This document shows positions 1 through 52,950 of a stretch of DNA of 52,950 bases, piece after piece. The DNA lies in IMG/VR virus record IMGVR_UViG_3300048032_000821, positions 1-52,950 of that record; one strand, 5' to 3'. Within the stretch, counting starts at the first letter, position 1; each line of letters opens with the position of its first letter. This stretch comes from a virus. The translations under genes were made by a program, and so were the position numbers. The notes beneath the pieces were generated by a model. The model saw only the letters and a list, made by a program, of their open reading frames with translations, was not told where the DNA came from and did not search any database.

Positions 1-2
1 CA

Positions 3-701
3 GATGCTCGTAACCTAGCAATCGACGAGATTCACTACAGCCTCGTCGATGTAATGTCTGACGGTGTTGTTCAGCCACACCCTGACATGTTCGCAACCAT
101 GTACATGGAATCAGACAATGGTGTCTACCGTAACATGCTTGGCATTCGTAACAGTCACAACAAACGCTTCGGTGCATCCGCATGTTCCGGTTCATCTGTT
201 CTCGTATGCAGTAACGGTTGCTTCTCTGGTGATCACATCATCTCCAGCAAGCACACCAAAAATGTACACGAATCATTCAACAATCGTGTATCTGACATGT
301 TCAATGGTGTCATCAATACATGGATCAAGAACGAACATCGATACAATGGATACAAAGCTACTGAGCTATCTGACTCAGACTTCGCTCAATTGCTTGGTGA
401 TGCTATCATCCACAAAGCAATCAACCCCAGCAAAGCTCGCAAAGTATTCGAAGAATATGTGGAACCTCGTCACGATGCATTCTCCGATCGCAATGCCTGG
501 TCTGCATTCAACGCATTTACTGAGATTCACAAAGAATCCCCAGTACAAATCGCTGACTCAGCCAAGCGTGGTATCGCACTGCACAATGTATTCGATCGTT
601 TCTGCAACAATCAAATCGAACATGAAATGTCATCATATGTTCCTGAGCTTGAATACAATCAATCTCAAGGTCAGCTACAACTCATAGATTCCAACAATTA
701 A
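3..701 (+). CDS. DUF932-family phage protein, 5' end outside window
   Basis: The frame is open from the first bases of the window, so the true start lies to the left and only the C-terminal part, about 232 residues, is seen. The stretch LGIRNSHNKR, followed by VLVCSNGCFSGD and a KHT, matches the conserved core of DUF932 (phage/plasmid-like protein TIGR03299), which is widespread in phages and plasmids and has no settled biochemical role. The rest is helical and charged. It is the first gene of the rightward early block and is followed by the zinc-ribbon and GP88 genes. Family assignment is fairly sure; function is unknown. Confidence 0.8.
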   Translation, partial: DARNLAIDEIHYSLVDVMSDGVVQPHPDMFATMYMESDNGVYRNMLGIRNSHNKRFGASACSGSSVLVCSNGCFSGDHIISSKHTKNVHESFNNRVSDMFNGVINTWIKNEHRYNGYKATELSDSDFAQLLGDAIIHKAINPSKARKVFEEYVEPRHDAFSDRNAWSAFNAFTEIHKESPVQIADSAKRGIALHNVFDRFCNNQIEHEMSSYVPELEYNQSQGQLQLIDSNN

Positions 702-786
702 TCTAGGATTCGCTCTAAAGATCCTGCGCAATCGTAAAAAACATACACCTGAGCAGATCACAGAAGCTAACCGCACTGTTGAAATC

Positions 787-918
787 ATGAACTCAATGCG
801 TATTTGCCCAATGTGCAATTCACGCATCATCTACTATAACCAGTACCAACTAGGGGGATGCTTCCCCTGTTTACAATGGAAAACAATAAAACCACACACC
901 AAATCACATGGTCTGTAG
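787..918 (+). CDS. Small zinc-ribbon-like protein (43 aa)
   Basis: A short frame encodes a 43-residue protein with two CxxC pairs, CPMC at residues 7-10 and CFPC at 25-28, a spacing typical of a zinc ribbon. The ATG at 787 is the first ATG after the DUF932 gene. The same frame stays open upstream from 688 and reads like protein (helical, charged), so a non-ATG start or a frameshift from the preceding gene is possible. It overlaps the start of the GP88-like gene by 43 bases. No known function; zinc binding is inferred from the cysteine spacing only. Confidence 0.45.
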   Translation: MNSMRICPMCNSRIIYYNQYQLGGCFPCLQWKTIKPHTKSHGL

Positions 919-1649
919 GTAATTCAAAACTACCAAAACGAATCATACACCTCAGTCTGCCATCGGGTCATACATGTCCCGCAGCCGACCGATGCTTATC
1001 CAAAGCACATATGATCACCGGTAAGATTACCGACGGACCAAACTGTGAATTCAGATGCTATAGTGCCATGCAAGAAGCAATCTATACGCATCTCCGTAAT
1101 CAACGCTGGAACACCTTGTTCCGACTCAAAGGTGAGTCACGCAAGAAAATGTTCCAACTACTATCAGCATCGCTCAAGCGTAAGCATGACGCATACATTG
1201 CTGATCATGGCCAACGACCAATCATCCGTGCTCATGTAGGTGGTGACTTCTTCAATAAGTCCTACTTCCTAGCATGGATGGATCTGGCAAAAGCCTATGC
1301 TCCAACCTGGTTCTATGCATATACCAAACGCATCGACCTATGGCTTGAGAACATCGACCAGATACCACCCAACTTCGAGCTTAACGCATCATTTGGTGGT
1401 AAACATGATTCACTGATTGAGCCTAACAATCTCAAGTCAGCTCGCGTCGTCTACAGTATTGAAGAAGCAGAAAGACTTGGTCTTGAGCTCGATAAAGACG
1501 ACAGTCACGCATACACCCGCGGACCTAGCTTCGCTCAATTGATTCATGGCTGTCAACCAGCCAAATCTAAAGCAAGCAAAGCACTCGCACAACTCAAACA
1601 CGCAAATGGCTGGACAGGATATAATAAGCGTTCCAAGAGCGTGTCGTAA
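876..1649 (+). CDS. Phage gene product 88 (GP88) family protein
   Basis: About 257 residues. Early cysteines (HTCPAADRC, then C at about residue 55 and CYS) precede the segment IRAHVGGDFFNKSYFLAW and then FYAYTK. This cysteine-rich N-terminus plus the GDFF...AW...FYAYTK core is the hallmark of the GP88 family found in many phages and some mobile elements. Its activity has not been established. I prefer the ATG at 876; an upstream ATG at 858 would add MLPLFT but overlaps the zinc-ribbon frame further. An ACCACACACC motif lies just inside the gene at 891-900. The 3' end overlaps the next gene. Confidence 0.75.
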   Translation: MENNKTTHQITWSVGNSKLPKRIIHLSLPSGHTCPAADRCLSKAHMITGKITDGPNCEFRCYSAMQEAIYTHLRNQRWNTLFRLKGESRKKMFQLLSASLKRKHDAYIADHGQRPIIRAHVGGDFFNKSYFLAWMDLAKAYAPTWFYAYTKRIDLWLENIDQIPPNFELNASFGGKHDSLIEPNNLKSARVVYSIEEAERLGLELDKDDSHAYTRGPSFAQLIHGCQPAKSKASKALAQLKHANGWTGYNKRSKSVS

Positions 1650-2283
1650 GCGTATCGAATCTTTCTTCCCTACAATTACACAGGAAGACAAGACTCGTTA
1701 CCTAAATGATTGGCAATCTATCATCCCAAGATCTGATCAACAGCATGTTAATCGTTATCGATTCGCATACTGCACTGTTCATACATCCTGGGCAAACAGC
1801 GTTGATCAATACAATGCTATCAAGCGTACCCATGCAGATACTACATACAACTCTCTGCTCCGTATGCTCAAGAATAGTCAAGGTGGTATGTATCAAATCA
1901 AAGCCACCGGTATTGATCATCTGCAATCGCTATGGACGAACAACAGACAATTGTTCACTCCAGATACAGACAACTGGCAAACTTGGCGTACTAAGCTTAG
2001 CAAAAATCTAAAAAAGCTAGGCTTAGCCAAAACCTCGTTTGCTATCGAAATGATCCGCCCGCTCGATGCACAAATCATCTGTATCGATCGTCACATGTTC
2101 AAAGCATTCGGTTGGGAAAATGTCGATTACGCATGCAGTTACGACCAGTACAAATACTACGAAGACTACTGGAACGAGCTCAGTAATCATTACGACATCC
2201 CACCCGTTATCTCACGCAACATGTTCTGGGATCAAATACAACAACAGCCTGATTCAATGTATTGGGCAAAATATCTAAACTAA
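1606..2283 (+). CDS. Possible HhH-GPD-like DNA glycosylase-fold protein
   Basis: With the ATG at 1606 the product has 225 residues; an earlier ATG at 1546 would deepen the overlap with the GP88 gene. The segment KNLKKLGLAKTSFAIEM followed by CIDRHMFKAFGW resembles the helix-hairpin-helix plus catalytic-Asp region of HhH-GPD base-excision proteins, in which a GxG/K hairpin precedes a (C/L)DxH motif. The rest is not recognised. The 44-base overlap with the GP88-like gene suggests co-expression. The fold call rests on one motif and could be wrong; glycosylase activity is not claimed. Confidence 0.45.
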   Translation: MAGQDIISVPRACRKRIESFFPTITQEDKTRYLNDWQSIIPRSDQQHVNRYRFAYCTVHTSWANSVDQYNAIKRTHADTTYNSLLRMLKNSQGGMYQIKATGIDHLQSLWTNNRQLFTPDTDNWQTWRTKLSKNLKKLGLAKTSFAIEMIRPLDAQIICIDRHMFKAFGWENVDYACSYDQYKYYEDYWNELSNHYDIPPVISRNMFWDQIQQQPDSMYWAKYLN

Positions 2284-2285
2284 CA

Positions 2286-2295
2286 ACCACACACC
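2286..2295 (+). promoter_or_regulatory. ACCACACACC leader motif before rIIB
   Basis: The 10-mer ACCACACACC ends directly against the ATG of rIIB. The same 10-mer occurs at 891-900, 3252-3261, 46984-46993 (-) and 52675-52684 (-), and nine of its bases at 6794-6802. It sits where a ribosome-binding site would be, yet is not purine-rich, so it may be a translation enhancer, a protein-binding leader or part of a promoter. Confidence 0.5.
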
Positions 2296-3252
2296 ATGAC
2301 TAATATAGACTACGCACTCGGACCCTCATCGGTCTTCATCTACGACAGGCTCAACAACAAGCCTATCGAAATTACTAACGACAGACTGAACTACCAATCT
2401 ATCATCGAAGCAATCAAAGCAAACGATGAAGATCAAGTTCGTGATCTACTCAATGAGAATCAAGTTCTCAACAATGTATCCAACGGCAGAGTAACCGTAA
2501 CTGGTAACACTGTACTACTCGACGGTAGAGAATTACATTCTGCCGAAGCTAAAAAGCTAGTCGATCTAGTATCCGAAGGTGCTACCAACATTGATCGCTG
2601 GTTTCGTTTCATCGAGAAATTGTACAACAATCCAAGCTATCATTGCCGTGAGCAAGCATACAACTTCATTGCACACTCTGGTATGCCAATGACTGAGAAT
2701 GGTAATATCATCGGATACAAAGGAGTACGCGATGACTACAAAGATAAATACTCTGGCAAGTTCGACAACAGCGTCGGCCAAGTACTACGCATGTCACGCA
2801 CAGATGTTGACGACAATCCAAATAACGGATGTTCATCTGGCTTCCATGTCGGTTCACACGACTATGCAGACAGCTGGGCAGGCTCAGACGGTCGTCTCAT
2901 GATTGTCGAATACAGTCCTACTGACATTGTATCTGTACCCGACGAATCCGGATACGGTAAACTTCGTGTCAGCGAATACAAAGTTATCGCCGAGAGTTCA
3001 TCACGATCCAAACTCAATAACGGTAGCTACGGTGTTTCATCAGTTGACAGCAATGCATTGTTTGACTGGCTCGACAATCGTGTATGCGACAACCTGCCAG
3101 TTTACTACCGTGAAGTACAGCATGCATTCCCAAATGTAACAATGTCTGATGTACGCGACTGTATCATGGACAACAGCGAATACCATCCTGACTTCACATT
3201 CGATTCTGAACTTAACGATTACACAATCAAGTTCCAGTATCTTCCATCCTAA
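2296..3252 (+). CDS. rIIB: rIIB-like protein
   Basis: 318 residues, close to the usual length of T4 rIIB relatives. The central block has the family signature: WFRFIEKLYNNPSYHCREQ, then MPMTENGNIIGYKGVRDDY, then YSGKFDNSVGQVLRMSR with DVDD, then GCSSGFHVGS and later a DIVSVPDE segment. T4 rIIB acts with rIIA at the host membrane and is known for overcoming exclusion by resident prophages; the biochemical mechanism is unresolved. Here rIIB precedes rIIA, separated by a 61-base leader, and both have the ACCACACACC motif in front. Assignment is firm at family level. Confidence 0.88.
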   Translation: MTNIDYALGPSSVFIYDRLNNKPIEITNDRLNYQSIIEAIKANDEDQVRDLLNENQVLNNVSNGRVTVTGNTVLLDGRELHSAEAKKLVDLVSEGATNIDRWFRFIEKLYNNPSYHCREQAYNFIAHSGMPMTENGNIIGYKGVRDDYKDKYSGKFDNSVGQVLRMSRTDVDDNPNNGCSSGFHVGSHDYADSWAGSDGRLMIVEYSPTDIVSVPDESGYGKLRVSEYKVIAESSSRSKLNNGSYGVSSVDSNALFDWLDNRVCDNLPVYYREVQHAFPNVTMSDVRDCIMDNSEYHPDFTFDSELNDYTIKFQYLPS

Positions 3253-3313
3253 CCACACACCATATGACCTGAGCATGTCATAAAACTGCTCATACACACC
3301 AAAAATAACTACT
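3252..3313 (+). promoter_or_regulatory. rIIA leader with ACCACACACC motif and hairpin
   Basis: The 61 bases between rIIB and rIIA start with ACCACACACC (3252-3261). They contain TGAGC and GCTCA arms able to form a small hairpin, then a second partial copy (ACACACC) about a dozen bases before the rIIA ATG. No Shine-Dalgarno sequence is visible. The arrangement suggests expression control of rIIA separate from rIIB. Confidence 0.35.
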
Positions 3314-5443
3314 ATGAAATTATCAACTAATACAACTAACTACTCTACTACTATTAATAAATCAGCAGACTTCGGTATCGAAGACTCAGATCTATCCCAC
3401 ATCATGGGCATACTCAGATCTCAGATCTATTCAGATAAACTGCTCGCGGTTATTCGCGAATATTCTACCAATGCTGTAGATGCAAATACTGAAGCAAACA
3501 ACACCAATCCAATCAGTATTATATTACCAACCATACAGGATCCAACACTATCATTCCGTGACTTCGGTAATGGTTTATCTGATGAAGAAGTATGCAATCT
3601 ATATGTCAAATATGGTGCATCTACTAAACGATCATCCAATGATTATACTGGCTGTCTCGGTATCGGATGCAAAGCTGGCTTCGCATACGGCGATTCATTC
3701 CAAGTAATCAGCTATACCAAATCACATATTACTACATGGCTTGCTCGTATTGATGAATCTCAGCGTGGTACAATCAGCCTGTTGCACAAAGAACCAAACA
3801 CTAATCGACCAACAGGTACAGATGTTCGTGTATCCATTCGCAAAGATGACATTGATTCATGCGTATCCAAAGCAAAAGAGTTCTTCAAATACTGGAAGAT
3901 TCAACCGCATTGTAATCTTGAGCTTAGTAAGATCAATATCATTGAATCAACAGATGACTGGGCAATACAAGCTGATAAATCAGGTCATTATCAATACGCT
4001 CGTAACTACGGCGGTGCCAGTCTTGTCATGGGTAACATTCGCTATCCAATCGATCACAATCAACTCAATATCAACAACGATGCCGGTCTTCTCGCACAAT
4101 CTAACAGTGTAATATTGTACGCACCACTCGGTACTGTCGACATCGCTGCCAATCGTGAGTCTCTCGAATATACCGATCGTACACGCAATGCACTTGTAGC
4201 AATGACAAATAACATGCTCATCGATCTGATATCTCGCACAACCAAATGGGTTTCAAGTGCACCCAGTCGTATCAAAGCATCTATATCTGCTGACAAATAT
4301 GCATCAGTATTACCCAATCAATTGCATCGTACAATTGTATCAAAATGTACATGGCAAAATCTGCCACTGCTCAACACAATCAAATTCGGACCATCAAGTA
4401 TCAAGTGTCACGAGCGTACTACATCCTGGCGAGCATCAGATAATACCTATCGTAACAGCTCTAGCGATGCTACCTCATGCGGTCTTACTAAACATGTTAA
4501 ACTTGTTGTATACTCAGATGACAAGATTGCAGTATCCAATGCTACACGAAGAATCAGAACTCTTCAGCATGAATCAACTACTGCAAACGAAGATAAATAC
4601 TATGTAATTCCTCGTAGCCGTCTTAATGAAGTTACACCTCAACTCACTCCAGATGACTATACAAATCTTGATAACATTGATCCGCTCAAACCAACACGCA
4701 CAGCCAGCACTATCACAAATAATACTACTAAAAAATCTGTTCGTATCAATGTCTGCGAAATTAAACCTAATACATTAAAATCATCAAGATTGTCAGAAGA
4801 GGTTACTCCTACACCTATGGATGACGGACGCTATGTCTATGTACCACTCGATCGTTTCGACTGGCTCGACAAAGCTGATGCTCTCGATCATCTCGATAAC
4901 ATTCGTCAAGCACTCAACTATCTACACTGCAACGGTGCCGAGAAAAACAAACCTGTCATTCATGGTGTCAAAAAACATCATGTCAAAAAACTGGATGATC
5001 AATGGATTACGCTTGATACATATCTCGCTGAATTGTTTACAGCATGGCAATTGAACAACCAACATGATGCCGACTTATATGCAAAAGTAACATCCAAAGC
5101 TATGCACAGTCTACCCGAAAAAGACATGGCAAATATACTATCACAATCACCCGATCTAGACATCGCACTATTCGGGTATGTCGTACAAACATTCCATAAA
5201 AACTCACGATATAATTATGGTAATACTGATCTGACTAACAGTAATGACATCATCAACCTATACAATGTCATGATCCGTCTTCAACTAACTGACCGGTCAA
5301 ATTATCTAACCGACATGTCAGAGTATATGAGTAAACACTATCCATTGCTCGATATCATGAGCATTAGACAGTGGGCAGATAACAAAGACGATATCGCCAG
5401 ACATATCCACAAATATATCAACGCAGTAAGAGATCTAATATAA
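3314..5443 (+). CDS. rIIA: rIIA-like protein with GHKL ATPase domain
   Basis: 709 residues. The N-terminal 250 residues carry the GHKL (gyrase/Hsp90/histidine kinase/MutL) ATP-binding motifs: REYSTNAVDA (N53, D56) as the N box, DFGNGLS (from D83) as the first glycine box and GCLGIGCKAGFAY (about 113-125) as the second. This is the architecture of T4 rIIA. The C-terminal two-thirds is unrecognised and locally helical. Partner of the adjacent rIIB product, probably at the membrane. The stop overlaps the next ATG (TAATG), so the following small gene is translationally coupled. Confidence 0.88.
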   Translation: MKLSTNTTNYSTTINKSADFGIEDSDLSHIMGILRSQIYSDKLLAVIREYSTNAVDANTEANNTNPISIILPTIQDPTLSFRDFGNGLSDEEVCNLYVKYGASTKRSSNDYTGCLGIGCKAGFAYGDSFQVISYTKSHITTWLARIDESQRGTISLLHKEPNTNRPTGTDVRVSIRKDDIDSCVSKAKEFFKYWKIQPHCNLELSKINIIESTDDWAIQADKSGHYQYARNYGGASLVMGNIRYPIDHNQLNINNDAGLLAQSNSVILYAPLGTVDIAANRESLEYTDRTRNALVAMTNNMLIDLISRTTKWVSSAPSRIKASISADKYASVLPNQLHRTIVSKCTWQNLPLLNTIKFGPSSIKCHERTTSWRASDNTYRNSSSDATSCGLTKHVKLVVYSDDKIAVSNATRRIRTLQHESTTANEDKYYVIPRSRLNEVTPQLTPDDYTNLDNIDPLKPTRTASTITNNTTKKSVRINVCEIKPNTLKSSRLSEEVTPTPMDDGRYVYVPLDRFDWLDKADALDHLDNIRQALNYLHCNGAEKNKPVIHGVKKHHVKKLDDQWITLDTYLAELFTAWQLNNQHDADLYAKVTSKAMHSLPEKDMANILSQSPDLDIALFGYVVQTFHKNSRYNYGNTDLTNSNDIINLYNVMIRLQLTDRSNYLTDMSEYMSKHYPLLDIMSIRQWADNKDDIARHIHKYINAVRDLI

Positions 5444-5703
5444 TGAAGGAATTAACTATACCAACATCTGAGCTTAAATGCTTAACCTTCACTAGAGAAA
5501 TGGGATTATATCAAAAACACGGAACAGTCCCAGGCTCTGAATACGATGACATGCCCTACATACCAGGTCGAGGATCTAAACACATGTATGAATATATACA
5601 AGTCATCGTACCAGACTACTTCGTAGAAGAATGCAATCTATGTATGAATGTAAGACGCTGGGATCTTGATACAATAGAAAATTATACAAAAAATAACTCA
5701 TGA
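5443..5703 (+). CDS. Hypothetical protein (86 aa)
   Basis: The start overlaps the rIIA stop and the end overlaps the next gene by four bases (ATGA), so it lies in a tightly coupled run with rIIA. The product has 86 residues, is mixed alpha/beta in character and holds a CNLC pair near residue 65. It has no signal peptide or membrane segment. I do not recognise the family. Position alone suggests an early accessory protein linked to the rII genes. Confidence 0.7.
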   Translation: MKELTIPTSELKCLTFTREMGLYQKHGTVPGSEYDDMPYIPGRGSKHMYEYIQVIVPDYFVEECNLCMNVRRWDLDTIENYTKNNS

Positions 5704-6047
5704 ATATTCACACACCATTACCGTACAGCTTTGCCACTAATCGTGGCACTGCTTCCAAACTACAATTCCACGCCATTGATGCACCTATGCACAGTGCAAG
5801 TTGTAACAAGCCAGATCTACCACGCGATACTGTATGTATATCTAAAAGTGCATACAATGTTCACTACCGTGTACAATGGGGACACGATAACTGGAGTTAT
5901 ACTCAAGTTGATGTTCCTCAAAAAGTTGGCAATCAACAAGGAACTGTGTGGTTAACAGGTGGCTCACCATCCATCGATAAACACAATGATGTCATGGACA
6001 CAGTAAAATCTTTGCATCCAATGGTGATGCAGTTGTTCAGTTCGTAG
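5700..6047 (+). CDS. Hypothetical protein (115 aa)
   Basis: Starts inside the stop of the previous gene (ATGA). The 115-residue product is unrecognised. Visible features are two cysteines near residues 34 and 46, a glycine-rich centre (VGNQQGTVWLTGGSP) and aromatic residues suggesting a small beta-rich fold. It is the last gene before a strong intrinsic terminator at 6060-6097, which closes the rIIB-rIIA transcription unit. Confidence 0.65.
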   Translation: MNIHTPLPYSFATNRGTASKLQFHAIDAPMHSASCNKPDLPRDTVCISKSAYNVHYRVQWGHDNWSYTQVDVPQKVGNQQGTVWLTGGSPSIDKHNDVMDTVKSLHPMVMQLFSS

Positions 6048-6059
6048 CATAATAGTTAG

Positions 6060-6097
6060 CCCTGTCAGCACACATCGTGTTGGCAGGGTTTTCTTTT
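6060..6097 (+). terminator. Intrinsic terminator after the rII block
   Basis: Arms 6060-6071 and 6077-6088 form a 12-bp stem (two G-U wobbles) with a 5-base loop, followed by TTTTCTTTT. It sits 12 bases after the stop of the last gene. The T-tract runs into a 16-base sequence repeated after the terminator at 7315. Confidence 0.85.
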
Positions 6098-6352
6098 GTC
6101 CCGAGTCATCATGGCTAGCTTACTATCATACATTCCAATATTCGAATACTTCACAGCTCAAGTCTGTTTATCTATGCGTTCCATATCTGCCTATCCGTTC
6201 GTTTATGCACAGGGTGAATCCTTCCCCACAACACGGGGCTCAAGTCAGGATTTTAAGATCCTATGGGGTGAGGAGAGAGGCAGGCATCCGTACAGTTCGG
6301 TTCGCTTGTATCACAATCAACTAATTCGTTCCCTCTCGATTCATTACTAACT
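6098..6352 (+). other. 255-base gap; possible leader or structured RNA
   Basis: No convincing gene. One frame starting with ATG at 6111 is open for 79 codons to 6350, but its product (Ser/Tyr/Arg-rich, no recognisable motif) does not look like a real protein. The DNA holds short hairpins: CCCC/GGGG around an ACAACAC loop near 6225-6239, and AGGAT/ATCCT around TTTAAG near 6247-6262. It begins with GTCCCGAGTCAT, repeated at 7351-7362. It may carry the promoter and leader of the next gene. Confidence 0.3.
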
Positions 6353-6727
6353 ATGCCTACTATCGCTAACTTAATCGCTAAGTCTCAACTCTCCGCAGGT
6401 ACTCACTCTCTTCGTCTTGTTAAAGCAACACATGATGCTAATAACGGGAGAATTGCCATTCTCTTCGGTTCCAATGAGCATGAGGGTCTTGCGTCTGAGT
6501 CAGTGATGCCTGATCAGCTTGATTGGGTGTTGCCAATTTGGATGAGCAAACTCGGTAACTCAGTTTCCTTTGATCTTGAAACTGATTTCGATTCCGATTT
6601 TGCCATGCGTGAATCAATCGTTGCATCTCTCAATGATGCCGTTGGTGAGTACTTTGATATGGTTGTCGAAGAAGCTGACCTTGCTCCACTCAATGGTACT
6701 AAGCTCTTCAATTGTACCTTCGCCTAA
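6353..6727 (+). CDS. Hypothetical acidic protein (124 aa)
   Basis: Starts with ATG after a 255-base untranslated gap. The 124-residue product is acidic, especially in its second half (FDLETDFDSDF, MVVEEADLAP), and has no cysteine pairs or membrane segment except one Cys near the end. I see no family signature. Its isolated position between two hairpins suggests a separately transcribed, perhaps abundant, small early protein. Its codons are GAT/GCT/CTC-rich compared with the rII genes, which may reflect higher expression. Confidence 0.7.
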   Translation: MPTIANLIAKSQLSAGTHSLRLVKATHDANNGRIAILFGSNEHEGLASESVMPDQLDWVLPIWMSKLGNSVSFDLETDFDSDFAMRESIVASLNDAVGEYFDMVVEEADLAPLNGTKLFNCTFA

Positions 6728-6739
6728 TCCATCAATCTT

Positions 6740-6770
6740 GGGCAGGCAGAGTCCGATCCTCTGTCTGTCC
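6740..6770 (+). terminator. Long hairpin, possible terminator or processing site
   Basis: Arms 6740-6751 and 6759-6770 pair over 12 bp (two G-U wobbles) around a 7-base loop, 12 bases after a stop codon. No T-tract follows, so it may be a weak or factor-dependent terminator, an mRNA-stabilising stem or an RNase III site. Confidence 0.4.
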
Positions 6771-6793
6771 GCTAATCATTTACTAATTCTGAT

Positions 6794-6802
6794 CCACACA
6801 CC
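6794..6802 (+). promoter_or_regulatory. CCACACACC leader motif
   Basis: Nine of ten bases of the early leader motif (T instead of A at its first base), 15 bases before the ATG at 6818. The intervening sequence is purine-poor, so there is no Shine-Dalgarno alternative. Confidence 0.4.
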
Positions 6803-6817
6803 AACTAACTCACTATC

Positions 6818-7306
6818 ATGAAATACTACGACGAATTTGATAACGGACAATTGTGTGCATACAAACATGCATTACACATAATCCAAGATCTTTATAAAAA
6901 ATTAGAAGATCCTGAAACAAACGGAGAACTTGCTGAAATATCTTATCAAGAACAATATACAGCACACCAAGCTAAAAAAGATATACTCGATAAAGCGAAA
7001 GCAGAAATAAAACAACAATTTCAAAGCGTACAAGATAATAACTACACCGATGACGATCAGTATAAAAATAAAGATGCACACGCTTTGTACAATGAAAAAG
7101 CCTGTGAAGAAGTCTCTCAAGACCTTACAACATCTCTAAGTGATCTTTTAGATGAAGCAACAGAAGAAAACGACTTCTCAATCTTCAGCGATATGACACC
7201 TGAACAACTCGGTAAACGAGGTTGGACATGGGAAGTTGGTAAAGGAATGGTAAGAAAACCTAAACCTTGCTGTCCACATTGTCATCAAAAGCTATGGTGG
7301 GAATAA
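6818..7306 (+). CDS. Hypothetical coiled-coil protein with C-terminal Cys/His cluster
   Basis: 162 residues, strongly charged and helical, probably coiled-coil through residues 20-120 (many Lys, Glu and Gln). The C-terminus reads KPCCPHCHQKLWW, a CPHC knuckle that could bind a metal, though no second CxxC pair is present. It has its own leader (CACACACC motif) and its own strong terminator at 7315, so it is probably a single-gene transcription unit. No family recognised. Confidence 0.7.
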   Translation: MKYYDEFDNGQLCAYKHALHIIQDLYKKLEDPETNGELAEISYQEQYTAHQAKKDILDKAKAEIKQQFQSVQDNNYTDDDQYKNKDAHALYNEKACEEVSQDLTTSLSDLLDEATEENDFSIFSDMTPEQLGKRGWTWEVGKGMVRKPKPCCPHCHQKLWWE

Positions 7307-7314
7307 CACCAAAC

Positions 7315-7350
7315 GACCTCGATACTATCACGGTATCGGGGTCTTTTTTT
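7315..7350 (+). terminator. Intrinsic terminator closing the early block
   Basis: Arms 7315-7326 and 7332-7343 form a 12-bp stem with two G-U wobbles and a 5-base loop, followed by seven T. The sequence running out of the T-tract, 7347-7362, repeats 6094-6109 exactly. Confidence 0.9.
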
Positions 7351-7833
7351 GTCCCGAGTCATTAAAGACAGAGGGCGAGGCATCAGCCCCTTCGCACTTA
7401 ACGGAAGCAAGCTTCCGAGTGCTGGTGCCCTGATGCCCAAGCCGTGATGCCTCGCCCTCTAATAAGTGGTCACGAGCAAGCTCGCTCCGATTGACAGAAT
7501 CCGCCACTGCCACATATCTTGTGGCGTAAATCAACTGAGGGTAAGGGACGCCTACATCCGCCGACCTCAAACCCAAGCCTTCGACCGGATTGTGAATCCT
7601 GTGCGTTAAAGTACGCAAGTCCTTGGTGAACAGCTAGTTGCCAAAGTCAATATCGACATCGGTGCACAATCCGTGCTGTTTGCTCACAGTAATACCACCC
7701 CCCACATCCCGCGGGGTACCACTATCACTACCACTCGCAGTCGCCTATCAATCACAGAAATAAAAAAGTATCTTTTTGAAGGCGCCCCCCAACCGGTGGT
7801 AGGTGGGGTACCAAAATAGTAGCCTGTATAACA
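7351..7833 (+). ncRNA. Gene-free region with dense inverted repeats (candidate structured RNA)
   Basis: No credible gene on either strand; a 96-codon - strand frame at 7328-7618 overlaps the terminator and looks random. The region opens with a perfect 16-bp inverted repeat (7370-7385 with 7445-7460) enclosing a nested hairpin (GCACT, GGAAG, CTTCC, AGTGC). Further stems are 7509-7513/7521-7525, 7587-7591/7595-7599 and 7602-7606/7613-7617, plus a 9-bp long-range pairing 7586-7594/7665-7673. Two C-run/G-run stems ending in GGGGTACC lie near 7695-7720 and 7783-7812. It may be a large non-coding RNA, a late-promoter region or an origin; the choice is open. Confidence 0.4.
7370..7460. repeat. Perfect 16-bp inverted repeat with nested hairpin
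   Basis: Arm 7370-7385 (AGAGGGCGAGGCATCA) is exactly complementary to 7445-7460. The 59 bases between them contain a further two-part stem. It lies 20 bases after a complete intrinsic terminator and has no T-tract of its own, so it is not a simple terminator. Confidence 0.8.
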
Positions 7834-7989
7834 ATGAGGACTCCTTTGCTGCTAATTTTGCTGGCGCTTACCGGGTGTGAAACCCACAGGCACCAACACT
7901 ATTGGTATCACCAGAAGCAGTATATCGAGTTAATTCCACTTGAATCGAAAAAAGAATCACCAACACATGGCAAGCAAGCAAGTAACTAG
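7834..7989 (+). CDS. Small lipoprotein (51 aa), possible outer-membrane spanin
   Basis: The ATG at 7834 opens a 51-residue product with a classic lipoprotein signal: a basic N-terminus, a leucine-rich stretch and lipobox LTGC with Cys15. The mature part is short, His/Tyr/Gln-rich (HRHQHYWYHQKQY) and then charged. Size and lipobox fit a Rz1-like outer-membrane spanin, and the SleB endolysin gene is next but one; there is no proline-rich segment, so this role is uncertain. Its end overlaps the following gene by 23 bases. First gene of the late rightward block. Confidence 0.65.
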   Translation: MRTPLLLILLALTGCETHRHQHYWYHQKQYIELIPLESKKESPTHGKQASN

Positions 7990-8359
7990 ATTACGCGAAG
8001 ACATTCATCAGTTTATTAAGGATGAAGACTTTGAATTAGCGATGAACGCCCTTCGCGAAGGGCTCGGAGCTATGCAAACAGTTAGAAAAAACCGTGCAGA
8101 TGGTGAAAGAGGCGTGGAATATGCCGAAAAACCCTGCCATACGGTTCGATTAACCGCAGCAAAACTCATGCTTGAGTACGGATTCGGTAAACCAGCCACG
8201 AGAGCTGAGATTACAGTTAACGATAACAGTGCAAAATCGGTAACTCCGGCCGAAATTATGTCCAGATTCCGTCAATCAGGTGTTGATTTGAACGAAATCG
8301 TCGATGTTTACGCAGAATCTGTGCATGAAGTGCCCGTTGAGCTCGAAAATCATGAATGA
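7967..8359 (+). CDS. Possible terminase small subunit
   Basis: 130 residues from the ATG at 7967, which fits better than the upstream ATG at 7940 inside the lipoprotein gene. The N-terminal half is helical. A central block, HTVRLTAAKLMLEYGFGKP, is of the type seen in several phage small-terminase-like proteins that bind packaging sites. The C-terminus is acidic. It lies in the same operon as the large terminase, about 1.9 kb upstream, which supports a packaging role, but no DNA-binding motif is certain. It overlaps the endolysin gene by eight bases. Confidence 0.45.
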   Translation: MASKQVTRLREDIHQFIKDEDFELAMNALREGLGAMQTVRKNRADGERGVEYAEKPCHTVRLTAAKLMLEYGFGKPATRAEITVNDNSAKSVTPAEIMSRFRQSGVDLNEIVDVYAESVHEVPVELENHE

Positions 8360-8888
8360 TTACGAGATTGAGGAGCTTTTGAAGCAACCATACAACGCGG
8401 ATGATGTAAATCCCGTTGAAACTCAGGATAAAACCGACCCAAACCGTATGGCTATGGCCCGAACCTCATGGGGTGAGGCCAGAAACCAAGGACCTGACGG
8501 CATGAAATTGGTTCAGCATGTGATAAAAATGCGAGCTGAGCAGGATAAATATAATTGGCCGGACAATGCGTATGAAGTCACCCGACAGCCTTCTCAATTC
8601 AGCGTTTGGAATGAAGGTGATCCCAATCGAGCAAAAATGGAGTCTTTGGACGAGAACTCTACCGACCCGGAATTTCGAAAAGCGTATGACATGGTAGACA
8701 AACCGCTACCCGCTCATTTGGAGAAGTTCAAAGACGCTGACCATTACCATACGGATAAGGTCTCACCCTCTTGGTCCAAGAGCCCAAAGATGCGAAAGCT
8801 TGGTCAGCATGGCGCACATATTTTTTATTCAACCAAACCCGGAACCGGCGTAACCCCCGCCGCAAACTTAACGGGAGGCACTTTATGA
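8352..8888 (+). CDS. SleB-family cell wall hydrolase (endolysin)
   Basis: 178 residues from the ATG at 8352; an upstream in-frame ATG at 8304 lies inside the preceding gene. The domain shows the Hydrolase_2/SleB pattern: MARTSWGEARNQG with the likely catalytic Glu42, then QFSVWNEGDPN, then DADHYHTDKVSPSW and a terminal GAHIFY. SleB enzymes are peptidoglycan lytic hydrolases. No signal peptide or membrane anchor is present, so release would need a holin; a candidate lies far downstream at 34654. Closely coupled with its neighbours (8-base and 4-base overlaps). Confidence 0.85.
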   Translation: MNDYEIEELLKQPYNADDVNPVETQDKTDPNRMAMARTSWGEARNQGPDGMKLVQHVIKMRAEQDKYNWPDNAYEVTRQPSQFSVWNEGDPNRAKMESLDENSTDPEFRKAYDMVDKPLPAHLEKFKDADHYHTDKVSPSWSKSPKMRKLGQHGAHIFYSTKPGTGVTPAANLTGGTL

Positions 8889-9070
8889 CATCTAAAAAAG
8901 AAACCAGTCCTCAAAAACAATTTGAGAATGAGTTAAGCGCAATCTTCGTCCGTTGGTGGGAGGAATCCGATCTGGACGAGGAAGATATGGCTCAAGCTGC
9001 GATCGCGGTAATCGAGCGATTTTGCGACACCACGGTCGAATTCGAAGCCGATTTCGAATGGGAGGAGTAG
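8885..9070 (+). CDS. Hypothetical acidic protein (61 aa)
   Basis: Starts in the stop of the endolysin gene (ATGA). The 61-residue product has a basic N-terminal tip and is otherwise very acidic (EESDLDEEDM and FEADFEWEE). It is probably a short amphipathic helical protein. No known family. Acidic partners of basic DNA-binding proteins are common in phages, and the genes that follow are all strongly basic, but this link is only a guess. Confidence 0.6.
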   Translation: MTSKKETSPQKQFENELSAIFVRWWEESDLDEEDMAQAAIAVIERFCDTTVEFEADFEWEE

Positions 9071-9072
9071 TA

Positions 9073-9198
9073 ATGCACAGCTTAGAAGAGATAAAATTTA
9101 TGAACACGCCTGCCGAAGTAAAGCGTCGTCAGGCAATAGCCAGGAGACTAAACAATGCCAGCCAGAAAGAAAAAGAGCGCAGCAAGCAAAAAGACTAA
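9073..9198 (+). CDS. Hypothetical basic protein (41 aa)
   Basis: A 41-residue product rich in Lys and Arg (RRQAIARRLNNASQKEK), probably helical. It starts two bases after the preceding stop and overlaps the next gene by 44 bases in another frame, which makes it the weakest member of this run; the overlapping gene is much better supported. It may still be translated for coupling. Confidence 0.4.
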   Translation: MHSLEEIKFMNTPAEVKRRQAIARRLNNASQKEKERSKQKD

Positions 9199-9316
9199 GA
9201 GCAAAAAGGACGCATGTTACCACAAGGTAAAAGCATCCTATAAGGTATTCCCGAGCGCCTATGCGAGCGGGGCGATTGCCAAGTGCAGAAAGAAAGGCGC
9301 GGGCAAGAAGAAATGA
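9155..9316 (+). CDS. Small basic protein with YHKVK/PSAYASGAIAKCR signature
   Basis: 53 residues. After a lysine-rich start it reads CYHKVKASYKVFPSAYASGAIAK followed by CRKKGAGKKK. This compact signature (two cysteines about 26 residues apart and an invariant PSAYASGA block) occurs in small basic proteins of many large and marine phages and in some giant viruses. Their function is not established; nucleic-acid binding inside the capsid is plausible. Starts at the ATG at 9155 and ends overlapping the next ATG. Confidence 0.7.
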   Translation: MPARKKKSAASKKTKSKKDACYHKVKASYKVFPSAYASGAIAKCRKKGAGKKK

Positions 9317-9501
9317 TTGAATTTGAATTCAGATACCGACCTGTCGGCTGCGCCCAATCGAGCGTAAAATACTTTCTTGCGAACAGCGTAAAGGAAGCAA
9401 AAAAGATGTTTCGATATGCATGCACAAGAAAGCGTGTTCGGACTGAATCCTGTAAGATCAAAAAGTTCAATCGCTGGGCTAAAAAGTGGGAGAAAGCATA
9501 A
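9313..9501 (+). CDS. Hypothetical basic protein (62 aa)
   Basis: Starts in the stop of the preceding gene (ATGA) and ends in the start of the next (TAATG). The product has 62 residues, begins with an acidic/aromatic beta-like stretch (MIEFEFRYRPVG) and becomes strongly basic (KEAKKMF, TRKRVRT, IKKFNRWAKKWEK). Three cysteines are scattered without a motif. Member of the translationally coupled small-basic-protein run. Confidence 0.65.
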   Translation: MIEFEFRYRPVGCAQSSVKYFLANSVKEAKKMFRYACTRKRVRTESCKIKKFNRWAKKWEKA

Positions 9502-9761
9502 TGGGCGTAAGAAAGACAGCAAAGGGCGCGGCGCTTAAAAGGTGGTTTAAGGAAAAGTGGAAGGACGAAAAAGGGAACCCGTGCGGCTCGTCAAAAAACA
9601 AGGGAGTCAAGAAGTGTCGTCCCAGCAAAAAAGTTTCAAAGAAGACTCCGGTCACATGGAAAGGTGTCGGTAAGCGTAAGGCTGCCGTCGTGGCGGAGAA
9701 GAAAAGAGTGGGTATGGGGAAACGAACATCATCAATCCGAAAGAGAAAGACTAAAAAATGA
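9501..9761 (+). CDS. Small basic protein with RWFKEKW...CRPS signature
   Basis: 86 residues, about a third Lys or Arg. The first half reads KGAALKRWFKEKWKDEKGNP followed by CGSS, then KKCRPSKKVSKKTPVTW. This RWFxEKWxD / PCGxS / CRPSxxVSxxTPxTW pattern is shared by a family of short basic proteins from phages and nucleocytoplasmic giant viruses, of unknown function. The second half is a lysine/arginine-rich tail. Coupled on both sides by four-base or one-base overlaps. Confidence 0.7.
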   Translation: MGVRKTAKGAALKRWFKEKWKDEKGNPCGSSKNKGVKKCRPSKKVSKKTPVTWKGVGKRKAAVVAEKKRVGMGKRTSSIRKRKTKK

Positions 9762-9817
9762 GCAATTGCGGATGCACAAAGTGCAAATCTAAAAAACGGA
9801 GAAAAAAGAAAAAGTGA
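9758..9817 (+). CDS. 19-residue Cys/Lys-rich peptide
   Basis: A 19-codon frame, MSNCGCTKCK followed by SKKRRKKKK, fits exactly between its neighbours: its ATG overlaps the previous stop (ATGA) and its own stop overlaps the next GTG start (GTGA). Such precise coupling on both sides suggests it is translated. Three cysteines in CxCxxC precede an unbroken basic tail. It may be a metal- or nucleic-acid-binding micro-protein; length alone keeps confidence moderate. Confidence 0.5.
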   Translation: MSNCGCTKCKSKKRRKKKK

Positions 9818-10008
9818 AAAACAAGCAAACAGACTACAAATCAGACGCCGACGAAAGTATGTACGCTCCAGTAGGAAGTTCTAAAAAGCCTAAGAAGCAG
9901 AAAATAGATCCTAATAGCGATCTTGCACGATTGACTAGAGAGCAGAAGGCCAAAAAGAAAAAGAAAAAGAAAAGAGCTGGAACCGGTAACCACCCACTAA
10001 GCAAATAA
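9814..10008 (+). CDS. Hypothetical lysine-rich protein (64 aa)
   Basis: Begins with GTG overlapping the stop of the 19-residue peptide. The product has 64 residues: a polar N-terminal half and a tail with runs of lysine (KAKKKKKKKRAG). No folded domain is apparent; it looks disordered and DNA- or RNA-binding. It ends two bases before the next gene. Part of the basic-protein run leading to the large terminase. Confidence 0.65.
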   Translation: MKNKQTDYKSDADESMYAPVGSSKKPKKQKIDPNSDLARLTREQKAKKKKKKKRAGTGNHPLSK

Positions 10009-10010
10009 TT

Positions 10011-10301
10011 ATGGCCGCTAAAAAAGGTTCTATGAAAGGGCACACGATTGGGGGAGGACATAAGCGTCCTACCAAGAGTGGTGCTGGCATGACAAAAAAG
10101 GGTGTCGCAAAATATCGTCGCGATAATCCAGGGTCCAAACTCAAGACTGCGGTTACCGGCAAGGTAAAGAAGGGGAGTAAATCGGCCAAGCGTCGTAAAT
10201 CTTATTGCGCCCGTTCTGCTGGTCAGATGAAAAAATTTCCTAAGGCTGCCAAGAATCCTAACAGCAGGTTAAGACAGGCGCGTCGTCGCTGGAAGTGCTG
10301 A
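10011..10301 (+). CDS. DUF6321-like small basic protein
   Basis: 96 residues, about one third Lys/Arg. Blocks such as GAGMTKKGVAKYRRDNPGSK, LKTAVTG, GSKSAKRRKSYCARSAGQM and the end RLRQARRRWKC match a family (DUF6321-like) of short basic proteins seen in T4-like cyanophages, other marine phages and giant viruses. The family function is not known; a virion DNA-packing role is plausible. The stop overlaps the terminase ATG (TGATG), so it is coupled to packaging gene expression. Confidence 0.75.
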   Translation: MAAKKGSMKGHTIGGGHKRPTKSGAGMTKKGVAKYRRDNPGSKLKTAVTGKVKKGSKSAKRRKSYCARSAGQMKKFPKAAKNPNSRLRQARRRWKC

Positions 10302-12061
10302 TGGAAGATACCCAGCAGCTCCAGGATCTGATCCGCATAGATCCTGAGATCTGGTTCAGTACATTTGCCGTAATCAAGGATAAGCGGGGTAAGGATATCA
10401 AGCCTAAGCCCAACACCCTGCAAAAACGGATGTTCGCCCATTACCGTCAATGTCAGATCGAGGACAAACCGTGCAAGATGATCATATTGAAACCTCGACA
10501 AAAAGGAGCGAGTACCTGCGCACAAGCATTGACATATCATCATATGCGCAAGCATGAGAATCTGAGCGGCTCTTTAATGGGAGATATTAGCGGAACGAGT
10601 GACAAGGTTTTCGAGATATATCGAAGATATGCGGAAAACGATCTATTCCCATGGGATGAAGCCGGTGGATCTCTTGCGGATGGTGGATCCCTTGCTGATT
10701 TGATCAAGCTTAAGAGCAAGAGTAATTACGGTAAAGAAACCGCAGGATCTAAAAATGCCGGACGCTCGGGTACGATTCAGGTTGGTAACATGACCGAGGT
10801 TGCATTCTGGCCCATGCAGGGAGAAAGAGACCCTGCACTTGGCTATCTTCAATCATTATACGATGGAGATAATGTATCTCTTGTTGTTGCTGATTCCACA
10901 CCCAACGGCCCCGCGGGTTGGTTTTATCGTACCTGGGTTCAGGACAATGAATGGGCAAAAATATTTGCTGCATGGTTTGAATTTGAGGATTCGGTCATTC
11001 CATTTAAATCGCAGGCGGAGGAGCAGGATTTTATTGATACGATGACGGAGGACGAAAAGTCCGAGATGGAAAGATTCGATGTAAATTACGAGCAATTGCA
11101 TTGGCGTCGTCGTGTTCTTCAGGACAAATGCAATGGTGATATCAGTAAATTCCGTCAGGAATATCCATCTGATCCCGAGGAATGTTTCCTGATGTCATCC
11201 CGTCCCCGTTTTCATACGGCTAATGTCGAAGCTATGATCAAAGCATGTCCCAGTCAGCATAGCCGTATTGGTAATCTTACAATACAAGGGGAGGGTAGAA
11301 CGGCGGGATTCCAGCCTGATCGTGCGGGTATGTGGAAAATATATGATGAGCCCGAGTATGATTCCAAATATTTGATCTCTGTCGATACCTGTACAGGAGA
11401 AGATCAGCAGACTCAGGGCTTGGCCGCCGATCCTGATTATCATTCTGTCCAGGTTTGGAGAGCACCCTTTGAGGATTGGCATGGCAATTGGCATGTCCCC
11501 CGAATGGTTGCATTGCATCATTCGCGTGTAGACATTGGAATCCTTGCTCATGAAGTGGAAGCGGCCGCCCGCTTTTATGGAAATGCATTTATCATCCCGG
11601 AAGTAAACAATTCCGGCTTGGCATTATTAAAATATTTACTGGAGATGGGCCTGACGGTCTATCGCCGGAGAAAATATAATGATTCCATGGGTATGGTCGA
11701 AAAGAGTTTTGGATGGAGTACCGATAAAATTACCAGAAAGACGATAATTGATCATATGGCTGCCGAAATTATTGAAGAAAATATTGATATACCGGATGAG
11801 GGGGTATTACGGGAGCTAAAGACCTTCATAATTAATGATCGCGGAAAGCCGGAAGCGGCCCCCGGTCATCATGATGATCATGTCCTGGCCGCGGCGATTG
11901 CCCTGTATAACATTGATAATGCAACAACCTATACCGCCCCAAAAAAGAAGAAGATTAGCAATCGTATGTTGCAGAAGAATCCCAGCCTCATGTGCCCGGA
12001 TGGATTCATGCGTGTTCCTCTAGGATCGATTAAGAAGAATTACAAGCGGTTGATGCCGTAA
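10301..12061 (+). CDS. terL: Terminase large subunit
   Basis: 586 residues from the ATG at 10301 (a GTG two codons earlier is also possible). The N-terminal ATPase shows the Walker A-like KPRQKGAST near residue 64 and the coupling motif STPNG. The C-terminal RNase H-like nuclease shows ISVDTC with Asp361, IIPEVNNSG with Glu434 and GHHDDH with Asp525/526. The protein cuts concatemeric DNA and drives it through the portal into the prohead. Length and motif order are normal. It follows the basic-protein run without a gap. Confidence 0.93.
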   Translation: MEDTQQLQDLIRIDPEIWFSTFAVIKDKRGKDIKPKPNTLQKRMFAHYRQCQIEDKPCKMIILKPRQKGASTCAQALTYHHMRKHENLSGSLMGDISGTSDKVFEIYRRYAENDLFPWDEAGGSLADGGSLADLIKLKSKSNYGKETAGSKNAGRSGTIQVGNMTEVAFWPMQGERDPALGYLQSLYDGDNVSLVVADSTPNGPAGWFYRTWVQDNEWAKIFAAWFEFEDSVIPFKSQAEEQDFIDTMTEDEKSEMERFDVNYEQLHWRRRVLQDKCNGDISKFRQEYPSDPEECFLMSSRPRFHTANVEAMIKACPSQHSRIGNLTIQGEGRTAGFQPDRAGMWKIYDEPEYDSKYLISVDTCTGEDQQTQGLAADPDYHSVQVWRAPFEDWHGNWHVPRMVALHHSRVDIGILAHEVEAAARFYGNAFIIPEVNNSGLALLKYLLEMGLTVYRRRKYNDSMGMVEKSFGWSTDKITRKTIIDHMAAEIIEENIDIPDEGVLRELKTFIINDRGKPEAAPGHHDDHVLAAAIALYNIDNATTYTAPKKKKISNRMLQKNPSLMCPDGFMRVPLGSIKKNYKRLMP

Positions 12062-12086
12062 TTACCCGTATCTAGCCTTTCAGATT

Positions 12087-14105
12087 ATGGCAGATATTCC
12101 TTATGTCCCTCTCATTGATAATAGTACCTACGCTAATAAAAAGTCTTCTAAAGAAAGAAAAGAGCTTAGGCTAAGAGATCTGGGTATAGAATCAGATTCT
12201 GAGGGGCGTTTAACCGTATCTGATCCTGAGGCATTTATTTCTGGGTTAGGTTTATCGGATGCGTATGCAGAACGCTTAATGGGCGAAGGTATTGAATTTA
12301 AAGATTTTGATGAATTTCAAAAATTTATAGATACCGCGGTTGAGTCAGGAAATACGACTAAAGAACAGGGTTTTTACGACGATATCTTTTCAGAGGGAGG
12401 CAATCTAAGGAGTGATGCGGGTATTCAAAAAAATTCAGCCCGCAGATCCGAAGAGTCAGATAAAGCAGCCGACAAAGCCTTTGGAATAAAACCTGAACCA
12501 GCAGCCCCCGCTCCACAAAATCAGGCTCAAGCCGCCCGCCCAACACTTGATCAGCCGGACGGAGTTACTTCAGCCGACGCCCGTGCAGCCGCTCGGACTA
12601 TGCCCGATTTCGTTAATCGTTTAGGCGGAAACGGGAGGTGGGCAAATCAGGCAAAGCTTCAGATGATGCAGGAGGCAAAACGCCGCCAGCAAAATGAGAT
12701 TGCCGAGCTAAAAAAATCCGAAAAAGCCAGAAAACGAGCCGGCGAAGTCGATGAGATTCTTAATGCAAAAAATGACCAGTATCGCCAGCTATATGCAAAT
12801 TCATCGAAAGATCGCTCGGTAGAGGATTGGGACGCAATGGATCGCGATCAAAAGATCAAGATGATCCAGAATTATAATATCAACAGATCTCTTGGAGCAC
12901 CCGCCGGCGAGATAACCGGGCAAAAAATGAGTGCCCAGGTCGCACCACGAGGATCTATGGAAGATCTAACAGCCCCTAGAGAATTTAATGAGGTGACCAA
13001 AAGTTTTGAAGTACCTCAAGAGCCTAGAGAGTTCGACTCCCGAAGAAACACTTTCCAAACTCCTGATGAGATCGCTGCTTCAAGAGTACCGAAATTAGAA
13101 CCCGAATCTTTTGAGCCTCAGGTAAGACCTCCCGAAAGCCCTAATATTGATCTAGATAGCATACAAGAACAGGTTGATTCCGATGCGGCAGAAGCTGAAC
13201 GACTGCGGAGAAGACAGAAACCAGAGATACCTGCGGACGCTGTGCATACAAAACATCCTAATGTACCGAAAGATTCGCACACAGGAATATACGCGACCAA
13301 TCCCGGAGTACAGCAAAGAGCTTTCGATCTTCAGTTGGAGAATGATATAAAAAATACTATTCCGCATGAGAATAATATTGCCGACACCAGATCGACAAAA
13401 GTAACTCCGCCACCAGGCGTAACAATTAAACCTGAACCCGAGGGTGATTTACCAGGGAGTTTGACGCCAGCCTCGCCCAAACCAGTTTCAGACCCGCTGA
13501 CTTCGACGGATAGGGATAGCCGATATCAGCTCCCGGCATATAGCCAGCAAGTTCCGCCCAAATCGACGCCTGTAGTAGTGCCAAATAACATTTCGATAGG
13601 TCCCAAAACAGATGCAGTAACTAAAAGCGTGGCTCCGAACTCCCCTAGCTTAGATCTCGAGACCCCTACCGCAAAACTCCCACCCGCAGACCCATTCCTT
13701 GAGGATGAGCCCGCCGAAAAGGCACCGATTTCTAAAGCGCCCAAGCCAAAGTATATACCAAGGTATGGAAGCCAAGGTTTTATCGGGTTTAACGAAGGAT
13801 CTGCGAACGGCCGTTTCATACAGGCACCTCAAGGTCAGAATCAAAAGACTATGTTAAATAATTTGCTCAGGCAGGATAATGAGGATGACGAAAATCGTAA
13901 AAAGTACACAAACAACAATCCTTTTGGTACTGAGTTTAGACCTGCATCTAGAGACTATCTCGGACCCGTAGAAAAATCACCAACCCCAAGAACTACGGCA
14001 ATGATGAGAGTTTATGATGCGATGCCTAAAAGAAAGCAGCTTGATGTAATAAACTCTTTTCGAAGACATCGAGGCGAGGAAGAGATTTTCAACCCCTTCT
14101 CCTAA
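12087..14105 (+). CDS. Large low-complexity structural-type protein (672 aa)
   Basis: 672 residues with no recognised domain. Residues 130-270 are Ala/Gln/Lys-rich and probably helical (MQEAKRRQQNEIAELKKSE). Residues 290-560 are proline-, serine- and glutamate-rich with many short near-repeats (PREF, PEPE) and look disordered. The C-terminal 100 residues seem folded. It lies between terminase and the giant gene and starts 26 bases after terminase, so an internal virion or ejection role is likely but unproven. Confidence 0.7.
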   Translation: MADIPYVPLIDNSTYANKKSSKERKELRLRDLGIESDSEGRLTVSDPEAFISGLGLSDAYAERLMGEGIEFKDFDEFQKFIDTAVESGNTTKEQGFYDDIFSEGGNLRSDAGIQKNSARRSEESDKAADKAFGIKPEPAAPAPQNQAQAARPTLDQPDGVTSADARAAARTMPDFVNRLGGNGRWANQAKLQMMQEAKRRQQNEIAELKKSEKARKRAGEVDEILNAKNDQYRQLYANSSKDRSVEDWDAMDRDQKIKMIQNYNINRSLGAPAGEITGQKMSAQVAPRGSMEDLTAPREFNEVTKSFEVPQEPREFDSRRNTFQTPDEIAASRVPKLEPESFEPQVRPPESPNIDLDSIQEQVDSDAAEAERLRRRQKPEIPADAVHTKHPNVPKDSHTGIYATNPGVQQRAFDLQLENDIKNTIPHENNIADTRSTKVTPPPGVTIKPEPEGDLPGSLTPASPKPVSDPLTSTDRDSRYQLPAYSQQVPPKSTPVVVPNNISIGPKTDAVTKSVAPNSPSLDLETPTAKLPPADPFLEDEPAEKAPISKAPKPKYIPRYGSQGFIGFNEGSANGRFIQAPQGQNQKTMLNNLLRQDNEDDENRKKYTNNNPFGTEFRPASRDYLGPVEKSPTPRTTAMMRVYDAMPKRKQLDVINSFRRHRGEEEIFNPFS

Positions 14106-14115
14106 CTCCTGAGAA

Positions 14116-17100
14116 ATGTCCCTCTTCGACGATATAGATCTGGGGGCTGATGATTACTCAGGCGAAAAGAAAGATAGCCTAAGTCAATTTACCAGCAAAC
14201 CGGTACAGAAAAAGTATCAACCATTCGGAGGCCAAATGCCTCAGGCTCCACAGCCACAATATGAACCCATTGATTACGGATACGAGGTTCAGCCTGCACA
14301 GCGTCCGAGTAATGTATTTGATGAACTCGATGCCTATGACGGAATCAAAAAAGCTCACGGTCAGTTCAAACAGTATGCTACCGAGAACGAAAGATCTGCC
14401 AAGCATTACGAAGGGTTGTATGATGATTTTGTAAAGAACGAGTTCCAACCGTTTTTCAACAGCGTCGGCGGATTCGGAGATTTTGATAATGATGACGAAA
14501 TGCTTTCGTTCATCGATCAGATGAAAGCGGATGAAGTAAAAGCGAGTCAGGAAGAAGACGGCTTTTTTGGCGGATCTTCCGACCGCAAGATTGCAGCCCA
14601 GGAGAATCTAAAAAAGTTTGGAGCATGGGATAGCACCAATGGATTGCGGGATAAATTTCTCAGGCTGAAGGCTGAGAAGGACCGCAGAAGACAAACCGCA
14701 GATGCTGCCAGAAATCAGGAATTTCAATTATTCGAGCAGCTGACCAACATTCCAATCCCTGCACGGGATGCTATGGATGCACAGCTCAAGGCTCGGAGCG
14801 CATCACCTAAGAGCAAGAAAGCGACAGATGATTTACTGAATCAATATTCTTTTGAGGCTCCGATTGTTGATCACATGACGGGTGAAGTTATCAATTTAGA
14901 AAGAACAGATCCCAGAAAAGCAGTCCCTTCCGCTACCGACCATTTAACCGGCAAGACTTCCAAATCCTTTGATGCGCAAAAACAAAGATTATCGGCTGCT
15001 ATGCGCGGAGATATTAATGGAGTCCTCGCCCGTCGCGATTTGGTAAAGAAGGAAAGAAATCTTCGCGATAAAGGAATCTTCTTCTCTCAGAATGGATTGA
15101 TTGATGGCCGACCCATTGGTCTTTCCCGTAACGATGTCGATCTTCTCGATATTGCTGAGATGAAGGCTGCGGGAATGACCAGCTATCGCGGAAAACCATT
15201 GGAACTCGCAATGGAAGAGCTTGGCGGAGAAGAGAGATTAAAAGCAGCCAAGATCATGGAATCCGTCTATGGTGCCAAGAGCAACTATGAGGATGCACAG
15301 TTAGCATTTCTAAAAGTAGCCGGCAGCTCTAAGGCTGACAAAGCCCGCGAAAAGATGGAAGCCGCCCGGGATGATATGCAAAAAGTAATATCTCTGGCTG
15401 CTGAAAACGGTTTGGATAATGAATTGTTCGAGCAGGCTGAGAGTACCAGCTGGCTTGGTGGATTAGGAAATGCAATTCAGCGGGGTGTTCTCATGAGTGA
15501 GATGAGTGATTATACTCCCGACTTTCTCACGAATACATTGGATGCGGATGAGATGCAGAAATTTATCGAGATCGCATCTGAGATAGAAAAGCTTCCCACG
15601 AGCTCGACCATGAAACGGGTAAGAGAGACCAAGTCCGACGGGTTTCTCGATGCTGTTGGAAATCTATTATTTGATAATCCCGCTGCGATTCCGGAAATGT
15701 TCGTGGAGTCAATATCGGCTTTTCTCCCGGCAACAATCAAATGGCTCATCCCATCAGCCGGAGCAGGAGCCGCGGTCGGTGCAATTGGTGGCCCGGGCGC
15801 TGCATTGGCTGGAGCAGGGGTTGGTGCCAAAGTGTCCTGGGGTGTTGCATCTTTTGTTCTCGAAGCATCCGGCATGGCCTTGGAAGGAATGCAGGAATTG
15901 GGGGTTGATTGGAAGAATCCAAAAGTATTTGCCGCCGCATGGACCAATGAAAGCATTCGCAATAAGATCCAGAAGAAGATGGTGCAGAAGGGTGTTCCTA
16001 TTGCAGCAGCCGATATGCTTGCTGGTATGATGGGTCAGCGGGTCATGGGCGTGATCAACCACACGGGTAACGCGATGTTCAAAGGAGGAAAGCTTCTTGA
16101 TAAAACAGCATTCAATAAGGCACAGGGAGCAGTTCCCAGATTCACAACTTTTCAAAAGACCAGAAATGCAGCAGCCGAATTAGGCTTTGATTCCACCATG
16201 GGTATGTCCGGAGAATATCTGGGACAGTGGGCTAGTAAAGAACCAGGCGAAGCATGGGACTGGGATTCAGTCGTTGCTGAAGGATTTGTTGGGGTTGGCC
16301 CGGGTATACTATCATCCGCTCTCGAAATGCGCGGGCGTAACGCGAACTACTTTAGTAATGCCCCCATTGAGATCAGCGGCGAGCAGGCTACAGAAACCGG
16401 ATCCATGGGTACAATTACCCGTGCAGGGTATGCCGCACCATATCAGACATTCAATGATGCGGATTCAATGGTTGAGTATTTATCCGGTATCCCGGGAGTT
16501 AGCCCCGAGTCACTAGAATTCACCAATGATTTTCTACAACGGATGTTCACGGCAAAGCCTGAAGCCATGGCAAGTCTCAAAGTGGCGATCAGCCCAAGGA
16601 CACCAGATTCCAATATGGCAAACCGCGGACAGTTTGAGAGCCGCGATGGACACGATGTTATCTATATTAATGAGAAAGAATTTGCGGCTGATCCTATGGG
16701 TGCTTTCATGCACGAGTCGGGTCACTTTGCCCGTGTATTTATTCTTTCTGATAAAGAGCTTAATACTATATGGGAAGGTCTAGGACCTGATGCTCAGCTC
16801 GAAGCATACGCCCAGTATTTCACTAAAAAGCCCGATCAGTCTTTCGATTCTTTGCCTGAAAATGAGCAGAAGAAAATAAAACAAGCATTTGATCGGATGA
16901 AACGAACCAGTCCTGATGTCCTTGCCGAGGAGTGGTTTTCTTATCAGTGGGGTCGTGTTTTGACACAGGATGGTAAACCCGACCCATCAGTCGCAAAACA
17001 GCTTAAATCATTTAAAGACAAAGTGCTGCATGAGGCCATGTCTCCTTATGTAGGAACCGAGAACTTGTCAGGTGGCGCGAAAGGAGTAATCCTTGATCAA

Positions 17101-20100
17101 AAAATCAAAGACTTTCTCGGCATGGAAAATGCCATGCCTGAGCCAGCAACTCCTGATGCCGAGGGCTCTCAAACAAACCCGACCCCGCAAACTACGGAGC
17201 AGGCCCAGCGCAAGCTAAACGCAATGCCCGGAACCCCGAAGGAGAAATCCATGATCGCCCGCGCATTGAATGCCATGGCCGGGGAGAAGCTTCTTACGGA
17301 GAGCCAAAGCTTTTACAGACCTAGCATGGGTCAACCTTCAGCAGCCGATCTTGAAGACAGAGAGATTGCTGAGGATTATAAAAAAGAAACTCAGGATCCC
17401 GAAGCAATCGCCGAGGCAGCACCCGCTTTTACGGATGAGAAGCAGACAGTAGAAAAAACTTTAGTAAAACGAGTCCCTGGGGAGAAGAGCTTATACGAAA
17501 GAACTGCCGACAAACCTTCCGGAATCCCGAAAGATCCCGAAAATGCTAAAGGTCTTAGTACTAAGAATAAATCAGAGAGGGCATCCGCTGGCGGGAGAGA
17601 GCTACCGAAAAGTCTGGGCACACCATCGAAAAGAGAGGCAGCGGCGGCTAAACTTCGTATTGAGAAGGCGGAAGCAAAGGAGGCCAAAAAGAAAGCTTTG
17701 GCTGCAAAGAAAGAAGCTTTGAAAAAGGCGCGGCAAACAAAGCCAGAGCCTCAAAAAGTGTCCGTTAAAGATTACACTAAAGAAGTTTCGAAGAAAGTTG
17801 AACAAGAGCGAAACAAATCTGGTGAGGTTGTAAAAGCAACAGAAGAAGGCACCCGCGAAGAACGATTTAAAAAAGGTAAAAAGATTGATGCTCTGAACGC
17901 TTTTGAGGCGGAGAAGAAGGGAATTGATTCCATCATTCCTAAAAGTGAAGAAGAACGAGCAAACTTACAAAAAGCATTTAACAGAATCCAAAAGCTTAAA
18001 GGATTAATGGTTAGCAAAAAAGCTTTGCAGGAAGAGATCGGCAAAGCAAAGAAGGAGATGGGAGATGACGCATCTATATCGGGTATCATTTCCAAAGTTC
18101 TCGGTCTTGAACAGTTACTTGAAGCATCTCCCGTATCCGTTGTTGGAGAGTTAAGAAAAGTCGTAAATCCAACTGCGCGAGGAAAACTACCAAGCAGTCA
18201 GGATATCGAAGACACTATGATCGAAATCCGTGACCGTGTTGATTCGGTTGCCCAGCAGTTGGAGAATCTTATCGCAGAGCGGAACAGAGAAATCCGTAGT
18301 CTTGATAGACCTGAGGGTCAGAAAGAAGTGGCCGAGCTCATAAAATTAAGAACTCTGGCCGAGCAGTACCTCGCAATCATAGCTCCCGAAAAGCTTAACA
18401 TTGATTGGAGAGACACACCCCACTTCTTTTATAAAAGACGCAAAAAAGGTTCGAAAGTATTGGAGCCGGTAACCCTTGGGTTTCTAGCCGATAATAAAGA
18501 CTACGGCTCATACGAAATCACAGATAATAAAGGTACGGTAAACAAGAAGACCATGGGGCAAAAACCTCAGCATGTATTATGGGATTTTGTTACTGGCGGA
18601 TTTGATCCTGAGAAACAAACCAAGACATCTGAAGCTAATTTCAAGAAAAAGACAGGCGGGCTAAATCTCAAGGAATACACCGCACGGCTTGAGGCTGTAC
18701 GAGCATCCGCAATGTTCAAGAAGCAAAAAGATATTGGTAACGAGCCAATAACTACAGATTCCAGAGTCATGGAATATCCATCCGGATTTACCATGGATTC
18801 AGGAGCAAATTTCGGTGCAATCGTTGCGGAACGGATCAGGCAGATGCTCATGAAAAAGGGAGCTAAACCAGTTCCTATGTTCAGCGAAAATCCTACCGTT
18901 GAAGAGATCCAGGCATTACTCATGGCCAATGGCCGAAGTCTTGAACTCCTTGGGGATCCGAGAGATTCAACAAAAGATTTTGATAAATTGATGTACATCA
19001 TCGAAACCCAGAACCAGCTTCGCAAGGTTAAGGGAAATCAGCCAAGAGACATACCAGGTTTTGACGGCAAACCAATCTTCGGAATAAAAAGCACGGGCGA
19101 ACCGATCATATTTGATCATACCCGAGCATTGGCCGAGCAGTTTGAATATGCAGAAGAAGATGGAAATCCATTTCCGCAAGTAGAACCAAATGCTCCGTTT
19201 TCTAAAACATTGGCAAAAATAATTAGTGCCAAAGTCCGCCTTAAATACACCCAGGATTATTACAGGCAGGCCGGAGAGAATGCTCAGCTTACTAATCCTA
19301 TCGACGGCAAACCGCTTGAAATATCCGAAGATTCTAAGGTCGGAAGAAAAGAGATTCGGCGTGTTTTTGGTGAGTCTGACCCAGCAAATATTGAGCAGTA
19401 TATTGACCAGGAAAAAGAAAATCTTACGCAAAATACTATTGATATTCTTACAGCTCGGGCCAAACAACTACGGGATCTCAAAACTCTAGATGGGCAGTTC
19501 GAACTCGAACTCAAAGATGCATACAACCAATTCTTTCAATCCAAGGACAAAAAAGGTGTAGCCAAGGTCATTGACGATCTGGCTAACAATTTCAATTTCA
19601 TACCATACCCTCAGCCCGACAGCTTCATGCCAAACGCTGAGGACATGGGAATCGGGCTTGCTAAGTTCGAGCAAAAAGGAAATCGCTCAGCCCCAAAACT
19701 ACCAAAAGGATTCTTTGTAAAACCACGGAGCGATTATAATTACAGAAAACCTTTCCACAGCACCTCCGACAAAATACCTGCACGAAAAGTTGAGGTTCGC
19801 GTTAAAAAGAAAAAGACTTCGTTAGTCGCTAATTATGGATCTTTTGAAGATGTAATAAAAAAAGCAAAGGAAAGGGGCGGAGAGATAGAAAAAGAAGCAC
19901 AGGCTCTTGAGGACAGAATGGCAGATGTTGAGTTCGATTCTAGACAAGCTCCAAACGGGAATCTTTTGCGAAGTGCACAAAATAGCTTATACAAAGCAGC
20001 AGTAAGTTTAATTCAAGACCCGGATGATTATCAAGAAACTGTAACCGAAGTCGTTGAAGATAGAGGCCACGGAGAATTTACCGCGGGCAAGATCTACGAA

Positions 20101-23100
20101 ACCTTCGATGCAATGAAGGCGTATGCCAAAGGTCGTGAATATCAGGGCTTAGGTTGGAAGAAAAATTTCAAAAAAGAACGGACGACCATTGATAATACTG
20201 AAAAGAATATGGCTCGTCCTACTGATATGAAGAAGGAACAGGCCAATCTTCTTTCATCAGTAGATATTAGTGCAGAAGATTTTGCGAACTGGTTCCTTAG
20301 CGGAAGTCGCAAAAAAGTACCCGGCAGGAGTTTAAAGATGGAGGAGCTAGCCAATGTCCCATCATCTGTGTATTCCGAGAAAACAATCAATCAATTGGGT
20401 GGCGGACTTGGGGAAGGGCTTCTTGTCTATTCATTCCCGGATTTCATCGAGACCATGCATAAAAAGTTTGGGATCAAAGGTTTTGAGTCTCAGGTCGAAG
20501 GTCTCAGGACTGAACTTAAAGACCTATTGTCAAAATCCGAAGTCCTCAGGCCGGAGGATATGCAAAAAATTTCTGCAAAGATGGAAGAGGTTTCCCGCCC
20601 AATCGTTCAGGCAGTCCTGGATGCGGAAGGTGTTGATGTATACGGAACTTTTGACCATAGCTCGGAAAACATCCTACAGCGCGACACCCAAATGGGAGAA
20701 GCAACCGACGCCGATGAAAGAAGCGCGGAGATACGAGACGATAGCGGAGAGACTACTGAATCTGTAGAAACCGATCTCGAAGCAGTTGAAAAAGCGCAGA
20801 GGCAAAAAGATTTAGAAGATGCTCTAAACGCAAAGCCGAAAGCCTTGAGAAACAGGGAAAAGGTTACCGACTCGATGCTTGAGGAGTTGTATTTTTCCGA
20901 AACCACACCGACACTTCGAGACCTCGCAAAGGTAGAGCTTTTGAGAAGAGGCGTGAATATTCCCTATGTCATTGATGAAAATACAAAAGAGCTTTTTGAA
21001 GAAGTATTCACCCCCAAAGACAGCAATCCAAGATCCCTAAATTCCGATGCCGGCAAGCCGGAAACCGGAAAACCTATAACATTGAATGGTTTCCACGGCT
21101 CCAACCAAGCGAAGACGGTCTACGAAGAAGGTTTTGATCCCGACAAGCTAGGTTCTTTTACAGGAGCGGTTTCGGCGAGGGAGGGTTTCTTTTTTGCTCG
21201 CAGGCCAAAAACTGCGCGCCGATATTCCGGAACTTTCGGCCCTGTCGGGAGACTGTTCGCGAAGCTCGTTGAGATTTTTGAAAGACAAATTCCCGCGGTA
21301 TCCCCAATAAAAGACACATACTATTCTTACAGGCAGGCATTTAACAACCCCGAACAAAAAGAGGGTTTATCTTTTATTGAGGAAAAGCTTTTTAGTTCAG
21401 GTTTGGTAAATTCTCAAGGTAAGTGGAACAATAAATCAGAACAGAAAACTGTAGATAATTTTTTAAAGTCGTTAGACAGCATTAAAACACCGAAAGGTTT
21501 GGCCGGTAACGCTGTACAAGTTCTAAAACAGCAGTTTAAGGAAACGCAGAAACCTGTTGAGGATAGACGGGGGCTGATACAAGCAAGTTTAGAGTTCAAA
21601 AACCCTTATGTAGTTGATTTTAAAGGTAAAAATAGAACTTATGCAGATTATGTTAAAGCCATAAAAAAAGCTAAAAAAGACGGACACGACGGGGCAGTAT
21701 TATTAAACACTTTCGATCCTATGGCGGATGATATTTATGTCGTGTTTAGCGCGAGCCAAATCTCCCTGGATAAACTTAAAGACCGCACATTAAATTCCGA
21801 TGCCGGCAGGGTTCTAACCAGCGATGTTAACCCAAATCTTACGAAAGCGACCCTGCTATCCAAGATCGCGGGCGATCGGGAGCTTAAGAACGAATTTAAG
21901 GAATGGGCGGCCACCAGAAAAGAAAGCTACGATAAGGGTAGTTTCCGGATGAATATGATCGACCGGATGAGCCCGGTTAAGCTTTTGTCACAGTCATCTC
22001 TCGAAGTATTCGAAAAGCTCGGGCTTAAGAAAGGTAGTCTTCTCCATAACTGGTTGGATGTGCACGGCCGTTCGCATCAGTATTTTGGAAAAGGCGGCAA
22101 TGGTTTAGAGCAAAGTCGTTTAGATTATTACGATCCTCTGACTGAGATTATGCGGAAGCATAATGTTACACAGAAGGAAGCCGGCGAGTACCTGATTGCA
22201 CGAGCTGCACCCAGTAAAAATCTTCAAATCGAAGCAAAAGCCGAGGAAGTATTATCGGATATGCGGAAGGAAGACGAGCAGGGGAAAGGTAAGGAGTATA
22301 AAAAGCTCTACGATTTTTATTACGATAAAGACGGTAATTTTATCCGTAATTCCGGTGTGGAAACAAAGAAAGCTTTGGAAGTAATGGCTGATATGGAATC
22401 AAAGCCAGAATTTGTTGAATTTCTAAAAGAGTTTCTCCCCGTATACTACGGCATGAACAAAGATGGTTTAGATCAGCTCCGTAACGGTGAGCTAATCAGG
22501 GCGGCAGTTGAAGATCCGCAGGTTAAGGGTAAAATGATTGATATAGATGAAAAGGCTGCGATGGTAACCGCTGCTTCCCGATTTGATTTTAATACCGGTA
22601 AGGCCGATAAGTACGGCAATAAATACGAATCAAAAGTAAAGCTTGCGGATAATTATGCATACTCCCCGCTAAAAGGGTTTGAGGGGGAGACCGAGCAGTT
22701 CTTTGATCAGGAAGAAGCTTGGGAAGAGTTTGGATCCAAGAGCACAGGGGCCGGCAAAGGTTTTAACCAACCTAAAACTTCATTTATTCTTCTCCCAGCT
22801 TTTGGTCGTAAAAATGATGGCGTAAAGTCATACGGACCAGATCCGGTGACCGTTGTGGGTAATGCTATAAATCAGCATACCGCTGCCATGATTCGGGCTA
22901 AGAAGAATGAAGTATCCCGATCGTTCGGGAACATGTATGCACTTTTATACTCGGTCTTAAATCCGAACAAAAAAATCAAAAAAGATAGCAGCGAGTTTTT
23001 CGATCTTTCTACACTTAATCGGGTTCCGGAGTTTAAAGAAACTTATGACATATTAAAAAGCATACACGAACCCGGTAATGAGAAGCTTCTGGAGGAACTT

Positions 23101-25197
23101 ACTACCGAGTTCAATAAAGTGTTCGACAAACCATTCGAACCTTCGGAAACAAAAATGGCCTACGAGTTAAAAGAAGCGGAAAGCGATATCGCAGGAGCGA
23201 AGATAGGTCTAGTTCGTAGAACATTAAGTAGTGAGTTTAAAAACGATCAGAATGTTTTTGTCTTTAGAAAAGCGGGGCAACCTCAGTTCATCCGGTTTAA
23301 TGAAAGAACAGACGAAGGGCTCCGCATGGCGGATGCCATGAACAATTTACGATACGAATCCTTACCCCCGATTCTTGGAGGTTTCAATGTTGGTACTCGT
23401 TTAATGGCTAAGATGTTCACCTCGGCCAACCTCGCGTTCATACTCCCCAACTTTTTCCGTGATGTATTAACCGCAAGAATTCATCTTAGTGAGGACAATA
23501 AAAAGGTACTCATAAAAGACGCACTGAATCGCAAGAATCTCGCGGGTTTTATGAAATCTATTTATCAAACCGAAGCTGACATAAAGAATGGTATCAACCC
23601 AAATCGTAAAGAAGAGATCTCAAAGATATTAGCTTTGAGAGATCCCAAAAAGATTTTGGAGTCTGGAAACCGTCAGGCGATGTATCAATACTACAAGGAG
23701 AACGGTGGTAAGGTTGATATGTTTAGACATCCAACCCTTGTTGAAAAAATAAAGGACATTCAAAAATCTCTTAACGGAAAAGACGGGTGGACAAAAGCAT
23801 CCTGGAAAAAGTTCTGGGATTTTGTAGATACCGCCAATACGGCTGTCGAGAACTCCATTCGTGCATCTACTTTCTGGGCAGCAATCAAAGATGGTAGAGG
23901 CCCGGATGAAGCGGCGGTAATCGCCAGAAATGTCACTGTTGATTTCAACCAAAAGGGAAATCTTACCCAGACATTTGGATCTTTGTATGTGTTCTTTGGA
24001 GCATCAATGAATTCGATCGATCGGTTCTTTACTACCTTCTCAAGAAGATCTCCCAAAGAAAGAGCTAAGCTTATCGCGGGTATCGCTGGAGCAGCCTTTA
24101 TTATAAATATACTCAACCGTCTGATGGATGATGACGAAGATGAGGAAATGCCGGATTACGACACCATCAGCTCTTATAAAAGAGACACCAACGCAATCCT
24201 ACCACTCCCTGCGGGTCTTCCTGAATTCTTCAATGATGAGAAGGATACAGGATTCTTCAGCTTACCTCTTCCTTTAGGTTACAACTTATTTTGGACAATG
24301 GGTCAGGTCATGGGTGATATGTTTGCGAAGAATGTATTCGGCAGAGGCGGTGCCGGATTAGTCGAAGCTACGACACGGTTTACCGACAGTGCATTGAGTG
24401 CTTTCAACCCTGTAGGCGGATCGAGTGGATTAGCTGTTGCGATTACTCCGACTCCTCTCGTCCCATGGATTGAGCTTTACGCGAATAAGAACTTCATGGG
24501 TTCTCCTATTAGATATGCCGATCGTCCATTTGAGGTACCAAAACCTGGACATATGCAGGATCCGAAAGGAACTCCTGAACACTGGAATAAATTATCAAAG
24601 GCTATCAATAATTTCATGGGGGGTAGTGATGATGTGAAAGGATCCTTTGCGGGAATGCTAGGCAATAACCCGCTGTACTACCGTTCCGATGAGGATATAA
24701 CTTTTGATATCTCCGGTAATCAAATGAGACATTTGGTTATGGGATATCTTGGCGGTCCGGGCCAAAAAGCAGACGCTCTTTTTGGTTCCTTGTTCAGTGC
24801 AGGAAGCGGAAAGCCTTCCATCGAAAATGTTAACGATGTTCCTATAGTGAACAGATTTCTACGAGCCACGACCTATGGCTCTGCGACCAGAGGCACATTC
24901 TATGAGGTTCGGGACGCAGTAAAAAATGCAGAGAAAGCGGTGAAGTCAGCAAAACAAATTAATGCGAAGACATACACCGCCGTGCTCAACGATAACCGCG
25001 AACTGCTCAAACTATCATCATCAATCAGCCAGCTCGATAAGCAGAAGAACAAGATGCGTAGGCTCAAGAAACAGATCGAAGGATCCAAGACTTTGACCGA
25101 GGAGCAGAAAACCCAACGGGTGGACGATCTTCAGAAGAAAGAGTTAAATCTAATGGTTAAGGTCATCAAGCAGGCGCAATCGCTCGGAATCTCATAA
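14116..25197 (+). CDS. Giant polyvalent internal virion protein (3693 aa)
   Basis: One uninterrupted frame of 3693 codons, a fifth of the window. Visible parts: charged helical N-terminus; Gly/Ala-rich hydrophobic zipper about 536-595; zincin motif HESGH at 866-870 with a later EEWFSYQWG; Lys-rich coiled coil about 1170-1330; ADP-ribosyltransferase-like domain about 2320-2560 (NGFHGS, GFFFARRPKTARRYS, ending YVVFSASQISL); and a C-terminal region about 3090-3400 with NFFRDV and a hydrophobic helix, like LPD38 of phage polyvalent proteins. Such proteins are carried in virions and injected with DNA. I see no N4-type virion RNA polymerase motifs. The stop directly abuts the portal ATG. Confidence 0.85.
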   Translation: MSLFDDIDLGADDYSGEKKDSLSQFTSKPVQKKYQPFGGQMPQAPQPQYEPIDYGYEVQPAQRPSNVFDELDAYDGIKKAHGQFKQYATENERSAKHYEGLYDDFVKNEFQPFFNSVGGFGDFDNDDEMLSFIDQMKADEVKASQEEDGFFGGSSDRKIAAQENLKKFGAWDSTNGLRDKFLRLKAEKDRRRQTADAARNQEFQLFEQLTNIPIPARDAMDAQLKARSASPKSKKATDDLLNQYSFEAPIVDHMTGEVINLERTDPRKAVPSATDHLTGKTSKSFDAQKQRLSAAMRGDINGVLARRDLVKKERNLRDKGIFFSQNGLIDGRPIGLSRNDVDLLDIAEMKAAGMTSYRGKPLELAMEELGGEERLKAAKIMESVYGAKSNYEDAQLAFLKVAGSSKADKAREKMEAARDDMQKVISLAAENGLDNELFEQAESTSWLGGLGNAIQRGVLMSEMSDYTPDFLTNTLDADEMQKFIEIASEIEKLPTSSTMKRVRETKSDGFLDAVGNLLFDNPAAIPEMFVESISAFLPATIKWLIPSAGAGAAVGAIGGPGAALAGAGVGAKVSWGVASFVLEASGMALEGMQELGVDWKNPKVFAAAWTNESIRNKIQKKMVQKGVPIAAADMLAGMMGQRVMGVINHTGNAMFKGGKLLDKTAFNKAQGAVPRFTTFQKTRNAAAELGFDSTMGMSGEYLGQWASKEPGEAWDWDSVVAEGFVGVGPGILSSALEMRGRNANYFSNAPIEISGEQATETGSMGTITRAGYAAPYQTFNDADSMVEYLSGIPGVSPESLEFTNDFLQRMFTAKPEAMASLKVAISPRTPDSNMANRGQFESRDGHDVIYINEKEFAADPMGAFMHESGHFARVFILSDKELNTIWEGLGPDAQLEAYAQYFTKKPDQSFDSLPENEQKKIKQAFDRMKRTSPDVLAEEWFSYQWGRVLTQDGKPDPSVAKQLKSFKDKVLHEAMSPYVGTENLSGGAKGVILDQKIKDFLGMENAMPEPATPDAEGSQTNPTPQTTEQAQRKLNAMPGTPKEKSMIARALNAMAGEKLLTESQSFYRPSMGQPSAADLEDREIAEDYKKETQDPEAIAEAAPAFTDEKQTVEKTLVKRVPGEKSLYERTADKPSGIPKDPENAKGLSTKNKSERASAGGRELPKSLGTPSKREAAAAKLRIEKAEAKEAKKKALAAKKEALKKARQTKPEPQKVSVKDYTKEVSKKVEQERNKSGEVVKATEEGTREERFKKGKKIDALNAFEAEKKGIDSIIPKSEEERANLQKAFNRIQKLKGLMVSKKALQEEIGKAKKEMGDDASISGIISKVLGLEQLLEASPVSVVGELRKVVNPTARGKLPSSQDIEDTMIEIRDRVDSVAQQLENLIAERNREIRSLDRPEGQKEVAELIKLRTLAEQYLAIIAPEKLNIDWRDTPHFFYKRRKKGSKVLEPVTLGFLADNKDYGSYEITDNKGTVNKKTMGQKPQHVLWDFVTGGFDPEKQTKTSEANFKKKTGGLNLKEYTARLEAVRASAMFKKQKDIGNEPITTDSRVMEYPSGFTMDSGANFGAIVAERIRQMLMKKGAKPVPMFSENPTVEEIQALLMANGRSLELLGDPRDSTKDFDKLMYIIETQNQLRKVKGNQPRDIPGFDGKPIFGIKSTGEPIIFDHTRALAEQFEYAEEDGNPFPQVEPNAPFSKTLAKIISAKVRLKYTQDYYRQAGENAQLTNPIDGKPLEISEDSKVGRKEIRRVFGESDPANIEQYIDQEKENLTQNTIDILTARAKQLRDLKTLDGQFELELKDAYNQFFQSKDKKGVAKVIDDLANNFNFIPYPQPDSFMPNAEDMGIGLAKFEQKGNRSAPKLPKGFFVKPRSDYNYRKPFHSTSDKIPARKVEVRVKKKKTSLVANYGSFEDVIKKAKERGGEIEKEAQALEDRMADVEFDSRQAPNGNLLRSAQNSLYKAAVSLIQDPDDYQETVTEVVEDRGHGEFTAGKIYETFDAMKAYAKGREYQGLGWKKNFKKERTTIDNTEKNMARPTDMKKEQANLLSSVDISAEDFANWFLSGSRKKVPGRSLKMEELANVPSSVYSEKTINQLGGGLGEGLLVYSFPDFIETMHKKFGIKGFESQVEGLRTELKDLLSKSEVLRPEDMQKISAKMEEVSRPIVQAVLDAEGVDVYGTFDHSSENILQRDTQMGEATDADERSAEIRDDSGETTESVETDLEAVEKAQRQKDLEDALNAKPKALRNREKVTDSMLEELYFSETTPTLRDLAKVELLRRGVNIPYVIDENTKELFEEVFTPKDSNPRSLNSDAGKPETGKPITLNGFHGSNQAKTVYEEGFDPDKLGSFTGAVSAREGFFFARRPKTARRYSGTFGPVGRLFAKLVEIFERQIPAVSPIKDTYYSYRQAFNNPEQKEGLSFIEEKLFSSGLVNSQGKWNNKSEQKTVDNFLKSLDSIKTPKGLAGNAVQVLKQQFKETQKPVEDRRGLIQASLEFKNPYVVDFKGKNRTYADYVKAIKKAKKDGHDGAVLLNTFDPMADDIYVVFSASQISLDKLKDRTLNSDAGRVLTSDVNPNLTKATLLSKIAGDRELKNEFKEWAATRKESYDKGSFRMNMIDRMSPVKLLSQSSLEVFEKLGLKKGSLLHNWLDVHGRSHQYFGKGGNGLEQSRLDYYDPLTEIMRKHNVTQKEAGEYLIARAAPSKNLQIEAKAEEVLSDMRKEDEQGKGKEYKKLYDFYYDKDGNFIRNSGVETKKALEVMADMESKPEFVEFLKEFLPVYYGMNKDGLDQLRNGELIRAAVEDPQVKGKMIDIDEKAAMVTAASRFDFNTGKADKYGNKYESKVKLADNYAYSPLKGFEGETEQFFDQEEAWEEFGSKSTGAGKGFNQPKTSFILLPAFGRKNDGVKSYGPDPVTVVGNAINQHTAAMIRAKKNEVSRSFGNMYALLYSVLNPNKKIKKDSSEFFDLSTLNRVPEFKETYDILKSIHEPGNEKLLEELTTEFNKVFDKPFEPSETKMAYELKEAESDIAGAKIGLVRRTLSSEFKNDQNVFVFRKAGQPQFIRFNERTDEGLRMADAMNNLRYESLPPILGGFNVGTRLMAKMFTSANLAFILPNFFRDVLTARIHLSEDNKKVLIKDALNRKNLAGFMKSIYQTEADIKNGINPNRKEEISKILALRDPKKILESGNRQAMYQYYKENGGKVDMFRHPTLVEKIKDIQKSLNGKDGWTKASWKKFWDFVDTANTAVENSIRASTFWAAIKDGRGPDEAAVIARNVTVDFNQKGNLTQTFGSLYVFFGASMNSIDRFFTTFSRRSPKERAKLIAGIAGAAFIINILNRLMDDDEDEEMPDYDTISSYKRDTNAILPLPAGLPEFFNDEKDTGFFSLPLPLGYNLFWTMGQVMGDMFAKNVFGRGGAGLVEATTRFTDSALSAFNPVGGSSGLAVAITPTPLVPWIELYANKNFMGSPIRYADRPFEVPKPGHMQDPKGTPEHWNKLSKAINNFMGGSDDVKGSFAGMLGNNPLYYRSDEDITFDISGNQMRHLVMGYLGGPGQKADALFGSLFSAGSGKPSIENVNDVPIVNRFLRATTYGSATRGTFYEVRDAVKNAEKAVKSAKQINAKTYTAVLNDNRELLKLSSSISQLDKQKNKMRRLKKQIEGSKTLTEEQKTQRVDDLQKKELNLMVKVIKQAQSLGIS
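21038..21808 (+). repeat. 18-bp direct repeat flanking the ART-like domain
   Basis: TAAATTCCGATGCCGGCA occurs at 21038-21055 and again at 21791-21808, exactly 753 bases (251 codons) apart and in the same frame, each encoding LNSDAG. The two copies bracket the ADP-ribosyltransferase-like domain of the giant protein, as expected for an inserted or exchangeable domain. Confidence 0.85.
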
Positions 25198-27219
25198 ATG
25201 AAGGAAACCAATCTAAAGCTAACCAAGAAGCAGGAGGATAAGCTCGTAAAGTATGTGCTCGATAGAGTTAAACAACTCAAGGAGGACAATCGTGAGAGGA
25301 TCGAGCATGATAAAATATCATGGAAGACTTATCATAATGACCGGAGCGATCGGGTAGGGTACGACAGTATTTTCAGCCAGTCCAATATGTCAGTTCCGAT
25401 GACATCTCTGATCGTTGATCATTTCATGGCACGGGCCGAGGATGAGATCACAGGCACAAGCCCATACTTTAAATTTGAAGCACAGGGTGCAGCCGATCAG
25501 GAAATGGCTGAAGCCTTTGATAAATATTTTAATTGGAAGCTCGAGGATGTGGCCAAGACCCGCGAAAGATTGGAAGAATCCTATCTTCATCTCTTCATCC
25601 AACGGGCTTTGATTTTAAAATCTACCTATAAGGAGGAAATTTCCACCTGGTACGATTACGAAAGAAATGGACTGTTCAATAATGAACGCGGAGAATTTGA
25701 AGAGATTCCCGGAGAAGGTCCAATCATTGAAGGGGAGGCACAATTTATCCCTGAAATGAACCCGATGACCGGAGAGACTGAGATGCGCTTGGCAACAGAT
25801 CCAAGCTTTCAGATGATACCCGGTGTCCACGAATTTCAACCATTACCCCAAGGAGTTCCGACCCAACAGGTAAAGTACAAAGGTCCCAGGTCGGAGGTCA
25901 TAGATTCCGACCGTTTCCTCTGCCCCACGACCTCCGAGTCTCTGGATTCATCCGATATCATTGTGGAAATGTACGATAAGGATTTACGCTGGGCGAATAG
26001 CATGTTTCTTGAGCGTGAATGGTTATCCTTTGGCGATTTTTACAACTTGGTAAACAAGGATGCTAATCCAAGAAGTCCGATCGAAAAAAATGAGGAAAGG
26101 ACGGAGAATTTAGATTTTGATAATGAGGAAAATCCGAGCATTCAGGTTCTTGAATGTTGGATAAAAAGAGATGTTCTTGGAACGGGTCAGCCTCAGGAAT
26201 TCTGTGTATTCATAGATCCGGAGACTGAGAAACCAATTTATTACGAATTTGTGGCAAAGCTTACCCCCGACAACAGGATTCCGTATACGGCCGTATCCAT
26301 CGGTAAGGAAAGAAATCGATGGTGCGGTCGTAGCTTGCCTGAAAGAATCAGATCTTTCCAGGAATATGTTGATAAACAATTTAATTCCCAAAGCTATCGG
26401 AATGAACTCGCAGCCAATCCGGTCATAGGTGTTAACCCGCAGGCCGTAGAGGATGAGCCGGAGGATGTAGAACTCCATGCTGGTAAGATCTTTGAATTAA
26501 AGGATCAATATAATATTGATGATTTTCTACAATTCTCTGCGATTCCAAATGTTGATGTACGCACTCAGGAACTGATCGATTTTATATTTGGAATTGTTCA
26601 GCTCTGGTTGGGAGTTTCCAATATGGCACAGGGTGATTATCAGGCATTGGCTCCTGCTAATACAGCAACCGGAGTCGAAGCAACCTTGCGCGAAGCTTCT
26701 AAGATTGGTCGTCGCTGGATGCGCAGAATCGTTCGTGGATTCGAGGAGCATTTGACCAAGCTCGTTCAGGTATCCATGGCAACGATGGACGAGGAAGAAG
26801 TATTTGAATACATGGAAGGTGATGTCCGAGCCTTTGGTGTAATGACCCCGGAAGCGATCAGAAACATTGGTATAAATACCAGAGTCATCCTGTCGCAGGA
26901 CCAAGGCCAAAGGGCTATTGAGAAAGCAAATCTCGCATTGCAAACACAGGACAGATATTTTCAATCACCTCCCGAAATGCGTCCGTTCATTCGTCCTATG
27001 CTCAAGCGCATCCTCGATGCTATGGGCTTTGAAAGAACGGATGAATTATTGCCTCAGGAAGCACCGCCCGATCCAAAGAGCGAAGCAGAAATTGCCAAGA
27101 TGCTTGGCGATAATGCATCGGCCATGGAGAATGCCAATGAGCCAAAGGATGGAGTTTCCGCAGCAACCGCCGGCATGGGAAACAGTAACCCACAAGGCAT
27201 GAACCAATATCAGGGGTGA
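25198..27219 (+). CDS. Portal protein
   Basis: 673 residues, the size of podovirus-type portals. Typical traits: an N-terminal helical region with a WKTYHNDRS segment, a central CGRSLPERIRSFQEYVDKQF helix, the following RNELAANPVIGVNP, and a C-terminal helical, Gln/Pro-rich tail that would line the dodecameric ring. Portals form the DNA channel at the unique capsid vertex and bind terminase during packaging. It begins right after the giant gene and overlaps the next gene by four bases. Assignment rests on overall pattern plus position between terminase and capsid genes. Confidence 0.8.
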   Translation: MKETNLKLTKKQEDKLVKYVLDRVKQLKEDNRERIEHDKISWKTYHNDRSDRVGYDSIFSQSNMSVPMTSLIVDHFMARAEDEITGTSPYFKFEAQGAADQEMAEAFDKYFNWKLEDVAKTRERLEESYLHLFIQRALILKSTYKEEISTWYDYERNGLFNNERGEFEEIPGEGPIIEGEAQFIPEMNPMTGETEMRLATDPSFQMIPGVHEFQPLPQGVPTQQVKYKGPRSEVIDSDRFLCPTTSESLDSSDIIVEMYDKDLRWANSMFLEREWLSFGDFYNLVNKDANPRSPIEKNEERTENLDFDNEENPSIQVLECWIKRDVLGTGQPQEFCVFIDPETEKPIYYEFVAKLTPDNRIPYTAVSIGKERNRWCGRSLPERIRSFQEYVDKQFNSQSYRNELAANPVIGVNPQAVEDEPEDVELHAGKIFELKDQYNIDDFLQFSAIPNVDVRTQELIDFIFGIVQLWLGVSNMAQGDYQALAPANTATGVEATLREASKIGRRWMRRIVRGFEEHLTKLVQVSMATMDEEEVFEYMEGDVRAFGVMTPEAIRNIGINTRVILSQDQGQRAIEKANLALQTQDRYFQSPPEMRPFIRPMLKRILDAMGFERTDELLPQEAPPDPKSEAEIAKMLGDNASAMENANEPKDGVSAATAGMGNSNPQGMNQYQG

Positions 27220-27923
27220 GAAAATACCGGAACATAAAGGGCAACCTTCAGCCTAAACGGATTCTCAAATATTCTGAGGAATGGATTGAGTACCGTAAAA
27301 AACGCGGTGCAGATTCGGTTAAGGTTGAGCATTGCGATATTGATACAGATGGATTTCACGATGCGATTGTTCGCGATTGGCGTAGCCCTGCACTGAAAAA
27401 GCAGCAAACCTGTATAGTCCCACCACCCAAAGGCGGGCCACTCGATTTAAGCGCAGAAATTGCGGTACCTGAAGGAGGCCCGTTGGACTTATCCGCCGTA
27501 CTCGCTCCTCCAGGTAGCGGACCGTTGAATTTAATAGCCGAAACTTTACAACCTCCTAAGCAGGGGCCGCTTCTTTTGGAGGCCGGTGTATACATACCCG
27601 CTACTCTTGAGGGCCGCCCATTTCAAGATAGAAGTATGGTCGGATGTTCCAATATAGGTGTACCCGTAGTGGGACCCTCTTCAATGCCTGAATATGACTC
27701 TAGAGTTAGCATAGGAGCCGCCCTACAATTTACATTGGTGGATACCTGCGGCGTTGGGTCAGGAACTCCGAAAACCTGGAGGTATACATTCCAAACCTGG
27801 TCAACTAACTTACCGATGCCGACGAGTGAAAAAAGTAGTCCTAATTGGCATGGTACAGGTCCTTGGGTTAGCGGCGGACCATACTTTGCGCGGCCAATTT
27901 ACACGCGGCAACAAATCTCATGA
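27216..27923 (+). CDS. Structural-type protein with GPLxLxA tandem repeats
   Basis: Starts with GTG overlapping the portal stop (GTGA). 235 residues. Residues 69-127 hold four tandem units of 13-16 residues built on P-x-x-GPL-x-L-x-A (GGPLDLSA twice, SGPLNLIA, QGPLLLEA). The N-terminal 60 residues are basic; the C-terminal 100 residues are aromatic and beta-like, with an unusual WSTNLPMP and WVSGGPYFARP. The position next to the portal suggests a connector or fibre-attachment component. The family is unknown to me. Confidence 0.7.
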   Translation: MRKYRNIKGNLQPKRILKYSEEWIEYRKKRGADSVKVEHCDIDTDGFHDAIVRDWRSPALKKQQTCIVPPPKGGPLDLSAEIAVPEGGPLDLSAVLAPPGSGPLNLIAETLQPPKQGPLLLEAGVYIPATLEGRPFQDRSMVGCSNIGVPVVGPSSMPEYDSRVSIGAALQFTLVDTCGVGSGTPKTWRYTFQTWSTNLPMPTSEKSSPNWHGTGPWVSGGPYFARPIYTRQQIS

Positions 27924-28210
27924 CCGATATAGTAATTTTCGACCAACTCGCAGACATCAAGAAACTAACGACCGATGAAGCTTTTATCCATCTTGAAAAA
28001 CGCTTTCAAAAAGAAAGAGCCCGCTATCTCGCAAAACTACTCGATCGAGACACTAGCCCGGAAGAGACTCTTAGGATCAAAGCAATCATTAACGCAATGG
28101 AAACGCTATCGCCGATGGCTCTTGCGGAGAAAACGCTTAAGGTCGAGGCAAAGAACCGAAAAGTGAAGCATCCTGAGCTGTTCAAATTAAGAAGAAACGC
28201 AACCGATTGA
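27920..28210 (+). CDS. Hypothetical helical protein (96 aa)
   Basis: Starts in the stop of the previous gene (ATGA). 96 residues, almost wholly alpha-helical by composition, with two amphipathic helices (EAFIHLEKRFQKERARYLAK and LRIKAIINAMETL). No cysteine or membrane segment. It is the last gene of the coupled giant-portal run. Its stop codon lies within the first copy of the CAACCGATTGA motif. Function unknown; a small head or neck protein is possible. Confidence 0.65.
   Translation: MTDIVIFDQLADIKKLTTDEAFIHLEKRFQKERARYLAKLLDRDTSPEETLRIKAIINAMETLSPMALAEKTLKVEAKNRKVKHPELFKLRRNATD
28200..28210 (+). promoter_or_regulatory. CAACCGATTGA motif, copy 1
   Basis: First of four copies of this 11-mer found near intergenic spaces of the late region. 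It lies 45 bases before the ATG at 28256. Unlike copies 2 and 3 it is not followed by GAATATT. Confidence 0.35.
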
Positions 28211-28255
28211 TTAAAGAAACTTTGAGCTTCAAACTTACTATGAGGATTTATATTT

Positions 28256-28543
28256 ATGGCAAAAACTGTAATACTTAGTTGGACTAACCCCGCAGAAGTT
28301 GGGGATATTGACACGATTGAAATATACCGCAAGACGGGTGATCACACTGATGTTACAGACTACGAAGCGTTTCGTACAGATGCCGTGCTCGTAAAATCCG
28401 AAGATGTCGGAGCCGCTGATACATCTCAGCAGTATGCCGACGAAGATGTCTCTAATGGTGTTTATACCTACGGTGCATTTTCAAAAAATGCCGGCGGATT
28501 CGGTCCCGGAGATCTTATTAACTCTTCTCTAACCGTTTCATAA
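28256..28543 (+). CDS. Fibronectin type III-like small structural protein
   Basis: 95 residues: VILSWTNPAEVGDIDTIEIY, then a charged loop region and SQQYADEDVSNGVYTYGAFS. The W near residue 10, the I-Y strand and the Y-x-Y-x strand near the end are the marks of one fibronectin type III-like beta sandwich. The gene at 44862 encodes a clear relative (IVLNWNPPSDTSGG and TYSYTILGNNAAG). Such domains decorate phage heads or tails and may bind surfaces. AT-rich leader without a Shine-Dalgarno sequence. Confidence 0.65.
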   Translation: MAKTVILSWTNPAEVGDIDTIEIYRKTGDHTDVTDYEAFRTDAVLVKSEDVGAADTSQQYADEDVSNGVYTYGAFSKNAGGFGPGDLINSSLTVS

Positions 28544-28548
28544 TAATC

Positions 28549-29160
28549 ATGCGCTACGGAGATTCTATTGATACCATCCCTCATGTAGGCCAGGAGCCGG
28601 AAGGCGGAGGCGGAGGCGGAGGAGGGACGCAAGGACCTCCAGGCCCAGCGGGGCCTGTTGGACCTCAGGGGCCGCAAGGACCTGCGGGAGCAGCCGGAGC
28701 AGCCGGAGCGCAAGGACCTGCCGGAGCCGACGGAGCAGCCGGAGCGCAAGGACCTGCCGGAGCCGACGGAGCAGCCGGGGTAAACGGTTCCGAGGGTAAA
28801 TCCGCATTTCAGATAGCCGTAGATAATGGATTTAGTGGAACCGAAGCTCAATGGCTCGCATCTTTAAAAGCATCCTCGGAAGTAATCGATAGCAATCACC
28901 AGCATAACCTTGCAGATCTATCCGTAGGCGACAGTTTTTATGTCTCGGATACTGGTACACATAAAATATGGCAGGGTACCGGATTTATTGAATTTGGAAA
29001 AGCGTTGGAACCGCTCGCGGTTGATTCTATCGAGACGGATAGTTCCTTTGCGGATGAGGCATCTTCAGGATCTGCCGGAGCTTTTAAATATTCCGCGGTC
29101 AACGGTGATCATCTTTATATTCATGACGGAACCGAGTGGCACCATATTAACGGCGCATAA
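28549..29160 (+). CDS. Collagen-like tail fibre protein
   Basis: 203 residues. After a glycine run at 22-28 come about 20 uninterrupted Gly-X-Y triplets (GPPGPAGPVGPQGPQGPAG, then GADGAAGAQGP units), then the adapter GKSAFQIAVDNGFSGTEAQW-LASLK typical of phage collagen fibres, then a C-terminal beta-rich part with VGDSFYVSDTGTHKIWQGTG. The triplets would form a trimeric triple helix. It opens the adhesin cassette, and its stop overlaps the next ATG. Collagen-like nature is certain; the exact position on the virion is not. Confidence 0.85.
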   Translation: MRYGDSIDTIPHVGQEPEGGGGGGGGTQGPPGPAGPVGPQGPQGPAGAAGAAGAQGPAGADGAAGAQGPAGADGAAGVNGSEGKSAFQIAVDNGFSGTEAQWLASLKASSEVIDSNHQHNLADLSVGDSFYVSDTGTHKIWQGTGFIEFGKALEPLAVDSIETDSSFADEASSGSAGAFKYSAVNGDHLYIHDGTEWHHINGA

Positions 29161-29423
29161 TGGGGGATATTAAAGTACACAACAGTGCCGGGGTTAATGA
29201 TAATCCCCAAACGGTTACAAGTGTAAATAATACAGTAGGCCGCGTAATTGATCTATTCATGACCAAGCAGGAGATGGAGGAATTGAATAATCAGGTAGCA
29301 GCCAACTCACAAAATGTTACCGAAATGGTCAAAGACGCACCCGTCAGTTTAAACTCTTTCAAGGAAGTCTCTGATAATCTGGATGTTGACTCATTTCTCG
29401 CTGCATTGGAGGGCGAAGAATAA
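29160..29423 (+). CDS. Hypothetical acidic protein of fibre cassette (87 aa)
   Basis: Overlaps the collagen gene stop (TAATG). 87 residues: an N-terminal beta-like stretch rich in Asn/Val (NDNPQTVTSVNNTVGRVIDL), a central helix (TKQEMEELNNQVAANSQNV) and an acidic end. It may be a fibre trimerisation or attachment piece, given that the helix is heptad-like. Not recognised as a known family. Confidence 0.6.
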   Translation: MGDIKVHNSAGVNDNPQTVTSVNNTVGRVIDLFMTKQEMEELNNQVAANSQNVTEMVKDAPVSLNSFKEVSDNLDVDSFLAALEGEE

Positions 29424-29432
29424 AAAATCATC

Positions 29433-29469
29433 CAACCGATTGAGAAAGTCCGAGATATCCCTGAATATT
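29433..29469 (+). promoter_or_regulatory. Candidate late promoter, motif copy 2
   Basis: CAACCGATTGA (29433-29443) contains TTGAGA at 29440-29445. Seventeen bases later comes GAATATT (29463-29469). The same two elements with the same spacing occur at 33056-33092. The layout is that of a -35/-10 promoter with a non-consensus -10. The next gene starts at 29495. Confidence 0.5.
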
Positions 29470-29494
29470 CGTTAAACCTTAATCACTCATCTCT

Positions 29495-30010
29495 ATGGCT
29501 AATATTTTATCATCTTTAGGATCAGCAGTAGCAACAAAACTCGGGGAAAAATTATCGCTTGAAGGCGGTACTATGACAGGAGCCTTAGTTGTTCAAGATC
29601 CATCAGCATCTAATCACGCAGCAAATTTAGGCCAGGTTGAAACCCTGGAATCTAAAATCGGAAGTTATGCCAGTTATGTGGCAACCTTTGCTGATGTAAC
29701 AGTTACCATTGATAATACACAGGCAAACATTTTAGCAAACACAAGCAGCGCTCTCGGAGCAATCGGAGTAGCTAGCGATACCAGCAATATTTATGTATGG
29801 AACGGATCTTCCTGGGCAGCATCAAGCATTGATGATGTTCGTGATGATTTTCTAACCATCACCGCAACCATTAATTTATCCGGCGATACAGAATCAAATA
29901 TCGTGGCGACCGAAAGCCCATCCGCCGGAGATATCATGTACGGAACGGATACCGATGATCTTTATGTCTACTCCGGATCCGACTGGCATATTTATAACAA
30001 CGATTCCTAA
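29495..30010 (+). CDS. Tail fibre-type protein with shared docking N-terminus
   Basis: 171 residues. The N-terminus MANILSSLGSAVATKLGEKL is shared in pattern with the fibre at 33162 (MSNILSQIGSAVKGKI) and the - strand gene at 32834 (MSDLASLIGSSV), so it is probably an attachment peptide. GGTMTGALVV is a typical fibre-shaft motif. Two copies of a TDT/SDT-x-x-(L/I)YVY/W-x-G-S-x-W module follow (SDTSNIYVWNGSSWAASS and TDTDDLYVYSGSDWHIYN). Likely a virion surface protein. Confidence 0.7.
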   Translation: MANILSSLGSAVATKLGEKLSLEGGTMTGALVVQDPSASNHAANLGQVETLESKIGSYASYVATFADVTVTIDNTQANILANTSSALGAIGVASDTSNIYVWNGSSWAASSIDDVRDDFLTITATINLSGDTESNIVATESPSAGDIMYGTDTDDLYVYSGSDWHIYNNDS

Positions 30011-30016
30011 TTAGTT

Positions 30017-30934
30017 ATGACCGATATTAACACATATACCGCGGCAGAAATTGCCAATTTAACGCCTCAATCCGGGGATCTCGTTTTAAATACCGACGAT
30101 AATGCCGTCCAATTATGGAACGGATCAGCATGGAAGATTTTCAATTCCGATGTTTCACCATTTCCTCAAGACTACAGCGTATCCCTAGACGGAACTGATG
30201 ATCATGTCCTTTATAATTCAACATCAGGGAATCAAACAGCACTTGGTTCGTTCACAGGGGATATGTCATTCTGCTTTTGGGTAAAACTTTCTTCAGGTTC
30301 AGACATTATGTCAACGCACAGCACTTACAACTCTTCAGGTGCTTCAGGCACTCTTGATGCCGTAAGAACAGGAACAGGAAGAATTCAAATCTTCTCCTAT
30401 AGTAACGGAATTTCTGCATATACTTCACCTAACTACCTAGAATCCTCTAAATCTGCGGATCAAGTACCACCAGGCAGAGGTTTAAGCCTTAACCAATGGA
30501 CTTTTATCGCAGTCACAGTAGACACCACAGCCCAAGAGCACAAACTGTACACTGCTACTGAATCGGATTCACCAAGTCTTGAGGCTACTCATTCCAGTGC
30601 ATCGCACGCGCTCACTGACTTCGCTAACGGGTTTAAATTAGGAGAAGCTCGCGGGACGGCAGGTGGAGGTTTATTCGATGAGTTTGCTATCTTTGATGGC
30701 AAAGCATTGAGTGCAAATGAAGTAGCAAAAATTTGGAATAACGGTGAAGCTTTCGACTACGACACAGACGGTAGCTTGAATCCTGTTGGATGGTATCGAA
30801 TGGGAGACAACGATTTAGGAGCAGGTACTTCAGTAACTAATGCAGGCAGTGCAGGATCAGGTAGTGCTTTTGATGCGGAACTGACTAACGACGCAAGCTT
30901 TGTGTCAGGATCAGGTAACACACCCGGAAATTAA
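30017..30934 (+). CDS. LamG/concanavalin A-like lectin domain protein 1
   Basis: 305 residues. The N-terminal 45 residues carry the short G-x-W module (NTDDNAVQLWNGSAWKIFN). The rest is one laminin-G/concanavalin A-like jelly roll: YSVSLDGTDDHVLYNS, MSFCFWVKLSSG, LNQWTFIAVTVD, FDEFAIFDGKALSANEVAKI and VGWYRMGDND. This is the standard LamG-type glycan-binding fold in phage adhesins. It is followed by a 76-residue gene, and the pair layout recurs at 31175-32337. Probable receptor-binding protein. Confidence 0.82.
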   Translation: MTDINTYTAAEIANLTPQSGDLVLNTDDNAVQLWNGSAWKIFNSDVSPFPQDYSVSLDGTDDHVLYNSTSGNQTALGSFTGDMSFCFWVKLSSGSDIMSTHSTYNSSGASGTLDAVRTGTGRIQIFSYSNGISAYTSPNYLESSKSADQVPPGRGLSLNQWTFIAVTVDTTAQEHKLYTATESDSPSLEATHSSASHALTDFANGFKLGEARGTAGGGLFDEFAIFDGKALSANEVAKIWNNGEAFDYDTDGSLNPVGWYRMGDNDLGAGTSVTNAGSAGSGSAFDAELTNDASFVSGSGNTPGN

Positions 30935-30939
30935 TAACT

Positions 30940-31170
30940 ATGAGAAACTATATAATCATTGATTCTTCGGAAGTAAGTTCCGTTGATTTTGACCAAGTCC
31001 TAGAAACCTCGGCAGATACCTTGCGATACAACCTTGCGGGTACTAAGACCTTCGTAAAGTTCAAGGGATCAGCCCCAGCATTTCTTGCGGGAAAGCAATC
31101 TTATGATCACGCAGAGATTTTAGAAATTTTATCCGGATCCGAATGGACCGCACCAATGGAGGAATTATAA
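30940..31170 (+). CDS. Small companion protein of LamG fibre 1 (76 aa)
   Basis: 76 residues, acidic, probably alpha/beta (YIIIDSSEVSSVDFDQVLET, then FVKFKGSAPAFLAGK and a C-terminal HAEILEILSGSEW). It starts five bases after the LamG gene. A similar-sized acidic protein follows the second LamG gene, which hints at a fibre assembly chaperone or a minor subunit. I do not recognise a family; the chaperone idea is inference from gene order. Confidence 0.65.
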   Translation: MRNYIIIDSSEVSSVDFDQVLETSADTLRYNLAGTKTFVKFKGSAPAFLAGKQSYDHAEILEILSGSEWTAPMEEL

Positions 31171-31174
31171 TATC

Positions 31175-32059
31175 ATGGCAACAGTAGATGTAATAGCAAA
31201 CAGAAGCACAGCCTCCGAAATACTCGGCAAGGCCTACTTCGAAACAGACACGAATTCCTTTATCGTATATAATGGTATCGGCTGGGTCGAGCTCCAGAGC
31301 GACGGCACAGGATCGGCAGCACCTTACAGTGAGTACAGCCTGAGCTTTGACGGCAGTAACGATTTTCTCAAAACAACGAGTAGCCCAGAAGCCTTATTCT
31401 CAAGCGACTACACTGTTTCTATCTGGTATAAAAGGAATGAAACTGTTGCAGGCGGAAAATGGATTTTTGGTTCGGACTACCGAGGAAATGGTAAGAATAT
31501 TATTAAACTATACGAGCTGAATGGTTATTTAACCTATAATGCTCAAGCCCAAAGTGCGTCTGCAACGGTCAGTTTCGCACATGCTGCTGATACTGATTGG
31601 CACCACTATGCTATTTCAGCAACCCAAAGCGGAAATAGTGTTATATATAAAGCATATCTCGATGGTGTCTATAAAAATACCGCAACAGCGACTCAAACAC
31701 TATCAAACTATGACAACCCATACTCTATAGGTATAGGTGCGGGTTATAGTGGAAATGCTTTTTCCCATGCAAGTGTCAATGTGGACGATTTTGCGATTTT
31801 CGAATCAGCATTATCTGATGGAGGAGTTTCTACCGGACAGACAGCACAAGGAAATATTGCCGCTCTATACAACGGCGGAGTACCGGCCGTTTTACCGGTT
31901 AGTGCTGGGCTCCATTATCGCATGGGAGATGACTCCAACGATTCACCCGTAGATGGTGAAAATGTAACCGGAATCCAAGATTCCTCCGGTAATGGAAATC
32001 ACGCTACTCAATCCACGGCGACTAATCAGCCTACTTTTTCAACTGAGGTACCTGCATAA
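31175..32059 (+). CDS. LamG/concanavalin A-like lectin domain protein 2
   Basis: 294 residues with the same plan as the gene at 30017: the short module FETDTNSFIVYNGIGWVELQ near residue 30, then a LamG-type domain (YSLSFDGSNDFLKTTSS, YTVSIWYKRNE, DTDWHHYAISATQ, VNVDDFAIFESALSDGG and GLHYRMGDDSND). It is a clear paralogue of the first LamG gene. Two lectin-like paralogues in tandem suggest duplication and divergence of receptor-binding proteins. A surface role is likely; glycan specificity cannot be predicted. Confidence 0.82.
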   Translation: MATVDVIANRSTASEILGKAYFETDTNSFIVYNGIGWVELQSDGTGSAAPYSEYSLSFDGSNDFLKTTSSPEALFSSDYTVSIWYKRNETVAGGKWIFGSDYRGNGKNIIKLYELNGYLTYNAQAQSASATVSFAHAADTDWHHYAISATQSGNSVIYKAYLDGVYKNTATATQTLSNYDNPYSIGIGAGYSGNAFSHASVNVDDFAIFESALSDGGVSTGQTAQGNIAALYNGGVPAVLPVSAGLHYRMGDDSNDSPVDGENVTGIQDSSGNGNHATQSTATNQPTFSTEVPA

Positions 32060-32064
32060 TTATC

Positions 32065-32337
32065 ATGGCTAATACAAAATACAAATTACTCGATACTCCC
32101 GCTCAAGTTGAAGCCGCAGAAGCTGATATGAAAGCTAAGCTCGGTATACCCGATTCTAAAGGAACCGTGAAGTACGCTGAGCAAGTCATGGTTGATAATC
32201 CTGAACATTCTGAATACGGAAGATTTATCTTCCCTGTAATGCTAGAAGGTTCTTGGAAATCTGTTCAACATTTTGATGCTTCCGAGCTTGTAGATTTCGA
32301 CCCAGACTGGGCGAAACCTATAGAAGAGTCCGAATAA
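32065..32337 (+). CDS. Small companion protein of LamG fibre 2 (90 aa)
   Basis: 90 residues. The N-terminal helix is Ala/Glu-rich (TPAQVEAAEADMKAKLGI); the C-terminal half is beta-like and acidic (YGRFIFPVMLEGSWKSVQHF, DFDPDW). It starts five bases after the second LamG gene, mirroring the small gene after the first. A fibre chaperone or minor tail protein is possible; there is no family match that I can name. Confidence 0.65.
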   Translation: MANTKYKLLDTPAQVEAAEADMKAKLGIPDSKGTVKYAEQVMVDNPEHSEYGRFIFPVMLEGSWKSVQHFDASELVDFDPDWAKPIEESE

Positions 32338-32338
32338 C

Positions 32339-32662
32339 ATGATCCTGAGGATCGAGGCCACACTCTGTGAGCCTCCGTCCTCAATCACAGCCTTTCGGGA
32401 TGCAACGCTTTACGCGACAGTATTCCGACAACTCGATGTTTTGCTTGAATGCGAAGAGGGTACACGATCCTCATATTGGAGTTGGTTAAAAAGCAATGGT
32501 GCTCATGATTTTGTGCGTGATCTTATATATCCTTATGAAGAGGAAGGAACCCCAAGAATGGGGACAAAGAATGCAAATATCCGGGTCGATCGATTAGACG
32601 CCCGGTCTCTCCCTTTTGCAGTATCCGCAATGCGTTCTCTTACGCAGGGCTGGTATTTATAA
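32339..32662 (+). CDS. Hypothetical protein (107 aa) at end of fibre sub-operon
   Basis: 107 residues starting two bases after the previous stop. Mixed alpha/beta, two cysteines near the N-terminus (TLCEPP, LLECEEG), no membrane segment. Its last 23 bases overlap the end of a - strand gene, so transcription converges here. Function unknown. Confidence 0.6.
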   Translation: MILRIEATLCEPPSSITAFRDATLYATVFRQLDVLLECEEGTRSSYWSWLKSNGAHDFVRDLIYPYEEEGTPRMGTKNANIRVDRLDARSLPFAVSAMRSLTQGWYL

Positions 32663-32834
32663 CATACCAACCGGCCCCGGTATATATGTAGAGCTTATGG
32701 GTATCTGTCCCCAATGCGAGAGATCCTAATGGATCGGAATTTCTCGCTTTTATGATGCCCTCGGATGCGACTATTTTAACAACGCCTTTGCTGGAATTGA
32801 CTGAGCTTCCAATAAGACTGGCGAGATCGCTCAT
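32640..32834 (-). CDS. Fibre-like mini-protein on the opposite strand (64 aa)
   Basis: 64 residues read leftward. It combines the cassette's docking start (MSDLASLIGSSVNSSKG) with one TDT module (SLALGTDTHKLYIYTGAGWY). It therefore looks like a fibre protein reduced to attachment peptide plus one module. It is coupled by an ATGA overlap to the helix-turn-helix gene before it, and its end overlaps the + strand gene. It could be a minor fibre tip, a decoy subunit, or the remnant of an inverted fibre gene. Confidence 0.65.
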   Translation of the reverse strand: MSDLASLIGSSVNSSKGVVKIVASEGIIKARNSDPLGSLALGTDTHKLYIYTGAGWYVINTSPA

Positions 32835-33013
32835 TCGAAAGATACCCCCAGGCTTTGCTCAACATCTGTTGCCAAATACCGGATCACACGAGCATTAATA
32901 TTTTTCCTTTCCCATCCGTATTGTTTTGCCCATCTACGAACAGTGCCAGCGGAAACATCCATGCGTTCACGGATCTTTCTTGGTGAAAGGTAGCGAATTT
33001 CTTTTGCGACCAT
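32831..33013 (-). CDS. Small helix-turn-helix protein (60 aa)
   Basis: 60 residues: MVAKEIRYLSPRKIRERMDV then SAGTVRRWAKQYGW. RKIRERMDVSAGTVRRWAKQ is a convincing helix-turn-helix of the MerR/excisionase-like or terminase-small-like type, ending in a basic tail. It is transcribed leftward from the 33014-33161 gap, opposite the coiled-coil fibre. A tiny DNA-binding protein paired with a fibre-like gene inside a late operon is unusual; it might be an excisionase, a late regulator or a fibre-switch regulator. Confidence 0.65.
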   Translation of the reverse strand: MVAKEIRYLSPRKIRERMDVSAGTVRRWAKQYGWERKNINARVIRYLATDVEQSLGVSFE

Positions 33014-33055
33014 AAACGATTAGTAATACTCATTTCCGGTTCTCGCGACCGGTTG

Positions 33056-33092
33056 CAACCGATTGAGAATACGGGCTATTTGGCCGAATATT
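33056..33092 (+). promoter_or_regulatory. Candidate late promoter, motif copy 3
   Basis: CAACCGATTGA at 33056-33066 contains TTGAGA (33063-33068); GAATATT follows at 33086-33092 after a 17-base spacer, exactly as at 29433-29469. The motif here is extended to a palindrome by GGTTGCAACC (33051-33060). It lies 69 bases before the ATG at 33162, inside the divergent gap with the helix-turn-helix gene. Confidence 0.5.
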
Positions 33093-33161
33093 AGATCACT
33101 CAGGGATGAGCAACTTCATCTCTTTTAACCCAGATTAATCTAACCCATATCTAAATAAGTT

Positions 33162-34169
33162 ATGTCAAATATTCTCTCACAAATCGGTAGTGCAGTTAAA
33201 GGTAAAATCGACGGCGTAAATACAGCGATATCCGCTGAAGAAGCCGCTCGTATCGCAGCTGACAATACCCTCACCACCAATCTTGCATCAGAAGCGAGCA
33301 CCGCTCGTGCAGCTGAAGCAGCTAACGCAAGCGCAATCAGCGACGAGGAAACTCGTGCAACCGCAGCTGAAGGTGTTTTAACTACTAATCTTGCATCTGA
33401 GGAAACCGCTCGTATCGCCGCAGTTTCTTCTGAAGCATCTGCTCGTTCTTCCGCTGATACCGCTCTTCAGGATAACATCGATGACGAAGAGACTGCTCGT
33501 ATCGCAGCTGACTCAACTCTTACCACTAACTTAACAGCCGAAGAAACCGCCCGTATCGCTGCAGTTTCTTCTGAAGCAAGCACCCGTGCATCTGCTGACT
33601 CCGCTCTTCAAGGTGAAATCGACGCTGAAGAAACCCGCGCACAAGCTGCTGAAAGTGTTCTTACAACTAACCTCGCAGCTGAAGAAACCGCTCGGATCGC
33701 AGCAGTTGCCGCTGAAGCTTCTACTCGTGCAGCAGCAGTAACTAACCTTGACAACACCAAGGCTAACCTTGCAGGCGCGGCTTTCACCGGTGCTGTTTCC
33801 GGAACCGATCTTACCCTTAGCGGAAATCTTACCGTTACTGGTACAACCACCAGCTTGGAAACCGTTAACTCTCAGGTTAAAGACTCCTTGATGCTTCTCA
33901 ATGACGGAGCAGCCGACAGCGCAAACAATGCTAATGACCTTGGTCTTATCATGGAGCGTGGATCTTCTGACGACGGAAATGTTGCAATCGTTTATGACGA
34001 AGGAATCGACAAGTTTGCATTGTACAAAACCAGTGCAGCAGCGACCGTGACCGACATCACCTCTGCCGACTCAAGTGCTGAGCTTATGGACATCAAAGTA
34101 AATGATGTTTTCGTAGGATCTGACAATCTTGGATCGCTTGCAGAATTCACCACAGCATTGAACGCATAA
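33162..34169 (+). CDS. Coiled-coil tail fibre protein
   Basis: 335 residues. Docking N-terminus MSNILSQIGSAVKGKI, then residues 20-200 made of repeated coiled-coil units (EEAARIAADNTLTTNL, EETARIAAVSSEASARSSAD, EETARIAADSTLTTNL). A shaft segment follows (LTLSGNLTVTGTTTSLETVN) and a C-terminal domain starting SQVKDSLMLLNDGA and MERGSSDDGNVAIVYDEG, the pattern seen in many marine phage fibres. The repeats are similar enough for length variation by recombination. A strong terminator follows at 34198. Confidence 0.82.
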   Translation: MSNILSQIGSAVKGKIDGVNTAISAEEAARIAADNTLTTNLASEASTARAAEAANASAISDEETRATAAEGVLTTNLASEETARIAAVSSEASARSSADTALQDNIDDEETARIAADSTLTTNLTAEETARIAAVSSEASTRASADSALQGEIDAEETRAQAAESVLTTNLAAEETARIAAVAAEASTRAAAVTNLDNTKANLAGAAFTGAVSGTDLTLSGNLTVTGTTTSLETVNSQVKDSLMLLNDGAADSANNANDLGLIMERGSSDDGNVAIVYDEGIDKFALYKTSAAATVTDITSADSSAELMDIKVNDVFVGSDNLGSLAEFTTALNA

Positions 34170-34197
34170 GCGTAACAATCGCCTATTGAATCTCCTA

Positions 34198-34235
34198 AGG
34201 GGCCGGAGGCTAAAACCTCTGGCCCCTTTTTTTTT
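34198..34235 (+). terminator. Intrinsic terminator after fibre gene
   Basis: Arms 34198-34209 and 34216-34227 form a 12-bp stem (one wobble) with a 6-base loop, followed by eight T. It ends the fibre transcript two bases before the lipoprotein ATG. Confidence 0.92.
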
Positions 34236-34237
34236 CC

Positions 34238-34657
34238 ATGCGCGTAGTTCTAATTTACATATTTCTGGTCATTATCCTGGCATTGCTGGGGGGCTGTAGT
34301 ATGAAATCGCTGTACCCGGTTGCGGGAGCCACGGTAGGAGGGGGCACTGGCGCCCTGATTGGCGGACCGGCCGGAGGCGCTTTGGGAGCATTCGCTGGAG
34401 CGGCTAGTGGAGAAGTATTAAAGTCAGAAGCTGAAGTAAAAGCTGCGATCAAAACTGCTGAAGCAATAAGCAAAGGAGATGTTGAAGAGCTCGTAAAAAT
34501 TAAGATGGATGAGCACAAGGGGTGGTTCGAGAAAGCGGTAGATGGTATATATGACATACTGATGATTTCCGCATTAGCCACAGGACTCTATTTCATATTC
34601 CATTTCTGGTATGGAAGACATTTTGTAAAAAAATTATCTAAACAAGAAACCTCATGA
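34238..34657 (+). CDS. Glycine-zipper lipoprotein (139 aa)
   Basis: 139 residues. A hydrophobic signal ends in lipobox LLGGC (Cys20). Residues about 30-60 form a Gly/Ala-rich zipper (GATVGGGTGALIGGPAGGAL) able to insert into membranes. A charged helix follows, then a second membrane segment (ILMISALATGLYFIFHFWY) near residue 105 and a basic end. A lipidated, zipper-bearing and membrane-spanning phage protein next to a holin-like gene suggests lysis or envelope penetration; superinfection exclusion is another option. ATGA overlap with the next gene. Confidence 0.75.
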   Translation: MRVVLIYIFLVIILALLGGCSMKSLYPVAGATVGGGTGALIGGPAGGALGAFAGAASGEVLKSEAEVKAAIKTAEAISKGDVEELVKIKMDEHKGWFEKAVDGIYDILMISALATGLYFIFHFWYGRHFVKKLSKQETS

Positions 34658-34806
34658 ATGACACGCCTATGATTATTGGTTGGAGCGGAACCTTGGCCAC
34701 AGTATCCCTTGGTCAATGGAATGAAATCATCGCGGTAGTATGCGGAGTAGTAACGACTGTATACATGGCCACAAAATTAATCCAAACACTCAGAAAGAAA
34801 GACTAG
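34654..34806 (+). CDS. Holin-like single-span membrane protein (50 aa)
   Basis: 50 residues starting in the stop of the lipoprotein gene. Uncharged N-terminus, a hydrophobic segment around residues 24-43 (IIAVVCGVVTTVYMATKLI) and a basic C-terminal tail (LRKKD). This is the build of a small class II/III-type holin with N-out, C-in topology, though any small membrane protein could look alike. The soluble SleB endolysin at 8352 needs such a partner. The role is inferred from topology and neighbours. Confidence 0.55.
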   Translation: MNDTPMIIGWSGTLATVSLGQWNEIIAVVCGVVTTVYMATKLIQTLRKKD

Positions 34807-34810
34807 AACG

Positions 34811-34942
34811 ATGGCAGAATTTAAACCATGCGAAGGTTGTCCTGATAAGAAAAAAGCCCTGTGCACCAAGTTCAAAACTTGCTTGGGTGAGCAGAGTAAA
34901 AAAGGCGACAAGAAACCGGTTCGTAAGGGTACTTACGGATAA
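34811..34942 (+). CDS. Four-cysteine mini-protein (43 aa)
   Basis: 43 residues, MAEFKPCEGCPDKKKALCTK then FKTCLGEQSKK and a basic tail. Cysteines at 7, 10, 18 and 24 (CxxC, C, C) could hold a zinc ion. It starts four bases after the holin-like gene. Similar tiny Cys-rich proteins recur in this genome (787, 9758, 41709). Function unknown. Confidence 0.6.
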   Translation: MAEFKPCEGCPDKKKALCTKFKTCLGEQSKKGDKKPVRKGTYG

Positions 34943-34990
34943 GTTCCGCAACCGGTTACTTTTTTGTAACCCGGTGTATATCTTCGCAGT

Positions 34991-36046
34991 ATGGAAACAG
35001 CTACTGCGGAGGTTGACTCCCCGCAAACAGAATCAGAGTTTAGCATTGAGAGTGCGTCTACGGACGATCTTCGCAATGCTTTGGGTATAACGCCAGCGAC
35101 CGAAGAAATTCAGCCAGCGACCGAAGAAGTTCAGCCTGAGGACTCAGTCCCAGAGCCGGAAGCCGAAGGTCAAAGTCCGGAGCCGCAAGCCGAAGAGGCT
35201 CAAGCCGAGGAAACTGAAGCGGACGAGGAGGAGAAGCTTGGAAAGCGCAGGATTCGTCCTCGCAACGAATTGGATCAGCAAGTCATTGATTTGTACAGAT
35301 CTGAGGGATTCCAAGGATCTTTCGCCGATGCTTCGAGAATCATCTACGGTCAGGAAGCGCAACAACCCGCTCAGCAATCAATTACGCCCAATCAGGAGCA
35401 AGTCGAGGCGACCGAGCCCGACCCAATCAGTGGCATTGATAAACAGACTGACGACATCCGTGCATCCATCCTTGAGCTTGAAGGAAAAGTAGAAAAAGCA
35501 GCAGAAGAGCTTGAAACCACGGAAGCCCTACGGCTTCAGCGGGAGATTATGAAACAAGAGCTTCAGTTGCAGACTCTCACTCTCCGTAAAGAGCAAATGG
35601 TGCAGGAAAGAGAACAGGTGGTTTATCAAACCCATCGCAGCAAAGCGATGGAAAGCCGTGACCGAGTCTACGATCGTTTTCCCGATCTGAAGGATAAGAG
35701 CAGTGTTCTTAGAAAGCAGTTCGATGATTATGTATCTCAGGCTCAGTCCGACCCCGACTACGCCGCAGTCTTTGACTCACCCCGCTGGCCAGAACTTTTG
35801 GCCAATGAATTCGCATCTATGGCAGTGCCGGCTCAGCCCGAAACGGCTCCGGCCCCAGCTCCGGCTCCTCAGCCGCAGGCTCCTCAGATGGGAACTCAAG
35901 CGAAGGTATTGACGACTGGGACTACGGCACAACCTGTAAACACTCCGGTTACCGCAGACGGCTTGCTTCAACAACTTCCTCAAATGAGTAATGATGATCT
36001 TTACAAATTGCTGGGAAGTCCAGGAGGAGCGACACCCCTGAGGTAA
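34991..36046 (+). CDS. Probable capsid scaffolding protein
   Basis: 351 residues placed directly before the major capsid gene. The N-terminal 90 residues are very acidic with a duplicated PATEE(I/V)QP. Residues 150-230 form a predicted coiled coil (ILELEGKVEKAAEELETTEA). A Pro/Ala/Gln linker (about 280-300) leads to a C-terminal helix (ADGLLQQLPQMSNDDLYKLL). Acidic, coiled-coil and with a short C-terminal capsid-binding helix is the usual design of phage scaffolds that leave the prohead before packaging. No sequence family is named; the call rests on composition and position. Confidence 0.65.
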   Translation: METATAEVDSPQTESEFSIESASTDDLRNALGITPATEEIQPATEEVQPEDSVPEPEAEGQSPEPQAEEAQAEETEADEEEKLGKRRIRPRNELDQQVIDLYRSEGFQGSFADASRIIYGQEAQQPAQQSITPNQEQVEATEPDPISGIDKQTDDIRASILELEGKVEKAAEELETTEALRLQREIMKQELQLQTLTLRKEQMVQEREQVVYQTHRSKAMESRDRVYDRFPDLKDKSSVLRKQFDDYVSQAQSDPDYAAVFDSPRWPELLANEFASMAVPAQPETAPAPAPAPQPQAPQMGTQAKVLTTGTTAQPVNTPVTADGLLQQLPQMSNDDLYKLLGSPGGATPLR

Positions 36047-36083
36047 TTGGAGATCAACTATCATCTCATAATTACAAAATACA

Positions 36084-37589
36084 ATGGCTATTAAAAATAT
36101 ACCCGGATCAGTTGGCGCTGGTCCTTTAGCAAACGCACAAGCCGCCGGAATAGACGGCGCGAATGTCGATCTAAAATCTAACACAACCTCATACTCTAAC
36201 CTCTTAGAAGGTCAGGAAAACTCCGATTTGCGTTCAAGACTTTGGTCTGAGCTCGTATCCCGTGACGCTAGAGAAAAGAACATCTTTTCAAAGTTCATCG
36301 GTGGCGAAGGAAGCGGAGCTCCAATAACTGAAAAACGCGACTTATCCGCAGGCGGAAGCGACAAAGTGACTTTCACTACTGTTGCTCCTATCCGTGGACA
36401 AGGCGTTCGTGGGGAAGAAATCCTCAAGAATGCGACTGATACCCTCGACTTCGGAACTTTCTCCGTTGAGGTTGATCTCGTTCGTCATGCAGTATCCTGG
36501 ACTCAAGTTCTTAAGCTCATGAGATTTACCGGCAAAACCATCGATCAGCTTTCTGCTGAGGTTATGTCCGAGTGGATGTCACGCACCGAGCAGGACCAAA
36601 TCCAATACGCACTTCGTCAAATCTGCTTGAAACACGCTACCGGATCCAACTTCATTTCTGGATACGGAACTGGTGCTAGCGGAGCTCTTAAATATGTTGA
36701 CGGATTAAGTACCGACATCATCCAAGAAGCTAAACAAGCTCTTATCGCTAACGGTGCTGAGCCTATGCAAACCGGCGGTGACGCTAACCAAGAAATTCCT
36801 GGTTACTTGTTCTTCGCTCCTGACGCATGCTTACGCCCATTGCGTTCTGACCCCGATTATCTCGAAGCTATCACATCTGCTGATGTTCGCAGTGCAGACA
36901 ACAAACTGTACAGCGGTTCCTACGCAAAATGGGACAACAACATCATCGCTAACCACAATGTAATCATTGACACCGCTCGTGGCCGTCAAGGTTCTCCTCT
37001 TCTTCCTACCTTCTATGCATATGAAGAAATCAATAATGCACAGTCTGGTATCGGTGGAACTGACGGAGACTACGCAGCTAACTTCCGTGGCGCACAAGTT
37101 CGCATCCCTGGTGGAGGCGGAGTAGCAATGGGAGCAAATGACAATGGAACATACTTCGTCCTTGGTATCGATACCAACGGAACTGTTGCATTGTACAGCT
37201 ACGACCAAAGCGACATCTCAGCATCTCTTGGAACAGTCACCCTTAGCCGTGTATCTGGCGACGGAGGATTAACCGGAAATGTTAAAACCGGAAACGCTTT
37301 CAGCGCTGGTGCAATGTTCGTACAAGCTAACGCAATCGGAACCCCAATCGGTTACGCTCTTGCGATGGGTAAAGACGCTATGTACATGGCAAAAGGCAAG
37401 ATCTACGGCGAGCAAATCTTCCACTATGACGACTTCGCAAACAGCGGCAACGAAGCTCACTTGAGCGCTGTCGGTGTTCAGTCTGTCTATGGTATGGCTG
37501 CCCGTCATGACACCCGCGGACGGATTCCTTCCGTACAACTCGTTGAAGTTGTTCGTCAGGTTCCTGGGTTGTCCTTGACCCAAGCGTAA
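36084..37589 (+). CDS. Major capsid protein (DUF4043/N4 gp56-like)
   Basis: 501 residues. The N-terminal third shows the phage capsid pattern of the DUF4043/N4 gp56 group: LRSRLWSELVSRDAREKNIF, SKFIGGEGSGAPITEKRDLS, KVTFTTVAPIRGQGV and FGTFSVEVDLVRHAVSW. The HK97-type fold is expected. Codon use is strongly biased (many AAC, GGA, CGT, GCT), unlike its neighbours, as for an abundant protein. It follows the scaffold by 37 bases and is closed by a terminator. About 100 residues (340-430) form a Gly/Thr-rich beta insertion that could be a surface domain. Confidence 0.88.
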   Translation: MAIKNIPGSVGAGPLANAQAAGIDGANVDLKSNTTSYSNLLEGQENSDLRSRLWSELVSRDAREKNIFSKFIGGEGSGAPITEKRDLSAGGSDKVTFTTVAPIRGQGVRGEEILKNATDTLDFGTFSVEVDLVRHAVSWTQVLKLMRFTGKTIDQLSAEVMSEWMSRTEQDQIQYALRQICLKHATGSNFISGYGTGASGALKYVDGLSTDIIQEAKQALIANGAEPMQTGGDANQEIPGYLFFAPDACLRPLRSDPDYLEAITSADVRSADNKLYSGSYAKWDNNIIANHNVIIDTARGRQGSPLLPTFYAYEEINNAQSGIGGTDGDYAANFRGAQVRIPGGGGVAMGANDNGTYFVLGIDTNGTVALYSYDQSDISASLGTVTLSRVSGDGGLTGNVKTGNAFSAGAMFVQANAIGTPIGYALAMGKDAMYMAKGKIYGEQIFHYDDFANSGNEAHLSAVGVQSVYGMAARHDTRGRIPSVQLVEVVRQVPGLSLTQA

Positions 37590-37627
37590 TGGAACGGATT
37601 TTTCCCTCCCCATAACCAATCAAACCG

Positions 37628-37662
37628 GCCTCTCCCTGACATTAGTTGGGGAGAGGCTTTTT
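37628..37662 (+). terminator. Intrinsic terminator after capsid gene
   Basis: Arms 37628-37636 (GCCTCTCCC) and 37649-37657 form a perfect 9-bp stem, followed by TTTTTA. It lies 39 bases after the capsid stop and would raise capsid mRNA relative to the tail genes. Confidence 0.85.
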
Positions 37663-37669
37663 ATATAAA

Positions 37670-37975
37670 ATGAAGATCATAATATTAGGAAAAAGTAATC
37701 AAATGGGTGCTACACCCAATATTCGTATAAAAGGCATGAGCCAAGTCCGATACAATTTCGTTTGGGACAAAGAGATCAGACATTTTGCTTTCGAGCCTGA
37801 GAACCAAAAACAAATAGATGATATCTTCCGTACGCAGGGTAAACTGTATAAGACTATGTTCTTTTCCGTCTACTTAGAACCCGAGACCAAAGCCCAAGAA
37901 GAAAAGCCAAAGGCCAAAAGCCGTAAGTCGAAGGTCAAAAGTCAACCGGTAGCGGAAGAGCTGGCGGTTTCCTAA
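37670..37975 (+). CDS. Hypothetical basic-tailed protein (101 aa)
   Basis: I start at the ATG at 37670; an upstream TTG at 37646 would lie inside the terminator stem. 101 residues: a small alpha/beta part with YNFVWDKEIRHFAFEPENQK and then a Lys/Glu/Ser-rich tail (EEKPKAKSRKSKVKSQ) that looks disordered. Placed between capsid and adaptor genes, it could be a head-completion or decoration protein. No recognised family. Confidence 0.65.
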   Translation: MKIIILGKSNQMGATPNIRIKGMSQVRYNFVWDKEIRHFAFEPENQKQIDDIFRTQGKLYKTMFFSVYLEPETKAQEEKPKAKSRKSKVKSQPVAEELAVS

Positions 37976-37984
37976 TATTTTTTA

Positions 37985-38737
37985 ATGATCGATATCACTT
38001 TCAAAGCTCTCAAGGATCAGCTTGCGTCTATGCTTGGAGCGGACGAAGCTGCCGATCTTCCACCGGTCGATGAGAACCGTTTGGAGATATGTATCAATCA
38101 GGCATATCGTGAATGTTACAATCCAATTGATGGGAGAAGAGCGATGTGGGCACAGAAGAAATTTACTCTGTCCTTTACTGAAATGCAGGCAGGAGTTTCT
38201 CTCCCTAGGCAGGTAACATCTGTTGATAAGATTCCTGTATTAGTAGGGGAGGGTCCATTATCTCCCATGACAGGGCCTGAGGCTGAGATCCGTGCGCGTT
38301 CTATTTTCTCATGGGATTTTCGAGCACCATCCGGTCGAGGATTAAGCTTTCCCATGTACAAGGAGAACGAAGCAGAAGTCGGTCGTCCTGTATGGTATTA
38401 TCTCGATAATCGTGATGACGGAAGTGACGCAGATGTAATCCCGAGATTCTATTTATATCCGATTCCTGACAAAGCATATGATGTTGAAGTCTATGCGAAT
38501 GTCATTCCCGATCCATTGGATAATGACACGGATAAACCAAGAATTCCGTCCGAGCTTGTATGGGATATTATGTATCCAATTGCCCAGGCAAAACTTCTTT
38601 CCGATCCCAGATATAATGGCGCAAATAAAGAGTTTATCGCGCGCATGGCGGAAGAGGCTAGGAAAAGATTACGGACATTGGTCACCCCGCAAAAGCATAA
38701 AGGCTCACTTCGTTTAACCCGCCGAGTCGGCTGGTAA
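37985..38737 (+). CDS. Head-tail adaptor (tail tubular protein A-like)
   Basis: 250 residues. The N-terminal helices (FKALKDQLASML; ENRLEICINQAYRECYN) followed by a beta-rich core with RFYLYPIPDKAYDVEVYANV and a C-terminal helix pair (AQAKLLSDPRYN, FIARMAEEARKRLR) follow the plan of podovirus adaptor proteins (T7 gp11-like), which form a 12-fold ring under the portal. Length and position after the capsid gene fit. Similarity is judged by pattern, so the call is probable rather than certain. Confidence 0.65.
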   Translation: MIDITFKALKDQLASMLGADEAADLPPVDENRLEICINQAYRECYNPIDGRRAMWAQKKFTLSFTEMQAGVSLPRQVTSVDKIPVLVGEGPLSPMTGPEAEIRARSIFSWDFRAPSGRGLSFPMYKENEAEVGRPVWYYLDNRDDGSDADVIPRFYLYPIPDKAYDVEVYANVIPDPLDNDTDKPRIPSELVWDIMYPIAQAKLLSDPRYNGANKEFIARMAEEARKRLRTLVTPQKHKGSLRLTRRVGW

Positions 38738-38741
38738 TATC

Positions 38742-39968
38742 ATGGCCAAAGACCTGACAATCAGGCTTCTGGGTCGTCCACAGGTAACTAAGGATGATCA
38801 AGTTGGTTATCAGCGCATAGCCCGACAGTATGTGGTCGAAGGCTACAGGGCCAGTCAGGCAGGAATCAATGATCCCAGCAATCCATTATTTCTGGCTGTG
38901 GGAACTGCGGATGAAGAATTTACCGATCATTATTTGGTAAATCAAAAAATTACCCCCAAGCAGGGATCTGTTGATACGGCATATTTGAGCCGTGAATTTG
39001 TTGAGATCCGCAATACCCATGTACAGGAATCAGTAGTAGCGACAAATGATATTAGACGAATTCGTCGTACATTTGTTGTCCTCCGTGCAGATCATGCTCG
39101 TGGATATTCAACTGCACAGTTTGCAAAACATCCGCTTAATGGCGGTGGGTATGAACCATGGGATTATGCTCCCTCAAATGTGAGCACACCTCCGGGTGTA
39201 GCTACCCACTCACTACCGTCAGAAACGGGACTGAATAAACCACCGGGAATCGGGGAAGATGATAACGCAGGATTGTATGATGCGTTAAACACTCGTAATG
39301 ATGTAAATACTGGCGACTGGTTAAAAGGCACCGTTCAAACATCTATGTCCCAGCCGGGTGTTGATGTATGGAGTGTTGAATGGGTGACCCATAATTCTCC
39401 CTACTGGAATGCAGGTGTTAAAAAAGGAAGTTCTTCCAGTTTTAAACCGCCCAAGGTTGTATCCTTTGATAAGGATGGTTTACGGATTGCGGATTTTGGT
39501 ACCGGAAGCGGGAGCACAACTTACAGTCAAATATCACAGTTTAATTTTTTCGTGGTTGCGGAAGCATTACCGCAGGACTTCGCAACATATTGGGGAGGAA
39601 CTGCGAATATTACACCTTCTGTAATGCTAGATTTTTCATTGACTGCATATACCGGACATCGCAACGGTTTCGATTTTCATAAGCTTATTCCAAACGCTAT
39701 TTTTAAATATTCGACTGCGGGCAACTTGGACGATCTCGCGACCGATATTGTACGGGGCTATAAATTCGGTCCTTACGAATCCCCTTATCCAACATTTAAA
39801 AACCATAAAATAGTCGATGGTGGTGGGACAATTACATGGCAGAATTCGTATGTAGCTTCCTCCACCTATGCCAATCTTGCCGGGGTTCAGGTATCTCCTG
39901 TTTTTACCAGCTCTGACGGTAATGAAAAAAGAAAAATTTGGAAAATAAGCACGACCTATGTTGGATGA
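38742..39968 (+). CDS. Virion-type protein of unknown function (408 aa)
   Basis: 408 residues, beta-rich and uncharged on the whole, with many Gly/Ser/Thr/Tyr. No signal peptide or coiled coil. The central part contains RRIRRTFVVLRADHARGYST and a Pro/Gly-rich linker (PPGVATHSLPSETGLNKPPG). It lies between the adaptor and a large tail-like gene in the same direction with short gaps, so it is probably a tail or neck structural protein. I cannot name its family. It overlaps the next gene by 11 bases. Confidence 0.7.
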   Translation: MAKDLTIRLLGRPQVTKDDQVGYQRIARQYVVEGYRASQAGINDPSNPLFLAVGTADEEFTDHYLVNQKITPKQGSVDTAYLSREFVEIRNTHVQESVVATNDIRRIRRTFVVLRADHARGYSTAQFAKHPLNGGGYEPWDYAPSNVSTPPGVATHSLPSETGLNKPPGIGEDDNAGLYDALNTRNDVNTGDWLKGTVQTSMSQPGVDVWSVEWVTHNSPYWNAGVKKGSSSSFKPPKVVSFDKDGLRIADFGTGSGSTTYSQISQFNFFVVAEALPQDFATYWGGTANITPSVMLDFSLTAYTGHRNGFDFHKLIPNAIFKYSTAGNLDDLATDIVRGYKFGPYESPYPTFKNHKIVDGGGTITWQNSYVASSTYANLAGVQVSPVFTSSDGNEKRKIWKISTTYVG

Positions 39969-41712
39969 TCCGGAAGAGAAATTCAAAGAGCTTAAAGAAA
40001 AGCTTGAGGATATAGATGCTCGGATTGATGAACTTGAGGAATCCGAAGAAACTATAGAGCCCGAGGAAGGGTTTCTTCAAATACACGGTTCATCCGATCA
40101 GTTTTTTCTACACTGGATTGATATCTCTGAAACAAGCTATTCTGAATGTGAAGATGTAGATTCTGTAGAAAAAGCACAAAAGGCATTTAAGGAGGCTGCT
40201 GAATATCGTGAGGATTCTGAAAATGATAAGCGGGGTATTTTACACGGAGATGTAATGGTGCTTCTTTGCAATAGTGCTAAGGAAGAGGATCAAGAATCGG
40301 GTGAGATCACATACACGGATTCCTGCTACTACGCCGGTATGTGTATAATAACTGACGGTCTGATGCAGGAAGAAAACCCTGTTTCCGATATAAAGATCGG
40401 AGCATCTATTGAGGAGGACGGTGAAACAGTTAAACAGTTCATCGCCTGGGATACATGCGGAGGAGAATCCTGCCCGGAAGATCCTGATACTATACAGTTT
40501 GATGAATTGAAACCACCGGAAAGCGGTGGTGGTGATGAGGATCTTAAAGGAATCGAGATTGCACAGCCGTTTGGATCATCCACGCTTCTGGCAAAACTTC
40601 ATGAACTTGAAACTCTGACATTTACGAAAAAAGAAGGTGAGGGTGGTGAAAATCCAGAGCCTGATCCTATAGAATATGTAATGTTCAAGGATGGAGATCC
40701 TTTTAATGCAGGTGCCTTATTTGAATTTTCAAATATCATTAATGAAGCTGATGATGGCTACGATGTGGAAGCGGGAGTCATGCAAGTTTCTTTGTACTCG
40801 GCATCCGGTAAAATTAAGGAAGTAAATTACAAAGCAAAGACATACGATCTAAAGACTGTGAGCATCAGCTCGGACAGTTGCGGTATGTTAAAAAGAGAAG
40901 ATGCTGAGGATGAAAATGGTGAGCCGATTAAAGAATCGGTAAAATTTATTTCCAAAGTTGAAGGCTCAGAACCTACTCATTATCTTAGTTCCTTACGAGC
41001 AGAGGCTGGTTCTGCCACAGTAAGTCTTGGAACTTTTGATCTGAGCAGTCTGATGGTTACCGAAGATAACTTTGAAAATGGGCATTTCTTTGTACCAAAA
41101 ATTGATGAGACTGGTGCTACTCTTAAACAAGTCTGTAGGGATATAGAAACGAAATCCGAAATACAGCTGCTAAAAGATTTTAAAATAGATGTCGTTCAAA
41201 CAGCGGAAGGTGATAACTGCACAAAAATTACGATCACCCCCAAAACTAAAAAAGAGACTTTTACATTTCATAGCGGACTACTGACAGATAAAACCGATGA
41301 CGATACCTGGGTATCGGGAACAGCTACCTCTTTTATAGTAGGAAAATGTTCTTCGGAAGATGGATGTCGTGATGCTGAACTAGGTGATCTATTTTTCTCA
41401 ACGGTCACCCGTTACTCAGGCTCTCCTGGTAATTGGACTCTTTACCGGAGCTATAATTACTCAAGCCCGATCCTTCTAAATGGTAGCGCGGTATACAACA
41501 ACCTAACAATAAGAGATGCTAGCGGAAATGTTTTATTTACTGGAACTCGTGGTGATGTGGGCTTCGTAAATACCTCTGTTTTTAATGGTAAAAATGCAAA
41601 CGATGATTGCGAAATACACATCAGCACAGATCTCCACTCTAGTGACATACCGAGAAGCAGTCTTATTAATGGTGAGCTTATTAAAACTGGGGAAAAATTA
41701 GTATTTTCATGA
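39958..41712 (+). CDS. Large acidic virion-type protein (584 aa)
   Basis: 584 residues. The first 35 residues form a highly charged coiled coil (EEKFKELKEKLEDIDARIDE). The remainder is acidic and beta-rich, with about a dozen cysteines, several as close pairs (SCYYAGMC, DTCGGESC, SEDGC). Cysteine abundance is unusual for a phage tail protein and could mean disulfides or metal sites. Short Gly-rich loops (PESGGGDEDLKG, KEGEGGENPEPDP) separate domains. Position suggests a tail, baseplate or spike component. Family not recognised. Confidence 0.7.
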   Translation: MLDDPEEKFKELKEKLEDIDARIDELEESEETIEPEEGFLQIHGSSDQFFLHWIDISETSYSECEDVDSVEKAQKAFKEAAEYREDSENDKRGILHGDVMVLLCNSAKEEDQESGEITYTDSCYYAGMCIITDGLMQEENPVSDIKIGASIEEDGETVKQFIAWDTCGGESCPEDPDTIQFDELKPPESGGGDEDLKGIEIAQPFGSSTLLAKLHELETLTFTKKEGEGGENPEPDPIEYVMFKDGDPFNAGALFEFSNIINEADDGYDVEAGVMQVSLYSASGKIKEVNYKAKTYDLKTVSISSDSCGMLKREDAEDENGEPIKESVKFISKVEGSEPTHYLSSLRAEAGSATVSLGTFDLSSLMVTEDNFENGHFFVPKIDETGATLKQVCRDIETKSEIQLLKDFKIDVVQTAEGDNCTKITITPKTKKETFTFHSGLLTDKTDDDTWVSGTATSFIVGKCSSEDGCRDAELGDLFFSTVTRYSGSPGNWTLYRSYNYSSPILLNGSAVYNNLTIRDASGNVLFTGTRGDVGFVNTSVFNGKNANDDCEIHISTDLHSSDIPRSSLINGELIKTGEKLVFS

Positions 41713-41873
41713 GCGAACAACAAAAGCCAAAAGAAGAATCCAAAGGTCTTGGAGATTCTATTAAAAAAGTGACGGAAGCATTACGAATTCCTCAATGTGG
41801 GGCCTGCAAGCGTAGGCAGGAAAAACTCAACCGATTGTTCCCGTACAAGAACGGTTCTAAAGATAAGAAGTGA
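41709..41873 (+). CDS. Small protein with QCGACKRR motif (54 aa)
   Basis: 54 residues that exactly bridge two large tail genes: its ATG overlaps the previous stop (ATGA) and its stop overlaps the next GTG start (GTGA). The C-terminal half, PQCGACKRRQEKLNRLFPYK, matches a CxxCxxRxxxLNxLxPY pattern that recurs in short proteins of many phages, of unknown function. The coupling on both sides is good evidence of translation. A single CxxC cannot form a full zinc site alone, so dimerisation or partner binding is likely. Confidence 0.7.
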   Translation: MSEQQKPKEESKGLGDSIKKVTEALRIPQCGACKRRQEKLNRLFPYKNGSKDKK

Positions 41874-44812
41874 GGTTTTTCCGGATACCGTCCTTCACCG
41901 GGATCGAGACGCATCGCGATGACGCCGATCGCGGCTCTCTTCGTGTAGTCGAAGGTTGTTTGCCGTTTGGGTCGGGCGGCCTGCGTTCCGGTCCTGTGTG
42001 GCAAGATGCCGGAAATGTAAATATGGTGTCCCAAGCAGATGAGAATCAGCTAACGGCATCGGACGATGGTAATGGAAATTCCGCACTTTTTGTATCGCGC
42101 CTAGAAGAGGTTCACGACATGGCTCTGTTTACATCGGAGCATACTAAAGTATCTTTTTTTGTATCTACTTATTCAGTTGTTGATCCGTTAGATTTATATC
42201 GTAAACAACGGGCTGTAGTTAGCCCGGTTGGAAATCGTTTATTCTCCTTTGGGGATAGCGATGGCGAAGCGGTATTTATTGGTAAAGGACCTCCGGCGGC
42301 ACAAGCATCGGTATTTCCCGATGAGACATTATACAGCTATGAATGGTCAAGATTTCCGGACTGTAAATTCTTTGTCCAAGGACCTAAGAAAACACTCTTC
42401 GCCTCGGGTAATCCGAATAAGCCCCTGACAATTTATATTTCCGAACCAGCGGGGAAAACGAGCCCATATCGGGATGCCCCGTATTCTACCAGTAATACAA
42501 ACCAAAATCCGGGGTCTATGTCTACGGTTGATATTCTTGGATCAAATGCGAGCGTAATCACCGCACTTTCGACCAGAGGCGATCAGGTCGTCGTCCATAC
42601 AGATAAAGGTTGCCATCTTCTATATGCTCCATCAGCGGATCAGGCGGAAACCGGATACCGTGTTGAACAGGCACCCGCAACCAATTTTTCAGCAGCCGTA
42701 AATCCTCAGGTCGTGGGTGGAGAGAGTGGTACCATGAGTTATTGGCTGGGTCACGATGGTCAGATTTATAAGGATGAATCCGCAAGCCGTGGGGCGGAGG
42801 ATAAAAAATCACAGGCAGATCCTGATCAGGCGAGTTGGAAGGCCAAAGGAATTTGGGAGAAAGAGCTGCACCATAATCTGAAAGAATCTTTTGCCACATA
42901 CGATCCTCAGTCAGGTATGTATTGGTTATATGTTCTATCTTCTGAACATTTAGATGATATAAAAGATAAACCTCCACACACTGTTATTGGCATTGAAGCA
43001 ACCCCGGAACTTCCTGGAGCTATCGACAGCCTTGCAGCATTGCCTGAGAAGCCTGGCAAACCTCTAGAGCTCACGGGTTTACCTGAACTACCGGGCGCTG
43101 TCACTAATCTAGAACTTATTACTGCTCCCGGACAGGTTAAAGAATTAGAAGCACTACCTGAAAAACCGGGTACCGTTACTCTGAGCGCACTTCCGGAAAA
43201 ACCGGGGACGATATCCGATCTTACGGGTCTGCCCGAGCGTCCGGGAACTGTTGAAAATCTCGGACTTCTTACGAAGCCCGGGAATATTCTAACTTTTGAT
43301 GCGAAACCTGAGCTTCCCGGTCAGGTAAGTACACTAAGCTCTACGCCAGAAAAACCTGGAACTGTACAAGGCGTATCAGCTGAGCCTGAACTACCCGGTA
43401 AAATTCTAACATTTACTGCACAACCAGAAAGACCCGGTCAGGTACAATCATTAAATACAAGTGTCGATCGTCCGGGTACGGTTACTGGTTTGTCGGGTCT
43501 ACCGGAACTGCCCGGTAAAGTACAAAATCTTACCCTTGATGTGGAAACAACTAAACTACCTACACCAAGTTTAACGGTGACCGTAATCAGCGGACAAGAC
43601 CCCACCAAAGAGGCATACGGGGATTGGCAGAATATATCAGGAGCTTCTCTTTATCATGTGCAAGCATCTACAGATTCTTCTTTCAGTACAAACGGTCTAA
43701 AAATCTTTGCATCTGCAACTGTATCATATTTCCCGTTTGAACATGATACAGTAAATCATCCGAATGAACCTCTGTATCATTTCAGTTTAGCTCCCGGTAC
43801 TACCTACTATATCCGCGTAATGGCAAAGGGTAGCGGGAGTTTTCTTGATTCCGACTGGTCAAATGTTGTTACGCACACAACTACGGCTGCAACTGTTCGT
43901 CCAGGAACCGTTACGGGTCTAGACGCAACTCCTGAATTTCCTGGAGTAGTAACTGGGCTTACCGCAACTGCAGATATCGGTTACATCGATCCAAATGATT
44001 ATGCATTCGACGGAGCATTTTTTGGAACTGGGCAGGTGAGGATATGGGACGGTAATCTTCCTGTACGGGAAATGCAGGGTTCTTGTGTCTTTCATTCGAA
44101 CAACTATCCCGATTCTGCACCTCCAACAAATTTAACAGAAATGTTGGCCACGGGGGATGCCAGTTCTAATCGTATGAATCGCTACTACCCCGATGGTCGG
44201 GTAAATGGGGCTGCAAAAACCGTTGATTACTGCAAAGTATCGACCAGCCAGTTCAGTAGTGATAAATTCAAAATTGTGCCTATCGCGGTAACCTATGAAG
44301 GAAAACGGGATTATAATGATCTTGTTTACGAAAACCTTGGTCCTTTTACTCAGCGTGTATGGAAATTAAACCCTCAGGGAACAAAGCCGTCGTGGAAAAT
44401 TGAGGGTTTTGATAATCAAGGGAACGACGACGAAGTTTGGTTAGTTTACCATCCAAGTTTGGATCAGTATACCGTGCTTGAATTCCCCATGATTGGGGAG
44501 TTAGGAGGTCGAGATTACTACCCGACTATGTATCAACATTTAAAAAAGAGTTCTTACGACCAGTCCCTCGACAGTAACAACCCCTTTGGTGTTTACAGCT
44601 TTCACTGGCAAGCTTCAAATTCAAACCATACCTGCTATGTATTCGCTCCCGATTTTCTTGACTCATGCGATCCGGCACACCGGCCAAATGGTCAACCGGC
44701 ACCTCCGGTACACATAACCCTGCCGGCAAATTCTACTCTCAATGGAACAAGCATAACCAATTTACAAGTTCACCCGGCGAGCGGAACAGCTGATTCCGTT
44801 CAGTGTCCATAA
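41870..44812 (+). CDS. Nozzle-like tail protein with PG-repeat array and FN3 domain
   Basis: 980 residues from a GTG start. Residues 1-370 look like a beta-propeller tail nozzle (T7 gp12-like in plan): CLPFGSGGLRSGPVW, ETLYSYEWSRFPDCKFFVQG, NKPLTIYISEPAGKTSPY and SYWLGHDGQIYKDE. Residues 379-557 hold 14 tandem units of about 13 residues, P-E-(L/K/R)-PG-x-V-x-x-L-x-A. A fibronectin III-like domain follows (about 560-660), two more PG units, then a 300-residue C-terminal beta domain. The nozzle would seal the tail end; the repeats may be a stalk for the C-terminal domain. Confidence 0.7.
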   Translation: MRFFRIPSFTGIETHRDDADRGSLRVVEGCLPFGSGGLRSGPVWQDAGNVNMVSQADENQLTASDDGNGNSALFVSRLEEVHDMALFTSEHTKVSFFVSTYSVVDPLDLYRKQRAVVSPVGNRLFSFGDSDGEAVFIGKGPPAAQASVFPDETLYSYEWSRFPDCKFFVQGPKKTLFASGNPNKPLTIYISEPAGKTSPYRDAPYSTSNTNQNPGSMSTVDILGSNASVITALSTRGDQVVVHTDKGCHLLYAPSADQAETGYRVEQAPATNFSAAVNPQVVGGESGTMSYWLGHDGQIYKDESASRGAEDKKSQADPDQASWKAKGIWEKELHHNLKESFATYDPQSGMYWLYVLSSEHLDDIKDKPPHTVIGIEATPELPGAIDSLAALPEKPGKPLELTGLPELPGAVTNLELITAPGQVKELEALPEKPGTVTLSALPEKPGTISDLTGLPERPGTVENLGLLTKPGNILTFDAKPELPGQVSTLSSTPEKPGTVQGVSAEPELPGKILTFTAQPERPGQVQSLNTSVDRPGTVTGLSGLPELPGKVQNLTLDVETTKLPTPSLTVTVISGQDPTKEAYGDWQNISGASLYHVQASTDSSFSTNGLKIFASATVSYFPFEHDTVNHPNEPLYHFSLAPGTTYYIRVMAKGSGSFLDSDWSNVVTHTTTAATVRPGTVTGLDATPEFPGVVTGLTATADIGYIDPNDYAFDGAFFGTGQVRIWDGNLPVREMQGSCVFHSNNYPDSAPPTNLTEMLATGDASSNRMNRYYPDGRVNGAAKTVDYCKVSTSQFSSDKFKIVPIAVTYEGKRDYNDLVYENLGPFTQRVWKLNPQGTKPSWKIEGFDNQGNDDEVWLVYHPSLDQYTVLEFPMIGELGGRDYYPTMYQHLKKSSYDQSLDSNNPFGVYSFHWQASNSNHTCYVFAPDFLDSCDPAHRPNGQPAPPVHITLPANSTLNGTSITNLQVHPASGTADSVQCP
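43004..43540 (+). repeat. Coding tandem array of about 14 PG units
   Basis: Degenerate 36-42 base units encode P-E-(L/K/R)-PG-x-(V/I)-x-x-L-x. Successive units often alternate PELPG with PEKPG. DNA identity between units is modest, so the array is old or under protein-level selection. Two more units occur after the fibronectin-like domain. Confidence 0.85.
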
Positions 44813-44815
44813 TCG

Positions 44816-44826
44816 CAACCGATTGA
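44816..44826 (+). promoter_or_regulatory. CAACCGATTGA motif, copy 4
   Basis: Fourth copy, starting three bases after the nozzle gene stop and 36 bases before the ATG at 44862. It is preceded by CG as in copy 1. A TATAAT lies at a spacing too long for a standard promoter; GAATATT is absent. Confidence 0.35.
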
Positions 44827-44861
44827 ACCAAGCACACTCAATATCTTAAAATTATAATACT

Positions 44862-45146
44862 ATGGCAAAAATCGTACTTAATTGGAACCCACCATCTGAT
44901 ACCAGTGGAGGCTCCGCAACATCCTACAAAATATACCGAATCAACGGCACCGTGACCAACGGAAGTACTATTGTTTCAGGCGGCACAAATATCGCAAATC
45001 CTACTCACTCAGGTTCTGCGACCGCTCAGCAAGAATACCCCGACGAAAGTGCGACTCACGGATCCACATATTCGTATACTATTTTAGGAAATAATGCGGC
45101 AGGACCTTCTCAAACTCCTGCTACTCCAGCAACCGCTACCGCGTAA
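44862..45146 (+). CDS. Fibronectin type III-like small structural protein 2
   Basis: 94 residues, paralogue of the gene at 28256: KIVLNWNPPSDTSGGSATSY, KIYRINGTV, QEYPDESATHGSTYSYTILG and an Ala/Thr/Pro end (ATPATATA). This is one fibronectin III-like domain with the usual W and Y-x-Y strands. Both paralogues have a CAACCGATTGA motif shortly upstream, so the gene and its control region may have been duplicated together. Probably a capsid or tail decoration protein. Confidence 0.7.
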   Translation: MAKIVLNWNPPSDTSGGSATSYKIYRINGTVTNGSTIVSGGTNIANPTHSGSATAQQEYPDESATHGSTYSYTILGNNAAGPSQTPATPATATA

Positions 45147-45154
45147 AACTCGCC

Positions 45155-45847
45155 ATGACGGCGGTTTCAATATACTCCGGAGAGACGCAACCTTCGAAGT
45201 ATAAAGGTTTTGTCTATAATGAACGGATGAATGCATTGGCGGGTCCTTTTGACGCCGAGGATATCAGTGCCATTACGACCCGTGACAATTCATCCGATAT
45301 GTTCTGTGTAACCCGGCAGAATGAGATTAAAAAGACTACCCTCACTGATATTAACAATCCTGATTTTCCAACCTTTCAGGATCCGTTTACAAAATTAGAT
45401 GAAGAGTTTTCTACCGGGGAGAAAGGTGTTATCCTATCTTCATCCGGAGAGGGGTTTTTATATCGTGGTAAATTTAAAGAGTCTCCTTTTGCTGAGCCCG
45501 TAATCGGTGAGGGGACTGTAAAAAAGCCAAAATTTTTCAGGGATTCGTATTTAGCCATAGCCGAAACCCATTGGATGCATCTTGGCGATGAACATAATGA
45601 GAAACAAATTCACCGAGTAGATCTAAGATTTCACAAAAATTCCTGCGGACATATTTTTCTATATGTCCAAAACGAAGAGGGTAAAACCAAAGGCCAGTAT
45701 AAAGGAATGGTAAAAGAACATATGAAAGTCTTTACCAATGTCCGTGGCCGAAGTTTTAAAATATGCTTAATGGTCGCAACTCATAAAGATCACCCGTGGG
45801 CACTCCGAGAAATGTCCATCGGGCATCTTTACGGGAAGAGCTTCTAG
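45155..45847 (+). CDS. Hypothetical virion-type protein (230 aa)
   Basis: 230 residues, last gene of the rightward late block. The C-terminal half is the most distinctive: QIHRVDLRFHKNSCGHIFLY, then an aromatic/basic strand region ending SIGHLYGKSF. This pattern suggests a beta-sandwich. No signal peptide or membrane span. It ends one base before the convergent integrase gene. It is likely a tail accessory or cell-contact protein; the family is unknown to me. Confidence 0.65.
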   Translation: MTAVSIYSGETQPSKYKGFVYNERMNALAGPFDAEDISAITTRDNSSDMFCVTRQNEIKKTTLTDINNPDFPTFQDPFTKLDEEFSTGEKGVILSSSGEGFLYRGKFKESPFAEPVIGEGTVKKPKFFRDSYLAIAETHWMHLGDEHNEKQIHRVDLRFHKNSCGHIFLYVQNEEGKTKGQYKGMVKEHMKVFTNVRGRSFKICLMVATHKDHPWALREMSIGHLYGKSF

Positions 45848-45848
45848 G

Positions 45849-46979
45849 CTAAGCAGCCCAGCAGGCGATTACTTTTTTATCTTCGATCAGATCGCTGTAG
45901 CTTTCGCTAGTAGTCTTTGAATCGGCATGCCTGCAATATTTTTGCGAGGTATACAGACTCTCGGTCGTAGAAACATAGGACCCAAACAGTTTTCGCAGTT
46001 CATGCAATGGGCTAGGTCTGTCCCAACCGATATCCCGCAATAATGCCAAAGCATCGCTGTATACTGGTCGTCCATTATCCGCACGATTCTTAATTAAATA
46101 ATCGTCGCCCGACGCTTTATTAAGAATTCTTTTGGCTAATGCTTTATTTCCCATGCTGTGTCCTTCGTGTCCACCTTTTGGTCGAAACTTTTTTTCCGCT
46201 TCGACATTCACCCGCGCCTTGTCCCCTTCGAGATTAAACCATGATCTTCTGGAATGATATACTTCATTTCGTCTCAGTCCGAAAATCAGGGATAATCCCA
46301 TAAGCGTATGGACATCCCCGTTGGTCGTATGCCAAAGGTCGAAGGTCTTTTGGATCAAATCCATTGGCGGTAGTTTATACTGCTTGCCCAGCTTTTTAAA
46401 GAAATCAGCTTCCTGAAGTGATTCATTAAAATCTACACAAAAACCATCAAATATCTTGTGGTTAAATATCGCTTTCGTGGCTCTCAGCTTCGCATTGATT
46501 GTTCTTTTTCTCGACTGAATCTCCCCTTCATCGGTCAGCCCGTGGAGAGCTAGTGTTTTATATCCATTGATAAAACTCTCATTCAATTCTCCGCAGTCAA
46601 AATTATCGACATCCTTTTTATTGGTAACGACACGGATCACCCGTTTCAGGTTATCCAAATAATCTTTAACCGTTTTTGGGGCTAGCCCGAGAGCTGCCTG
46701 ATTTTCACGCAATCGTTTTTCAACATCTGAGACTTTTGGACTCGGATCTTTCTCTGCCTGAAACCGTTTTCGGTTAAACATCTCGATCACCTCTTTTATT
46801 GGGTGCAATGTTTTGGCTGCACGAATCTTATCAGCAAGATCCAATGCCTGGCGTTTATCATATCCGAGAGGGAAATAATATTGCTTTCCATCTACCATCG
46901 GACGGTAAAAGAAAACACTATTCGCATTCTTACGATATATGCGTGTGCCTACTCGGGATTTAGCGCTTAATTTGCGCAT
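45849..46979 (-). CDS. int: Tyrosine recombinase (integrase)
   Basis: 376 residues from the ATG at 46979, which directly follows an ACCACACACC leader; an ATG at 47024 would add 15 residues and place that motif inside the gene. Counting from the longer start, the catalytic set is complete: Arg251 (GLRRNEV), His341 and Arg344 (HELRKLFGS), His366 (CRH) and nucleophile Tyr376 (TTSESYSDL). A SAM-like core-binding domain precedes it. It integrates phage DNA at attB by strand exchange. The gene lies next to the attP and points away from it, ending against the convergent late block. Confidence 0.92.
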   Translation of the reverse strand: MRKLSAKSRVGTRIYRKNANSVFFYRPMVDGKQYYFPLGYDKRQALDLADKIRAAKTLHPIKEVIEMFNRKRFQAEKDPSPKVSDVEKRLRENQAALGLAPKTVKDYLDNLKRVIRVVTNKKDVDNFDCGELNESFINGYKTLALHGLTDEGEIQSRKRTINAKLRATKAIFNHKIFDGFCVDFNESLQEADFFKKLGKQYKLPPMDLIQKTFDLWHTTNGDVHTLMGLSLIFGLRRNEVYHSRRSWFNLEGDKARVNVEAEKKFRPKGGHEGHSMGNKALAKRILNKASGDDYLIKNRADNGRPVYSDALALLRDIGWDRPSPLHELRKLFGSYVSTTESLYTSQKYCRHADSKTTSESYSDLIEDKKVIACWAA

Positions 46980-46983
46980 AGGT

Positions 46984-46993
46984 GGTGTGTGGT
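46984..46993 (-). promoter_or_regulatory. ACCACACACC leader motif before integrase
   Basis: Exact reverse-strand copy of the early motif, four bases before the preferred integrase ATG (46979). The same placement close to an ATG is seen for rIIB and the DNA polymerase. Confidence 0.5.
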
Positions 46994-47073
46994 TCATTCT
47001 CTTGATGTAGTGTGGGTTTTTCATAAAGTCCAGTGTTTATGCGGGACCTACACTATATCTAGTACCCTAAATC

Positions 47074-47116
47074 AAGATTTTGAATCCGGCGCGTCTACCA
47101 ATTCCGCCATCCGGGC
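47074..47116 (-). other. attP core: 5' half of tRNA-Leu(CAA)
   Basis: Read on the - strand from 47116 the sequence is a tRNA 5' half: acceptor strand GCCCGGA, TG, a D-arm with GGTAGACGC, then an anticodon arm with loop TTCAAAA (anticodon CAA, leucine). Identity with a tRNA stops just after the loop, where TTG replaces the expected stem bases, and no 3' half follows. It lies 95 bases upstream of the integrase start. This is the expected attP core for integration into a host tRNA-Leu gene; the host 3' half would complete the tRNA. Confidence 0.85.
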
Positions 47117-47126
47117 AAAGTGTTGA

Positions 47127-47155
47127 TTTACAGTAAGTTGACAAGTGTAGTGCAA
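47127..47155 (-). promoter_or_regulatory. Candidate - strand promoter reading into attP and int
   Basis: On the - strand TTGCAC (47155-47150) is separated by 17 bases from TGTAAA (47132-47127), whose predicted start lies a few bases before the tRNA 5' end at 47116. It would transcribe the attP core and int in the phage, and the rebuilt host tRNA after integration. It overlaps the + strand promoter. Confidence 0.45.
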
Positions 47156-47166
47156 GTCTATACAAT
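47138..47166 (+). promoter_or_regulatory. Near-consensus sigma-70-type promoter
   Basis: TTGACA (47138-47143), a 17-base spacer and TACAAT (47161-47166), one mismatch from consensus overall. It would drive the rightward pair at 47212 and 47462. Direct CAAGT repeats lie in the spacer, and a TATGCGCATA palindrome (47192-47201) lies in the leader, which could be an operator. Confidence 0.75.
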
Positions 47167-47211
47167 GTATATTATAGGATATGGCGCCTAATATGCGCAT
47201 AGGCAAGTAAA

Positions 47212-47493
47212 ATGAAAGATTGGTTAGATAAGCAAAAAGAAGTGGAAAACGACATGCTTGAGTCCGTTAGTATTCAAGCGAAGCAGATCTCGGAAGAATT
47301 GATTCCTCAGATCAGATTGTGTGCATTAGAAAATGAAATGTGCGCTGATATAATGATCAAGGTGCATTTTGAATTCAATGAGAAAAATACTGAAATTTGG
47401 AGTGAAGGCGCAGTAGACTTTCCCCCAAAGCAATCAGTATCGGAATGTTTCTCGATCGGCTATGGGGAAGATAAAGAAGAATCCGATTCTTGA
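47212..47493 (+). CDS. Hypothetical acidic protein (93 aa), lysogeny region
   Basis: 93 residues, acidic, with an N-terminal helix (DWLDKQKEVENDMLESVSIQ) and a beta-like C-terminal half. First gene behind the near-consensus promoter at 47138 and divergent from int. It overlaps the helix-turn-helix gene by 32 bases. There is no DNA-binding motif of its own. Position suggests a regulator, anti-repressor or excision accessory; none of these is shown by the sequence. Confidence 0.65.
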   Translation: MKDWLDKQKEVENDMLESVSIQAKQISEELIPQIRLCALENEMCADIMIKVHFEFNEKNTEIWSEGAVDFPPKQSVSECFSIGYGEDKEESDS

Positions 47494-47749
47494 AAAACTA
47501 GGTCTGGAGGTAGATGAGGTACGAGCTGCGTTCTCCGTACCCGCCCCAAAAAAACCTAAAAAGAAAAAGAATTACCTATACCGGGCGGAACAGAGGAAGA
47601 TGTCCAACCGTATGCGTAAATGTAAAAATTTGATATTTGCGCGTTACGAGGCCGGTATTCATCCGAAGACAATTGCCAAGGCTATTGGTGTATCCGAGGA
47701 ATCCGTAAGAGTCAGGCTTCGGGCCTCAGGCTTTTTTACACAGTCTTAA
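47462..47749 (+). CDS. Helix-turn-helix regulator candidate (95 aa)
   Basis: 95 residues. A lysine-rich middle (KKPKKKKNYLY) precedes a clear resolvase-type helix-turn-helix, ARYEAGIHPKTIAKAIGVSE followed by ESVRVRLRASGF. It is expressed from the strong promoter next to attP and is divergent from int, as expected for a lysogeny or excision regulator. It is short for a repressor and has no cleavage or oligomerisation domain. Its end overlaps the convergent nuclease gene by 14 bases. Confidence 0.7.
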   Translation: MGKIKKNPILEKLGLEVDEVRAAFSVPAPKKPKKKKNYLYRAEQRKMSNRMRKCKNLIFARYEAGIHPKTIAKAIGVSEESVRVRLRASGFFTQS

Positions 47750-48152
47750 ACAAATCCCAATTCTCGCGGAATTGCTCGGTGTGAGCCGTAGACTCTCCGC
47801 TGTGTGGGTAGAACCAAACCGATAAAGTGTTATTAAGCTCCATGCACGGTATTATGTACCATGCGTCGACTGGTTCGACATAAGCACAAAGTATGTCGAC
47901 TTTTGTGCAATCTATCGACACTTTAGAATTTCTCCCGGTTCCTGCCAGAACCTTGTAGCGGGGCTCTTTGCGTCCTTTGGTCTCAGGGCTGCTTGTTCCC
48001 TTGATTTGGACTCTAAAGAGCTTTCCTGCCCGGTTCTGGATCACGCAATCAACCGGTAGGTCATCACCGGCGGGTATGAAAAGCTCATACCCCCGGTCTA
48101 AAATGTTCGAGAAAAATCGGTACTCGTAAAAGATTCCTCGTTTTTTATTCAT
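47736..48152 (-). CDS. PD-(D/E)XK nuclease-like protein
   Basis: 138 residues. The sequence GIFYEYRFFSNILDRGYELF, PAGDDLPVDCVI and LFRVQIKGTSS gives Glu10, Asp35 and Gln49-x-Lys51, the catalytic constellation of the PD-(D/E)XK superfamily (PDDEXK group). A later VDILCAYVEPVDAWYIIP strand is typical of the same group. Such phage enzymes act in recombination, resolution or host DNA breakdown. It is the last gene of the leftward replication operon, coupled to the primase-helicase by a four-base overlap. Confidence 0.75.
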   Translation of the reverse strand: MNKKRGIFYEYRFFSNILDRGYELFIPAGDDLPVDCVIQNRAGKLFRVQIKGTSSPETKGRKEPRYKVLAGTGRNSKVSIDCTKVDILCAYVEPVDAWYIIPCMELNNTLSVWFYPHSGESTAHTEQFRENWDLFKTV

Positions 48153-50245
48153 CCCGAGCCGAGGATTTTCCAGCCGTATTGTTCCTTAGCTGATCGCTCA
48201 ATGAAATTAAATCCTTTGGAAATCATATGCTTCAATCCCCATCCAAGCTTCTTTGAGTTTAGATCTTTGAGCAGAACCCGGTTGTTATCATTTGCTGAAA
48301 GTACAACCAAAAGTTCGGAGCATGTGCCTTCCCATGATTCATCTTTCAAAGTCTTTCTAAACATCTGAATGAGCTCAATGATGTGAGAATAACGACTGTC
48401 CGCAGATGCAAGAAGTTGTATGTTTTCATTTAGAAATGCCTTAACACCAAACCTTAGATCAACCATTTCAGATGGTATCTCGTAGTCCAGAAGCCAGCGG
48501 GCGAAGGCCGGAAGTTCTTTCACCGCTTCACTTTTGGTTTCCCATGTGAATGGAAATCCATCGTTACATTGAAAGATCATAAGCTTATCTCGAATGGACA
48601 TGTCCAGATCGGGAAGTAACTGCATGGAAACAGGATCAGAATTGAGTGTAATACTAATTCGACCTCTCCAATAAGCCCGTCCTGATTTTTTGAACTTACC
48701 CTTAATCAGAAATGTATCATTGGCGGTATGCTCTTTGAGCCTTGCCGTGAACGCGGTGTGCATCGCGGAAGATGCTGTAGGAGCCTCATCATCTACCAGC
48801 CAAGCCCCAAATTCAAAAAGATGTTCAGTCCACTCCTCTTTCCCGGTCAGGTAATCTGATGCTTTAATTCCTCCACCCAACAAACCTCCAAGTATTACAC
48901 TGTTATACAAAGTTTTCCCGCAATTAGGAGGACCGACAAGAAAGTGCGCATGCCCTCGCTTGGGAACTCCAGCGTACGCATTTGCGTACGCATAGGCCAA
49001 CCATGCTAATTCATACTTCAGTTGTTCCTCACCAAGCATATGCTCCATCCAACTCGCAATTGTCGGAAAGCCCTCGCCCCATGAACCACTATCATCAGCG
49101 GGTGCGATCGGGCGAATCTTGGCGGTATTGAAATAGGTTCCATTCTCATGCTTCACGATTTTTGATTTGGTAAAGCAGAAAGGAATGCCGGCATCGACAC
49201 GCTTATTCGAATGGATCATATGCAATGCTCGCCGGGATTCAGAAACATTCTCATGCCGTCCGGGTCGAGAAGCTAGGTTGTACCGACATTGCAGATCGAG
49301 TAGGGCATCCTCTTTTGAATTAATATAGAACCCGCCTCTTCCATCCTCGATGAAGTAATTTCTACCATCCGTCCAGTAATCCTTAATTGCTTCGCCAATC
49401 CTGCCTACCTCGAATTCCTGAACAAATCCGGGTGATAAAATCTCAGCCCAGGTATAGAAACCTTTCGGCATGTTGAATACTTGCATGCCGGTCTCTCGTA
49501 CGATCGCTGAGTTAACACTCTTATGTTGCCCGCCCGGATCCCAATAAGTTGGTCCACGGCTTCCTTCCACAAACTCACCCGGCCATTGATGATCAGGCCA
49601 AACCTTTTTTACTTCCTCGAATACAACATCGAGAGGTATGGCTGGGCCCATTCCTGTGAAATCAGAAGATTTTGATTCTTCATACTGCCAATAATTTATC
49701 AGGCTGGTTGCAATTCTAGCATTAGGACTAACAGGGCGCCAATCTGTGCCATGCAGGAGATAATGCTGTCTCTCAAAATTACCAGCGTCGAATCCGCGAG
49801 CTAATGCATCCCGTCCATCAAGTTTCATTTCCTTGGCCAGGCGTTTCAGAAATCGAACATTACTCTTTGGCCCGTGAAGAAATATCTTATCCTCGAAAAA
49901 CCAAACAGCATGGATTCCACCATTGTAACTCCGACTGATATAATTCACTGGATATTCGTGGTCGATCAATCGTCTGACAATCTCCTCGAATTGCTCATCC
50001 GTAAATGTGGCATCCCAATCGACGCAGACACCATGAAGATACTGTGCAGGATTTTGTGAGCTTACCCGCTGATTTGGATCTACTCCCTCAGCGGTAGAGT
50101 ATGCGTTATATTTTGTGGTCGGTCTGGCCGCCCATGATTTGTAATCGTTGGAATTTTTAAATTCCGGCAACTCAAAATCAAGCTCCCATGGCTTGATCTT
50201 ACTGACTTGAGATGCGCTTAGATTCGGGATCGAAAATAGCTCCAT
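48149..50245 (-). CDS. Primase-helicase (AEP-like primase plus SF3-type helicase)
   Basis: 698 residues. The N-terminal part carries GVCVDWDATFTDEQFEE and later ISRSYNGGIHAVWFF, resembling an archaeo-eukaryotic-type primase. The C-terminal half is a phage/plasmid SF3-like helicase: Walker A GPPNCGKT at about 437-444, Walker B WLVDDEA near 484 and RGRISITLNSDP as a sensor segment. It would unwind the fork and prime synthesis for the adjacent polymerase. The start overlaps the dNMP kinase gene by 47 bases, with no nearer in-frame ATG. Confidence 0.8.
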   Translation of the reverse strand: MELFSIPNLSASQVSKIKPWELDFELPEFKNSNDYKSWAARPTTKYNAYSTAEGVDPNQRVSSQNPAQYLHGVCVDWDATFTDEQFEEIVRRLIDHEYPVNYISRSYNGGIHAVWFFEDKIFLHGPKSNVRFLKRLAKEMKLDGRDALARGFDAGNFERQHYLLHGTDWRPVSPNARIATSLINYWQYEESKSSDFTGMGPAIPLDVVFEEVKKVWPDHQWPGEFVEGSRGPTYWDPGGQHKSVNSAIVRETGMQVFNMPKGFYTWAEILSPGFVQEFEVGRIGEAIKDYWTDGRNYFIEDGRGGFYINSKEDALLDLQCRYNLASRPGRHENVSESRRALHMIHSNKRVDAGIPFCFTKSKIVKHENGTYFNTAKIRPIAPADDSGSWGEGFPTIASWMEHMLGEEQLKYELAWLAYAYANAYAGVPKRGHAHFLVGPPNCGKTLYNSVILGGLLGGGIKASDYLTGKEEWTEHLFEFGAWLVDDEAPTASSAMHTAFTARLKEHTANDTFLIKGKFKKSGRAYWRGRISITLNSDPVSMQLLPDLDMSIRDKLMIFQCNDGFPFTWETKSEAVKELPAFARWLLDYEIPSEMVDLRFGVKAFLNENIQLLASADSRYSHIIELIQMFRKTLKDESWEGTCSELLVVLSANDNNRVLLKDLNSKKLGWGLKHMISKGFNFIERSAKEQYGWKILGSG

Positions 50246-50771
50246 AATAAAATACCTCTTCTAATGTTCTAATTGTTGCGAATTCCAGATCTGTGCGATA
50301 ACAGCTCAGGTTCTGTAATTCATAATCTATCTGCTCAGTGTTGAGCCCCTGCTCGGATATGTGATTATCCGCTTTGGATGGATCAGCCGGACGCACGACG
50401 CGAACAACCTTTCCACCTCTTGCATGAATCGCGGCCGCCTCATTCGGAAATCGGACATCATCAATGACATAATTATCTTCATCATTTAGCTGTCTCATCA
50501 GAGCCGTGACCCACACATCTTTACTGAGCATATTTCTTGCGAACTCTGTGCCAAGCAGTTGCATGATTTCTCTTGGGCTTTTTCCAAAATCAGGCATCAC
50601 TTTTTCCTTCAGTTCGGGATCATATAACTCTTCATGAGTTAGCCCCATAACTTTCAACATATCTTTAATCGGAGTCGCGAAACTTCTAATCTTATATCCC
50701 ATTCGCTCCTCTAAAATTTCAGCCACAGTACTTTTTCCGCAGCCCTTGAATCCTGTTAATCCAATAATCAT
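50199..50771 (-). CDS. Deoxynucleoside monophosphate kinase
   Basis: 190 residues. The P-loop GFKGCGKST (residues 7-15) opens the protein. The order of later segments, SFATPIKDMLKVMG, REIMQLLGTEFARNML, YVIDDVRFPNEA and VVRVVRPADP, is that of phage dNMP kinases (T4 gp1-like). It phosphorylates dNMPs for phage DNA synthesis. Its ATG overlaps the DNA polymerase stop (ATGA) and its 3' end overlaps the primase-helicase, so nucleotide supply and replication are co-expressed. Confidence 0.88.
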   Translation of the reverse strand: MIIGLTGFKGCGKSTVAEILEERMGYKIRSFATPIKDMLKVMGLTHEELYDPELKEKVMPDFGKSPREIMQLLGTEFARNMLSKDVWVTALMRQLNDEDNYVIDDVRFPNEAAAIHARGGKVVRVVRPADPSKADNHISEQGLNTEQIDYELQNLSCYRTDLEFATIRTLEEVFYYGAIFDPESKRISSQ

Positions 50772-52663
50772 TTCGTGTACTCCTTGGTTATAATTGCCTC
50801 ACTATCGAGCGGTACATCCTTCATCCACTCGGGACCTTGCTTCATCAATTCCTGTATGTCCGCCTTGGCATGCAGGGCATTCTCCTCATCTACTTCCACG
50901 ACGACTTCATCGTGCACATGAAGAACAACTTTGAATCCATGCTCATGCAGATTTTTAAGTATATGACCGAAGCAATCACGGGCAGTTGCCTGAACACTGT
51001 TCTGAAAAAGATTAGCTCCGTACATCTTTACCCGGCGGACACTACCTTTTTGTGTAGCTACGGTTACCCCGTCAGTCTCATGACGACAACGGAAGTATTT
51101 TAAACGACGACCGCTCGGAATCTCATTATCAAAATCATCACCCGCACCCGCTGCCTCTTTTAATTGACGATCAAGACTCTTCCATTGATGTGTGATCTTT
51201 GGGTTCTTGTCCCGAAAATCCTGGACTTGAATGTAGGCGTTAACCCATTGTCTACGGTCGTAGGTCGAAAGCGTTGGGTACATAGATCCTTTGCCCGGCT
51301 GATATGTATTCGCAAAATTCTGAAATTTTACTTCGTCCTTACGACTGAAATCCATGTCCAGAATTTGTTGCTGACCATACTGTTTAACAGTCTCTGCGAA
51401 CTTATGCCATCCGGAGCCGTACCCAAGCTGAAGAACACGAACCTTAGCCAAAAGATAAAGCTCAGGATCTTCATCCTTTAATTTTCCGCCTGTCCATCCC
51501 ATCGTCTGTCTAGCATGTGCTTCATATGGACTCATTCCCTGCTTTATCAATTTTAGGAAATCCATATCTCCGGCGATAAATGCAGTAAGCCTAGGCTCGA
51601 TCTGCGAAAGGTCAGCAACTACAAAAGTCTTACCTTCGGGCGCAGTAATTACATTTCGAATGTTTACCCCGTACTTTGTTTCCCGAGGCATATTCTGAAC
51701 ATTGAAACCGGCATCCCCGCTCCATCTTCCGGTGGCATCCGCACCAAAATATTTCAGATTGTATGACATTCTGTCTTCGGTGGTCAGACGATCCCTGACC
51801 GATTTCAATCGCTGTAAATGCATATTGATCCGATTATGATTCTGCATTGCTGATACAAAGGTCAGCTTGTCTCCATGCTCAGCAATCCAATCGGCTAGCG
51901 CTGGACTGTCCTTGGCGAGACTCTTGGGAGGCTCAACCCCTGCTTTCCGGCATTCTATCGCCATCGCTTTCTTGGAGTATATTACATATTCCTTTTTCGT
52001 ATCCGGATCGATCTCTCCATACCAAGGCAATGCTTTCTTCGCCTGGAATAAAGTTTCTTCCAAACGATTAATCCCATCGTCTAGCTTGTTTACATCGATA
52101 GGTAATCCTTCCCATGACATTGCCCGGGTTAATCTGGACAATAGCCGCTCGGTCTCAGGCCAATGGTCGTAGAGCTCTTGGAATATTTGATAAGTATATT
52201 TCGCGTCATCCAATGCGTATTCAAGAACCTGCTTGGATTCATCCATCGCAATCATATCTTCCCAAGTCTTGTCCTTCATGTTTTCACGGACAGCCTTGTC
52301 CATGTCTGCACTCAATATCTCTTTAGCTGAACCCTTTAGATTCCGCTGATACTGAAAATATACGCACATATCCGCGGTACAGATCCAATCTACTTTGATG
52401 TCAGGAATGATGCCTTGCTCAACGCATTTCTCGAAGCATCGCTGATCGAACGATGCGTTGTGTGCGATAAAGGTATACCCATCAAATTTTTTCCAATCTT
52501 TAAAATCTGATGTCTTTCCAACATAGGAAATATCAGGGCTCCATATCGCTACAAGATAGGCATCGAATTCAGGATGATTAACATACTGATATGTACTACT
52601 ACCCTGAATCGAATAGGTCTTAGAGTAGTAGGTTTCAAAATCTAATGCTGCAAATTTTTCCAT
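50768..52663 (-). CDS. Family A DNA polymerase with 3'-5' exonuclease
   Basis: 631 residues. Exonuclease: Exo I LDFETY near the N-terminus, IAHNASFD, and YALDDAKYTY. Polymerase: motif A VVADLSQIEPRL with Asp351, O-helix KVRVLQLGYGSG with Lys407, and motif C HVHDEVVVEV with Asp585. At the place of E. coli Phe762 there is Leu411, and Tyr403 stands where Arg754 would be. It replicates the phage genome with the primase-helicase. First gene of the visible leftward operon, with the ACCACACACC motif 11 bases before its ATG. Confidence 0.9.
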   Translation of the reverse strand: MEKFAALDFETYYSKTYSIQGSSTYQYVNHPEFDAYLVAIWSPDISYVGKTSDFKDWKKFDGYTFIAHNASFDQRCFEKCVEQGIIPDIKVDWICTADMCVYFQYQRNLKGSAKEILSADMDKAVRENMKDKTWEDMIAMDESKQVLEYALDDAKYTYQIFQELYDHWPETERLLSRLTRAMSWEGLPIDVNKLDDGINRLEETLFQAKKALPWYGEIDPDTKKEYVIYSKKAMAIECRKAGVEPPKSLAKDSPALADWIAEHGDKLTFVSAMQNHNRINMHLQRLKSVRDRLTTEDRMSYNLKYFGADATGRWSGDAGFNVQNMPRETKYGVNIRNVITAPEGKTFVVADLSQIEPRLTAFIAGDMDFLKLIKQGMSPYEAHARQTMGWTGGKLKDEDPELYLLAKVRVLQLGYGSGWHKFAETVKQYGQQQILDMDFSRKDEVKFQNFANTYQPGKGSMYPTLSTYDRRQWVNAYIQVQDFRDKNPKITHQWKSLDRQLKEAAGAGDDFDNEIPSGRRLKYFRCRHETDGVTVATQKGSVRRVKMYGANLFQNSVQATARDCFGHILKNLHEHGFKVVLHVHDEVVVEVDEENALHAKADIQELMKQGPEWMKDVPLDSEAIITKEYTK

Positions 52664-52674
52664 ACTGTTTTTGT

Positions 52675-52684
52675 GGTGTGTGGT
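52675..52684 (-). promoter_or_regulatory. ACCACACACC leader motif before DNA polymerase
   Basis: Exact reverse-strand copy of the early motif, 11 bases upstream of the polymerase ATG, in an A-rich leader without a Shine-Dalgarno sequence. Confidence 0.5.
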
Positions 52685-52706
52685 TAAAAAATGGCTGCGG
52701 TAGTGA

Positions 52707-52735
52707 GGGAGCCCGAAACCCTAAAACGGACTCCC
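52707..52735 (-). terminator. Hairpin between DNA polymerase and upstream gene
   Basis: Arms 52707-52715 and 52727-52735 pair over 9 bp (one G-U on the transcribed strand) around an 11-base loop. On the - strand there is no immediate T-tract (the T run comes about 17 bases later), so it may be an attenuator or mRNA stabiliser rather than a full terminator. Confidence 0.4.
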
Positions 52736-52761
52736 TCCACACCACAGCTAATCAATATGGA

Positions 52762-52950
52762 TTAGCAAAATTCGCTGAGCCAATTTACGAACTTCTCATC
52801 ATGCAGCTTACCCTTACGGATCTTAGGCCCATGAACGACATTGCTTCCGAACTGATATTTCTCAGTCGTCAATGTAAAGCTGCCGTGCTTCAAGCCATTC
52901 CGATAATAGGTAGCTCCAGCCGAAAAGATCGGTTTTGCTCCTTTGTCATA
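52762..52950 (-). CDS. Hypothetical protein, 5' end outside window
   Basis: The last 62 residues of a leftward gene are visible. They read YDKGAKPIFSAGATYYRNG, then SFTLTTEKYQFGSNVVHG and HDEKFVNWLSEFC at the end. Beta-rich with aromatic residues; no motif identifies it. It lies directly upstream of the DNA polymerase in the same direction, so it is probably another replication-module protein; a single-stranded DNA-binding role is possible but not supported by a signature. Confidence 0.65.
   Translation of the reverse strand, partial: YDKGAKPIFSAGATYYRNGLKHGSFTLTTEKYQFGSNVVHGPKIRKGKLHDEKFVNWLSEFC

Follow-up and report, generated by a model that had tools for sequence, protein, structure and literature searches.

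Predicted integration of a temperate marine phage family into the 5′ half of an Opitutales tRNA-Leu(CAA) gene, with a likely exchange of the integrase promoter

Introduction

Of the 3,919 islands recorded in Islander, 159 carry a 5′ fragment of the tRNA gene and 3,760 a 3′ fragment (PMC4383910), in agreement with the initial annotation of the DNA described here, in which the 5′-half design was called the less common one. Archaeal pTN3-like integrases use the 5′ half of the tRNA, a choice seldom met in bacteria (PMC8371274). An integration-dependent switch of the int promoter was demonstrated in 2026 for ICEKp1, and reporters of ICEclc and ICEEc1 behaved similarly (PMC13023037). In the case of the KplE1 integrase IntS, the int promoter overlaps both arm and core sites and autoregulation has been reported (PMC2951348). 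Given the Islander, pTN3-like and ICEKp1 precedents, neither the 5′-half design nor the promoter switch is new in itself.

We analysed a stretch of 52,950 nucleotides from an IMG/VR virus record (IMGVR_UViG_3300048032_000821), hereafter the window, which combines the two features around an integrase gene (int, Table 1). We propose, with a probability of roughly 0.8, that this region serves a family of temperate marine phages as attP, that it recombines through the anticodon loop into the tRNA-Leu(CAA) gene of Opitutales, and that the tRNA is thereby rebuilt while the host promoter comes to read into int.

Table 1. Positions of the attP-region features in the window and of the repeats that bound the integrated copy.
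Feature	Coordinates	Strand	Remarks
Integrase gene int, tyrosine recombinase, 391 aa	45849..47024	-	phrog_1, lambda Int fold, homologs 47-99%
Putative P′-arm site, CCTATGCGCAAATTAAGCGCTAAATCC, inside int codons 15-23	46956..46982	-	direct repeat with P arm
Leader between core and int start	47025..47076	-	no promoter, terminator or stable fold found
Inner inverted repeat, right copy AGTGTAG	47048..47054	-	covaries with left copy
attP core, 40-nt tRNA-Leu(CAA) 5′ half (41 nt, 47076-47116, in the phage of the window)	47077..47116	-	four host tRNAs and relatives
Candidate int-sense promoter TTGCAC-N17-TGTAAA (int; tRNA after integration)	47127..47155	-	7/12, chance level
Divergent promoter TTGACA-N17-TACAAT, predicted for the 93-aa gene	47138..47166	+	11/12 consensus bases
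Inner inverted repeat, left copy CTACACT	47144..47150	-	covaries with right copy
Putative P-arm site, two tandem 11-bp units, CCTATGCGCATATTAGGCGCCATATCC	47177..47203	-	direct repeat with P′ arm
93-aa gene next to attP and pointing away from it, of no known family	47212..47493	+	position kept in the relatives read and in the G266 prophage
Direct repeats on contig C27 of G266	2259-2300 and 16524-16565		

Results

The attP Core and the Host tRNA

A tRNA-Leu(CAA) 5′ half of 41 nt (GCCCGGATGGCGGAATTGGTAGACGCGCCGGATTCAAAATC) lies on the - strand at 47116-47076, with the anticodon loop at 47084-47078 and the anticodon at 47082-47080, and ARAGORN found no whole tRNA in the window. Among the 84,980 bacterial and archaeal species scanned, the exact 41-nt string was matched in four contigs only, all from marine Opitutales/Verrucomicrobia genomes, where it makes up positions 1-41 of the 87-nt tRNA-Leu(CAA) gene, and no species of that collection beyond this group has it. 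Phage and host agree up to the first or second base beyond the 3′ edge of the anticodon loop and differ from there on (host CCGGTTCCC, phage CTTGATTTA), which is consistent with a strand exchange within the loop (47078-47084). The initial annotation had placed attP in a tRNA-Leu 5′ half, had suggested a search for host tRNA-Leu(CAA) genes with the same first bases, and had named the lack of any matching host tRNA as evidence to the contrary; four genomes match, and a related prophage sits in that tRNA. The extent proposed for the half, 47116-47074, was 2-3 nt too long, as the part common to the family is 47116-47077. A reading of this DNA as a truncated tRNA devoid of a T arm, to which a weak match over the full Rfam model pointed (18.3 bits, below the cut-off of 29), was rejected, since the seeming acceptor-stem match falls in sequence that is not conserved between lineages.

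Within the phage family, the base at tRNA position 28 (47088 in the window) varies, giving either CCGGA or CTGGA in the anticodon stem. Hosts with CTGGA carry TCCAG on the opposite strand of the stem, and hosts with CCGGA carry TCCGG. As the phage would provide base 28 and the host would keep base 42, only matched pairs of phage and host rebuild a perfect stem, and the base carried by attP may therefore predict the permissive hosts. The phage of the window carries CCGGA and should thus fit hosts such as L004-L007. One member of the family (L084), near-identical to L010 and L012 around attP, has the other version of base 28.

A Family of Uncultivated Relatives

Protein and DNA scans of IMG/VR yielded relatives of the window phage, which together hold about 26 distinct attP sequences in 12 lineages (set at 85% over 60 nt upstream), the integrated copy described below being one of the 12. 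Their integrases are 47-99% identical to that of the window, a few cut fragments being lower. The sequence GCCCGGATGGCGGAATTGGTAGACGCGC(C/T)GGATTCAAAAT directly precedes int in all of the approximately 26 relatives, so that the same 40 nt (47116-47077) are kept before the gene throughout, base 28 apart, and none of these relatives was seen with a tRNA 3′ half. So that the result would not depend on the tRNA as search sequence, we also used a pattern made of the upstream flank only. It gave 26 matches, 25 of which run into the same tRNA 5′ half (two being cut short by contig ends), and the remaining one is an unrelated chance match. The window phage belongs to a family of uncultivated marine phages, predicted to be temperate. 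For its terminase and polymerase, the phage collection contains distant relatives only (~22-29% identity), and its structural gene region holds a single ORF of 3,693 aa (window 14116-25197).

An Integrated Copy and an Empty Site

One Opitutales genome (G266) contains an element of 14,265 bp that is bounded on either side by a 42-bp direct repeat. At attL, host DNA and the tRNA 5′ half are followed by an int gene that is 84% identical to that of the window; at attR, a homolog of the 93-aa gene and the attP flank precede a 5′ half from the phage, which is joined to the 3′ half of the host to give an intact tRNA-Leu(CAA). The acetyltransferase gene located after this tRNA is the same gene that follows the tRNA at empty sites. 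Such an empty site is found in a related genome (G254), where the left neighbour gene, the tRNA and the acetyltransferase gene stand in a row with no insert; the left neighbour is of the FGE-sulfatase family, lies on the same strand as its counterpart in G266 and is 49% identical to it. The CAA tRNA is the only one of its kind among the Leu tRNAs found in G266, the other two being TAG and AAG. According to the initial annotation, a crossover in the core would place int behind the host tRNA promoter and join the host 3′ half to the DNA upstream in the phage, and the G266 junctions have exactly this topology. The search that it advised, for prophages with attL and attR at the tRNA, led to this copy, and integration of related prophages elsewhere, which it had listed as counter-evidence, was not encountered, the G266 element being in the same tRNA-Leu(CAA).

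The G266 element (L031 2261-16565) encodes int, a 931-aa Kelch/LamG protein, MORN-repeat proteins, an HNH protein and homologs of the early region, and no terminase, portal or capsid gene was recognised among its proteins. With int and early-region homologs and devoid of structural genes, it is hence a remnant or decayed prophage, or a satellite-like relative, and not a full phage. No other integrated copy came up in an integrase search of several hundred genomes from this order. A second copy in G012 was rejected because its two tRNA matches are overlapping contig ends, and further Opitutales matches to the integrase (25-27% identity) were too distant to be informative. In several Opitutales genomes, represented by L051 (G107), L052 (G038) and L072/L073 (G012), the assembly has a gap or the contig breaks precisely at the tRNA-Leu(CAA) gene. 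Such breaks would be expected if part of the population carried an insert; ordinary repeats could explain them too.

The Integrase and Its Putative Arm-Type Sites

The initial annotation had identified the gene downstream of the tRNA half as int, and this ORF (47024-45849, -), which begins 52 nt from the half, indeed matches phrog_1 (PHROG 1, E = 8e-20). A search of the PDB with the integrase profile gave no match, and no integrase relatives were present in the annotated phage collection. By Foldseek, the best PDB matches to the predicted fold are lambda integrase complexes, full-length lambda Int included; the structure model is of moderate confidence (pLDDT 72.7, pTM 0.43) and the C-terminal end of its catalytic domain is poorly modelled. 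By its PHROG match and this fold, the product is a lambda-type tyrosine integrase with a predicted arm-binding N-terminus. In one lineage (L083, 8384-8520, and L085), the first ATG before int runs into a stop, and translation must therefore start at a conserved ATG further on (MKSHT..); int may begin there in other lineages too.

The core is flanked by a direct repeat of up to 27 bp, made of two 11-bp units, each copy lying about 110 bp from the anticodon loop. This outer repeat differs between lineages, yet its two copies agree within each lineage (none of 20,000 permutations equalled the own pairs). The inner inverted repeat similarly shows position-specific covariation across lineages (0 of 20,000 permutations). 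Both repeats are most simply read as arm-type sites of the integrase. The putative P′-arm site lies inside int, and codons 15-23 of its N-terminal part would therefore double as a predicted DNA-binding site. Both promoter candidates share bases with the left inner repeat, and the integrase may therefore repress its own gene as well as the divergent promoter.

Promoters around attP

The initial annotation had assigned TTGCAC-N17-TGTAAA, upstream of the tRNA half, as a possible promoter of int. The sequence is indeed present at 47155-47127, but it matches 7 of the 12 consensus bases, and the best score on the int strand in the right place is at chance level (p ~0.26 against shuffled DNA), as it is in most lineages. 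Its -35 is not conserved and reads ATGCGC in a 94%-identical relative (L002). Good int-strand scores are obtained in L091, L093, L099 and L102 (p 0.003-0.05). The + strand promoter, which points away from int, scores far above shuffled DNA, and the relatives have an opposite-strand promoter at the same place (p < 0.01 in most). When applied to 29 upstream regions of real host tRNA-Leu genes, the promoter test mostly fails, which implies that it is insensitive here. Upstream of the rebuilt tRNA in G266, no convincing promoter was detected by this shuffled-DNA test, which most genuine host tRNA promoters fail too.

At the -35 place, 33-39 nt ahead of the tRNA, TTGCAA or TTGCCA is found in many hosts. 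In the phage family, a TTG starts 37-42 nt before the tRNA half in 8 of the 12 lineages, compared to 0-5 of 12 in other 5-nt windows, and the -35-like TTG of the candidate promoter has the spacing to the tRNA of the -35 TTGCAA in host tRNA-Leu genes. As the immediate upstream neighbour of int is divergent, the int RNA is likely to start in the attP region, with more support for a start upstream of the core than for one on its downstream side. The int RNA of the free phage would then run across attP, and a swap of the int promoter on integration is likely: in the lysogen, the host tRNA promoter would drive int and the phage flank would drive the rebuilt tRNA. The divergent 93-aa gene is a possible excisionase or regulator.

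Discussion

The arrangement at this locus can be read in other ways, two of which concern the origin of the int transcript. If a promoter lay within the 52 nt of the leader or partly in the tRNA half, integration would not change the transcription of int; we think this unlikely. Fair hexamer pairs do occur in the leader of some lineages (TTGGTA-N19-TAGAAT in L009, p = 0.045; TAGACG-N17-TAGATT in G266, p = 0.06), and many of them conserve CCGCATAAACACTGGAC immediately ahead of the start codon, but this conserved stretch fits a translation start. In most lineages the leader shows no convincing promoter. No promoter candidate in the leader is common to the lineages, the ground on which a promoter inside the leader was set aside, and none is above chance in the window phage (p ~0.67). 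The int leader of the window also contains no terminator-like site. Transcription could also arrive from the leftward replication operon (52663 to 47736), which is on the same strand as int, by reading antisense through the divergent genes, with no promoter at attP. It would have to cross a strongly promoted gene pair in the opposite orientation (47212-47749, +), and the rebuilt tRNA of the lysogen would depend on it too; we consider this route very unlikely.

Another view would deny the tRNA half its role as the integration core and see in it a leftover or an RNA element with its own job, such as a tRNA fragment or a leader structure. Such an element would presumably be transcribed within the int leader, and no tool result speaks for it apart from a sub-threshold Rfam tRNA match. 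However, host identity stops exactly at the anticodon loop, the leader of the window has no stable fold, being no better than shuffled sequence (z = 0.36), and the integrated copy in G266 has the matching junctions, so that this reading is largely refuted and has hardly any chance of being correct.

We therefore favour integration at the anticodon loop, for which the host match, the family-wide attP, the G266 junctions, the G254 empty site and the pairing of the putative arm-type repeats, all read from sequence, provide the evidence, with a likely exchange of promoters. A lambda-type integrase would recombine attP with the tRNA-Leu(CAA) gene of marine Opitutales within the anticodon-loop segment that both contain. 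With the 5′ half in attP and int immediately behind it, the tRNA at one end would be intact after integration, its 5′ half being of phage and its 3′ half of host origin, and would be transcribed from phage DNA, and at the other end the host promoter and the host 5′ half would read straight into int.

The phage region before the rebuilt tRNA also holds a putative arm site of the integrase and a strong opposing phage promoter. Both promoters might thus be swapped in a way that brings the only tRNA-Leu(CAA) of the host under a phage control region, where integrase binding or early phage transcription could regulate the tRNA and the decoding of UUG; this extension is tentative, and the odds are somewhat against it. 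If true, it would link the prophage state to the decoding of UUG codons via the host tRNA-Leu(CAA). The main reading would in itself assign phages that are absent from the annotated phage collection searched to a host (marine Opitutales) and to an exact integration site, and would offer a natural case in which, throughout a phage family and contrary to the usual rule, the regenerated tRNA does not keep its own promoter.

Among known systems, the tDNA islands with a 5′ fragment (PMC4383910; Williams 2002 cited there) likewise carry the 5′ part of the tRNA and regenerate the tRNA at their far end, and both the displaced 5′ fragment and the anticodon-centred crossover class are found there as here. 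In Islander, however, these islands are scattered, whereas here a single phage family shows the design uniformly, and int comes straight after the displaced fragment. The pTN3-like integrases (PMC8371274) also target the 5′ half of a tRNA(Leu), with the rebuilt tRNA expressed from the side of the element, but the attP of pTN3 is inside int, which is split by integration, whereas here attP precedes int and the gene stays whole; the likeness drawn here is one of design.

For ICEKp1, ICEEc1 and ICEclc, the host tRNA promoter drives int in the integrated state, and a promoter at the other end does so across attP in the excised state, an arrangement like the one proposed here. Of the traits of this type, a host tRNA promoter upstream of int is seen at attL of G266, and the absence of a terminator applies to the leader of the window. 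In those elements, the tRNA is rebuilt at the int side, so that a whole tRNA lies upstream of int, and stem-loops attenuate the transcript (PMC13023037). Here, in contrast to the ICEKp1 type, only the 5′ half precedes int, the tRNA would lose its own promoter and no stable stem-loop is predicted in the leader. KplE1 resembles this locus in that the candidate int promoter overlaps a predicted arm-type site, by which analogy self-repression by the integrase is possible, and differs in having the tRNA 3′ end at attL. The T7-like cyanophages P-SSP7 and S-TIP37 (PMC8776855) are also marine and have int and an attP that matches a tRNA-Leu gene, but with attP downstream of int and in another host phylum and phage group. 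As far as our searches reach, what is new compared to all of these systems is a whole phage family of the 5′-half design, the Opitutales host and site, and the predicted reciprocal swap of promoters.
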